DNA of 54,793 nucleotides from an uncultured Mycoplasmatota bacterium (GTDB taxonomy: Bacteria > Bacillota_I > Bacilli_A > RF39 > UBA660): contig CAMMJA010000001.1 of assembly GCA_946497145.1 (NCBI GenBank), positions 85,334-140,126 of the forward strand, in the 5' to 3' direction. The position numbers were made by a program, and so were the translations under genes. Positions 1 through 54,793 of this stretch are shown here, piece by piece; positions within the stretch are counted from its first letter, which is position 1; every line of letters begins with the position of its first letter. A model generated the notes under the pieces. That model saw only the letters and a list, made by a program, of their open reading frames with translations. It made no database searches and was not told the DNA's origin.

Positions 1-1
1 A

Positions 2-220
2 ATTCAACACGAAAATGACTTTATCAGCGTTTATCAAAGTATGAGCGAAGTCTCTGTAAAAAAAGATGATGTGGTAACGCAAGGGCAGATAATCGGAAAA
101 ACTGGAGAAAATAAATTAGATGCAAATTTAAAAAATCATTTACATTTTGAATTGTTCCACAAAGGACAAGTAGTAAATCCAGAAAATTATTTTGAAAAAA
201 CATTACAAGAACAAGAGTAA
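2..220 (+). CDS. M23 (LytM/SpoIIQ-like) peptidase, C-terminal fragment truncated by window edge
   Basis: Frame 2 reads IQHENDFISVYQSMSEVSVKKDDVVTQGQIIGKTGENKLDANLKNHLHFELFHKGQVVNPENYF..., with the typical M23 'HLHFEL...G..VNPxxYF' end; stop at 218-220. Confidence 0.8.
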   Translation: MQHENDFISVYQSMSEVSVKKDDVVTQGQIIGKTGENKLDANLKNHLHFELFHKGQVVNPENYFEKTLQEQE

Positions 221-244
221 ACTATTTTAGAATAGTTTTTTCTT
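220..244 (+). terminator. Rho-independent terminator
   Basis: AACTATT-TTAG-AATAGTT followed by a T-run. Confidence 0.75.
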
Positions 245-319
245 TTGGAAAAATCAAAAAGTAGGAATAGAAAACATCTTATGGTATCATAATAATGATA
301 GAAGAATGGATGTGATAAT

Positions 320-1309
320 ATGTTGGGAAAAGATATAGGAATTGATTTGGGGACAGCAAACGTTTTGATTTATGTAAAAGGGGAAGGAATTGTTTTAAAT
401 GAGCCAAGTGTAGTAGCGATGCAGACGGATACGAAAAAAATATTGGCTGTTGGAAAAGAGGCCAGTGAAATGGTGGGAAGAACACCTGGAAAAGTAAAAG
501 CCATAGAGCCGATGAGAGATGGTGTCATTGATGATTTTGAAATTACAGAAGCGATGCTAAATCATTTTATTAAAAAAATCAATGCTAGAGGTATGTTTTC
601 TAAACCACGTATTTTGATTTGTTGCCCATCCAATACGACACAAGTTGAAAAAAATGCAATTAAAGAAGTTGCGGAGAGAATGGGAGTTAAGAAAGTTTAC
701 ATTGAAGAAGAACCAAAAGTAGCAGCAGTAGGTGCAGGGATGGATATTTCAAAACCAAGCGCCAATATGGTAATCGATATTGGTGGAGGAACGACTGATA
801 TTGCGATTCTTTCTTTAAATGGAATTGTAACTAGTAATTCAATACGTATTGCAGGAAATACCTTTGACAAAGATATCATCAAATACATTAAGGAAAAATA
901 CAAATTGTTGGTAGGACAAAGAACGGCTGAAGAAATCAAAATTAAAATTGCTAATGTTTTTAATCCCGATAAAGATGTGAAAATAGAAGTAAGAGGAAGA
1001 GACGTCGTATCAGGGCTTCCCAAAACAATAGACATTAGTTCGAAAGAAGTGGAAGAGGCATTACACCATAGTGTTTATGAAATTATTAAAGCAACACGCA
1101 ATGTATTGGAACAAACACCACCAGAGTTATCCGCAGATATTGTGGATAAAGGAATCGTTTTAACCGGTGGTGGTGCCATGATAGAGGGCTTTCCACAGTT
1201 ATTGGCGAAAGAATTAAAAGTGCCTGTCTTTATTGTCGATTCCCCTTTAACTTGTGTAGCAGAAGGATGTGGAATCTTACTAGATAACATAAATTTATTA
1301 GAACAATAA
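320..1309 (+). CDS. mbl: Rod-shape actin-like protein, Mbl/MreB family
   Basis: MLGKDIGIDLGTANVLIYVKGEGIVLNEPSVVA; phosphate-binding and DIGGGTTD motifs; N-terminus most like Mbl. Confidence 0.93.
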   Translation: MLGKDIGIDLGTANVLIYVKGEGIVLNEPSVVAMQTDTKKILAVGKEASEMVGRTPGKVKAIEPMRDGVIDDFEITEAMLNHFIKKINARGMFSKPRILICCPSNTTQVEKNAIKEVAERMGVKKVYIEEEPKVAAVGAGMDISKPSANMVIDIGGGTTDIAILSLNGIVTSNSIRIAGNTFDKDIIKYIKEKYKLLVGQRTAEEIKIKIANVFNPDKDVKIEVRGRDVVSGLPKTIDISSKEVEEALHHSVYEIIKATRNVLEQTPPELSADIVDKGIVLTGGGAMIEGFPQLLAKELKVPVFIVDSPLTCVAEGCGILLDNINLLEQ

Positions 1310-1331
1310 ACCACCTTTCGTGGTTTTTTTC
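1306..1331 (+). terminator. Rho-independent terminator
   Basis: AACCACC-TTTC-GTGGTT + T-tract. Confidence 0.75.
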
Positions 1332-1381
1332 TTGCTATTTGATAAATCTTTGTTATAATTTAATTAGAAAAGAGGAGTCGT

Positions 1382-2494
1382 ATGTTTGGAAATGATATAA
1401 ATCAAGCCATCTTAATTACTTTAGTTACTTTTCTCGTGTCTTGTTTTATTATGCCATTGATGAAATGGTTGGCTCATCATATTGGGGCTATGGATATACC
1501 GAGAAGCGATGAAAACAATCGACATATTCATAAAAAACCAACGCCAAAGTTAGGCGGGTTAGGGATCTTTCTCAGTTTTTTAGTTGGGTACATGCTCTTT
1601 GGTATCCAAAGTATTCAGATGAATTCTATTTTGATTGGTAGTTTTATTATCGTATTGACGGGTATTATCGACGATGTAAAATCTCTCAGGGCTTCTCAAA
1701 AATTAGTAGGTCAGTTGCTTGCTGCCTGTGTCATTGTTTTTTATGGTGGAATTTTGTTAAGTAATATTTCGTTTTTCGGTTTCTCTATCGATTTTGGTAT
1801 TTTGGCTTATCCTCTGACGATTTTTTTCTTAGTGGCGTGTGTCAATATTATCAATTTGGTAGATGGCCTCGATGGATTGAGTGGCGGAATTACGAGTATA
1901 TTTTATTTGACCATCGGGATCATCGGCTTTTTTCAAGGAAGAAGTGGAAGCATGGTTATGCTCCTTACCTTCATTATGTTGGGATCTACTCTTGGCTTTT
2001 TACTTCATAATTTTTATCCGGCTAAAATATTTGCCGGAGATTGTACCATGTTTATGGGGTTTATGATTGCAATTATAACGTTATTAGAATTTAAAGGAAC
2101 AGCATTAACTTCACTATTTGTACCACTTATGATATTAGGTATTCCTATTTTAGATACCTTATTTGCAATTATTCGAAGAATGTTAAAACGGCAACCTATT
2201 TTTTCGGCCGACAAGGAACATTTGCATCATCAATTGTTGGGAATGAACTTTTCTCAACGAACGACAGTACTAATTATATATGGTATTAATATTTTGTTTG
2301 CTTTATCCTCTATTTTTTACACGTTAAAAGATCCTTATCTTGGTATTATTATATATGTCATACTATTTATCTTAGTAGTATGGTTTATCTTACATACGAC
2401 GATTATATCCGAGAAGGGCTATCGCAAAGTTCAACAATTCGAATCGGCAGTGAAGCAAAAAATTCGAAAGCCAAAACAAGATAAAAGTAAATGA
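1382..2494 (+). CDS. tagO: Glycosyltransferase family 4 (WecA/TagO-type undecaprenyl-phosphate GlcNAc-1-P transferase)
   Basis: Multi-TM; KPTPKLGGLGIFLSF, NLVDGLDGLSGG, FAGDCTMFMGF, KEHLHHQLL motifs. Confidence 0.88.
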   Translation: MFGNDINQAILITLVTFLVSCFIMPLMKWLAHHIGAMDIPRSDENNRHIHKKPTPKLGGLGIFLSFLVGYMLFGIQSIQMNSILIGSFIIVLTGIIDDVKSLRASQKLVGQLLAACVIVFYGGILLSNISFFGFSIDFGILAYPLTIFFLVACVNIINLVDGLDGLSGGITSIFYLTIGIIGFFQGRSGSMVMLLTFIMLGSTLGFLLHNFYPAKIFAGDCTMFMGFMIAIITLLEFKGTALTSLFVPLMILGIPILDTLFAIIRRMLKRQPIFSADKEHLHHQLLGMNFSQRTTVLIIYGINILFALSSIFYTLKDPYLGIIIYVILFILVVWFILHTTIISEKGYRKVQQFESAVKQKIRKPKQDKSK

Positions 2495-2575
2495 GAGAAA
2501 CAAAAGCAATTTTGTTTCTTTTTAAAAATGATAAATAATTGGTAAATTTTGGAAAAAGGAAAGAGGGGAATAGAA

Positions 2576-3307
2576 ATGTTAAATTTTATTGTTGGGGAAG
2601 ATGATCCGAATTTTGAAAAGAGAATGAAACATCTAATTGATAACTTTATGATGAATTTTGATATAGAATATCAATATCATTCTTGTTCAGGATATGATAA
2701 AAAGTTCCAGAAGTTGGTTGAAGAAGATATTGGCTTTAAAGTATATTTTTTGGATATCAAGACGAAACATGGTTCTGGATTAGATGCCGCTCGTATGATA
2801 CGAGAAGAGTGTGATGATTGGATTTCCATCATTGTCATTGTTACTGCATTTAATGAATATCGCTATGAGGCCTTAGGAAATCGATTGTATTTATTAGACT
2901 TTATTAGCAAACTAGACGACTGTGACAAAAGAGTAACGGATGCTTTAAAGAAAGCCATGAAGAATTACGATAATAGATACAAGAGTTTAAGTTATGAATA
3001 TAATTACATTACTCGTAAAGTAGAATTTAGACATATCGTGTATATTGAAAAAGAACAAGATAGTAAAAGATGTATTATTAAAACAACATACGGGACACAG
3101 TTAATATCGAAAAGTTTAGTTGAAGTAGAAAAATTATTGGATAATAGATTTATGAAAACCCATCGCAGTATGATTGTAAATTTAGATTATATTAAAGAAT
3201 TTGACACAAAAGAAAATAAAATTACTTTTAAAAATAATGAAGTTACACATTTAGTAGCGAGGGATAAAAAGAAGGAGTTGACAAAGCGTGTTGGATTTAT
3301 TCAATAA
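2576..3307 (+). CDS. LytTR-family response regulator (AgrA-like)
   Basis: N-terminal receiver (VYFLDIKTKHGSGLDAARMIR) plus LytTR domain (YIEKEQDSKRCIIKTTYGTQLISKSLVEVEKLL...FMKTHRSMIVNLDYIKEFD); RBS GAGGGGAAT before ATG 2576, in frame with the ORF listed from 2549. Confidence 0.87.
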   Translation: MLNFIVGEDDPNFEKRMKHLIDNFMMNFDIEYQYHSCSGYDKKFQKLVEEDIGFKVYFLDIKTKHGSGLDAARMIREECDDWISIIVIVTAFNEYRYEALGNRLYLLDFISKLDDCDKRVTDALKKAMKNYDNRYKSLSYEYNYITRKVEFRHIVYIEKEQDSKRCIIKTTYGTQLISKSLVEVEKLLDNRFMKTHRSMIVNLDYIKEFDTKENKITFKNNEVTHLVARDKKKELTKRVGFIQ

Positions 3308-4577
3308 ATTTATTTGTGCAATGATAATTTCAATAGCAGGTTTTATTGTATTGAAAAATTTACTAAAAAGTGATGAGAAGTTGTGTAATTTCAAAAACAT
3401 ATGTCTTCTCATTGTTATAACTCTGCCGACTGTTCTATTTTACAGGTCAGAATATTATATTACCTTGTCGTTGTTAACGTATTTTTTTACAGCTTTTATT
3501 TATAAATTTATTTTCAAACTAAACTTAATTCAGTCATTTTTAATTACTGGAATTTTAATGATTATTATTTCATTGAGTGATATGATTACATCAATGATAT
3601 TTATTCATATTACTACGGTTGAACAAATGAGATCTTGTTGGTATATTATGTTATTTAGTAATTTAAGTGTTGCAGTCATTGCATTGCTAATTAGTAATAT
3701 TAAAACTGTACAAAATAAAACAGGAAGATTAATTGGCAGGATTAGTTCTATTAAATGGTTTAATAACATTGCTTTTTTAGTATTATTGATCGTAGTACTC
3801 AGCACCTTATTTTATAATGTATCTGAAACATTCTCATTGAGTACAGGATATATTATTAATATAGCTATTATGTTGATCTTTTTTGTGTTAACTTATATTT
3901 ATTTAAGGGAGCAATATAATTATGACAAGTTAAGCCACGAATATGATATGTTGTTTGATTATGTTGAACATTTCGAAGATTGGATAGAAACAGAACAGTT
4001 GAATCGTCATGAATTAAAAAATAGTTTAGGTGCGATAAGGAATTTAACAAAAAATAAAAAAGTAATAGAAAAAATAAATGATATATTACATGATAACATA
4101 AATATAGAAGATACTTGGATAGAGGAGTTAAAAGATGTTCCAAAAGGTATATTAAAAGGATTACTTTATTATAAAATGGCTATATCAAAAAAGCAAAGTA
4201 TTCAAGTAATATCAGAGGTTAGCTCTAATTCGACGAGTTATATAAAGAGATTGGGGAAAAAAGATTTAAAAGAATTAACGCAGCTAATAGGAATATTATT
4301 TGATAATGCTATAGAAGCATCAGAGTTATCAAAAAAGAAGATGGTGTGTGTTGAGATATATGTAGTTGATCGGCAATTAAATATTGTAATATCAAACACT
4401 TATAATGGTGAGATTAATTTAGAAGAGATTAATAAAAAAGGAAAAAGTAGTAAAGGAAAGGGAAGAGGAAATGGATTATATTTTGCGAAAAAAATAGTAG
4501 AAAAAAATACTAAATTTGAGATGGAGCAACAAATAATAAATGATTATTTTGTTGAAAAAATTATTATAAAACAATAA
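3288..4577 (+). CDS. GHKL sensor histidine kinase (AgrC-like), GTG start overlapping the response regulator
   Basis: N-terminal multi-TM sensor, RHELKNSLGAIR phospho-acceptor region, IGILFDNAIEAS N-box, GKGRGNGLYFAKKI G-box. Confidence 0.87.
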   Translation: MLDLFNKFICAMIISIAGFIVLKNLLKSDEKLCNFKNICLLIVITLPTVLFYRSEYYITLSLLTYFFTAFIYKFIFKLNLIQSFLITGILMIIISLSDMITSMIFIHITTVEQMRSCWYIMLFSNLSVAVIALLISNIKTVQNKTGRLIGRISSIKWFNNIAFLVLLIVVLSTLFYNVSETFSLSTGYIINIAIMLIFFVLTYIYLREQYNYDKLSHEYDMLFDYVEHFEDWIETEQLNRHELKNSLGAIRNLTKNKKVIEKINDILHDNINIEDTWIEELKDVPKGILKGLLYYKMAISKKQSIQVISEVSSNSTSYIKRLGKKDLKELTQLIGILFDNAIEASELSKKKMVCVEIYVVDRQLNIVISNTYNGEINLEEINKKGKSSKGKGRGNGLYFAKKIVEKNTKFEMEQQIINDYFVEKIIIKQ

Positions 4578-4604
4578 AAAACAAGTAGTATACTTGTTTT
4601 TTGC
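4572..4604. terminator. Bidirectional terminator between agrC-like (+) and agrD (-)
   Basis: A-run CAAGTA-GTA-TACTTG T-run; symmetrical A/T tracts suit both strands. Confidence 0.7.
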
Positions 4605-4607
4605 TGA

Positions 4608-4727
4608 TTAGTCCATGTTATTTAATGCTTTTGGCTCATCGCATAAGAACCAAACACACCCCATAGATGCAGCACTTGTCGCAAGCATTGCAACAGCAGC
4701 TAGAACGTAAGATAATCTTTTTTTCAT
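4608..4727 (-). CDS. agrD: AgrD-like cyclic lactone/thiolactone autoinducer peptide precursor, 39 aa
   Basis: Reverse-strand translation MKKRLSYVLAAVAMLATSAASMGCVWFLCDEPKALNNMD*; amphipathic/hydrophobic leader, C-V-W-F-L candidate ring, acidic DEPK C-terminal tail; lies directly downstream of agrB on the same strand with a GGAGG-like RBS (revcomp of 'ggcctccttt'). Confidence 0.87.
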   Translation of the reverse strand: MKKRLSYVLAAVAMLATSAASMGCVWFLCDEPKALNNMD

Positions 4728-4782
4728 TTGTTTCGGCCTCCTTTACTACTTAGATATATATTTAAATACTTTCGTATTTAAA

Positions 4783-5385
4783 TCAGGAAGAGATACACTT
4801 CTTGTAATTGTTGAATGGTTGATGAAATATTTTATAAGTAATAGGACAAATCATAATTCCTTCGATTAAGAATGCTGCTAAAATAAGTTGAGAAATTACT
4901 GTATTTTTAATAGTAAAAATAGCAATGGTATAGATAATAGCAAAACTGATAGATGCAAATTTACGAATTTTACGTTTTCTTGTATTGGTAAGTGGTCTTT
5001 TTGGCGTATCTGCTGGTGCCCAAAGAGCAAAGGCGATAAGACATAGGCCAGTTAGAAATACTTTAATTGGAAAAGTTAAAGTCATATGTAACATGATATA
5101 TGGTAATGCTAAAAATAATGTTGCAGAAAATAATAGACAAGTAATGCTTCGATCAGCATGAAATCCAAAGGCAGGATATCGAATAATGTTAAAGAAAAGT
5201 AATACAATAATCATTTCTTTGAATATTCCTAGGATCAGAGACAATATAGAAATGACAATTAATTTTGTAATAGTTAAGTATAACCCTTCTAAACCATATT
5301 GTAGCTGTTCTATTTGTTCTTCACTGTAGTTAGGATTGTATTTTGTAATCCATTTTATAGAGTAATTTAGGAAAGCTTGCTTCAT
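4783..5385 (-). CDS. agrB: AgrB-family accessory gene regulator peptidase/exporter
   Basis: Multi-TM protein with NIIRYPAFGFHADRSITC catalytic His region and CLLFS; typical ~200 aa AgrB. Confidence 0.9.
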   Translation of the reverse strand: MKQAFLNYSIKWITKYNPNYSEEQIEQLQYGLEGLYLTITKLIVISILSLILGIFKEMIIVLLFFNIIRYPAFGFHADRSITCLLFSATLFLALPYIMLHMTLTFPIKVFLTGLCLIAFALWAPADTPKRPLTNTRKRKIRKFASISFAIIYTIAIFTIKNTVISQLILAAFLIEGIMICPITYKIFHQPFNNYKKCISS

Positions 5386-5665
5386 TTACCACACCTCGCT
5401 AACTTAACCTGAAGATAGTTTAGCATTAAAAAATACGAGCAAGAACGAAAAGTTCTAAAATGCTATTTTTGGTAAAATTTATTTAAAAAAGAATTTTAAA
5501 AAACGAAAATATACCAAAATATCCCTTGAAATTACATTTTAGAGAATTACTTACAGCAACAAATGAAATGTGTTAGAATAAAAATGCGCATTAAAAAGCA
5601 GTGTCTACACTTAAGTGAAAAGATTGAAAGAAGTGAGAAATTTGAAGAAAAGAGGAGCGCAAAGT

Positions 5666-5884
5666 ATGATCGGTAAAGTAAAATGGTTTAACAATGAAAA
5701 AGGGTATGGGTTTATTGAATATAAAGAAGATGAGGATATATTTGTTCACTATTCAGCAATTAAGCAAGAAGGATATAAGACAATATCGGAAGGACAATAT
5801 GTATCATTTGATTTATTAGAAACAGCCAAAGGATACCAAGCAACAAATGTCGTTGTTGTACCAGAGCCAGTCACCACAAAATAG
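5666..5884 (+). CDS. csp: Cold-shock domain protein
   Basis: [42 protein letters not shown] before ATG 5666, in frame with the ORF listed from 5615. Confidence 0.92.
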
Positions 5885-5897
5885 GTGGCTTTTTTCT
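5867..5897 (+). terminator. Rho-independent terminator
   Basis: AGCCAGTCACC...GGTGGCT + T-tract. Confidence 0.6.
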
Positions 5898-5934
5898 TAG
5901 TGTTATGGTATAATGAAATTGGGAGGATGATAGT

Positions 5935-6462
5935 ATGAATTTGCTAATTAGAGGAGACAAAGTAAAAGTAACAGAAGCCATGAATGACTATGTGGAAGAG
6001 AAGTTACAAAAACTCAATAAGTATATTGAGGATAGCGACAATGTACGTGCAACTGTGGTAGTAAAAATTAAAGATCATCGTCAAAAAGTGGAAGTGACGA
6101 TTCCGCTAAAAACCTTTATTTTACGTGCAGAAGAAGAATGTGATGACTTCTATGCTGCAGTAGATACCATCGTAGATAAGTTAGAAAGACAGATACGTAA
6201 GAATAAAACACGTTTGGAAAATAGAACGAACAAAAGTAATAAAGATTTTATTTTTCAAGAGATGGAAGAATTTCAAGAAACAACCGATACTGTTGTAAAA
6301 AGAAAGAAAATAGAAGTAAAGCCAATGGACGAAGAAGAAGCCATGCTACAACTTGAACTATTAGGACATCAATTTTATCTTTATAAGGATGCTACTACAA
6401 ATCAACCGACAGTTATTTATAAAAGAAAAGATGGTGGCTACGGTATTATCGAGTCAGAATAA
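5935..6462 (+). CDS. hpf: Ribosome hibernation promoting factor, long form
   Basis: N-terminal S30AE domain plus C-terminal KPMDEEEAMLQLELLGHQFYLYKDATTNQPTVIYKRKDGGYGIIE. Confidence 0.95.
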   Translation: MNLLIRGDKVKVTEAMNDYVEEKLQKLNKYIEDSDNVRATVVVKIKDHRQKVEVTIPLKTFILRAEEECDDFYAAVDTIVDKLERQIRKNKTRLENRTNKSNKDFIFQEMEEFQETTDTVVKRKKIEVKPMDEEEAMLQLELLGHQFYLYKDATTNQPTVIYKRKDGGYGIIESE

Positions 6463-6490
6463 AAGAAAAACTCTTTTATTCTTTCTTTTT
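6455..6490 (+). terminator. Rho-independent terminator
   Basis: AATAAAAGA-AAAAC-TCTTTTATT + T-rich tract. Confidence 0.7.
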
Positions 6491-6525
6491 TTTTGATAGA
6501 ATATATTATTAGAGGAGATGTTAAG

Positions 6526-9015
6526 ATGGGCATATTTAGAAGTATATTTGATCATGAGTATAAAGAATTAAAAAGATTTGGAGCAATCGCGGATCAAATC
6601 GATGCGTTGGATGAAACGATGCAAAAATTGAGTGATGCGGATTTACAACATAAAACAATAGAATTTAAAGAACGTTTGGCAAATGGTGCGACGTTAGATG
6701 ATATTTTAGTTGAGGCGTATGCTGTAGCAAGAGAGGCGGCTTTTCGTGTCATTGGAGAAAAACCATTTTATGTTCAGTTGTTAGGTGCTATTGCCATTCA
6801 TTATGGAAATATTGCGGAAATGAAAACTGGTGAAGGAAAAACTTTAACAAGTGTGTTACCTGCATATTTAAATGCCTTGACTGGAGAAGGGGTTCACATT
6901 GTTACGGTTAACGAATACCTAGCCGGTCGTGATGCAGAATGGATGGGTGGTATTCACCGTTTTCTTGGTTTGACAGTCGGTTTTAATCAAAGAGAATTAA
7001 GTCCAAAAGAAAAACAAGAACAGTATAATTGTGATATTTTATATACGACCAACAACGAAGTGGGATTTGACTATTTAAGAGATAATATGGTAGTAAGAAA
7101 AGAAAATCGTGTACAACGTGGTTTGAACTTTGCGATTATCGATGAAGTGGATTCGGTTTTGATCGATGAAGCAAGAACGCCATTAATTATTTCTGGTGGA
7201 CAAATGCAAAGTGCCAATCTTTATATTGATGCCGATCGTTTTGTCAAGTCATTAAAAGAAGAAGATGATTATATTTATGATGAAAAAACCAAAAGCGTCA
7301 ATCTAACAGAAGAAGGAACGAAAAAGGCAGAGAAAACATTCCATGTGGATAATCTTTACGATGTCAATCAGACAACCTTAGTTCATTATATTAATCAAGC
7401 GTTGAAGGCCAATTATTCTATGAAGTTAGATGTCGATTATGTCGTCCAAGATGGTGAAGTTGTGATTGTCGATCAATTCACCGGACGTTTGATGAAAGGA
7501 CGTGCATTTAGTGATGGACTTCATCAAGCAATCGAAGCCAAAGAAGGCGTAAAGATCAATCAAGAAACGAAAACACTTGCGACAATTACTTTCCAAAATT
7601 TATTTAGAATGTATAAGAAATTGTCTGGTATGACTGGTACTGCAAAAACAGAAGAAGAAGAATTTAGAAATATTTACAATATGTATGTTATTACAATACC
7701 AACCAATAAAGAGGTAATTCGTATTGATGCACCTGATTTGGTTTATGCAACGAAAGAGGCAAAGTATAAGGCGATTATTAAAGAGATTAAGGAACGTTAT
7801 AAAAAAGGACAACCAGTGTTGGTTGGTACGATTGCAATTGAAACCAGTGAATTAATTAGTCAATTGTTAAAAAAAGAAAAGATTCCTCATGAAGTATTGA
7901 ATGCTAAAAACCATGCACGTGAGGCCGAAATTATTTCTAAAATCGGACAACATAAATCAGTTACCATTGCTACCAATATGGCTGGACGTGGAACGGATAT
8001 TAAATTGTCAGATGAAATTCGTAACCTTGGTGGTTTGTGTGTAATTGGTACTGAACGTCATGAATCAAGACGTATCGATAATCAGTTGCGTGGTCGTTCT
8101 GGACGTCAAGGAGATCCTGGTTTTACACAATTCTATGTATCGATGGAAGATGAGTTGATGGTTCGCTTTGGTTCTGATCGTATTCGTGGTATGATGCAAT
8201 CACTTGGCTTTGGAGACAATGCCATTCAAAGCAAAACGTTTACAAGAGCAATCAGCTCTGCACAATCTCGTGTAGAAGGAAACAACTTTGATATTCGTAA
8301 ACAATTGTTACAATATGATGATGTCATGAATAATCAACGTGAAATCATGTATCAAAGAAGAAATGAAATTTTGGATAGTGAATCAATTCATGATACGGTG
8401 TTAAGTACGCTTCATAATCACGTGGAGGATTTAGTTAAATCACATCTTTTCCCTGAAGGACATTTAACAGAAGATGATATCAGAGAAATTACAGAATTTA
8501 CCAATGAAAACTTATTAAAAAATGACATCAAACAAGAAGAAATTACTGGTAAAAATGAAGAAGAAATGATTTCCTATATTTATGAAAAAGTTGTAGCAGA
8601 ATATGAGAATAAGATTAAAGAACTCCCAAAAGAAGTTGTGGATGAATTTGAAAAGGCCTTAAGTTTAAGAGTGATCGATAACCACTGGATGGAACACATC
8701 AATACTATGGCGCATTTAAGAGAAGGAATTCACTTGAGAAGTTATGGTCAAGAAGATCCGTTGCGTGCTTATACGATGGAGGGTTTTGAACTATTTGATA
8801 ATATGTTACAAAGAATCGACAAAGATATCACGATGTTCTTGTTGAAAGCAGAAGTTCGTCAAAATATTGAACGAAAAGAAACTGTAAAAAATAAAGTAAC
8901 CAATGAAAGTAGTGAAAAAGCCAAAAGAACGCCAAAGAAATCAACCAAAATTGGGAGAAACGATCCGTGCCCATGCGGCTCAGGTAAGAAGTACAAACAG
9001 TGTTGTGGTAAATAA
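6526..9015 (+). CDS. secA: Preprotein translocase ATPase SecA
   Basis: [40 protein letters not shown]-terminal SEC-C zinc motif [13 protein letters not shown]; start ATG 6526 after GAGGAG. Confidence 0.98.
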
Positions 9016-9085
9016 CTTATTTTATAAGGGTTTGTGAGATTTTGAAAACGAAAAAAACGGCAAAAATCTCAAAAAAATAGCAGAA

Positions 9086-9185
9086 TGTTTGCAAAATGTT
9101 TGCAAAAAATATAATTGTTTGCAAACAAGTGCTGTAATTCCTTATAAATAAAGGGTTTTATCTGCATAAATAAATTGCAAACAAA
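9086..9185. repeat. Cluster of TTTGCAAA-type iterons (candidate integrase arm-type sites / element end)
   Basis: GTTTGCAAA at about 9087 and 9097, GTTTGCAAAC at about 9117, and inverted ATTGCAAACAA at about 9174. Confidence 0.5.
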
Positions 9186-9191
9186 TTGTAA

Positions 9192-9217
9192 AACTAGCAT
9201 TCAGCTAGTTTTTTAGT
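9192..9217 (+). terminator. Rho-independent terminator
   Basis: ACTAGC-ATTCA-GCTAGT + T-tract. Confidence 0.6.
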
Positions 9218-9246
9218 CCTCCAAAAAAGTAAGAAGGAGGAAATTT

Positions 9247-9505
9247 ATGGCACAAGTTAATGTAACAAAAAGAGAAAATGTGTATCAGTACCAATTTGAA
9301 ATTACAAAAGTTGAAGGTAAGAGGAAGTTTTGCTATTACTAGTTTAAGAAACGGATGTGAAATAAAAGATATTTCAGAAGTATTGAGACATAAAAGAATA
9401 GAAACTACCGAGAAATATTATATTTCTAGCACAATGAAAGATAAAATGAATTTTATTATTGGTTTGGACAAAAACCATAATGATATTATGATGTGTCATT
9501 GTTGA
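9247..9505 (+). pseudogene. Tyrosine-recombinase (phage/ICE integrase) remnant, internally deleted and frameshifted
   Basis: N-terminus MAQVNVTKRENVYQYQFEITKVEGKRK (arm-binding region) joined out of frame to C-terminus GSFAITSLRNGCEIKDISEVLRHKRIETTEKYYISS (C-terminal catalytic block with HKR and Tyr); catalytic core missing. Confidence 0.8.
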
Positions 9506-9551
9506 AATAAACTAATAATGGTATAATAATTATTTGATTAAGGAGGTAAAG

Positions 9552-10574
9552 ATGGTAAAAGATTTAACAAATTCTGTTATTGATCGTCAAAACATATTAA
9601 ATAATGATATGGCGATAGAAGAAATTAAAAAAAATATTTCCGTTCCGGGAATTGTAATAGATGATAAAATTTATTTTACTGTGGAATATGTTGCTTCTTT
9701 CTATGAAGTGGATCCGAGAACAATTAGGAGATATATTGAAAATAACAGTAAGGAATTTAATGAAAATGGATATGAGGTATTAACTGGACAGAGATTAAAA
9801 AACTTTTTTAAAAAAATTGAGAATTCTGGTAAGGACATTAATGTCCTTACCAAGGAAAAGGTTACAAGATTATCTGTTTTTGATTTTAGAGCATTCCTAA
9901 ATGTGGGAATGTTATTATCTGAAAGTGAAAGAGCAAAAGAAGTTAGAAAATTAATTTTAGATATAGTTATAGATTTGATTAATAAAAAAACTGGTGGTGG
10001 AACGAAATATATTAATCAAAGAGATGAAGATTATTTAGAATCATGGTATTGCGAAGAAAATTATAGAAAATTATTCACGGATGCATTACGTGATTATGTT
10101 GTAGAAGGAAAATATAAGTATGCTAGATATACTGATAAAATATATGAAAGTATTTTTAAAGAAAATACAAAAGAATATAAGACAATACTTAATTTAAATG
10201 CAAAAGATAAAGTTAGAGATACTTTCTATTCTGAAGTTTTGGATTTAATATCATCGTATGAAGGAGGATTTTCAGAAATATTAAAGAACGAATATTTAAA
10301 AAAAGGTGCAAGATTAGAATATTATGAAGTTGATAAGTTATTTGATGTATTTTCAGAACAAAAATTATATGAACCTTTAAAAAATAAAGCAAGAAATAAA
10401 ATGGCTAGTAGAGATTTAGCATTTCGTGATGCTCTACACTTAAGGTTAACTGAATATATTAGTCCGTTAGATAAAACTGAATTTGAAAGATTTTTAGGAT
10501 TGAAAAGTCAAGAATTACTAGAACGTATGAAAGATTCAGAAGAAGTTTTTAAGAGGTTAAAAGAGCGTGAATAA
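9552..10574 (+). CDS. DNA-binding/antitoxin-like protein (HTH-containing, partner of Doc/Fic)
   Basis: N-terminal FTVEYVASFYEVDPRTIRRYIE HTH-like segment; overlaps the downstream Fic/Doc ORF by 8 nt; start chosen at ATG 9552 (MVKDL) after AAGGAGG, in frame with the ORF listed from 9534. Confidence 0.6.
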   Translation: MVKDLTNSVIDRQNILNNDMAIEEIKKNISVPGIVIDDKIYFTVEYVASFYEVDPRTIRRYIENNSKEFNENGYEVLTGQRLKNFFKKIENSGKDINVLTKEKVTRLSVFDFRAFLNVGMLLSESERAKEVRKLILDIVIDLINKKTGGGTKYINQRDEDYLESWYCEENYRKLFTDALRDYVVEGKYKYARYTDKIYESIFKENTKEYKTILNLNAKDKVRDTFYSEVLDLISSYEGGFSEILKNEYLKKGARLEYYEVDKLFDVFSEQKLYEPLKNKARNKMASRDLAFRDALHLRLTEYISPLDKTEFERFLGLKSQELLERMKDSEEVFKRLKERE

Positions 10575-11025
10575 AAGAATAATATATATACCTGAAGAAT
10601 TGATCGAACAAATCCACTCTAATACAATTGATGTTAGTGGAGGTGGAGATAAAGGAATTCTAGATATAGGAAGGATTAAATCTGTATTAGTTCATATTCA
10701 AAATGATGATTACTATCCTTATTTTGTAGATAAAATAACACATCTTTTCTTTTTTGTTTGTAAATTTCATGCTTTTGTGGATGGAAATAAAAGATTAGCT
10801 ATAACATTATCAGCTCAATTTTTAATTTTAAATGGCTATGGATTGATATGTGGAAAATTTATTGAAGAAATGGAAAATATAAGTTACCATGTTGCAGCAA
10901 ATAATATAGATAAGGATTTGTTGCATGAGATATTGGAAAGCTTTCTTAATGGAAATTATGATTCGGAAGAGATAAAGCTAAAAATATATGAAGCAATAAC
11001 CAATAAGGGATTAGTTGAAGTATAA
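10567..11025 (+). CDS. Fic/Doc (death-on-curing) family protein
   Basis: HAFVDGNKRLA matches the Fic/Doc HxFx(D/E)GNxR core motif; ~150 aa Doc-like size. Confidence 0.85.
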   Translation: MNKRIIYIPEELIEQIHSNTIDVSGGGDKGILDIGRIKSVLVHIQNDDYYPYFVDKITHLFFFVCKFHAFVDGNKRLAITLSAQFLILNGYGLICGKFIEEMENISYHVAANNIDKDLLHEILESFLNGNYDSEEIKLKIYEAITNKGLVEV

Positions 11026-11084
11026 TGATATTTGTGCATTTTATAAAATAAGAAAATATGCGATACTTATATTAAGTGAACGTA

Positions 11085-11270
11085 TGTGGACAATGTTCTC
11101 AATAACAGATGGCTGATTTATATGATACAACTAAATAAAATATTAGTTCACATATTAAAAATATCTTTGATGAAGAAGAATTAGTTTAGAACTGAACTGT
11201 TAAGGAATTCTTGACAGTTCAAAAGAAGGAAATCGAAAAGTTAAATACTTGGTAAATCGCTCATTACGAA
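11085..11270 (+). pseudogene. Decayed RhuM-family gene fragment
   Basis: Conceptual translation with stops/frameshift: ..Q M A D L Y D T T K * N I S S H I K N I F D E E E L V * N * T V K E F L T V Q / KEGNRKVKYLVNR, resembling the RhuM N-terminal region. Confidence 0.7.
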
Positions 11271-11447
11271 GTATTAGAAGGAAAAGAGAAAAGGAATCCA
11301 TTGATAAATATTGTCAGCATGAATAAAATTAAGTATAATAAAAATGTAATAACGAATCATCAAATAGTATGCTTTTAGATGGCTATTACATAATATAATA
11401 ATAAATACCATTTCAAAATAAATGGTTAAAATAAAAAAGGAGAACAA

Positions 11448-11918
11448 ATGAAAAAGATTGTATGTGGATTGATTGTACTTGGTGGAATGACTTTATTGTT
11501 GAGTGGTTGCGGAAAAGAAACCGCACAAACGATGACTTGTACACTTACCCAAAAGGATGTTGTGAATCAGTATGAATTAGATGCAACTTATGTCGTAAAT
11601 TATAAAAACGATTTGGTTACAGATGTAGAAACAACTGAAATTGTCACATCAGATGATACCACTGTGTTAGATAGTTTTGAGCAACAATTAAAACAAATTT
11701 ATCAAGCCATGCAAGATAACTACGGAGGATACGATATCAACATTCAAAACGATGGACAAAAAGTAACATCCATTGTAAAAATTGACTACTAAAAACTAAA
11801 TTTCGATCAGTTGATTGAAGATAATTCTGCAATGAAGAACTATGTAAACGATAACAATCAATTGACGCTAGAGGGAATCAAAACGATGTATCAATCACAA
11901 GGAATTAGTTGCGAATAA
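11448..11918 (+). pseudogene. Lipoprotein (DUF1307/YehR-like) interrupted by an in-frame TAA; upstream ORF 11448..11792
   Basis: Lipobox LLLSGCG; after TAA 11790-11792 the same frame continues KLNFDQLIEDNSAMKNYVNDNNQLTLEGIKTMYQSQGISCE* to 11918. Confidence 0.6.
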
Positions 11919-11932
11919 AAAAATTGACATTG

Positions 11933-12658
11933 TCAATTTTTTTCGTTTTCAGTATTGAGGGTTCGATAAATAATCTCTGGATATTCCCCAATGATACGTA
12001 TTTCATTAATGATGGTCTCATCTAATAAGTTTTTGGCCTTTAATTCGTCAAACAAGATTTCGATGTATTGTAAATCAGACCAGTTATTTAAATCGACTAA
12101 CAACTGTTTATTTTTGGCGTGCTGTTCGGCGAGAATAGGCGCGTTCAGCAATTGAGTAGAAAAAACATAGAAATCTACATCAATATAACTGTTGGGCAAG
12201 ACGATATAACCAATCGGATAATCAATATCGTATGTTTTGAGATTGCTTAGAACATTCTGATTTTCACTACATAAATGAAAGTCCAGAGTTGAATAATGAC
12301 TAAGAATTTGTAATACTTGATCTAAGTAAGATTTAATTCTCTCGTATTCCAAAATATTGAAATTAAGTAGAATATTGATATAAATTTGTTTCGCAATACC
12401 ATTTGTTACAAGCTGTTTTAAAAATTCTTCCAGAGAAACAATTGCTACCTGATCGATTTGTTCTAATGTCTGATCTTCCACGTTAATCAGGTCTTTATAG
12501 TCGTTGTTGACGAAATCGAAGATAATAATTTTATTATCTCTTGTTCTTGCAATATTAATGAAAAAACCCTCGACGTATTCTCTATCTTTGTTGTTGTTTA
12601 AAAATAAGTTCATGTTGTAAAGATTATTTTTTTTCGCAATTACTTTCATTGTATTCAC
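11933..12658 (-). CDS. Glycerophosphodiester phosphodiesterase-like protein, apparently lacking catalytic residues
   Basis: VEGFFINIARTRDNKIIIFD resembles the GDPD 'G.E.DV..TKDg..VviHD' strand; TLEQ/SLEEFL segment; the AHRG motif is absent. Confidence 0.4.
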   Translation of the reverse strand: MNTMKVIAKKNNLYNMNLFLNNNKDREYVEGFFINIARTRDNKIIIFDFVNNDYKDLINVEDQTLEQIDQVAIVSLEEFLKQLVTNGIAKQIYINILLNFNILEYERIKSYLDQVLQILSHYSTLDFHLCSENQNVLSNLKTYDIDYPIGYIVLPNSYIDVDFYVFSTQLLNAPILAEQHAKNKQLLVDLNNWSDLQYIEILFDELKAKNLLDETIINEIRIIGEYPEIIYRTLNTENEKN

Positions 12659-12773
12659 CTATAACAATATATGTGAAAGAAAAAAATACGTGTCTTCTTT
12701 ATAAGAAAAACGTTGTGAGATAGGAAAAGATCGGTTATAATATTACTAGAAAATAAAAGTGAGGCGACGATAA

Positions 12774-13872
12774 GTGAACCAAAGTGATATCAAAAAATTA
12801 TTACAAAACGATCAAAAAGAAATCCAAGATTTATGGAGGTCACTTTGACGCAGACCAAAAAATAAAAAGAATTGCGCATTTAGAGGAGAAAATGAGTGAT
12901 GCTTCGTTTTGGAACAACAAAGAAGAAGCGGATCAAATCATTAAGGAATTAAGTGAATTAAAAGATTTGGTCGATGGGTTAAAAGAAGTAAAAGAAAAAA
13001 ACTTAGCAGCGTTAGATTTGTGTGAATTGCTAGAAGAAGAAAGCGATGAGGAAATATTGAAATCATTAGAAGACGAAACGATTTCTCTACATGATAAGAT
13101 CCAAAAAATTGGACTTTTGCTTCTTTTAAATAAACCGTATGATAAAAAGAACTGTGTATTAGAAATTCATAGCGGAGCAGGAGGCACAGAGGCGTGTGAT
13201 TGGGCATTGATGCTTTACCGAATGTATTTACGTTGGTGTGAACATCATCATTATAAAGTGGAAGTACTAGATTATCAAGAAGGTGACGAAGCAGGAATTA
13301 AAAGCGCATCATTGCTGATCAAAGGTGAGTATGCTTATGGATATTTAAAATGTGAAAAAGGCGTTCATCGATTGGTACGCTTATCTCCTTTTGATGCGAA
13401 CAATCGAAGACATACTTCTTTTGCTTCCGTTGAAGTAACTCCCGAATTTGAGAATAACGTGTCTATCGAAATTGATGAGTCCGATTTAAAGATAGATGTT
13501 TACAGAGCAAGTGGTGCCGGTGGACAACATGTCAACACGACTGACAGTGCAGTTCGAATTACTCATTTGCCGACTAAAATCGTCGTAACTTGTCAAAATG
13601 AACGCAGTCAGATTCAAAATCGTGAGAAAGCCATGCAATTATTAAAAAATAAACTGCAATTATTAGAAATAGAGAAACAAAATCAAGAATTAGAAAATGT
13701 TAAGGGAGAACAAAAAAACATAGAATTTGGTTCTCAAATTAGAAGTTATGTCATGCATCCTTATTCCTTAGTGAAAGATCATAGAACCAATTATGAAACG
13801 AGTAACGTCACCAAAGTATTAGATGGACAAATTGATCCGTTCATTGAAAGTTGCTTAAAAGGAGGATATTAA
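12774..13872 (+). CDS. prfB: Peptide chain release factor 2, with programmed +1 frameshift
   Basis: Zero frame GTG 12774: VNQSDIKKLLQNDQKEIQDLWRSL then CTT TGA C at 12843-12849, preceded by GGAGG; +1 frame continues DADQKIKRIAHLEEKM... with SPF and GGQ (SGAGGQHVNTTDSAVRITH) motifs. Confidence 0.95.
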
Positions 13873-13873
13873 C

Positions 13874-14761
13874 ATGTGGCCTTTTAATAAAAAAAGATTG
13901 ATTGATGAGAATATTTTAAAACAGATTTATCATAAATCAAGAGTGAAACGTTATGTTCAATTTATCGTGGGGTTGTTTTTAGTAGCCGTTGCCTTCAATT
14001 TATTTTTATCGCCTAACAATTTGGTAGCTGGTGGAGTCAGTGGAGTCGCCATCATTATTAAGCACATTTTTGGGCTAGATCCTTCTATCTTTATTTTTGC
14101 TTCTTCGATCGTACTTTTAATTTTTAGTTACTTTTTATTAGGAAAAGAAAAAACAATGGGCTCAGTTCTTGGTTCTCTACTGTTTCCGTTATTTGTAAAA
14201 CTTACGACCAATATTGATGTATATTTAGATATTGACAACTCACAGTTGTTGCTTGCAGCCATTTTCGGAGGAGTGTTACAGGGCTTTGGAATTGGCTTGA
14301 TTTTTAAAGCCGGATTTACGACAGGTGGAACAGATATTATTAATCAAATTATCTCAAAATATGCAAAAGTTAGCATCGGAAAAAGTATGTTGATGAGTGA
14401 TGGTTTGATTGTATTAAGTGGAATTTTCGTATTTGGTCCGACGAAGCTAATGTATGCATTGATTGTACTATATATTATTACCGTTATGACAGATAAAGTA
14501 ATACTCGGTATCTCTGATAGTAAAGCATTCTATATTATTACAGAGGAAGAAGATAAGGTAAAAGAATTTGTGTTGAAGTATTTGAACCATGGAGTTACCA
14601 TTTTTCAAGCCAAAGGTGGCTATACTAAAGAAAGACAGAATGTATTGCTTTGTGTCGTGCCAACCAAAGAGTACTTTAAATTAAAAGAAGGAATTCATCA
14701 AATCGATCCTGAATCCTTCTTTGTTGTAACAGATGCATACGAAGTGTTTGGAGGAGAATGA
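13874..14761 (+). CDS. YitT family (DUF161/DUF2179) membrane protein
   Basis: NLVAGGVSGVAIIIKHIFGLDPSI, GFTTGGTDIINQIISKY, C-terminal DUF2179-like region. Confidence 0.88.
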   Translation: MWPFNKKRLIDENILKQIYHKSRVKRYVQFIVGLFLVAVAFNLFLSPNNLVAGGVSGVAIIIKHIFGLDPSIFIFASSIVLLIFSYFLLGKEKTMGSVLGSLLFPLFVKLTTNIDVYLDIDNSQLLLAAIFGGVLQGFGIGLIFKAGFTTGGTDIINQIISKYAKVSIGKSMLMSDGLIVLSGIFVFGPTKLMYALIVLYIITVMTDKVILGISDSKAFYIITEEEDKVKEFVLKYLNHGVTIFQAKGGYTKERQNVLLCVVPTKEYFKLKEGIHQIDPESFFVVTDAYEVFGGE

Positions 14762-14762
14762 T

Positions 14763-15647
14763 ATGGGAATTTTTCAGACAAACAGCTTACCTGATAATAT
14801 TTTGCAACAGATCAAGAAAAAGAAATTAGTTTCTCGCTATCTTTTACTGATTATAGCTTTGTTTATTTCGGCTTTATCTTTTAACTTGCTTTTTTTTCCA
14901 ACTAAAATCGTGGCCGGAGGAACGAGTGGTTTATCTATTCTAACGGAACATCTTTTTGGATGGAACCCATCGATTTTTATTTTTATTATCTCAGCAATTT
15001 TGTTGTTGCTAAGTTTTCTATTCCTAGGAATTGAAAAAACTTCAGGTACAGTAGTGGCTACTTTTTTGTATCCTTTCTTTGTAAATTTTACGGCTAATTT
15101 AGCAGATTACATCCGTCTAGATACTTCTGATTTAGTATTGGTTTCTATTTTTGGTGGACTAATCAGTGGGATTACCGGAGGAATTTTGTTTAAAATTGGT
15201 TTTAGTAGCGGTGGTTTAAATATTATTAGTCAATTATTATACAAATATAAGCATATATCTATTAGTAAAAGTAATTTTGTAATCAATGGTATTATCGTAA
15301 TTGTTGGTGGAATATATTTTGGTTGGACGATGGTAATGTATGCTGTCATTGTCATTTACATCAACAGTTTAATGATTGATAAAGTATTGCTTGGTGTATC
15401 GCAAAACAAGGCCTTTTATATTATTACAAGTGAAGAACAAGAAGTAAAGCAATATATTATAGAAAAGTTAAAACACAGTGTTACCGTTTTTGATGTTAAA
15501 GGTGGCTATATGGAAAAGAAACGGAAAGTACTGATGGCCGTAGTGCCTACGAAAGAGTATTTTCAACTAACGGAAGGAATTAAACTGCTTGATCCGAATG
15601 CCTTTTTTGTGGTTATGGATGCATACCAAGTAGAAGGAGGGGCCTAG
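14763..15647 (+). CDS. YitT family membrane protein, tandem paralog
   Basis: Same architecture as preceding ORF (KIVAGGTSGLSILTEHLFGWNPSI, GFSSGGLNIISQLLYKY). Confidence 0.88.
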   Translation: MGIFQTNSLPDNILQQIKKKKLVSRYLLLIIALFISALSFNLLFFPTKIVAGGTSGLSILTEHLFGWNPSIFIFIISAILLLLSFLFLGIEKTSGTVVATFLYPFFVNFTANLADYIRLDTSDLVLVSIFGGLISGITGGILFKIGFSSGGLNIISQLLYKYKHISISKSNFVINGIIVIVGGIYFGWTMVMYAVIVIYINSLMIDKVLLGVSQNKAFYIITSEEQEVKQYIIEKLKHSVTVFDVKGGYMEKKRKVLMAVVPTKEYFQLTEGIKLLDPNAFFVVMDAYQVEGGA

Positions 15648-15714
15648 CCATAAAATTCCACAGACAAAAATACATTTTTATGATATAATGGTTTAGAGTA
15701 AGGTGGTAAGAAGT

Positions 15715-16413
15715 ATGGATTTAATTAGAATTAAAGACGTAAAGAAGCAGTACAAAAATGGCGTTACGGCTATTAGTGATTTAAACTTAGCGATCAAAAA
15801 AGGGGATTTTGCTTTTATCATCGGTGGCTCAGGTAGTGGAAAAAGTACACTGATTAAAATGTTGTATCGTGAAGAGAAACCGACGGCAGGAGAAATTATC
15901 GTCGGTGGAATTAACGTTGCCAAATTAAGAAATAAGAAAGTATATAAATTAAGACGGAAGTTAGGAATCGTCTTTCAAGATTATCGCTTGTTACCCAAGT
16001 TAAACGTGTATGAAAATGTGGCTTTTGCTTTAGAAGTTCTTGGTGCGAAAAAAGACGAAATCAGAGTAAAGACGTTGAAGGCCATCGAACTAGTTGGCTT
16101 AAAAGCGAAAATTCATAATTATCCGGATCAACTATCGGGTGGAGAACAACAAAGAGTGGCCATTGCAAGAGCGATCGTCAACGAACCAAAGTTGTTGATT
16201 TGTGATGAACCAACAGGAAATTTGGATCCAGAGCGCAGTATGGAAATCGTGAAAATATTGGAAGAGATCAATCAAACTTGTAAGACGACGATCATTATGG
16301 CAACCCACGATCGAGACATTGTAAACAAAATGCAAAAACGGGTATTGGTGTTGAAAGATGGAAGATTAGTCAAAGATTATGAGAAAGGAACGTATCACAA
16401 TGAAGATATTTAG
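15715..16413 (+). CDS. ftsE: Cell-division ABC transporter ATPase FtsE
   Basis: GGSGSGKSTLIKMLYREEKPTAGEI, LSGGEQQRVAIARAIVNEPKLLICDEPTGNLDP; followed by ftsX. Confidence 0.94.
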   Translation: MDLIRIKDVKKQYKNGVTAISDLNLAIKKGDFAFIIGGSGSGKSTLIKMLYREEKPTAGEIIVGGINVAKLRNKKVYKLRRKLGIVFQDYRLLPKLNVYENVAFALEVLGAKKDEIRVKTLKAIELVGLKAKIHNYPDQLSGGEQQRVAIARAIVNEPKLLICDEPTGNLDPERSMEIVKILEEINQTCKTTIIMATHDRDIVNKMQKRVLVLKDGRLVKDYEKGTYHNEDI

Positions 16414-17299
16414 AATGTTAGGACGCAGTATTCGCGATGCATTTAAGAGTGTATTTCGTAATTTTAGTTTGTCTTTGGCCTCTATTTCTTGTATTACCAT
16501 TACTTTGATTATCGTTGCTGTATCGATGGTAGCATCTTACAATGTGGAACACTTTTCGAAAGTCATTCAAAAAGATGTTACGATGGTCGTATTCTTAAAC
16601 AACGAGATTACGCAAGAAGAAATTGATGATTTAAGTGAAAAAATCAATTCCTTAGACAACATTGAGACATGTGACTTCAAATCAAAAGAACAATCTAAGG
16701 AAGAAATGATGAGTGAGTCTGATGTGTTTGAAGGCATTATGGGAACTTGGAATGAAGAAGATAATCCTTTAAAAGATTCGTTCTTAATTAAGGTAAAAGA
16801 TATCAATCATATTAAAGATACAGCAGATACCATTAAATCGTTGGAAAAAGTAGATGTTGTAAATTATGGAGAAGAAATGGTAGGAAATTTAATATCCGCT
16901 TTTAAAGCAGTAGAAAAGATTTCTGTTATTGCTGTGGTGGCTTTAATCGTCGTAACCGTTTTCTTAATTATCAATACCATCAAACTTACGATTTTTTCAA
17001 GAAAAAGAGAGATTTCTATCATGCGTTTGGTTGGTGCTAGTAACTTTACGATCAAAACGCCGTTCATCGTGGAAGGAATGGTACTGGGCTTGATCGGATC
17101 CATTATTCCTGTGTTGATTGTTATATATGGATACACTTTATTATTTGATCACTTCGATGGAGTTTTATATTCTTCATTGATTCAAATGGTCAATCCACAA
17201 CCGTTTGTTTATCTTGTATCTATTTTAGTCATTATTATTGGAATGTTAGTCGGAATGATTGGTAGTGCTTCCGCTGTAAGAAAGTATTTGAAAGTATAA
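16400..17299 (+). CDS. ftsX: Cell-division ABC transporter permease FtsX
   Basis: FtsX fold: N-terminal TM, extracellular domain, VVTVFLIINTIKLTIFSRKREISIMRLVGASNFTIKTPFIVEG. Confidence 0.94.
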   Translation: MKIFRMLGRSIRDAFKSVFRNFSLSLASISCITITLIIVAVSMVASYNVEHFSKVIQKDVTMVVFLNNEITQEEIDDLSEKINSLDNIETCDFKSKEQSKEEMMSESDVFEGIMGTWNEEDNPLKDSFLIKVKDINHIKDTADTIKSLEKVDVVNYGEEMVGNLISAFKAVEKISVIAVVALIVVTVFLIINTIKLTIFSRKREISIMRLVGASNFTIKTPFIVEGMVLGLIGSIIPVLIVIYGYTLLFDHFDGVLYSSLIQMVNPQPFVYLVSILVIIIGMLVGMIGSASAVRKYLKV

Positions 17300-18504
17300 T
17301 GAAAAAGTTAAAGATTAGTTTCGTTCTACTTCTTTTATTGCCACTTTGTATACTACCAACCAAAGTGGAAGCAGCAACCTTACAAGAATACATTGATAAA
17401 TTAAATGCTTATCAACAAGAAGTAGATGAGGCACAAGATAAGATCAACCAGACCGAAGCACAGATTAACAAAATAAAAGGTGAAATCAACAGCATCAACG
17501 CGGAAATGAAACAAATGGTGGAAGATATTGAAAGAATGCACGATGAAATTGAACAATACAACGAAGAGATTAAAGATAAAAGTTTACAAACCAAACAATT
17601 ATTTCAATATTTACAAGTGTCAGAAGGCGAAAATGTGTATTATGAATACATTTTTGGAGCCGAAAATATTACAGATTTGATCTATCGTATGTCAATCGTA
17701 GAACAGTTGACAGATTACAACGAAAAGACGATTAATCAACTAGAAGATATGATCGAAGAAAATAAAAGACGCGAACAAGAATTAAAAGAAAAAGAAGTTG
17801 AACTAGAAGAAAGTAAAGTAACACTAAGCAATAAGATTTCTACTTTAGAAGGGGAAAAGATTAGTATCAATGCGGGTGCGATTTCCTCTAGGGAACAGTT
17901 GGCCATCTATAAAGATATGGTAGCAAACTTTGAAGAACTTGGTTGTCAGCCAACCGATGTTATTGGGGTAGATTGTGCGAAAACTGTTTCAGTTTCTGGA
18001 TTCTATCGTCCAACGACGACAGGTTATATTACCGGCTTTATGGGATATCGCGATCTTTCGGTAGCGGGCAATAACTTCCACTTAGGAATCGATATCGGTA
18101 GTGACAATAAGCGAAATGAAAGAGTATACCCAATTGCTGCTGGAAAAATTCAACGTATTTATACCGATAGCTATGGTGCAAAAATGGTATTGATTTACCA
18201 CTATGATGCCAATACTGGAAAGAATTATAGTTCTTTGTATGTTCATTTGAGCAGTTGGTCACCTAATATTTACGAAGGTCAGACCATCACCCCAGATCAA
18301 TACATTGGTTATATGGGAGATACTGGTTTTGCCCTCGGTGTACACTTACACTTAGAGGTAGCCGATTGTAGGTTGTATGATTTAACGGATCGTAATTGTT
18401 ACAATTGGACTCATTACGCCCAATATGTTGAAGATCGTTACAACCAAGGATTCCATGGAGCACAGTCGCTTCTTAACTTACCATCAAGTTGGTCTAGCAG
18501 ATAA
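17299..18504 (+). CDS. Coiled-coil M23 peptidase / murein hydrolase activator (EnvC/PcsB-like)
   Basis: Signal peptide, long coiled coil, C-terminal LytM domain (FHLGIDIGSDN... GVHLHLEVAD); directly after ftsEX. Confidence 0.88.
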   Translation: MKKLKISFVLLLLLPLCILPTKVEAATLQEYIDKLNAYQQEVDEAQDKINQTEAQINKIKGEINSINAEMKQMVEDIERMHDEIEQYNEEIKDKSLQTKQLFQYLQVSEGENVYYEYIFGAENITDLIYRMSIVEQLTDYNEKTINQLEDMIEENKRREQELKEKEVELEESKVTLSNKISTLEGEKISINAGAISSREQLAIYKDMVANFEELGCQPTDVIGVDCAKTVSVSGFYRPTTTGYITGFMGYRDLSVAGNNFHLGIDIGSDNKRNERVYPIAAGKIQRIYTDSYGAKMVLIYHYDANTGKNYSSLYVHLSSWSPNIYEGQTITPDQYIGYMGDTGFALGVHLHLEVADCRLYDLTDRNCYNWTHYAQYVEDRYNQGFHGAQSLLNLPSSWSSR

Positions 18505-18536
18505 ACATGATTCTAAATGGATCATGTTTTCTTGTA
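18503..18536 (+). terminator. Rho-independent terminator
   Basis: AACATGATTCTAAATGGATCATGTT + T-rich. Confidence 0.65.
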
Positions 18537-18605
18537 TTCTGATTTATTACATGATAGAATAAATTATCGAAATTTATGGATAATATTAAAAAAGGAGACG
18601 TAACT

Positions 18606-20558
18606 ATGTTTGATTTGGTTTCAAAGTATCAACCGAGTGGCGACCAGCCAGAAGCCATTCATCAATTGGTGATGGGAATAAAAAATGGTAGAAAAGAACA
18701 AGTATTATTAGGTGCAACCGGTACTGGTAAAACGTTTACCATTGCCAATGTCATTAAAGAAGTAAATAAACCAACCTTGGTTCTTGCACACAATAAGACG
18801 CTGGCAGGCCAACTTTATTCAGAACTAAAAGAATTATTCCCAAACAATCGTGTGGAATACTTTGTTTCCTATTACGATTATTATCAGCCCGAGGCCTATG
18901 TACCGAGTACAGATACTTACATTGAAAAAGATTCGTCGATCAACGATGAAATCGATGAGTTAAGACATGCAGCGACCAGCAGTTTGCTATCTAGACGTGA
19001 TGTTATCGTGGTAGCCAGTGTTTCTTGTATTTATGGTATTGGGGAAGTAGAAGAATACTTAAATAAAATGTTAACCATCAATGTGGGAGACCAAGTAGAA
19101 AGAAATCAAGTTTTAGTTAAATTGGTAGAAATGATGTACGAAAGAAATGACTTTGACTTTAAGAGGGGAACATTTCGCGTAAAGGGGGACGTCTTAGAAA
19201 TCATTCCTACTTATCAGCGAACGACCGGGTATCGAATCGAATTTTTTGGAGATGAAATTGATCGAATTAGTGAAATTGATTCCCTAACAGGCGTTGTATT
19301 ACATGATAAAAAAACAATTTCTTTATTCCCTGCTAGTCACTTCGTAACCAGTGATGAAAAGTTAAAAAGAGCAGTTCAATCCATTAAAGAAGAGTTAAAA
19401 GTACGATTAGAACAACTAAAACAAGAAAATAAATTATTGGAATACCAACGATTAGAACAACGAACTAACTATGATTTAGAGATGTTGCAAGAAACTGGTT
19501 TTTGTCATGGTATTGAAAACTACTCTAGACACATGGCCGGTAAAAAAGAAGGAGAAACGCCAACAACATTAATGGACTTTTTTCCGGATGATTATTTGTT
19601 GGTTGTCGACGAATCCCATGTTACATTACCACAAGTAAGAGGTATGTACAACGGGGATCGGGCTCGTAAGATGAACTTAGTAGAATATGGTTTTCGCTTA
19701 CCTAGTGCCTTAGATAATAGACCTTTAAAGTTTGAGGAATTTGAACAAAAAATCAACCAAGTAATCTATGTTTCCGCTACACCTGGTGACTATGAACTTG
19801 CGCATACCCATCAACAATTTGTAGAACAAATTATTCGTCCAACAGGACTGTTGGATCCAACCGTAGAAGTAAGAAAAAGTGAAGGTCAAATTGATGATTT
19901 AATTTATGAAATCAAACAACGCATGGAAAAAAATGAACGAACGCTTATTACTACTTTGACGATTCGTATGGCGGAAGAGTTAACCAACTATTTAAAAGAA
20001 CTAGATATTAAAGTAGCATATTTACACACAGAAGTAAAAACTTTAGAACGATTACAGATCATCCATGATCTAAGAGAGGGAAAGTATGATGTGGTAGTTG
20101 GAATCAACTTGTTGCGTGAAGGAATCGATATTCCAGAAGTATCCTTGATTGCTATCTTAGATGCAGACAAGGAAGGATTCTTGCGTAGCAATCGTAGTTT
20201 GATTCAAACGATTGGACGTTGTGCCAGAAATGCCAACGGACACGTAATCATGTATGCCGATAAAATAACAGATAGTATGAAACAAGCCATCGATGAAACT
20301 GCCCGTCGTCGTAAAATTCAAGAGGAGTACAACCGAGTTCATGGAATTACGCCAAGAACCATTCAAAAAGAAATTCGTGAGGTGGTAAGCAACCAAATCA
20401 CGACGGATAAGCCAAAGAAGAAAAAGATGAGCAAACAAGAAAAACTAGAAATGCTAGAAAAAATTGAAACAGAGATGAGAGAAGCGGCAAAAAATCTTGA
20501 CTTTGAACGTGCGATGCAGCTACGAGATATTTTGTTTGAAATGAAAGGGGAACAATGA
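18606..20558 (+). CDS. uvrB: Excinuclease ABC subunit B
   Basis: [29 protein letters not shown]-terminal UVR domain. Confidence 0.98.
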
Positions 20559-21394
20559 GCAAGCAGTTTAAAAAAATCTACGTAGAAATTACCAATGCCT
20601 GTAATTTGACTTGCTCTTTTTGTTCTGTTTCGAAAAGAGTGAAAAGAGTAATGTCACCATTAGAATTTGAACATATTTTAACAGAAATTTCTCCATATAC
20701 CGATTATATATACCTCCATGTCAAAGGAGAACCCTTGTTACATCCGCAACTAGATACCCTATTGTCCTTGTGCGAAAAACATAATCTTAAAGTAAACATT
20801 ACGACCAATGGGACATTGTTTCCTTCCGTAGTTTCCACTTTAAAAAAGCATATTTGTCTTCATCAAATCAATTTTTCTTTGCACAGTGAACAGGAAGACG
20901 AAACACTTTATGAACAAATATTTGAAGGAGTAGAACAATTATCCACAGATATTGTGATTATTTATCGTTTTTGGGCATTAAAAGACAACAAATTGAATAA
21001 AAAATCCACAACAATAGTGGATAAATTACAAAAATTTTATCATCTTTCCCCAAAAATAGTGGAAAAAATAAAAAAAGAAAAGCATATTGCTTTGTCTTCC
21101 CATATTTTTGTGGATAAACAAAATCTCTTTGAATGGCCTAGTTTAGAAAATGGAGAACATCAAGAAGAGGGTTATTGTTATGGCCTAAAAAGTCATATTG
21201 CCATTCTTTCAGATGGAACGGTGGTTCCTTGTTGTCTAGACGCAGAGGGAGTAATTGCATTGGGAAATATTTTTCAATATTCGCTTGTAGACATTTTAGA
21301 AAGTAGTCGTGTGAAAAACATCAAATCGAATTTTTCCAATCGTAAGGCAATAGAAGAACTTTGTAGGAATTGTAGTTATAAAAAGCGTTTTTAA
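20555..21394 (+). CDS. Radical SAM protein with SPASM-like C-terminus
   Basis: [10 protein letters not shown] (CxxxCxxC) plus C-terminal Cys cluster [22 protein letters not shown]...CRNC. Confidence 0.9.
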
Positions 21395-21420
21395 AAGGTA
21401 GCATTTGCTACCTTTTGTAT
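21391..21420. terminator. Terminator hairpin between convergent genes
   Basis: AAAAGGTAGC-ATTT-GCTACCTTTT. Confidence 0.75.
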
Positions 21421-21758
21421 TTTTTATAATATTGTTTTTTTACATCTGTCATACGATCTTGAGAAATTCTTTCACATAATGCTCGTTGTAAAAGAGAACT
21501 GTCGGTATCTTTTGCTAAATCAATTACTGAAATATTATCTTCCTCATTTTTATAATCAACAGGCAAAGCAGTCTCTGTAATTAAGTGATAAGTGAGTTGT
21601 TCTAATATTTTGGCTTTTTCTTGCTGATTGTTTTGTTGATATTCTTGTAATTTTTTTAGCAATTGATAAACAAGTTCTGGTTCTACAATGATTTGTTCCA
21701 TGTTGTAGGTAGAAATGATTTCTCTTACTTTTTTGCGTTGCTTTTTTGTTAGTTCCAT
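21408..21758 (-). CDS. Hypothetical protein, 116 aa
   Basis: Intact ORF with RBS (revcomp of 'actcctttc'), between convergent/divergent conserved genes; no recognised family. Confidence 0.6.
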   Translation of the reverse strand: MELTKKQRKKVREIISTYNMEQIIVEPELVYQLLKKLQEYQQNNQQEKAKILEQLTYHLITETALPVDYKNEEDNISVIDLAKDTDSSLLQRALCERISQDRMTDVKKQYYKKYKR

Positions 21759-21859
21759 AAGGATACTCCTTTCTTGTGCGTTTTATTATACCAAAAAAGT
21801 ATGGTTTTGTAAAACGAAAAAGAACAAAATGTGGTATAATAACTGCTGGGTGATGAAGT

Positions 21860-24667
21860 ATGGACAAGATCATTGTCAAAGGCGCAAGAGAAAACAATTT
21901 AAAAAATATTGATATAGAAATTCCAAAAAATAAATTGACAGTTATGACAGGTGTTTCCGGAAGTGGAAAAAGCTCCCTTGCCTTCGATACCATTTATGCG
22001 GAAGGGCAAAGACGTTATGTAGAAAGTTTGTCTGCTTATGCCAGACAGTTTTTGGGTGGTACAGAAAAACCGGATGTCGACAGCATTGAGGGGCTTTCTC
22101 CAGCCATCAGTATCGATCAAAAGACGACCAGCAAAAATCCTCGTTCTACTGTTGGTACGGTGACGGAAATCTACGATTATTTGCGATTGCTTTTTGCAAG
22201 AATTGGTGTTCCTTATTGCCCAGAACACAAGATTCCCATTACTTCACAAAGTGTCGAAGAAATGGTCAATAAGATTATGGAGTATCCAGTAGGAACAAAG
22301 TTGATTATATACGCTCCAGTCGTACATGGAAGCAAAGGAACCCACAAGGATATTTTAGACCAACTTCGCAAAGATGGATTCGCAAGAGTAAGAGTTAATG
22401 GTGAAATACATGATTTAAGTGAAGATATTGTATTAGAAAAAAATAAAAAAGATGCGATCGATGTCGTAGTAGATAGAATTGTGTTAAAAGAAGAAAGTAG
22501 AAGTCGTCTTCATGAATCGATTGAAATTGCGACGAAGTTGGCTGATGGGAAAGTAGTGATCGAATTTGTAGGAGATAAGGAAGTTGTCTTTTCTGAACAT
22601 TTTGCCTGTCCTTACTGCGAATTTTCACTTCCAGAATTAGAACCAAGAATATTTAGTTTTAATGCTCCCTATGGTGCTTGTCCTGATTGTAAGGGTTTAG
22701 GAATCAAACTGCAAATCGATCCAGATTTGGTCATTCCCAATCCAGAACTTAGCATTAAAGAAGGAGCTATTGTGACATTGGGTGACGACGTTGACAACAT
22801 GTATTTTAAAAAATTAGAATGTGTTTGCAAGCACTATAAAATTGATTTGGAAAAGCCGTTCAAGAAGTTGACCAAAAAAGAAAAGGACATTGTTTTGTAT
22901 GGTAGCCCTGAAAAGATTGAATTTCATTTTCAAACCAAAAGTGGAAATACGATGCACAATGTTGACTATTATGAAGGAATTATCAACAATTTGGAACGTC
23001 GCTATATGGAAACGAGCAGTACGTGGATTAGAGAATGGTTAGAAAATTACATGGTAGAACACGATTGCGATAGTTGCCACGGAGCAAGATTAAACGATAG
23101 TGTTTTATCCGTCTTGGTTGGTAAGAAAAACATCTACGAAGTAACCTGTATGAGCATCAAACAATTGATTCCCTTTTTTGACCATTTAAAATTGACGAAG
23201 GAACAACAAGCAATTGCGGATCTTATATTAAAAGAAATTAAATCACGTTTACAATTTTTATCGAATGTAGGACTAGAGTATTTGACCTTAAGTCGAACTG
23301 CTGGAACATTATCAGGTGGGGAAGCCCAAAGAATTCGTTTGGCAACACAAATTGGATCTCGTTTGACTGGTGTGTTATATGTTTTGGATGAACCAAGTAT
23401 TGGTCTACATCAGCGAGATAATGATCGTTTGATTCGCTCCATGCTCGAAATGCGCGACTTGGGAAATACGTTGATTGTCGTAGAACATGATACCGATACG
23501 ATGTTAGCGAGCGACTTTTTGGTAGACATTGGACCAGGTGCCGGAGATCAGGGTGGTGAAGTAGTGGCTCAAGGAACACCAGAAGAAGTCATGAAGAACG
23601 AAAAAAGTATTACTGGACGTTATTTGAGTGGGAAAGAATGTATTGAAGTTCCAAAAAAGAGAAGAAAAGGAAATAAAAAATATTTGGAAGTCAAAGGTGC
23701 TCAAGAAAATAACTTGAAGAATATCGATGTAAAAATACCACTTGGGACCTTTACTTGTATTACAGGAGTTTCAGGTAGTGGTAAAAGTAGTTTGATTAAC
23801 GAAATTTTATGTAAAGCCGTATCAAATCATCTATACCGTTCCAAAGAAAAACCAGGAAAGCATAAAAAAGTATTAGGAATGGAAAACGTCGATAAATTGG
23901 TAGAAATTTCCCAAAATCCAATCGGACGTACGCCAAGAAGTAACCCTGCAACGTACACGGGCGTGTTCGACGATATCAGAGAACTGTTTACCAATACCAA
24001 AGAAGCCAAGATGTATGGATTTGAAAAGAATCGTTTCTCTTTTAATGTCAAAGGTGGACGATGTGAAGCGTGCCGTGGAGATGGCGTAAAGAAGATTGAG
24101 ATGCATTTTTTACCCGATGTCTACGTTCCTTGTGAGGTGTGTCATGGTACCAGATACAACCAAGAAACACTTAAAATTAAGTACAAAGGAAAAAATATTG
24201 CAGACGTACTCGACATGCGGGTAACAGAAGCGTTGACGTTTTTTGAAAATGTACCCAAAATTAAGACAAAATTACAAGTACTAGAAGATGTAGGACTTGG
24301 ATATATTAAATTAGGACAAAGTGCGCCAACTTTATCTGGTGGAGAAGCCGAACGTGTGAAACTAGCCAAAGAACTTCAAAAACGTGCGACTGGAAAAACA
24401 CTGTTTGTGTTGGATGAACCGACCACTGGATTACATTCAAGCGACATTAAAAGATTGCTTGCAATTCTTCAAAAAATAGTAGATAATAATGATACAGTAG
24501 TCGTGATAGAACATAACTTGGATGTGATCAAAGTAGCAGATTACATCATAGATTTGGGACCAGAAGGTGGAGATTTGGGTGGTGAGATTGTGGCCCAAGG
24601 AACACCAGAAGAAGTATCCAAAGTAGAAAAATCTTATACCGGTCAGTTTTTAAAGAAAATATTATGA
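21860..24667 (+). CDS. uvrA: Excinuclease ABC subunit A
   Basis: Two ABC modules ([15 protein letters not shown]..., [15 protein letters not shown]...), zinc-finger CxxC motifs. Confidence 0.98.
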
Positions 24668-24677
24668 GGTGAGAAAA

Positions 24678-25106
24678 ATGAAGATGATCGTCAAGGGGAA
24701 AAATAATCAATTGCATATCAATCAGTTCTTTGAATGGTTGATTTACTTGGTTGGTTATACTTTGGTATTTTTAGGAATATCGGCTTTGTTTCGCTCGTTT
24801 AACATCGATAAAAGTTATTATGGATTGTACGGCTTTTTGGCAGTACTGATCATTTCTATCTTGAATAAGACTATCAAGCCCATTTTAGTTCGCTTGACGA
24901 TTCCGATTACTGGACTTACTCTTGGCTTGTTTTATCCTTGTATCAATTTGTTCATTTTAAAACTAACGGACTGGATTTTAGGAAGTCATTTTAACCTAGA
25001 AAATATTTGGATTGCCTTTTTCATTGCGATTTTAATCTCTATCATGAATCTTTTGATGGAAAACTTGATCATCAAACCAATTTTAAGGAAGGTGCGTCAT
25101 GAGTAG
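24678..25106 (+). CDS. Phage-holin-family / YvlD-like membrane protein
   Basis: Four predicted TM segments; LNKTIKPILVRLTIPITGLTLGLFYPCINLFILKLTDW. Confidence 0.75.
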   Translation: MKMIVKGKNNQLHINQFFEWLIYLVGYTLVFLGISALFRSFNIDKSYYGLYGFLAVLIISILNKTIKPILVRLTIPITGLTLGLFYPCINLFILKLTDWILGSHFNLENIWIAFFIAILISIMNLLMENLIIKPILRKVRHE

Positions 25107-25911
25107 AATCGCGTTGGATCTTGGCTTTATTCAAATTTACTGGTATTCTCTGTTCATCTTTTTAGGTATTTTAGCAGCCCTCTTAGTTTGCTACTTTGAA
25201 GTAAAGAAAAAAAAGATCGATCAAACATTCTTTTTCAACATGGTTTTCTATGGAATTATCGTTGCTTTTATTGGGGCAAGATTGTATTATGTCGGGTTTA
25301 ATCTAGATTATTATTTACAAAATCCTATTGAAATACTAGAAGTTTGGAATGGTGGTTTGGCCATTCATGGAGGTATTTTAGCAGCCGGCTTGTTTATTCT
25401 TCTATATTGTAAAAAACATAAACAAAAGACCTTAAAAATTATGGATATTTTGGTTGTGGGACTCATTTTAGGACAAGCAATTGGACGATGGGGAAACTTC
25501 TTTAATCAAGAGGCGTTTGGACAGATTACCACTGAAGCCGCTTTAATTGCAGCCAAAGTACCTCGTTTTATCATTGATCAAATGTATATCAATGGTGCTT
25601 ATCGTCAGCCAACTTTTCTTTACGAATCTATTTGGAACTTGTTTGGTTTTGTCGCCTTATTAATGATACGTAGATATAAATATTTGAAAAATGGCCAACT
25701 TACTGGTGTATATTTGATGTGGTATTCAACAGGAAGATGCATTATTGAGGGGTTCCGCAGTGATAGTTTAATGTTAGGACAGTTTAAAATTGCTCAAATT
25801 GTATCGATTGTTTTGTTTGTAGTTGGTTTGTTTTTATTTTTCTTTTGTAAAAGGGGATCAAGGTTTACGAATTTGTATCGGGAGGAAGAACAAAATGAAG
25901 TTAGATTTTGA
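25099..25911 (+). CDS. lgt: Prolipoprotein diacylglyceryl transferase
   Basis: GGLAIHGGILAAG, GQAIGRWGNFFNQEAFG, GRCIIEGFRSDSL signatures. Confidence 0.96.
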   Translation: MSRIALDLGFIQIYWYSLFIFLGILAALLVCYFEVKKKKIDQTFFFNMVFYGIIVAFIGARLYYVGFNLDYYLQNPIEILEVWNGGLAIHGGILAAGLFILLYCKKHKQKTLKIMDILVVGLILGQAIGRWGNFFNQEAFGQITTEAALIAAKVPRFIIDQMYINGAYRQPTFLYESIWNLFGFVALLMIRRYKYLKNGQLTGVYLMWYSTGRCIIEGFRSDSLMLGQFKIAQIVSIVLFVVGLFLFFFCKRGSRFTNLYREEEQNEVRF

Positions 25912-26815
25912 TGTAGTGATTGTTGGTGCAGGTGTGGCTGGAATGACGGCAGCAATTTATTTGAAAAGAGCAAACATCAATTGTTGTATCGTAGAAAAAG
26001 ATGCACCGGGAGGTCAAATTAACAAGACCTCTACCATCGAAAATTATCCTGGTCTAATCGATATTACAGGGCCAGAATTGGCGTTTCAAATGTACGAACA
26101 ACTTCAAAATTTAAACGCTCCTTATCACTATGGGAACGTATTAGCAATTGAAGATCACAAAGATTATAAAATAGTAAAAACAGATCAAGAAGAACTCACT
26201 TGTAAAGGTGTGATATTGGCCATCGGTCGTGTTCCAAGAAAACTAGGTATTCCATTAGAAGAAGAACTTTCAGGAAAAGGAATTAGTTGGTGTGCCATCT
26301 GTGATGGACCGCTTTATAAAAACTTAAATGTTGCTGTTGTAGGTGGTGGTAACAGCAGTTTAGAAGAAGCGCTTTATCTTGCGCAACTATGTAAGAAAGT
26401 GACGATCATCCATCGAAAAGATACTTTTACCGCTCAACAATATCTCGTTCAGAAAGTTCAAAAAACCAAAAATATTAAAGTGTTGTTTCATACAGAAGTA
26501 GTAGAATTTAAACAAAAAGATCAAAAATTAGATGGTGTTGTATTGCTAAACAATCAAACTCATAAAAAAAGAACGATGAAAGTACAAGGATGCTTCCTCT
26601 ACATTGGATATATTCCAAATACGCAAAACTTTTCTTCTTTAGGAATTTTAAATGCCAATGGCTATATTCAAACAGATGACTCTGGAAGAACCAAAGTGCC
26701 CTTTATTTATGGCGCGGGAGATGTTGTAGAAAAAGAATTGTATCAAATTGTGACAGCGACCAGTTCAGGCGCTGAAGCAGCAACTAGTTTTATTAAAGAT
26801 TTTGAGCATCAATAA
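25895..26815 (+). CDS. trxB: Thioredoxin reductase
   Basis: GAGVAGMTAAIYLKRA FAD motif, SWCAICDGPLYKN redox CxxC, GGGNSSLEEALYL, GAGDVVEKELYQIVTATSSGAEAA. Confidence 0.95.
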   Translation: MKLDFDVVIVGAGVAGMTAAIYLKRANINCCIVEKDAPGGQINKTSTIENYPGLIDITGPELAFQMYEQLQNLNAPYHYGNVLAIEDHKDYKIVKTDQEELTCKGVILAIGRVPRKLGIPLEEELSGKGISWCAICDGPLYKNLNVAVVGGGNSSLEEALYLAQLCKKVTIIHRKDTFTAQQYLVQKVQKTKNIKVLFHTEVVEFKQKDQKLDGVVLLNNQTHKKRTMKVQGCFLYIGYIPNTQNFSSLGILNANGYIQTDDSGRTKVPFIYGAGDVVEKELYQIVTATSSGAEAATSFIKDFEHQ

Positions 26816-26850
26816 AATAGAAAAGCACTTTTGTGAAGTGTTTTTTGTTT
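26815..26850 (+). terminator. Rho-independent terminator
   Basis: AAAAGCACTT-TTGTG-AAGTGTTTTTTG. Confidence 0.6.
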
Positions 26851-26903
26851 GCCAAAATCTGTATATAAAAGTTGACAATGCATGTTAAAGTTATTGGAAA
26901 ATC

Positions 26904-26933
26904 TTGACACGAGGAAGAGTTGAAATTTATAAT
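26904..26933 (+). promoter_or_regulatory. Predicted sigma-A promoter for the 27027 surface protein
   Basis: TTGACA (26904) - 18 nt - TATAAT (26928). Confidence 0.6.
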
Positions 26934-27026
26934 AGTAAAGAATAGAATGTGGAAAATATGACAAAATAAATAACGTCTTTGGATTTATAAGCATGTTGCG
27001 TAATATTGCTAGAGTAGTAGTGGGAT

Positions 27027-28979
27027 ATGAATAAGAGGCAGAAGAAAAAGGAAACGTTTAAAGATTGGTTAAAACGTTTTGTAACGATAAAACACGCATA
27101 CTTGCTACTATTGGTTGTAATTAGTATTGGAATTTGTGGAGTGTACTTTAGTTATGCGCTTTTTAGTGCATCAGTTGAGAAAAAAGGGGCTTTAAACATT
27201 GTGACTGGCAATTTATATACTTATTTGACGAGCGATGCTTTAAATAGCAGTAATCGTATTACGGTTGCGGGATCTACCACCAAAACATTTGATCTTGTTT
27301 TAGAAAACATTAATAGTGTCGATGCAAAATTTAATTTGTATTACAAAGGAACAACTACTTTGCCAAGCACAGTAAAGGTGGGGTATTCTGGTATCAACGA
27401 TGCGCCACCATCAGCAAGTGGAACGACGATATCGAAATATGGTAGTAGTTCGAATAAGAAAACCGTAAGAGTTGTCATCGAAAATAAAAGTTATACTTCT
27501 TATACGATAGAATTTGGAAGTGCAGTAGGACTAAGTAATACTAGTATATCAGTACCAAGTGGCTATACGGCTTTAACACAGGTCGTAGATATTCCAAATG
27601 CTCCAGTGTTAGAAGAAGGTATGATTCCAGTTAGATGGAATGGGAGTTATTGGGTAAAGACAACCTTAACAGATAAAGCATATTATGATTATTCTGATCA
27701 ACAATGGGCGAATGCGGTCATCATGCAGCCATGTGCTAAACGAGGAGATGCTGATCAAGATGGTGTAGTTACGATTGATGATGTCAATTTGGTATTCGCT
27801 TGGGCAGTGGGAGCAGAAACAAAGCCATCAAACGCAGTAAGTTTAGCTGATGTGAACGATGATGGATCGATCAATTCCTTTGATGCTTCGTTGATTCAAA
27901 AAATTGCAAATGGGCAGGTAACTGTATTAGATGGAGAAGAAATCAGTACGAGAGCATGTAAGTATAAGACTCCAGGTGAATATGCTGAAGCGGCTAATAG
28001 TACTATTATCTATATGGAAGATATTCAATCTATGTGGGTATGGATTCCAAGATATGAATACCAATACACGAATTTAGGAACGAGTTATGCAGGAGGAACG
28101 AAGGCACAACCAGGAGAAATAAAAGTGAACTTTTTAGAGGATACGAGAACAAAGGTGACAAGTTCATCTTATAAAGTACATCCTGCCTTTAATTTTGGAG
28201 GAGAAGAACTAGAAGGAATTTGGGTAGGAAAGTTTGAAACTGGCTATCGTCAAGATGGTTGGGACACTAGTTGGACAAAAACCGGAGCCGAAAAAAACAC
28301 GACAGATGAAGATAGAGTAGTGATTAAGCCCAATGTATATAGTTGGAGAAATAATACTTTATCACATATGCATACAGTAGCATTAGCAAACGATTCTCAT
28401 CTTATGAAAAATAGCGAATGGGGAGCGGTGGCATATTTAACACAAAGTCGTTATGGAAAATATGGGAATAGTTCTTATTCGGGCGCAAATAAAGAGGTAT
28501 ATAAGAATTCAAACAATACGTATAAAACAGGATGTTCTGGCGGATCACCTACTGCAACAAGTTCCACAACATGTTATACTTATAGTTCTTCAACGAGTGG
28601 AACAGGGGCAAGTAGTACTGGAACTGTTTATGGCGTTTATGACATGAACGGCGGAACTAGAGAATATACGATGGGAAATTATAATGGGACAATTGGAAGT
28701 TCTGGATTTTCGTCTTTGCCGAATAGTAAGTATTATGATAGATATACTTCAACTACGGTGTCAAGCGCATGTAGTGGAGGTGTTTGTTATGGGCATGCTT
28801 TAAGTGAAACATCTGGTTGGTATAACGACGGAACAGATACGCTTTCTTCTAGTTATCCATGGTATACAAGAGGTGGATACAATGCTGATAGTACTAGTAC
28901 AAGTGGAATATTTCGTATGTACACACGGAATGGGAGTGCTAACGTATCAAATGGTTTTCGCTTTGTTCGAGGAACATAA
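27027..28979 (+). CDS. Surface/secreted protein with N-terminal TM, dockerin-type repeat pair and C-terminal FGE/C-type-lectin-like domain
   Basis: N-terminal TM; GDADQDGVVTIDDVNLVFAWAVG...ADVNDDGSINSFDASLIQKIANG dockerin EF-hand pair; C-terminal YGVYDMNGGTREYTMGN...RGGYNADSTSTSGIFRMYTRNGSANVSNGFRFVRG. Confidence 0.75.
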   Translation: MNKRQKKKETFKDWLKRFVTIKHAYLLLLVVISIGICGVYFSYALFSASVEKKGALNIVTGNLYTYLTSDALNSSNRITVAGSTTKTFDLVLENINSVDAKFNLYYKGTTTLPSTVKVGYSGINDAPPSASGTTISKYGSSSNKKTVRVVIENKSYTSYTIEFGSAVGLSNTSISVPSGYTALTQVVDIPNAPVLEEGMIPVRWNGSYWVKTTLTDKAYYDYSDQQWANAVIMQPCAKRGDADQDGVVTIDDVNLVFAWAVGAETKPSNAVSLADVNDDGSINSFDASLIQKIANGQVTVLDGEEISTRACKYKTPGEYAEAANSTIIYMEDIQSMWVWIPRYEYQYTNLGTSYAGGTKAQPGEIKVNFLEDTRTKVTSSSYKVHPAFNFGGEELEGIWVGKFETGYRQDGWDTSWTKTGAEKNTTDEDRVVIKPNVYSWRNNTLSHMHTVALANDSHLMKNSEWGAVAYLTQSRYGKYGNSSYSGANKEVYKNSNNTYKTGCSGGSPTATSSTTCYTYSSSTSGTGASSTGTVYGVYDMNGGTREYTMGNYNGTIGSSGFSSLPNSKYYDRYTSTTVSSACSGGVCYGHALSETSGWYNDGTDTLSSSYPWYTRGGYNADSTSTSGIFRMYTRNGSANVSNGFRFVRGT

Positions 28980-29007
28980 GATAACTTTTGTTATCTTTTT
29001 TCTTTGA
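28974..29007 (+). terminator. Rho-independent terminator
   Basis: AAGATAAC-TTTT-GTTATCTT + T-tract. Confidence 0.75.
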
Positions 29008-29041
29008 ATTTATAGTATAATAACAGTAAGGAGTGATAGTA

Positions 29042-29998
29042 GTGTACAAGAAAGTTGTGGTCCTAGGAGGAGGAACTGGAATTTCTTATTTGTTAAAGGG
29101 CTTAAAAGATTTTCCTTTAAATATTACGGCTGTGATTACAGTGGCAGACAATGGTAAGTCTACTGGTATCTTAAGAAAGGAATTTAATATTCCGGCAGTG
29201 GGGGATATTAGAAAGGTGATTAGTAATTTATCAAGCATCGATCCATCTATCAAATCGATGATGGAATATCGTTTTAATACATCAAGTGATTTAAATGGTC
29301 ATGCGTTAGGAAACTTAATTTTGACGGCCATGTTAGATATTACAGGTAGTTTGAAAGATTCGATTGCGGCACTTAGCAAATTGCTCGATGTGAAACATAC
29401 TGTTTTACCGATTTCAGAAGATTGTGCTTTGACATTGATGGGTGAAACGATAGAAGGCGATATCATCGAAGGTGAGTCACAAATTACTGCCAGTCATAAA
29501 AAATTTAAAAGGGTGTTCTACAAAGAGGAACCAGAAGTTGTTCCAGAAGTATTAAAGGCATTAGAGGATGCCGATTTGATTATTTTTAGTATGGGTAGTT
29601 TGTATACGAGTATTTTACCCCATTTAATTTGTAAAAAAATTATCGATACGATTGATCATAGCAAAGCCAAACTCATGTATTTATGCAACGCTATGACACA
29701 ACCAGGAGAAACCGATCACTTTGGCGTGAGTGACCACGTTAAGTTGTTGAACGAATATTTGGGAAAGAAAAAAGTTGACGTAGTAGTTGCCAGCAACACG
29801 AAAATCGATGAGACAATTGCTAGAAAATATGAATCAGAAGAACAAAAAGACCCTGTTTTTATCGATCGAAAAGAACTTTCTAATATGAATTTAGAACTAT
29901 TAGAAGATGACCTTCTTACTTTAGCGGAAGATGGAACGTTAAAACACAATGGACTTAAGTTAAGTAGTATCATTTTCTCTTATCTAATGAGGGATTGA
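29042..29998 (+). CDS. yvcK: YvcK family (CofD-like) gluconeogenesis factor
   Basis: VVVLGGGTGISYLLKGLKDFPLNITAVITVADNGKSTG; next to whiA; GTG start 29042 favoured by AAGGAG spacing. Confidence 0.93.
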   Translation: MYKKVVVLGGGTGISYLLKGLKDFPLNITAVITVADNGKSTGILRKEFNIPAVGDIRKVISNLSSIDPSIKSMMEYRFNTSSDLNGHALGNLILTAMLDITGSLKDSIAALSKLLDVKHTVLPISEDCALTLMGETIEGDIIEGESQITASHKKFKRVFYKEEPEVVPEVLKALEDADLIIFSMGSLYTSILPHLICKKIIDTIDHSKAKLMYLCNAMTQPGETDHFGVSDHVKLLNEYLGKKKVDVVVASNTKIDETIARKYESEEQKDPVFIDRKELSNMNLELLEDDLLTLAEDGTLKHNGLKLSSIIFSYLMRD

Positions 29999-29999
29999 T

Positions 30000-30950
30000 A
30001 TGTCGTTTACTACACAAATAAAAAATGAAATTTCTCAAATAGAAGTGAGCGAATCAGAAAAAATCGCCGAATTATCCGCTTTTGTAAAAAATAACGCGAC
30101 GATCGAAGATGAAAAAATTATTTTGACGACAGAAAACAACAATATTGCCAAGCGTATTGGTACATTTTTACAGGAATGTTTTGATGTGTCCATCAAAGTC
30201 GATACGATCAAACAAGTAACGCTCCATAAAAATGAATTGTATTTGTTGACGGTTACGGATAAAATTGATTTTTTGTTACAATCTCTTTCAATTTATGACG
30301 AAGCAAACCATAAAAGGGAAGTACCAGAAGAATACATTGTTGGTGCCAACGAAGAAATTAGGGCATATTTGCGTGGGTGCTTTCTATGCCAAGGAAGTAT
30401 CAACGATCCTAAGACATCTCGCTACCACATGGAACTTTTGATTTCAGAACCAAAAGAAGCAGTATTTGTACAGAAACTTTTAAATTTATTTGATTTAAAT
30501 GCCAAGTTGTTAAGCCGAGACAAGGGCTACATGATCTATTTAAAAGAAGCCGAGAAAATCAGTGATTTCTTAAAATTGATGAAGGCCTATAAAGCCGTCA
30601 TGTACTTTGAAGATGTCAGAGTGTATCGCGATCAAAAAAATAGAACCAATCGTCTTAATAATTGTGAACAGGCCAATACAGATAAAATTGTTCAAACAGC
30701 CAACGAACAAATTAAATATATTCGCATTTTACAAGAAAATGTGGGAATTGATCTTTTGGATGAGAAAACACAAGAAGCACTAGAATATCGTTTAAAATAT
30801 CCGGAAGCATCTCTTCAGGAGTTAAGCGAAATTATTTCCTTGGAAACAGGAAACAAAATCACCAAATCGGGACTCAATCATCGTTTTCGCAAAATAAAAG
30901 AACTTGCTATGAAGTTTGTCAAGAACAAAGAGATAAGTAAAAATGAATAA
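30000..30950 (+). CDS. whiA: WhiA DNA-binding protein
   Basis: N-terminal LAGLIDADG-like fold (EIRAYLRGCFLCQGSINDPKTSRYHMELLI) and C-terminal HTH; yvcK-whiA synteny. Confidence 0.93.
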   Translation: MSFTTQIKNEISQIEVSESEKIAELSAFVKNNATIEDEKIILTTENNNIAKRIGTFLQECFDVSIKVDTIKQVTLHKNELYLLTVTDKIDFLLQSLSIYDEANHKREVPEEYIVGANEEIRAYLRGCFLCQGSINDPKTSRYHMELLISEPKEAVFVQKLLNLFDLNAKLLSRDKGYMIYLKEAEKISDFLKLMKAYKAVMYFEDVRVYRDQKNRTNRLNNCEQANTDKIVQTANEQIKYIRILQENVGIDLLDEKTQEALEYRLKYPEASLQELSEIISLETGNKITKSGLNHRFRKIKELAMKFVKNKEISKNE

Positions 30951-31050
30951 AACAATCAATCCGATGATTACATTGTAATTGCCTTATACTTTTTCATAAA
31001 GAAAGAATACAATTGGTTATTGGATAAATGTCAATCTGTTAACATTTGAT

Positions 31051-31099
31051 ATAAAAATAGTATGAAATGTGTCAAATACGCATTTCATACTATTTTTAT
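31051..31099. terminator. Long perfect hairpin between convergent whiA and clpP (bidirectional terminator)
   Basis: ATAAAAATAGTATGAAATG (31051-31069) / CATTTCATACTATTTTTAT (31081-31099), 19-bp perfect stem, 11-nt loop. Confidence 0.75.
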
Positions 31100-31677
31100 T
31101 GCTTTTTCTCGATGATGGCATCGATAATTCCATATTCTAATGCTTCCTTTGCATCCAAAAAGTGATCTCTTTCAGTATCAAACTCGATGGTTTTGAGTTC
31201 TTGATTCGTGTTCTTGGCTAAAATATGGTTGAGTTTATCTTTTAATTTCAATATACGTTCAGCAGCAATTTTAATTTCTGTTGCTTGCCCTTGTGCTCCT
31301 CCCAATGGCTGGTGGATCATGACCTCGGCATTAGGAAGGCAAAAACGTTTTCCTTTCTCACCACAGGAAAGCAAGAAAGCACCCATCGATGCCGCCATTC
31401 CGACGCAAATCGTCGAAACAGAACTTTTGACAAAGTTCATCGTATCATAAATTGCCATACCTGATGTGATAGAGCCGCCTGGAGAATTAATGTAGATACT
31501 AATATCATCATGATTGATAGAATCTAAATAAAGTAGTTGAGCAACGACGACATTCGCCAGTTGATCGTTGATTTCGCCACTTAATAAAATGATACGATCT
31601 TTTAATAATCTTGAAAAAATATCATAACTACGTTCGCCATTGCTTTCTTTTTCGATAATTACGGGTACCAAATTCAT
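31096..31677 (-). CDS. clpP: ATP-dependent Clp protease proteolytic subunit
   Basis: [33 protein letters not shown] catalytic Ser, [16 protein letters not shown] catalytic His; ATG 31677 preferred by SD placement. Confidence 0.96.
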
Positions 31678-31784
31678 TTTTATCACCTATCACTATATTA
31701 AGAAAAAAAACACCGTTTTATACATATAATATTTCGTCAAAATATGATACAATAAATTTGTATACAATAAAGATAGGTGATAAA

Positions 31785-33440
31785 ATGATTGATACAATAA
31801 AAATAATCGTCATGAACGAAGAAAGAGAAATACCGAAAGGTATGAGTTTACTAGAATTAAGTCGCGAATACCAAGATCGCTTTCAATATCCCATTATCAT
31901 TGCCAAAGTGAACGATAGTTATCAAGAACTAAGAGAGAAAATTATCAAGCCGGTAGACATTACTTTTTTTGATCTAACTTCTAGAATGGGTAACCGTATT
32001 TACGTTAATGGATTAATATTTTTAAATCTTTATGCGGTGAAAAAACTTTGGGGAAATGAAGCCAACATTGTCGTGCAGCATTCGATCGACAAAGGAATTT
32101 ATATCGAGACGAACTTTGCCTTAACAGAGCAAAAAGTAAAACAACTTGAACAAAAAATGCATGAACTTGTAAAACAAGATTTGGAAATTGCTAGAGTGAA
32201 TGTTTCAAGAAGAGATGCTATCGATTACTTTAAGAAAGTAAAAGATGAAGCCAAAGAAGGAATCATGAAGTATAATACCAATACTTACATTACGTTATAT
32301 CGTCTAGGAAATTGGTACAATTATTTTTATAATTATATGCCAGTAGATACGACGGGTCTTGACTATTTTGCTTTGACATACTTAAATCAAAACGGTTATG
32401 TTTTGCGATTTCCTACCGTGTACTTAAACAAACAAATCAAAGAATATGAGCATCATGAAAACATGTTTGAAGTGTTTAAAGAGTGTCGTGAATGGGCCAA
32501 GGTAATGAACATTCAAAATGTTGTAGAGCTCAATAACGTCGTAGCAAAAGGAAGGATTGGAGATTTAATTCGAATCGATGAAACGCTACAGAGCAATCGA
32601 CTTTTACAAGTAGCCAAAGAAATTTTCCAAAAGAAAGATCAATTGAAGTTGATTTTGATTGCCGGACCTTCTTCTTCTGGAAAAACGACAACGACCAATA
32701 AACTTTGTATGTACTTAAAAAGTTTTGGTTTGAACCCCAAAATGTTATCGATGGATGATTATTTTGTGGAGCGAGATGATACGCCACTGGACGAAGAAGG
32801 AAATTATGATTATGAAAGTTTAAGGGCTTTAGATTTAGATTTGTTTAATCAACAGATTGAAAAGTTGCTAAAACAAGAAGAAGTGATGATTCCTACGTAT
32901 AATTTTATTTTAGGAACCAAACAATATAAAAGAAAGATGCAATTAGGAAAAGATGACATTTTGTTGATCGAAGGAATTCATGGACTAAATCCGACCATTT
33001 TACCAAATGTTCCAAGAGAGAAAAAATTTAAAATCTATATTTCTGCTTTGACAGAGTTGAATTTGGACGATCACAATCGTATTCCAACAACTGATAATCG
33101 TTTGTTGAGAAGAATGATTCGCGACAATCGAACGCGTGGTTATGATGTTACAAAGACACTTGAGAATTGGCCAATGGTTCGAAAAGGAGAAGAACAATAC
33201 ATCTTCCCATATCAAGATGAAGCAGATGTTACGTTTAATTCGGCTTTAATTTATGAATTAGGAGTTTTAAAAACGTATGTAGAACCACTTTTGTATTCCG
33301 TAGATCAAAATTCAGAATACTACGAAGAAGCCAAACGTTTAATTAATTTTTTAAGAATGTTTTTACCAATTCCATCAGAGGCGATTCCACAAGATTCCAT
33401 TTTAAGAGAATTTATTGGCGGAAGTTGCTTTCATGATTAG
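31785..33440 (+). CDS. Nucleoside (uridine) kinase with N-terminal TGS/ThrRS-like domain
   Basis: TGS-like N-terminus; AGPSSSGKTTTTNKLC P-loop; LIEGIHGLNP uridine-kinase/PRK motif. Confidence 0.85.
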   Translation: MIDTIKIIVMNEEREIPKGMSLLELSREYQDRFQYPIIIAKVNDSYQELREKIIKPVDITFFDLTSRMGNRIYVNGLIFLNLYAVKKLWGNEANIVVQHSIDKGIYIETNFALTEQKVKQLEQKMHELVKQDLEIARVNVSRRDAIDYFKKVKDEAKEGIMKYNTNTYITLYRLGNWYNYFYNYMPVDTTGLDYFALTYLNQNGYVLRFPTVYLNKQIKEYEHHENMFEVFKECREWAKVMNIQNVVELNNVVAKGRIGDLIRIDETLQSNRLLQVAKEIFQKKDQLKLILIAGPSSSGKTTTTNKLCMYLKSFGLNPKMLSMDDYFVERDDTPLDEEGNYDYESLRALDLDLFNQQIEKLLKQEEVMIPTYNFILGTKQYKRKMQLGKDDILLIEGIHGLNPTILPNVPREKKFKIYISALTELNLDDHNRIPTTDNRLLRRMIRDNRTRGYDVTKTLENWPMVRKGEEQYIFPYQDEADVTFNSALIYELGVLKTYVEPLLYSVDQNSEYYEEAKRLINFLRMFLPIPSEAIPQDSILREFIGGSCFHD

Positions 33441-33474
33441 GTTTTGATAAAATGAGAAAGAAAGGATTGATAAG

Positions 33475-34479
33475 ATGATAAAAGTAGCCATTAATGGATT
33501 TGGAAGAATAGGACGATTGGTATTTCGTTTGATGGAAGAACAAGAAGATTTTGAAGTTGTTGCCATCAATGATTTGACTGATGCTGAGCAACTTGCATAT
33601 TTGTTGAAGTACGATACCAATCATCGTAACTATCGCATCGATGAAATTTCAGTAAAAAATAATAATATTTGTATTGGAGAAAGAGAAGTTAAAATTTTTG
33701 CAGAAAAAGATCCTGTCAATTTACCATGGAAAGAGTTAGGAATCGATGTGGTAATGGAATGTACAGGAGCGTTTACGAGCAAAGAAAAGGCGATGGCTCA
33801 TGTTGAAGCAGGTGCCAAAAAAGTAATCATTTCAGCCCCTGCCAAAGGAGATTTAAAAACGATCGTCTACAACGTTAACGAGAAAACGTTAACTGGAGAA
33901 GAACAGATTATCTCAGCAGCAAGTTGTACGACCAATTGTTTAGCGCCAGTATTGGATGTGATCGATCGAGAATTTGGAATTATCAAAGGATACATGACGA
34001 CAGTTCATGCTTATACCAACGATCAAGCAACTTTGGATGTTCCACATAAAAAAGGAATCTATGCTCGTCGTGGTAGAGCAGCAGCAGCCAATATCATTCC
34101 AGCATCAACTGGAGCAGCAAGTGCCATTGGTAAAGTGCTTCCTAACTTAGAAGGACGATTAGAGGGTTCCGCGATGCGCGTACCAGTGCCAACGGGATCA
34201 GTAATTGATTTAGTTTTAGAATTGAAACGCAATGTGACCAAAGAAGAAGTGAACCAAGTACTAGAAGAACACAGTAATGAAACCTTACAATTTACAATGG
34301 ATCCAGTAGTATCCAGCGATATTATTGGCAGAAGTTGTGGCGCTTTAGTCGATGGACTATTGACGACTGTCTTGGAAGTAGAGGGAAAACAACTAGTAAA
34401 AGTAGTAGCGTGGTACGATAATGAAATGGGATATTCCAATCAAATGGTTCGTACGGCCAAGTATTTAATGGAACAATAA
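33475..34479 (+). CDS. gap: Glyceraldehyde-3-phosphate dehydrogenase
   Basis: KVAINGFGRIGRLVFR, SAASCTTNCLAPV active site, WYDNEMGYSNQMV. Confidence 0.98.
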   Translation: MIKVAINGFGRIGRLVFRLMEEQEDFEVVAINDLTDAEQLAYLLKYDTNHRNYRIDEISVKNNNICIGEREVKIFAEKDPVNLPWKELGIDVVMECTGAFTSKEKAMAHVEAGAKKVIISAPAKGDLKTIVYNVNEKTLTGEEQIISAASCTTNCLAPVLDVIDREFGIIKGYMTTVHAYTNDQATLDVPHKKGIYARRGRAAAANIIPASTGAASAIGKVLPNLEGRLEGSAMRVPVPTGSVIDLVLELKRNVTKEEVNQVLEEHSNETLQFTMDPVVSSDIIGRSCGALVDGLLTTVLEVEGKQLVKVVAWYDNEMGYSNQMVRTAKYLMEQ

Positions 34480-34504
34480 AGAAGAGAAACTCTTCTTTTT
34501 TTGT
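34474..34504 (+). terminator. Rho-independent terminator
   Basis: AAGAAGAG-AAA-CTCTTCTT + T-tract. Confidence 0.7.
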
Positions 34505-34561
34505 TGAAAAAGAACACGATCTGTGTTGAAGTAAACACTACCAAAAGAAAGGAAGAATAGT

Positions 34562-35050
34562 ATGGATATTGATCAATTGTTAGAGGTAATGGAATATAGT
34601 TTCCTAAATCATTATAAAAACAAGGCCCGTTTTGGTTTGTTACAATATTTCTCATTAACTGATATTGCACCAAGACAACTATCTAAAATTGCTGCCTCTA
34701 AGAAAAAAAGAACGCTTTCAAGATTATTAGGGCAATTTAGCGATCAAAACATTTGGGGATTAAAAGAACTAGAACTAGAAAAGAGTATTAGTTTGTTACA
34801 TTCTATTCATGGTCATGTAGTGACACAACAAGAAAAATTGGATGTGGTTGAAAAATTAAAAGAAGAAACATTCCCAGTATTAGAAGGTACTTTGATGGAG
34901 GGCTCACGTTACTATGTCTGTGATGGAATCGATGCAATTTCTAAAGAACAGATTCAAAGTGAATTGTTAGAGTGTTATCATACTTACTGTGATGAAAATC
35001 AAAGTAGTAATAAACCCTACGTTTTGATGAAACAAAGAGAAAGAAAATAA
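34562..35050 (+). CDS. Hypothetical protein, 162 aa
   Basis: Intact ORF with AAGGAAG RBS and its own terminator; no recognised domain. Confidence 0.7.
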   Translation: MDIDQLLEVMEYSFLNHYKNKARFGLLQYFSLTDIAPRQLSKIAASKKKRTLSRLLGQFSDQNIWGLKELELEKSISLLHSIHGHVVTQQEKLDVVEKLKEETFPVLEGTLMEGSRYYVCDGIDAISKEQIQSELLECYHTYCDENQSSNKPYVLMKQRERK

Positions 35051-35070
35051 TGATTCTTTCTTTTTTATTA
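35038..35070 (+). terminator. Rho-independent terminator
   Basis: AGAAAGAAAATAATGATTCTTTCTTTTTT. Confidence 0.6.
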
Positions 35071-35144
35071 CGATTTTGTAATATTATTTTTATTGTTCCT
35101 CTTATGGCAATGTGTTATAATGAACATGAGTGTAGGAGGTGTCT

Positions 35145-36326
35145 ATGAAGAAAACGATACGTGATTTTGACTTGAAGAATAAGCAAGTATTAATGAGATG
35201 TGATTTTAATGTACCAATCAAAAATAATCAAATTGTAGATGACACTCGTATTGTTGCTAGTATTCCGACAATTCAATATGCCATCGATTGTGGGGCAAAA
35301 ATAATTTTATTTTCTCACTTAGGAAGAATCAAACAACAGGAAGATCTATTTAAGAATAGTTTGGAACCGGTAAGTAAACGTTTGGAAGAATTACTTGGCC
35401 AAAAAGTATTCTTTAGTAAAGAAACAAGAGGAAAAGAATTAGAACAAATCATAGATAAGATGCAACCAGGTGATGTTTTATTAGTAGAAAATACACGCTT
35501 TGAAGACTTAGATGGAAAAAAGGAAAGTAAAAATGATCCTGAGCTTGGTTCCTATTGGGCGAGTTTAGGAGATATTTTTATTAACGATGCTTTTGGAACT
35601 TCCCATAGAAGTCATGCTTCCAATGTTGGAATTGCCTCTCATTTACCAAGTGGAATTGGTTTTTTGATTGAAAAAGAACTACAAGTACTATCGTCCCTAG
35701 AAAAGCCAAATAGACCCTATGTTGTCATTTTAGGCGGTGCGAAAGTACAAGATAAGATTGGAGTTATTGAAAATTTAATTCATAAAGCAGACAAAATTTT
35801 GGTTGGTGGAGGTATGGCTTTTACGTTTTTAAAAGCGCAAGGGTATGAAATAGGAACATCTTTATTAGATGCTGCTAGTATTGATTTTTGTAGTAAAATG
35901 TTAAAAGAACATGCTGATAAAATCGTATTACCAATCGATGCTGTAACCAGTAAATCATTAGAAGACGAAACAAACAATGCAGCAGCAATCAATCAAATAT
36001 CAAGTGATGAAATGGGATTAGATATTGGAAAAGATACTATTTTATTGTTTGAAAAATATTTAAAAGATGCCAAAACAGTGGTATGGAATGGTCCATTAGG
36101 AGCGTATGAGTATCCAAAATATCAACATGGAACGAAAGAAATTTTAGAATTTTTAACGCAAACAGATGCAACAGTTATTTTAGGTGGTGGAGACATCGTT
36201 GCTGCAGCCACTCAACTTGGATACAAAGATAAAGTGACACATTGCTCAACAGGTGGAGGAGCAACATTAGAATACTTGGAAGGAAAGACGCTTCCTGGAA
36301 TTGCAATTATCCAAGAAAAAGAATAA
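35145..36326 (+). CDS. pgk: Phosphoglycerate kinase
   Basis: VLMRCDFNVPIKNNQIVDDTRI, FSHLGR, GGAKVQDKIGVI, GGGDIVAA, STGGGATLEYLEG. Confidence 0.98.
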   Translation: MKKTIRDFDLKNKQVLMRCDFNVPIKNNQIVDDTRIVASIPTIQYAIDCGAKIILFSHLGRIKQQEDLFKNSLEPVSKRLEELLGQKVFFSKETRGKELEQIIDKMQPGDVLLVENTRFEDLDGKKESKNDPELGSYWASLGDIFINDAFGTSHRSHASNVGIASHLPSGIGFLIEKELQVLSSLEKPNRPYVVILGGAKVQDKIGVIENLIHKADKILVGGGMAFTFLKAQGYEIGTSLLDAASIDFCSKMLKEHADKIVLPIDAVTSKSLEDETNNAAAINQISSDEMGLDIGKDTILLFEKYLKDAKTVVWNGPLGAYEYPKYQHGTKEILEFLTQTDATVILGGGDIVAAATQLGYKDKVTHCSTGGGATLEYLEGKTLPGIAIIQEKE

Positions 36327-36373
36327 ATGCATGAAAAAATACACAATGAAGATAGGACAAAGGAACGAAGTAT

Positions 36374-37387
36374 ATGTTAAAAAATATTAAAAAGAATGCC
36401 TTTATTTTAATTGCGATTACACTAATCGTCCTCTACTTTGTATTAAAAGATGACTTTTCTAGCATTATGGAACAACTATTAAAAATGAATCCTATTTGGC
36501 TGTTAGTCGCCTTGTTATGTTATGTTTTATACATTGTCTTAAAATCTTTGGCATTTCATATGACAGTAAAACAAGAAAAGCAAGATTATACATTTAAAAG
36601 AAGTATGATACACAATACAGTTGTTCAATTTTTTAATGGTATTACTCCTTTTTCGACAGGTGGACAACCTATGGAAGTGTACATGTTAAAGCAGCAAGGA
36701 ATTCGTTATTCAAAAGGTGTTAATATCATTTTGCAAACGTTTATTTTTTATCAAACGGCATTAGTGATCTATGGTTTGATAGCTGTTGCGTTGAACTATT
36801 CCTTTCATTTTTTTGAAAAGATACCCTTATTAAGACGACTTATTTTACTTGGTTTTTTCATTAATACCTTAGTAGTAGTCGCGCTGTTTATTATTTCGTT
36901 TGGCAAGCGTTTGAATCATTTTTTAGTAAAGAAAATAGTACATCTTTTTCATAAATTGAAAATTGTAAAAAATGAAGAAGATACTCTTGTACGTTGGACG
37001 GAAAGAGTAGAAACATTTCATAGTTGTGCCGAGCATTTGAAAGAACACAAATCTATTTTCATCAAAGGTGTTTTATTGCATCTTTTGAGTTTGTCATTTT
37101 TCTATGTCATTCCTTTGTTTTTGGCTTATAGTATGAATGATTACACTAGTTTAAATGCGATGACTGCTATCGTATCTTCTGCTTATGTTTTAATTATTGG
37201 TTCTTTTGTACCAATTCCTGGAGCAAGTGGTGGAATTGAGTACGGCTTCCTTGCTTTCTTCGGGAATTTCATAGGTGGTAGTATGTTGCCAGCAATGTTG
37301 TTGATGTGGCGTTTTATTACGTATTATTTGGGCTTGATTGTAGGAGCAATCTTATTGATGATAGATAAAGGAGGAAAAAAAGAGTGA
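36374..37387 (+). CDS. Lysylphosphatidylglycerol synthase TM-region/flippase-like membrane protein (UPF0104)
   Basis: Multi-TM; QFFNGITPFSTGGQPMEVYMLK, PIPGASGGIEYGFLAFF motifs. Confidence 0.85.
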   Translation: MLKNIKKNAFILIAITLIVLYFVLKDDFSSIMEQLLKMNPIWLLVALLCYVLYIVLKSLAFHMTVKQEKQDYTFKRSMIHNTVVQFFNGITPFSTGGQPMEVYMLKQQGIRYSKGVNIILQTFIFYQTALVIYGLIAVALNYSFHFFEKIPLLRRLILLGFFINTLVVVALFIISFGKRLNHFLVKKIVHLFHKLKIVKNEEDTLVRWTERVETFHSCAEHLKEHKSIFIKGVLLHLLSLSFFYVIPLFLAYSMNDYTSLNAMTAIVSSAYVLIIGSFVPIPGASGGIEYGFLAFFGNFIGGSMLPAMLLMWRFITYYLGLIVGAILLMIDKGGKKE

Positions 37388-38607
37388 GAATTGGTTTGTT
37401 TACAGATACCTATCCTCCGTATATCAACGGGGTGTCAACAAGCGTCTATATGTTGAAAAAAAGTTTGGAAAAAAAAGGACATCAAGTGTATGTCGTTACG
37501 GTTAGTAACAGTATTACCAAGTACGAGTTTGAAGAAGATAATCACATCATTCGTATTCCAGGAGTACCAACAGGGATTTACGATTATCGTCTGAGTCGTG
37601 TTTATCCTTTAAAAATAATTAATATGGTCAAAAAATGGAAGTTAGATGTCATTCATTCTCATACAGAGTTTGGGGTAGGAACATTCGCACGACTATTTGC
37701 CAAGCAATTTAATATTCCACTAGTTCATACTTACCATACGATGTATGAAGATTACATTCACTATATTACCAAGGGATATTTTGATCGATCTAGTAAAAAA
37801 ATCGTCGAGTATTTAACTTTATTTTATTGTGATAAGACGGCAACAGAGTTAATTGTACCAACCAAAAAGACATATGATTTGTTTAAAGAAAAATATCGCG
37901 TGAATCGTAATGTGCACATTATTCCAACGGGAATTGAAGTAGAACGTTTTTACGTAGAAAATGTTGATAAAAAACAGGTTGCGCATTTAAAAAAATATTT
38001 TAAAATTAAGAAGAACGATTTTGTAATTATTTTTGTTGGACGCTTGGCCGAAGAGAAGAACGTAGAATTTTTGATCGAAGTAGAAAAAGAGTTATGTAAG
38101 CAAAATAGCGCAATTAAGTTGTTGATTGTAGGCGATGGGCCTGATCGTAACAAGTACGAAGATTTGGCTAAAAAACTTAAAATTTCGGACCAAGTTATTT
38201 TTACAGGAAAAGTACCTTGGGAAGAAATTCCCTGTTATTATCAACTTGCCAATTTGTTTGTAACAGCATCAAAAACGGAAACACAAGGATTAACCGTAGT
38301 AGAGGCCATGGCTGGAGGTGTGACACCTGTTTGTATGGATGATGAGGCATTTCGAACAGTTGTAGTAGATGGATTAAACGGAAGATTGTTTAAAACGCAA
38401 AAAGAATGCAAGGAACAGATTTTGGAACTATTTCAAAACAAAGATCTGTGTAAGCACTATTCCAATCAAGCAAGGATTCAAGCCGAACATTGCAGTTCTG
38501 CTCATTATGCAGAAAGTGTATTAGAAGTATATCGACGTGCAATTAAAAATAAACAAGAGAACAGGAATTGGTTATCAAAGTTAATTAGCAAAATAAAAGG
38601 AGATTAA
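37384..38607 (+). CDS. Glycosyltransferase family 4 (diacylglycerol glucosyltransferase-like)
   Basis: IGLFTDTYPPYINGVSTSVYMLKKSLEKKGHQVYVVT, VGRLAEEKNVEFLIE, TASKTETQGLTVVEAMAGG. Confidence 0.88.
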   Translation: MRIGLFTDTYPPYINGVSTSVYMLKKSLEKKGHQVYVVTVSNSITKYEFEEDNHIIRIPGVPTGIYDYRLSRVYPLKIINMVKKWKLDVIHSHTEFGVGTFARLFAKQFNIPLVHTYHTMYEDYIHYITKGYFDRSSKKIVEYLTLFYCDKTATELIVPTKKTYDLFKEKYRVNRNVHIIPTGIEVERFYVENVDKKQVAHLKKYFKIKKNDFVIIFVGRLAEEKNVEFLIEVEKELCKQNSAIKLLIVGDGPDRNKYEDLAKKLKISDQVIFTGKVPWEEIPCYYQLANLFVTASKTETQGLTVVEAMAGGVTPVCMDDEAFRTVVVDGLNGRLFKTQKECKEQILELFQNKDLCKHYSNQARIQAEHCSSAHYAESVLEVYRRAIKNKQENRNWLSKLISKIKGD

Positions 38608-38609
38608 AT

Positions 38610-39317
38610 ATGTTAATAGTACTAAACCATAAAATGAATCTTACGAAAGAAGAAGTTGTTGCATATGAAAAAATCATACGTGAAAAAACGTATGATGATA
38701 CGTTAGTAGTGTGTCCAAGTATTGCTTATTTGCCTTATTTCCAAGGAGAAAACTATAAGTTGGGCTCTCAAATCGTCAGTCAATACGATGGGGGAAGTCA
38801 TACAGGAGAAGTATCGGCTAAGCAACTTCGTTCTTTAAACGTTTCTCATTGTTTAGTGGGACACAGTGAAACAAGAAAAGATCATAATGAAACAGAACTA
38901 GAGTTAAATAAAAAAATCAAAGTACTGTTAAAAAATGGTATCATTCCGATTCTTTGTATTGGTGAGACGCAAGAAGAAAGAGATCAAAATAAAGCAGAGG
39001 ATGTTTTAACACGTGATTTAAGAAATTGCCTACGAGAGTTGTCCAAAGAAGAAATTTCAAAAGTCATTGTGGCATATGAACCCATTTGGGCAATCGGGTC
39101 TGGGAACGTTCCTTCTAATGAGACGATAGAACAAACGGTATCAATGATCAAAACATTTATAGAAGAACAATATCAGGAAAGCGTGAAAGTGTTATATGGG
39201 GGAAGCATTAACAAGCACAATTATACCATCTTAAAGACAATTTTTAATGTCGATGGCTTTTTGATTGGTGGTTTTGGTTTAGATGTCCAAGGAATACAAG
39301 AGATGTTAGAAATATAG
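38610..39317 (+). CDS. tpiA: Triosephosphate isomerase
   Basis: VGHSETR, AYEPIWAIGSG active site, LYGGSIN. Confidence 0.95.
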   Translation: MLIVLNHKMNLTKEEVVAYEKIIREKTYDDTLVVCPSIAYLPYFQGENYKLGSQIVSQYDGGSHTGEVSAKQLRSLNVSHCLVGHSETRKDHNETELELNKKIKVLLKNGIIPILCIGETQEERDQNKAEDVLTRDLRNCLRELSKEEISKVIVAYEPIWAIGSGNVPSNETIEQTVSMIKTFIEEQYQESVKVLYGGSINKHNYTILKTIFNVDGFLIGGFGLDVQGIQEMLEI

Positions 39318-39318
39318 T

Positions 39319-39353
39319 AAAAAAGAGTTCTTAGAAAAACTCTTTTTTTGTGC
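39319..39353. terminator. Terminator hairpin
   Basis: AAAAGAGTT-CTTAGAA-AAACTCTTTTTTT. Confidence 0.7.
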
Positions 39354-39365
39354 GACCTGATTATT

Positions 39366-39821
39366 TTAGGAGCGAAGTGTTTTATGAAAGGAGTGACCTA
39401 ACTTTTCTAAAACTAATATGGTGAATGGAGATAATTCTTCTTTTTTTAACTCCGTAATTGGATACCATTTGGCTCCTAGTGAATCTTGTCCATCTTCGGT
39501 AGTTTTGAGATCTTTGCTTTTAAAATCTGCAGTATAGAAAATTCCGATGTGATGTAGATCTTCGATGGTATTTTCGTCTAAATGCCATTTAAAAGTAACG
39601 CTTGATACATCTAATAATTTGATGTTATGTATTTCTATTCCAAGTTCTTCCATCATTTCTCTTTTTAAAGCGTCAATAGGAAGTTCCCCGTGTTCGATAC
39701 CACCGCCAGGAAGATCTAGTTTTCCTTTATAACCTCCGCGACTTTTTTTGATCAAGGCAATTTTTCCTCCATCAAGGATAACACCATATGAACCAATGTG
39801 TTTGTTTTTGAATTCTTTCAT
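39366..39821 (-). CDS. NUDIX hydrolase
   Basis: Nudix box GGGIEHGELPIDALKREMMEELGIE. Confidence 0.92.
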   Translation of the reverse strand: MKEFKNKHIGSYGVILDGGKIALIKKSRGGYKGKLDLPGGGIEHGELPIDALKREMMEELGIEIHNIKLLDVSSVTFKWHLDENTIEDLHHIGIFYTADFKSKDLKTTEDGQDSLGAKWYPITELKKEELSPFTILVLEKLGHSFHKTLRS

Positions 39822-39882
39822 TGTTTATCACTCCTTTTCTTACGAAGAAAATAACATTACTTTGTGTCATAAATTGTCGTAT

Positions 39883-39891
39883 TTTGTCGAA
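39883..39891 (+). promoter_or_regulatory. Spo0A-binding 0A box
   Basis: TTTGTCGAA exact consensus, upstream of spo0A. Confidence 0.6.
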
Positions 39892-40020
39892 AAAACAAAA
39901 AAATTGTCTTTTTGTTAACTTTTTCTCGAGTTAAAAGATATTCTAAATAACATTGGAAAACTATGTTTTCACTGCGTAAAAACGAATTGCCAAGATAATT
40001 TTAATCGTATACTTTACGAT

Positions 40021-40029
40021 TTCGACAAA
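40021..40029 (-). promoter_or_regulatory. Spo0A-binding 0A box (reverse orientation)
   Basis: TTCGACAAA = reverse complement of TTTGTCGAA, 81 bp upstream of spo0A ATG. Confidence 0.6.
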
Positions 40030-40109
40030 ACTAGTGCTTTTTTTCTCTATCAATTTTACTTGAATTATTATATAATAAACTTGCGTGGTAGTATAAGGAA
40101 GGAGAAAAT

Positions 40110-40889
40110 ATGAAAACGATAAGAGTACTTATGATAGACGACAATGTCGAACTAGTAAGCATGATTAAGGAGTATTTTAGTGATCACGCTAATATTGAAG
40201 TAACACTTGAGGCAAATGATGGAGAAGAAGGATTAAAACTAATTGAAAATAATCAAAAAGATTACGACGTAGTTTTATTAGATCTCATCATGCCAAAGAA
40301 AGATGGAGTAACAGTTCTAGAAGAATTGAAAGGAAAAGACATCGATAAGAAGATTATTGTATTAACTTCTTATAATGCCCAAGACATGATTAGAAAAGTA
40401 TCAGAACTTGGCATTGACTATTTTATTTTAAAACCATTTGAGTTATCTGATTTAGAAAAGAGAATTCTAGAATGTGCAAGCGATACCAAGTATACCAACA
40501 AGGCAATTGATTTGTACCATAACAATTTGCAAATTTCAATTACTAAGATTTTACATGAATTAGGAGTTCCATCACATATCAAGGGTTATCAATATATAAG
40601 AGAAGGAATTACGGTTCTATACGAAAGACCTGATGTCATCGGTGGAATAACCAAAGAGTTGTATCCTGATATCGCAAGCAAGTTTGATACGACAGTATCC
40701 CGTGTAGAACGCGCCATTAGACATGCGATTGAAGTAAGTTGGAATCGTGGTAATTGGCAGTTGATGGAAGATATCTTCGGACATAGTGTCGATATCGACA
40801 AAGCCAAACCAACCAATTCAGAATTTATTGTAACAGTCGCAGACAAATTACGGCTAGAGTTTCATAAAACTTCAAATGCCAAGCAGTAG
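40110..40889 (+). CDS. spo0A: Sporulation transcription factor Spo0A
   Basis: Receiver domain plus C-terminal DNA-binding helix [19 protein letters not shown]. Confidence 0.96.
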
Positions 40890-40978
40890 TACGTTAAGCC
40901 GAGCAGTATGGGCTTTTTATTTTGGTTAAATTTGAATAAAATTGTCTTATTTTGTCGGTTACTTCTTATGTCTAGCAA

Positions 40979-41007
40979 TTGACAAAAAAACAAGAACATA
41001 TTATACT
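40979..41007 (+). promoter_or_regulatory. Predicted sigma-A promoter
   Basis: TTGACA (40979) - 17 nt - TATACT (41002), upstream of ATPase ORF. Confidence 0.6.
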
Positions 41008-41040
41008 TAATTTGTAAAATATGTAAGGAGGTATCAATTT

Positions 41041-42312
41041 ATGGAACGAAAAATCAATAGTTTTTTGCACAAATGGAAACGGGATATTATTCGTAAGCCA
41101 CTGTTGATCTATGGACCCAAGCAAATTGGAAAAACCTATACTGCCTTAGCATTCGGAAAAGAAGAATATAAAAATGTTGCCTATTTTAATACGGATAACA
41201 ACAAAGAATTGTTAGAGATTCTAAAAAAAGAAAAACAACTTGATCGAATCATTATGAAAATGTCGTTGTTGAGTGGAGAAAGTATATTTAAAAATGATAC
41301 GTTGATCATACTAGATAATGTCAATGACATTGAAGTTGTCAAAACAATTAAACTTTTTGGTAGTGAAAGAAATGATTATCATATTATTTTAATTACTTCA
41401 AGAAGAGAAAATTTAACTGTTTTTAAAGGGGAAGAACTGCAATACAAAGGAATGTATGGTATGGATTTTGAAGAGTACCTTTGGGCAATTGATCAAAAAC
41501 AATTGGTAGAATTCATTCAAAACTCTTTTAAAAACGGCAAAACGATGCCATTTCACAATGTGGCGATGGATTATTTTTATAATTATTTAGAAACCGGAGG
41601 ACTTCCTGAAGTAGTTTTTAATAGTATACAAAAAGAAAAAGATGCTTATCTTGATATGATTAAAAACAAAATATTAGATACGTATCAAAAAGAAATGAGT
41701 CATAACACAAATTTAATCGATATTCCAAGATCGATTGAAGTGTTACAAAGTATTCCTTATCAATTGAAGAAAGAAAATAAAAAGTTTCAATATGGTTTAA
41801 TGGGATATGGAAAACGAGCCAAAGAATACGATAGTGCGATTGATTTTTTGGTAAACAATCAATTGGCTTATCGTAGTTATAAAATTATGATGGTAAAATC
41901 ACCATTAAGTAGTTGTAAAGAAAAAGATAGTTTTAAATTGTATTTAAATGATGATGGTATGTTGTTTTTTATGATGCACAGCAATTCAAAACAATTATTT
42001 TTGGACAACAAATTAAAAACGGCGTTGTACGAAAATCATATTGCCAAAAATTTAGTAGAGGCGGGCTATCCAATCTATTATTATCAATCAGAAGGAAAAG
42101 CGGAAGTAAGTTTTGTCATTCAAAATAGAATGGGGCAAGTGATTCCGATTGAACTGGTCAATAAAGATGTTTCTAAATCAAAGTCGTTATCGTTATTTAT
42201 GAAGAAGTTTACGGTAAAGGAAGCCATTCGTGTAACAGAAGATAACTTTGCAATAAAAAAAGGAGTTCGTTATATTCCAATTTATGCGATGTTTTGTATG
42301 AAGGAGGGTTAA
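41041..42312 (+). CDS. AAA ATPase with DUF4143-like C-terminal domain
   Basis: YGPKQIGKTYTALAFGKEEYKNVAYFN P-loop; LIILDNVNDIE Walker B-like; C-terminal restriction-nuclease-like region LYENHIAKNLVEAGYPIYYYQSEGKAEVSFVI. Confidence 0.8.
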   Translation: MERKINSFLHKWKRDIIRKPLLIYGPKQIGKTYTALAFGKEEYKNVAYFNTDNNKELLEILKKEKQLDRIIMKMSLLSGESIFKNDTLIILDNVNDIEVVKTIKLFGSERNDYHIILITSRRENLTVFKGEELQYKGMYGMDFEEYLWAIDQKQLVEFIQNSFKNGKTMPFHNVAMDYFYNYLETGGLPEVVFNSIQKEKDAYLDMIKNKILDTYQKEMSHNTNLIDIPRSIEVLQSIPYQLKKENKKFQYGLMGYGKRAKEYDSAIDFLVNNQLAYRSYKIMMVKSPLSSCKEKDSFKLYLNDDGMLFFMMHSNSKQLFLDNKLKTALYENHIAKNLVEAGYPIYYYQSEGKAEVSFVIQNRMGQVIPIELVNKDVSKSKSLSLFMKKFTVKEAIRVTEDNFAIKKGVRYIPIYAMFCMKEG

Positions 42313-43817
42313 TGATGAAACCGATTGTACTAGCCATTTTAGATGGGTTTGGCTATCGTGAAGAAAAAAAGGGAAATGCCATTGCTGCGGCTAAAAAGCC
42401 GAACATTGATTCTTTGTGGCAAGAATATCCACATAGTTTATTAGAAGCCAGTGGGGAATCAGTTGGACTTCCTAGTGGTCAAATGGGAAACAGTGAAGTA
42501 GGCCACTTGAATATTGGTGCTGGAAGAATTGTCTATCAACCATTACAGTTAATCAATAAAAGTATTCAAGACCGAACTTTCTTTGAAAATGAGCAGTTTT
42601 TAAAATTGATTCATTCTGTAAAAGAAAAGGGATCAAAACTACATCTTTTAGGGTTACTTTCTGATGGCGGCATTCATTCCCATATCAATCATTTTTATGC
42701 CTTATTAGAATTAGCCAAACAAGAGGGACTAGAAGAAGTATATGTACATGCTTTTCTGGATGGTAGAGATACTTTACCAAATGTAGCCATTACTTATTTA
42801 AATGCGTTAAGTAAGAAAATGCAAGAACTTGGAGTAGGTAAGATTGTAGATATTTCAGGAAGATACTATTCCATGGATCGAGAAAGAATGTGGAATTTAA
42901 CAGAACAGTATTACAACGTGTTGGTAAGAGGTATGGGACCTAGTATTACAGACTATCATAGTTATATTCAAGACAGTTACCAAAAGGGAATTTATGATGA
43001 ATTTATCGTACCTGCTTTATTATCGAAAGATGGTTTGGTAGAAAATGAAGATGGATTAATTTTTGTGAATTTTAGACCAGATCGTGCTACTCAGTTGTTT
43101 ACGGCTTTGACCAATCCAGAATTTAAAGAATTTAAAGCAGATACATTAAATATAAAAGTAGTTACGATGATGCCAGTAGAACATACAGTAATATCAACTC
43201 CTGCCTTCATCATGCCGAAATTAGATTGTACCTTAGGAATGTATTTAGCAGAAAAAAACTATAAAGTGTTGCGTATTGCTGAAGCAAGCAAATATCCGCA
43301 TGTTACCTACTTTTTTGATGGTGGGTTAGAGTTAGAATTAAAAGGTACAGACAAAATCATTGTTCCTAGAAAAGATGTAGCGACCTATGATTTATATCCA
43401 GCAATGTCTAGTTATGAAGTAACAGATCAATTGTTGGAAGTAATCAATCAGTATGATGTTGTGATATTAAACTTTGCTAACTGTGATATGGTGGGACATA
43501 CGGGGAATTTTGAGGCAACCGTAAAGGCGGTAGAAGCAGTAGATGAAAATGTTGGTAGAATTAAGAAAAAAGTAGATGAATTAGGAGGTTTATTGATCGT
43601 AACTGCTGATCATGGTAATGCAGAGTACATGGAGAGTGAAGAAGGTGAAATTATCACGAGTCATACTTGCAATTTAGTACCATTTATTGTTTGTAACAAA
43701 GATTATCAAGTAAAAAATGGAAAACTAGGTGATATTGCACCTACTATTTTGCAAATCATGAACGAAGATATCCCAGATGAAATGACAGGGAATGTCTTAA
43801 TAAAATGTGACAAATAG
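42312..43817 (+). CDS. gpmI: 2,3-bisphosphoglycerate-independent phosphoglycerate mutase
   Basis: VLAILDGFGYREEKKGNAI, PSGQMGNSEVGHLNIGAGRIVYQPL, NFANCDMVGHTGN, TADHGNAE. Confidence 0.98.
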   Translation: MMKPIVLAILDGFGYREEKKGNAIAAAKKPNIDSLWQEYPHSLLEASGESVGLPSGQMGNSEVGHLNIGAGRIVYQPLQLINKSIQDRTFFENEQFLKLIHSVKEKGSKLHLLGLLSDGGIHSHINHFYALLELAKQEGLEEVYVHAFLDGRDTLPNVAITYLNALSKKMQELGVGKIVDISGRYYSMDRERMWNLTEQYYNVLVRGMGPSITDYHSYIQDSYQKGIYDEFIVPALLSKDGLVENEDGLIFVNFRPDRATQLFTALTNPEFKEFKADTLNIKVVTMMPVEHTVISTPAFIMPKLDCTLGMYLAEKNYKVLRIAEASKYPHVTYFFDGGLELELKGTDKIIVPRKDVATYDLYPAMSSYEVTDQLLEVINQYDVVILNFANCDMVGHTGNFEATVKAVEAVDENVGRIKKKVDELGGLLIVTADHGNAEYMESEEGEIITSHTCNLVPFIVCNKDYQVKNGKLGDIAPTILQIMNEDIPDEMTGNVLIKCDK

Positions 43818-43878
43818 TCTGTGATTTATTGACATAAAGACAAAACTAAATATAAGGATAGGAAAGGAAAAGAAAGAT

Positions 43879-44733
43879 ATGAAACGGAAAAAATGGGTAA
43901 AATGCGGACTTCTTACTTTAATGATAATCGGTTTATCTCCGTTGCATGTATTTGCTGCTCTTGGACATGTTCGAGTATCTGTAACGATGACTTGTGATAA
44001 ATTAAAGTTACAAGCAGGAGAAACAGCAACTTGTGGAGTATCGATATCTTCAGAGTCGGTATCATCTTCAAGTAGCAATTTTTCAGCCATTCATGGTGAA
44101 ATTATTGCAAGCGATGGGCTCGAAATAGAAACTATTGCTTCAGCCGATAATAATTATACACTTACAAGTGATGGAAGTAAATTTGTTTTAAAAGCAAATG
44201 ATCCAATTACTGTTGTCAATCAGGAATTAATGGAAGTAAAGATTACTGCTAGACAAGATACAAAAGTAGAAAAAGCAAATGTGCAAATAAAAGCAACACT
44301 AGAATGCACCGATTGGATCAAAGGTGATTTAACCAAAGACGGAGTTGTCAATGGCGGAGATTCTGCGGCAGCGTCTAAAATTATAGGGGAAGCAGCAGGT
44401 GGAAGCGAGCCAACTGAAGAAGAACTTTTGCTTGGCGATATGACCGGTGATGGTGCTATTACGATTGAAGATGTCAATGAAATTGATAGAGAAGCGGCAC
44501 GTGAAGCACAAGGAAATATGTCTGGTAGAGAGTATGTGTGCTTTACTATTGATCAAAATAGAGATGGATCGACTAGTACGATTGAATTTGAAGTAACACC
44601 AGCAGAAGAAGTAGTAGATGTACCAGATACTGCTTCAAGTATTCCAGTATGGTATTATGTTGCTGGCGCTGTATTCATGGCATTTGGTGTTTATCTTATC
44701 GTAGAAGCAAGAAGAAAGAATCAAGTACAATAA
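43879..44733 (+). CDS. Membrane-anchored surface protein with cohesin-like region and dockerin repeat pair
   Basis: Signal peptide; beta-rich cohesin-like N-terminal half; GDLTKDGVVNGGDSAAASKIIG and GDMTGDGAITIEDVNEIDREAA EF-hand repeats; VPDTA + TM + KNQVQ tail. Confidence 0.75.
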   Translation: MKRKKWVKCGLLTLMIIGLSPLHVFAALGHVRVSVTMTCDKLKLQAGETATCGVSISSESVSSSSSNFSAIHGEIIASDGLEIETIASADNNYTLTSDGSKFVLKANDPITVVNQELMEVKITARQDTKVEKANVQIKATLECTDWIKGDLTKDGVVNGGDSAAASKIIGEAAGGSEPTEEELLLGDMTGDGAITIEDVNEIDREAAREAQGNMSGREYVCFTIDQNRDGSTSTIEFEVTPAEEVVDVPDTASSIPVWYYVAGAVFMAFGVYLIVEARRKNQVQ

Positions 44734-44758
44734 AAACCACGTATGTGGTTTTTTTCTA
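44731..44758. terminator. Terminator hairpin between convergent genes
   Basis: AAACCAC-GTAT-GTGGTTTTTTT. Confidence 0.7.
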
Positions 44759-45748
44759 TCATATTTTTTGAACACGAAATTTACTCGCTAATATGTTCCG
44801 ATTATCAGGGAAAAAAGAATTGATCGTCCAATAACTAACTCCTCCTAATTGGTACTTTGTTACTAAGTTCAGTTTGGCTTCGATGCTCCTTGCATCTTCA
44901 AACCATACCACGTGTTCTTTTCCATCTTCGGATGTATAATAAAAATAGGGTGATTGGGCAACCTCGTCAAATTGAATGGTTGCTCCTTTTTCTTGTGCTA
45001 GAGTTGCTGCTTGTGTATGGCTCAAACTTCTAGCGGCACTTCCTGGTTCATAAGGAAGAGTCCAATCATACCCATAATTGGGAATTCCCATTAAAATTTT
45101 TTCACTAGGGATGACAGAAACAGCATAATCTAATACTTTTTGTACTTGATTGATCGGGGCAACGGCTTGTGGTGGACCATACGTATATCCCCATTCATAG
45201 GTCATTAATATTACGTGATCTACTGTTTTACCATGAAAGGCGTAGTCGTGTGCTTCGTACAAGGTCCCTTTTTGCTCAGCACTAACTTTAGGAGCAAGAG
45301 CGGTTGTGACGATAAAATTATATGGATGGAACAAAGTCACGGCTTTACTTAAAAAGTTGTTGTATGCTTCTTTATCGCTTGGGAAAATATATTCAAAGTC
45401 AATGTCAATTCCGTAGTATTGTTTCTGCTGCATGATATTCAAGCAAGTATTTAATAAGCGATCTTGAATGCTCTCGTTGTTTAATATGGAATGTGCTAGT
45501 TCACTACTAAAACTACCACTTTCATCGATATTGGTAATTACCATCATGGGCGCTACTGAATTGTTTCTTGCGGTTTGAATGAGAGTATCATCGGAAATAG
45601 TAATAAGGTCTCCAAGTGCAGTCACATGATAACTAAAAATACTAAGATAAGTAAGATAAGGTAACGTCTGTTGTAGTATGTTTGAATCAATGGTTGGATA
45701 AGCGTATCCATTTACTAAAATAGTTGGTTTCATCTGTTGATCATTCAT
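44759..45748 (-). CDS. Glycoside hydrolase family 18 protein (YaaH/spore-cortex type)
   Basis: YYGIDIDFEYI (DxxDxE), ILMTYEWGYTYGPPQAVAP, GIPNYGYDW. Confidence 0.88.
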   Translation of the reverse strand: MNDQQMKPTILVNGYAYPTIDSNILQQTLPYLTYLSIFSYHVTALGDLITISDDTLIQTARNNSVAPMMVITNIDESGSFSSELAHSILNNESIQDRLLNTCLNIMQQKQYYGIDIDFEYIFPSDKEAYNNFLSKAVTLFHPYNFIVTTALAPKVSAEQKGTLYEAHDYAFHGKTVDHVILMTYEWGYTYGPPQAVAPINQVQKVLDYAVSVIPSEKILMGIPNYGYDWTLPYEPGSAARSLSHTQAATLAQEKGATIQFDEVAQSPYFYYTSEDGKEHVVWFEDARSIEAKLNLVTKYQLGGVSYWTINSFFPDNRNILASKFRVQKI

Positions 45749-45857
45749 ATTTTCCTCCTAATCTAGTTATATATATGAAATAAAAAATATTTTCATACAA
45801 AAATTGCTATTTCATTTATAAGACATATGTTCTATAATAGAAACAGAAGGTGGTATT

Positions 45858-47054
45858 TTGGGAAAAGAACGATTGATTTTTCATGTGGATGTCAACAATG
45901 CTTTTTTATCTTGGACAGCGGTTGATTTATTAAAGAATGGTTACAAACAAGATATTCGTAAGATTCCGTCGATCATTGGTGGCGATGAGAAGTTGCGAAA
46001 AGGAATCGTTTTGGCCAAATCACCTGTTGCGAAAAAAATGGGTGTGGTAACAGCCGAAACCATCTATTCGGCTCGTAAAAAGTGTCGTTCTTTGCAAGTG
46101 TTTCCTCCCAAATATCAATTATATAAGGCGCAATCGAATCTACTTCACCAATACTTATCCCAATATACCAACAAAATAGAACGTTATTCTATCGATGAAT
46201 GCTTTTTAGATATGACAGGAACTTCTTTGTTGTATCCAGATCCGATCAAACTTGCTTATCAGATGAAAAAGGAAATCAAAAAGAAATTTGGATTTACGGT
46301 AAATATTGGGATTGGCAACAATAAACTATGTGCCAAGATGGCATCTGACTTTGAAAAGCCCGATCGCGTGCATACGTTGTTTCAATCCGAAATTGAAAGT
46401 AAACTATGGCCTTTACCTGTATCGGATTTGTTGATGGTTGGAAAGCAGTCGGCGAAAGTATTAAAGCAATTAAATATTCATACGATTGGAGATTTGGCAA
46501 GAGCGGATTTAAAGTTATTGAAACGTTATTTTAAATCGCAAGGGGAATTTATGAGACGTTCGGCCAACGGAATAGATGATAGCGAAGTGGAATCGGAGCG
46601 TGGAAAACATAAATGCATTAGTGTGAGTAGAACCCTTCCTTACGATCATTCGGATCCAGTCAAACTGAAAAAAATATTGTTTACGCAAGCAGAAGAAGTG
46701 GGAAGACAATTACGTAAGCAAAAACAATATACCAAAACAATTGCAGTAACTTTCAAAAACAGTCAATTTGAATCGTATTCACATCAAATGAAACTATACA
46801 ATCAAACGAATGTCACCGATGAAATATACAAGACGGCAGTGACATTATTTGATCGTGCTTGGCGACAAGATGACATTCGAAACATTGGCATTCGCTTAAG
46901 TGATTTGGTGTCAGGAAAGGAAAAGCAGATATCGTTGTTCGAAACGGAAAAAGATGAAAAGAGTGATAAGATTCAAGAGGTGCTCGATCAAATCAAAGAT
47001 AAATATGGAAACAATAGTATTATATCGGCTAGTTTGTTGGACAAAGAGAAGTAA
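45858..47054 (+). CDS. Y-family DNA polymerase (DinB/UmuC type)
   Basis: IFHVDVNNAFLSWTAVDLL, ERYSIDECFLDMT, NIGIGNNKLCAKMASDF. Confidence 0.93.
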   Translation: MGKERLIFHVDVNNAFLSWTAVDLLKNGYKQDIRKIPSIIGGDEKLRKGIVLAKSPVAKKMGVVTAETIYSARKKCRSLQVFPPKYQLYKAQSNLLHQYLSQYTNKIERYSIDECFLDMTGTSLLYPDPIKLAYQMKKEIKKKFGFTVNIGIGNNKLCAKMASDFEKPDRVHTLFQSEIESKLWPLPVSDLLMVGKQSAKVLKQLNIHTIGDLARADLKLLKRYFKSQGEFMRRSANGIDDSEVESERGKHKCISVSRTLPYDHSDPVKLKKILFTQAEEVGRQLRKQKQYTKTIAVTFKNSQFESYSHQMKLYNQTNVTDEIYKTAVTLFDRAWRQDDIRNIGIRLSDLVSGKEKQISLFETEKDEKSDKIQEVLDQIKDKYGNNSIISASLLDKEK

Positions 47055-47106
47055 TCCTGTCTCTTTTTTATTGACAAAATACTTGAAAGAAAAATCTAAA
47101 AAATGC

Positions 47107-47136
47107 TTGCAAAGCATATAATACTTATGATATAAT
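47107..47136 (+). promoter_or_regulatory. Predicted promoter of S10 ribosomal operon
   Basis: TTGCAA - 18 nt - TATAAT upstream of rpsJ. Confidence 0.5.
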
Positions 47137-47142
47137 TTTATC

Positions 47143-47259
47143 TGTGTGGCTGCTTAGATGTGCAAGGTTGTCGATACACCGGGTTGAGTTGCCAAATTGT
47201 ATCGGGTTATTTGCGCGGAGCATGTCTATACTAGATATAGGCGAAGGGAGGATATAAAC
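47143..47259 (+). promoter_or_regulatory. Structured 5' leader of rpsJ (candidate autogenous r-protein leader)
   Basis: ~115-nt untranslated stretch with CGATACA/TGTATCG and CTATA-CTAGA-TATAG helices. Confidence 0.45.
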
Positions 47260-47568
47260 ATGTCAAAGGAAAAAGTTCGTATCAGATTAAAAGCATATGA
47301 TCATAGAATACTTGACAATGCTGCCACGAAAATTGTTGAAACAATCAAAAGATCAGGAGGAGAAATTTCTGGACCAGTTCCACTACCAACTGAAATTGAA
47401 AAGTTCACAATTTTAAGAGCGGTACACAAGGATAAAGATTCACGTGAACAATTTGAAATGCGTACACACAAAAGATTGATCGATATCAAAAATCCAAGTA
47501 AGGAAACCATTGAAGCATTGGCACACTTAGATTTGCCAAGTGGTGTTGACATCGAAATTAAATTATAA
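47260..47568 (+). CDS. rpsJ: 30S ribosomal protein S10
   Basis: [40 protein letters not shown]. Confidence 0.98.
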
Positions 47569-47584
47569 TTAGGAGGAAACAAAA

Positions 47585-48349
47585 ATGAAAGGAATCTTAG
47601 GTACAAAAGTTGGAATGACTCAAGTGTTTACTAAAAACGGAAAGTTAATTCCTGTTACGGTAGTATCTGTTGAACCAAACGTTGTAACACAAATTAAGAC
47701 GGTTGAAAAAGATGGATACAATGCCATTCAATTAGGATACCAAACTGTAAGAGAAAAAGTAAGCAACAAACCAAAGATGGGTCATACCAAAAAAGCGGGT
47801 ACAGAACCTAAGCGCTTCTTAAGAGAAATTAGGGGAGTAAATGTTGATGACTATACATTAGGACAAGTAATCAACATCGATATTTTTAGCGAAGGAGAAA
47901 TCGTTGACGTTAGCGGTATCAGCAAAGGAAAGGGTTTCCAAGGTGTGATCAAACGTCACAATCAATCTCGCGGTCCAATGGGACACGGATCACAATATCA
48001 TAGAGGTGTTGGATCTTTAGGTACTATGTTACCAATGCACGTATTAAAAGGTAAAAAATTACCTGGACACATGGGAAATGTAGCAACGACAGTGCAAAAT
48101 CTTGAAGTAATTGCTGTCGATTTAGAAAACAACTGCATTTTAATTAAAGGAAATGTTCCGGGTCCAAAAAATTCATTAGTTATGATTCGTACTTCAGTAA
48201 AAAAGAAAGATCAAAAAAATCAACCAGAAGAATTGATTACTTATGTAGTGGAAGAAGAAGTTCCATTATTAGAAGAAGAACAGACAACTGAAGCAGCAGA
48301 AGAAACAACAGAAACCGAAGAAACATCATCACAAACGGAATCAGAATAA
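47585..48349 (+). CDS. rplC: 50S ribosomal protein L3 with acidic C-terminal extension
   Basis: [34 protein letters not shown]; extra tail [27 protein letters not shown]. Confidence 0.97.
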
Positions 48350-48393
48350 GAAAAGATAAATGAAAATGAATGTGATGAAAGGAGGAATCGAGA

Positions 48394-49020
48394 ATGGGAA
48401 AAGTAAATGTTTTGAACCTTAATGGGGAAAAAATAAAAGACATCAAACTAAATGAATCAATATTTGGTATTACACCAAATGATAAAGTGTTATACAATGC
48501 GATCATCTTGACCAGAGCATCGCTAAGACAAGGAACACATAAAACAAAAAATCGTGCAGAAGTATCAGGTGGTGGCCGTAAGCCATGGAGACAAAAAGGA
48601 ACAGGACACGCACGTCAAGGATCTATCCGTGCCGTTCAATGGGTAGGTGGAGGAAATTATGGAACTCCAGTACCTCGTGACTATAGCAAAAAAATGAATC
48701 GTAAGGAACGTCGTTTGGCACTAAAATCTGCTTTGACTCACAAACAAGAAGAAAATGCCATCATCGTTTTAGATGAATTGACTTTTGCAACACCAAAAAC
48801 AAAAGAAATGGTAAAATTATTAACTACATTAAAAATTGCCGATAAAAAAGTGTTGATCGTGGTAAAAGAATTTGACGAAAACGTTGTTTTATCATCTCGC
48901 AATTTAGGAAATGTTGCCATTATGGAAACAAGCGAAGTAAACGTATTAGATTTGGTTACTGCTGATTATGTAGTAATGACCACGGATGCATTAGAAAAAT
49001 TAGAGGAGGTGCTTAGTTAA
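48394..49020 (+). CDS. rplD: 50S ribosomal protein L4
   Basis: [29 protein letters not shown]. Confidence 0.98.
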
Positions 49021-49304
49021 TGGATACCAAATATTTAGAAATCATCAAAGCACCAGTGATTACTGAAAAATCTGGAAACATTACCCAAAATGAAGGGAAA
49101 TATGTTTTTAAAGTAGATGCTAGAGCCAACAAAACAGAAATTAAACTAGCAATCGAAAAAATCTTCAATGTAAAAGTAGAAGAAGTTCGTACAATTAATG
49201 TAAAACCAAAAAAAAGAAGAGTTGGTCGTTATACTGGTTTAACAAACCGCACGAAAAAAGCGATTGTTACACTAAAAGAAGGCCAAACCATTGATCTTGG
49301 TTAG
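49020..49304 (+). CDS. rplW: 50S ribosomal protein L23
   Basis: [11 protein letters not shown]...[26 protein letters not shown]. Confidence 0.97.
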
Positions 49305-49318
49305 AAGGAGGGTTAAAG

Positions 49319-50149
49319 ATGGCAATTAGAAATTATAAACCTACTACACCAGGACGTAGAAAGATGAGTACGTTAGTAAACGAAGAGATTACCAAGACTA
49401 CTCCTGAAAAGAAACTTGTAGTTCGTTTAAAGAAAAACGGTGGACGTAACAATCAAGGAAAGACGACAGTAAGACATCAAGGTGGTGGCGCTAAAAGAAA
49501 ATATCGTATCATTGATTTTAAAAGAAATAAATTCGATATTCCAGGAACTGTTGCAAGCATTGAATACGATCCAAATAGAACAGCAAACATTGCACTTATC
49601 AATTATCGTGATGGAGAAAAACGTTATATCATTGCTCCAAAGGGATTAAAAGTTGGTATGGAAATCATGGCAAGTGAAAATGCTGATATCAAAGTAGGAA
49701 ACGCTCTACCAATCATGAATATTCCAGTTGGTACTATGATTCATAACATCGAACTTCGCCCAGGAAAAGGTGGAGAACTAGCAAGAAGTGCTGGCGCTTC
49801 TGCTCAAATCTTAGGACGTGAAAACAATTATGTTATGATTCGTTTGTCAAGTGGTGAACAAAGAAAAATATTAGGAACTTGTATGGCTACCGTTGGTGAG
49901 GTAGGAAACGAAGATTCTGAATTAGTAAAATTAGGAAAAGCAGGAAGAAGTCGTCATATGGGAATTCGTCCAACAGTACGTGGATCTGTTATGAATCCAA
50001 ATGATCACCCACATGGTGGTGGAGAAGGACGTGCACCAATTGGCCGTAAAGGTCCCGTTACACCTTGGGGTAAACCTGCACTTGGATATAAGACACGTGG
50101 TAAAAAGTCAAGTGACAAATTTATCGTACGTCGTCGCAATAGTAAATAA
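49319..50149 (+). CDS. rplB: 50S ribosomal protein L2
   Basis: [15 protein letters not shown], [20 protein letters not shown] motif. Confidence 0.98.
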
Positions 50150-50166
50150 GGAAAGGATGATTTTAA

Positions 50167-50436
50167 ATGGCTAGAAGTTTAAAAAAAGGACCTTACGTAT
50201 TTGATCGTTTGTTGAATAAAGTAAGAGAATTAAACAATTCTGGAAAAAAAGAAGTAATTAAAACATGGTCACGCCGTTCAACAATTTATCCTGATTTTAT
50301 TGGACATACATTTGCGGTTCACAACGGGAAAGAATTCATACCAGTTTATGTTACCGAAGATATGGTTGGACATAAATTAGGTGAATTCGCCTTAACGCGC
50401 AAATTCGGCGGACATGGTTCTGATAAGAAAAAGTAA
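50167..50436 (+). CDS. rpsS: 30S ribosomal protein S19
   Basis: [16 protein letters not shown]...[29 protein letters not shown]. Confidence 0.98.
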
Positions 50437-50460
50437 AATTAAGGACTAGGAGGGAAAAAT

Positions 50461-50793
50461 ATGGAAGCAAGAGCAATTGCGAAGACCTTACGTGTATCTC
50501 CAATCAAAACAAGATTAGTCGTTGATTTGATTCGTGGAAAAAAGGTAAGTGAAGCATTGACCATATTAAATAATATCAACCAAAAACCAGCACGTCTTAC
50601 CAAAAAAGTATTAGATTCTGCTATTGCCAATGCCGTAAACAACAACGGTGCTGATGCAAATGAACTATACATCAAAGAAGCAAGAGTAGATGCTGGTCCT
50701 GTTATGAAGCGTATCATGTTCGATTCACGCAGTCATATCGGGCACAAAGATAGAAGAACTAGTCACATTGTAATTGTTGTGGCTACAAAATAA
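50461..50793 (+). CDS. rplV: 50S ribosomal protein L22
   Basis: RVSPIKTRLVVDLIRGKKVSEAL...RDRRTSHI-like. Confidence 0.98.
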   Translation: MEARAIAKTLRVSPIKTRLVVDLIRGKKVSEALTILNNINQKPARLTKKVLDSAIANAVNNNGADANELYIKEARVDAGPVMKRIMFDSRSHIGHKDRRTSHIVIVVATK

Positions 50794-50811
50794 TCGTAAG
50801 GAGGTTATGAC

Positions 50812-51465
50812 ATGGGACAAAAAGTAAGTCCTAATGGACTAAGGATTGGGATCAATAAAACTTGGGAAGCCAAATGGTATGCCAACAAAAAAGATTTCTC
50901 AAAAGTATTGAACAACGATATCAAGATTCGTGAATACTTAGATAAGAATTTAAAAGATGCCGGCATTGCCAAAGTAGAAATTGATCGAAATAGCAAAAGA
51001 TGTGAAATTATCGTACATACTTCAAAGCCAGGTGTAATGATCGGTAAAGGCGGAGAAGAAATCGAGAAATTGAAGAAGAATTTATCGAAGTTAGTCAACG
51101 AAGAAATCCAAATTTCTATCGTCGATATCAAAAATCCTGATATGAATGCACAACTTGTGGCAAATTCTATTGCAAATCAAATCACGAACCGTGCATCATT
51201 TAGAATGGCACAAAAACGTGCGATTAGAAATGCAAGACGTGCTGGAGCAAAAGGAATTAAAACATTGGTATCAGGTCGCTTAGGTGGCGCAGACATGGCT
51301 CGTAGTGAGGGCTATACAGAAGGAACGATTCCACTACATACGTTAAGAGCAGATGTGGATTATGCAACCGCAGAAGCAGACACTACATTTGGAAAAATTG
51401 GTGTGAAAGTATGGATCTACAAAGGTGAAATTCTTCCAGAGAAAAAGGTAAAAGGAGGTAATTAA
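50812..51465 (+). CDS. rpsC: 30S ribosomal protein S3
   Basis: [40 protein letters not shown] domain. Confidence 0.98.
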
Positions 51466-51466
51466 T

Positions 51467-51898
51467 ATGTTAATACCATCAAGAACAAAATATCGTCGTG
51501 TTCATAGATTACCTTATGAAGGAAAGTCACGTGGAAACCGTGAATTACATTTCGGAGAATATGGTCTTATGGCCAAAGAAGGAGCATGGATTACAGCCAA
51601 TCAAATCGAAGCAGCACGTATTGCCATGACTCGTTATATGAAACGTGGTGGAAAAGTATGGATCAATATTTTCCCACATATGCCTTTGACAAAGAAACCA
51701 ATTGGTACTCGTCAAGGAAAAGGTAAAGGTAACGTAGAGGGCTGGGTAGCAGTCGTAAAAGAAGGCAAAATCATGTTCGAAATTGCTGGTGTCAGCGAAG
51801 AAGTGGCACGTGAAGCATTACGTCTTGCTAGCCACAAATTACCAATTACCACAAAATTTGTAATGAAAGAAAATGGTGGTGACAAGAATGAAGGTTAA
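51467..51898 (+). CDS. rplP: 50S ribosomal protein L16
   Basis: [14 protein letters not shown]...[22 protein letters not shown]. Confidence 0.98.
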
Positions 51899-52082
51899 TG
51901 AAATTAGAAAGCTAACCACAGAAGAAATTAACGCTAAGATCAAAGAAACCAAAGAAGAACTATTCAATTTGCGTTTCCAACAAGCAACTGGTAATTTAGA
52001 AAAACCTTCAAGAATCAGAGAATTAAGACACACCGTTGCAAGAATGAAGACCGTTTTAAAAGAACGCGAATTAGGCGAGTAG
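51888..52082 (+). CDS. rpmC: 50S ribosomal protein L29
   Basis: [38 protein letters not shown]. Confidence 0.97.
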
Positions 52083-52092
52083 GAGGGTTAGT

Positions 52093-52353
52093 ATGAACGA
52101 AACAAAAAAACGTGAATTTGTTGGACGTGTAGTAAGCAGTGCCAATAATAAGACCATTACGGTTTTGGTAGAAACTTACAAAGAGCATCCAAAATATAGA
52201 AAAAGAGTAAAATATTCTAAAAAATATACTGCTCACGATGAAACAAACAAGGCCAAAGTTGGCGATACTGTTCGTATTGTAGAAACAAAGCCGATATCTA
52301 AAACCAAACGTTTCTATTTAAAAGAAATAGTAAAAGAAGCAGTTATTTTATAG
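52093..52353 (+). CDS. rpsQ: 30S ribosomal protein S17
   Basis: [44 protein letters not shown]. Confidence 0.98.
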
Positions 52354-52379
52354 AGCTTAGGTGAAGGAGGAATTAGTTT

Positions 52380-52748
52380 ATGTTACAACAGGAAAGCCGG
52401 TTAAAAGTTGCAGACAATTCTGGTGCACGTGAATTATTGGTGATTCGTGTATTAGGTGGAAGCAAAGTAAAAACAGGTAATATTGGTGACATAGTTGTTG
52501 GTACAGTGAAAAATGCCACACCTAATGGAACTGTAAAAAAAGGAAAAGTTGTAAAGGCAGTTATCGTCAGAAGTAAATTTGGTGTTCGCCGCGACGATGG
52601 AAGTTACATCAAATTTGATGACAATGCTTGTGTAATCATTAAAGATGATAAGAGTCCAGTTGGAACTCGTATCTTTGGACCAGTAGCTCGTGAAATTCGT
52701 GATGCAGGTTATATGAAAATCGTGTCATTAGCGAAAGAAGTGCTATAA
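52380..52748 (+). CDS. rplN: 50S ribosomal protein L14
   Basis: [28 protein letters not shown]. Confidence 0.98.
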
Positions 52749-52759
52749 AGGAGGATATT

Positions 52760-53071
52760 ATGAACTTTAAAGTAGGAGATAAAGTCGTAGTGATCTCTGG
52801 TTCTAGTAGAGGAAAAGAAGGAAAAATCATCAAAACATTGAAAGATGAAAATAAAGTAATCGTCGAAGGAGTAAATCTTGTGAAAAAACACAAGAAAGGA
52901 AACGGAAACGAGACGGGTGGAATTCTAGAAATTGAAGCACCTATTCATGCTTCTAATGTAATGATCGTAGATCCAAAGACAAAAAAGAGAACTAGAATTG
53001 GACATGCAATCGACGAAAAGACAAATAAAAAAATAAGAGTTACAAAAAAATCAAACGAGAAGCTTGATTAA
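52760..53071 (+). CDS. rplX: 50S ribosomal protein L24
   Basis: [24 protein letters not shown] motif. Confidence 0.97.
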
Positions 53072-53088
53072 TTGGAAGGAGGGTATAT

Positions 53089-53628
53089 ATGAACCGCCTA
53101 AAAGAAAAATACTTAAATGAAGTTGTTCCAAGTTTAAAAGAAAAACATAATTATAAGACGATTATGGAAGTGCCAAAATTAGAAAAAATCGTAGTGAATA
53201 TGGGGGTAGGAGATGCTACCACTAACTCTAAATTATTAGATGCTGCGATCAATGATCTAACCGTGATCACTGGTCAAAAACCAGTTGTTACCAAAGCAAA
53301 GAAATCCATTGCTGGCTTTAAAGTAAGAGAAGGACAATCTATTGGTTGTAAAGTAACCCTACGTGGAGAAAATATGTATAACTTTATGGATAAGTTAGTA
53401 TCGATTGGACTTCCACGTGTACGTGATTTCCATGGGGTAAGTCCAAAAGCGTTCGATGGACGTGGAAACTATACGTTAGGAATCAAAGAACAATTGATTT
53501 TCTCTGAAATTGAATACGATAATGTATTAAAAGTACGTGGTATGGACATTGTTTTTGTAACCACTGCCAAATCTAACGAAGAAGCATACGATTTATTAAG
53601 TGGACTTGGAATTCCTTTTAGAAAGTAA
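53089..53628 (+). CDS. rplE: 50S ribosomal protein L5
   Basis: [16 protein letters not shown]...[25 protein letters not shown]. Confidence 0.98.
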
Positions 53629-53641
53629 TTGGAGGGTAAAC

Positions 53642-53827
53642 ATGGCAAAAAAAAGTATGATAGTAAAAGCTAATAGAAAGCCAAAATTCAAAGTACGTGA
53701 ATATACACGTTGTCAGCGTTGCGGACGTCCTCATGCAGTAATGAGTAAGTTTGGAATCTGCCGTATTTGCTTTCGTGAATTAGCATACAAAGGACAAATA
53801 CCAGGTGTTAAAAAATCAAGCTGGTAA
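53642..53827 (+). CDS. rpsN: 30S ribosomal protein S14, zinc-binding type
   Basis: 61-aa type with [38 protein letters not shown]. Confidence 0.97.
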
Positions 53828-53848
53828 TTTGGAAAGGAGGAATTTAAT

Positions 53849-54250
53849 ATGGCTGTAGTAACTGATACAATAGCAGATATGTTAACACGAATTCGTAATG
53901 CCAATCAAATGCGCTATAACGAAGTAAGTGTACCTGCTTCTAATTTAAAACTTGAACTTGCAAGAATTTTAAAAGAAGAAGGATTTATCAAAGATTATAA
54001 AGTGTTAAAAGACGATGTACAAGGTACGATAGTCTTAACATTAAAGTATGGACAGAACAAAGAAAGAGTAATCACTGGATTAAAGAGAATTTCAAAACCA
54101 GGACTTAGAGTTTATGCGAAAAATGATGAAATACCAAAAGTGTTAAATGGATTAGGAATTGCCATTATTTCTACATCAAAAGGTATTATGACAGATAAGG
54201 AAGCAAGAAAACTTAATGTAGGTGGAGAAGTTTTAGCTTATATTTGGTAA
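53849..54250 (+). CDS. rpsH: 30S ribosomal protein S8
   Basis: [42 protein letters not shown]. Confidence 0.98.
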
Positions 54251-54276
54251 AAAATAGAATATAAGGAGGTGTCAAT

Positions 54277-54793
54277 ATGAGCCGTATCGGAAATAGAAAA
54301 ATTATTGTACCAGAAGGTGTTACGGTTAGTGTATCAGATAATACCATTACGGTAACAGGACCAAAGGGTACATTAACTACACATTCAGCAAAAGATATTA
54401 CGCTTACACAACAAGATAATGTTATTACGATTGAAAGAGCGAATGATTCCATTAAGACAAGATCAATGCATGGAACAGTTAATGCTAACGTGCAAAACAT
54501 GATTCTTGGAGTAACCAAAGGATTTGAAAAGGGTTTGGAAATCATTGGTGTCGGTTATCGTTTTAACGTAAAAGGAAACCAATTAGTAATCAATGCTGGA
54601 TATTCTCATCCAGTAGAAATCGATATTCCAACAGGAATCGAAGTAGTTGCCAACGGCAATACCGAAATTACTGTAAAGGGAATCGATAAAATATTAGTAG
54701 GAGAATTTGCTGCTAATATTCGGAAAGAGAGAAAACCAGAACCATATAAAGGTAAAGGAATTCGTTATAAAGACGAACATGTTCGGCGTAAAG
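54277..54793 (+). CDS. rplF: 50S ribosomal protein L6, truncated by window edge
   Basis: MSRIGNRKIIVPEGVTVSVSDNTITVTGPKGTL...; AAGGAGGTG RBS; runs off the end. Confidence 0.95.
   Translation, partial: MSRIGNRKIIVPEGVTVSVSDNTITVTGPKGTLTTHSAKDITLTQQDNVITIERANDSIKTRSMHGTVNANVQNMILGVTKGFEKGLEIIGVGYRFNVKGNQLVINAGYSHPVEIDIPTGIEVVANGNTEITVKGIDKILVGEFAANIRKERKPEPYKGKGIRYKDEHVRRK

Follow-up and report, generated by a model that had tools for sequence, protein, structure and literature searches.

The 39-amino acid open reading frame (ORF) located downstream of agrB in the window, that is, the whole 54,793-nucleotide stretch of DNA analysed here, is a real agrD of the known agr type, with the predicted ring of its product corrected to CVWFLC. 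Taken as a whole, it is highly probable that the locus encodes an agr-type quorum-sensing precursor, from which AgrB would make the thiolactone CVWFLC, which would in turn be sensed by an AgrC-like kinase signalling to a LytTR regulator. This reading starts from what is observed directly, namely the ORF, its conservation, the gene order, the spacing of its core and the residues of AgrB. The features of the locus are listed in Table 1.

Table 1. Features of the agr locus and its flanks, with positions counted along the window
Feature	Position	Strand	Basis
agrA-like LytTR response regulator	2576..3307	+	Pfam LytTR e-value 3.1e-16; ATG at 2576 chosen from sequence
agrC-like sensor histidine kinase, GHKL domain	3288..4577	+	Pfam HATPase_c_5 e-value 7.8e-12
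Bidirectional terminator-like hairpin between agrD and agrC	4575..4603	both	z -3.7 and -5.2; T runs on either side
agrD, 39-aa autoinducer precursor	4608..4727	-	Translation; TIGR04223 score just under cut-off; counterparts 3′ of agrB in relatives
Acidic tail DEPKALNNMD, predicted to be removed by AgrB	4611..4640	-	Family alignment
Predicted ring, residues 24-29, CVWFLC	4641..4658	-	C-x5-[DE]E spacing; analogy with S. aureus AgrD
Leader (residues 1-23), hydrophobic with a basic start, ending S-M-G before the ring Cys	4659..4727	-	Family alignment
Shine-Dalgarno sequence AAAGGAGG	4737..4744	-	9 nt 5′ of the agrD ATG; read from sequence
agrB, membrane peptidase/cyclase, 200 aa	4783..5385	-	Pfam AgrB e-value 5.8e-33
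Divergent cold-shock-like gene, then ribosome hibernation factor gene	5666..6462	+	ORFs; names by sequence resemblance

Identification of agrD

The ORF begins with an ATG codon, is preceded by a strong Shine-Dalgarno sequence and translates exactly to MKKRLSYVLAAVAMLATSAASMGCVWFLCDEPKALNNMD, as the original prediction had it. It starts 55 nt after the agrB stop codon on the same strand, an arrangement which is repeated in the relatives and bears out the proposed link to agrB. Among the 304 window ORFs of 30-60 amino acids, the motif [CST]-x5-[DE]EP is unique to agrD, and a same-genus relative encodes a peptide with the same 39-amino acid layout, with pS exceeding pN between the two. The ORF is therefore confirmed to be real, rather than a chance ORF.

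Comparison of the peptide against NCBIfam identified TIGR04223 (quorum_AgrD) as its sole match up to an e-value of 10 (Bitscore: 17.8; e-value: 0.0028; curated cut-off: 19), while no match to the peptide was found in Pfam. The same model matches 30 of the 34 aligned AgrD relatives that were scanned (e-values up to 1; best e-value: 1.4e-8). Since these relatives carry a similar small ORF 3′ of agrB, the window peptide is, as judged from them, AgrD, which settles the identity first proposed for it, its own score falling just under the cut-off.

The AgrD family in related genomes

The family set was compiled by reading the DNA 3′ of agrB in AgrB loci 1 to 115 from relatives, nearly all of which come from one family of uncultured Bacilli with small genomes. 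A small ORF resembling agrD follows agrB in these loci, from which 101 distinct AgrD-like ORFs were obtained; in four loci (L096, L097, L103 and L115) the ORF was passed over by the filter and is visible by eye. Several further loci end too soon after agrB to judge the presence of agrD, and where the sequence extends far enough, the small ORF is almost always present. AgrB was detected in 244 of the 386 genomes sampled from the order, while the genome from which the window derives (0.98 Mb in 36 contigs; assembly ~90% complete) contains one AgrB.

The division of the peptide into a leader, a core and an acidic Pro-containing tail, already recognized in the original prediction, is kept across the family alignment, with leader and tail conserved and the core variable. 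When the window is compared with the same-genus relative, pS and pN are 0.38 and 0.10 for the agrD leader and tail, and 0.98 and 0.46 for the ring, values which are rough given the short stretches compared, with the other eight pairs concurring for leader and tail. On these sequence comparisons, purifying selection acts on the leader and tail, in contrast with a hypervariable ring.

Ring size and the second Cys

The arrangement C-x5-[DE]-E is found in 70 of the 101 distinct precursors, including the window peptide, and the five intervening residues are variable and mostly hydrophobic. In all 70 of these, the +6 position relative to the Cys is D or E and the +7 position is E, while the +8 position is P in 62/70. 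Other Cys spacings are seven residues (four precursors) and five (two precursors, L065 and L068), so that the AgrB of this family may accept rings of different sizes.

In Staphylococcus aureus, AgrB cuts AgrD between M32 and D33 and requires both D33 and E34 to do so; in a model, K139 and R70 of AgrB lie against these two acidic residues (PMC10196373). The autoinducing peptide (AIP) of Listeria has been confirmed by mass spectrometry as the five-residue CFMFV (PMC4916163), and its AgrD precursor reads A-CFMFV followed directly by YEP, a spacing of five. A rule by which the ring stops just before x-E-P is thus correct for Listeria, and yields CVWFLC when applied to the window peptide. As the acidic pair that signals the AgrB cut is found six residues after the ring Cys, versus five in Listeria, the product is, by this analogy, most likely the six-residue thiolactone CVWFLC rather than the five-residue CVWFL. 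Six-residue AIPs have been established or predicted in Clostridium acetobutylicum and its relatives (PMC12312760, PMC10301443). Given the family spacing and the Listeria calibration, the ring CVWFL of the original prediction is probably one residue short, and the predicted product of the window locus is here corrected from CVWFL to CVWFLC.

We consider it unlikely that AgrB processes this AgrD into the ring CVWFL by a cut placed one residue closer to the N-terminus, in which case Cys29 would be lost with the tail. Five is the commonest ring size known (PMC12312760), and the L065 and L068 precursors can be read as containing five-residue rings (CMFAF and CTFIF, respectively), but both have a Thr at the sixth position. 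Furthermore, such a cut would not directly precede the acidic pair, the Cys stands exactly six residues ahead of [DE]E in the 70 precursors noted above, and the residue preceding [DE]E is hydrophobic and variable like the ring, unlike the fixed tail.

The second Cys (Cys29) had been regarded as unusual and as leaving the ring boundary or a disulfide open, while the alignment makes it a better prediction that it forms the final residue of the CVWFLC ring and does not point to a disulfide. This variable last ring position is occupied by F, I, L, V, W, A, M, Y or C in the relatives, with Cys in two of the 70 six-spaced precursors, the window peptide and that of L017 (CVMFLC-DEP). These two peptides, with two Cys four residues apart, would also suit a linear or lasso-like peptide held by a Cys24-Cys29 disulfide in place of a thiolactone. 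As the last-position Cys is confined to these two and scattered among hydrophobic residues, the pair is not conserved, and this structure is very improbable.

AgrB, AgrC and AgrA and the predicted maturation pathway

H76 and C83 of AgrB are kept in 101/101 relatives and R69 in 100/101, and the three residues, which correspond to R70, H77 and C84 of S. aureus, are invariant in comparison with the AgrB proteins of Listeria, Clostridium and Enterococcus. Homology and these conserved residues settle the assignment of AgrB, for which no solved structure of a relative was found by sequence. The window kinase shows a full-length match to the AgrC model (e-value: 1.1e-15) and the LytTR regulator matches the AgrA model NF046049 (e-value: 5.2e-16), both well below cut-off. 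A GHKL sensor kinase and a LytTR regulator are thus present as a pair, as expected of an AgrCA two-component system.

The steps of maturation and signalling, from cutting, ring closure and removal of the leader to sensing and regulation, are modelled on the homologous systems. AgrB, through C83, H76 and R69, would bind the acidic tail of AgrD, cut between Cys29 and Asp30, ahead of the D30-E31 pair, and pass the Cys29 carboxyl to the Cys24 thiol, giving the thiolactone C-V-W-F-L-C. Signal peptidase I would probably take off the leader after S-M-G, immediately before the ring Cys, to leave a tail-less ring. This ring would be sensed by the AgrC-like kinase, with phosphate transferred to the LytTR regulator encoded in the same converging operon.

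Among the 70 Cys-led six-spaced precursors, 67 have A or G at -1 to the ring Cys and 65 have S or T at -3, with free choice between, which looks like a signal-peptidase-I-like site directly before the ring and would leave the AIP without a tail. Signal peptidase I genes (PF10502) are present in the window genome, while a PF02517 protein, the fold family of which MroQ is presumably a member, was not detected in this ~90% complete assembly. The basic, hydrophobic N-terminus with its G-C signal has a layout similar to that of a lipoprotein signal, and two family members weakly match a lipoprotein model (best e-value: 0.0028). It is nevertheless highly doubtful that the ORF encodes a small lipoprotein, lipidated at Cys24 and only incidentally close to agrB, as the -3 position harbors S or T where a lipobox would have L, V or I, Thr or Ser replaces the Cys in many relatives with core and tail unchanged, and both the [DE]EP tail and the association with agrB are constant.

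Threonine- and serine-led precursors

A Thr lies six residues before [DEN]E in 23 of the 101 distinct precursors and in six more, making at least 29, and two further Thr-led precursors (L097 and L115) were recognized by eye. The Thr-led precursors (loci L046-L074, L112, L124-L141 and L144) have a core of the form T-x-[W]-[FL]-x-[WYF], with leader and core lacking Cys, and AgrB keeps C83 at all Thr-led loci. On the AgrB tree, the Thr label has to change no fewer than four times on well-supported branches, and reversals to Cys are observed inside the Thr branch (CVWFIW in L114 and L142; CAWFFY in L143). Ser is found at the ring-closing position in L090, L109 (read as SYFWLS-EEP) and L096, which are scattered among Cys-led relatives.

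Because Cys and Thr are exchanged at one position with the spacing, core and tail kept, we suggest, with some reservation, that in one genus-level branch and at least twice outside it Thr replaces the ring Cys and AgrB closes a threonine lactone. To our knowledge, known oxygen-closed AIPs use Ser. No report of a threonine AIP was found by text searches of the open-access literature. Four precursors (L065, L068, L152 and L153) share the core T-C-x-F-x-F-DEP, with Thr sixth and Cys fifth before the acidic pair, and their ring could be either a lactone of six residues or a thiolactone of five.

Locus organization and regulation

The agrBD and agrAC genes converge on the terminator-like hairpin between agrD and agrC, which was passed over by a consensus terminator scan requiring at least three G-C pairs. 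The position and structure of this hairpin fit a terminator common to agrBD and agrAC. The converging arrangement is likewise present in related loci with enough flank, agrC lying on the opposite strand 135-500 nt past agrB in most of the loci reaching that far. In relatives, the gene that normally faces agrB is that of the ribosome hibernation factor, this divergent hpf-like ORF beginning ~470-680 nt upstream of agrB in most related loci. Given these constant neighbours and the lack of a relative in viral_contigs, the agr locus looks ancestral to the genomes of this small-genome uncultured Bacilli family, vertically inherited rather than mobile. A phage origin was rejected, no relative having been found in viral_contigs; one unannotated phage record gave a weak match.

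Neither an RNAIII-like nor another known RNA was identified by Rfam comparison of positions 2300-6000, and a pattern search of the window revealed no clear LytTR direct-repeat operator upstream of agrB. An excess of period-21 direct repeats does occur upstream of agrB in some relatives, and not in the window (8 loci vs. 1.0 in shuffles). In the nearest relatives a conserved block, CTAAAATG...ATTT, is located ~150 nt before agrB (window positions 5400-5560).

The Spo0A-box-like motif TTCGACA is strongly over-represented within 250 nt upstream of agrB (52 occurrences vs. 1.6 in shuffles). It is present in about half of the related loci (e.g., L008, L012 and L037), sometimes as 10-bp direct repeats, and absent at the window agrB, and could serve either agrB or the divergent cold-shock gene. 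The Spo0A C-terminal domain was found in 9/10 genomes tested. In the window, a 259-amino acid Spo0A-like regulator of this small-genome gut Bacilli lineage is encoded at 40110-40889 on the plus strand (Spo0A_C; e-value: 6.1e-41); TTCGACA occurs twice immediately ahead of the gene, at 39885-40027, and once inside its start region.

Comparison with known agr systems

The AIP of C. acetobutylicum, [CVLVTL], has a six-residue ring, with agrBD and agrCA organized as separate operons (PMC12312760), and its synthetic R6T0 version, which lacks a tail, is active (PMC12312760, PMC10301443). As in the window, its six-residue thiolactone was predicted from a Cys-led core and its operons are separate (PMC12312760, PMC10301443), and the spacing of six from ring Cys to tail in the window peptide, as set by the predicted cut, matches this AIP subgroup. 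C. acetobutylicum belongs, however, to a different class of Firmicutes, and in the window the operons run towards each other, agrA preceding agrC. The plasmid AgrD peptides of C. tagluense and C. estertheticum (L119, L120 and L121) share with the window locus the spacing of six (CIGYGL, CIAYAL and CLGIAL, followed by EEP), S-T-Q-A ahead of the Cys and a kinase gene of the GHKL type that converges on agrD, but differ in being plasmid-borne, in an AgrB that is 30-37% identical and in an agrD overlapping agrB.

Listeria monocytogenes resembles the window in the R/H/C residues of AgrB, the acidic -E-P start of the tail and the tail-less ring (PMC4916163), while differing in its five-residue ring and in an agrBDCA cluster oriented entirely in one direction. 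Similarly, S. aureus AIP-I (YST[CDFIM]) shares the cut before D-E and AgrB R70/H77/C84 (PMC10196373), whereas it has a five-residue ring with an N-terminal tail and a leader removed by MroQ. AgrB genes are also borne on megaplasmids of Enterococcus raffinosus (H11-H15), several of them in records without annotation.

An uncultured gut Bacilli family with genomes of ~1 Mb has thus retained a full locus for peptide quorum sensing at a constant position in the chromosome. The six-residue signals predicted for the family, around a hundred in number and all different, are open to synthesis and testing, and its Thr-led members would represent a natural test of AgrB ring closure by an oxygen versus a sulfur nucleophile.
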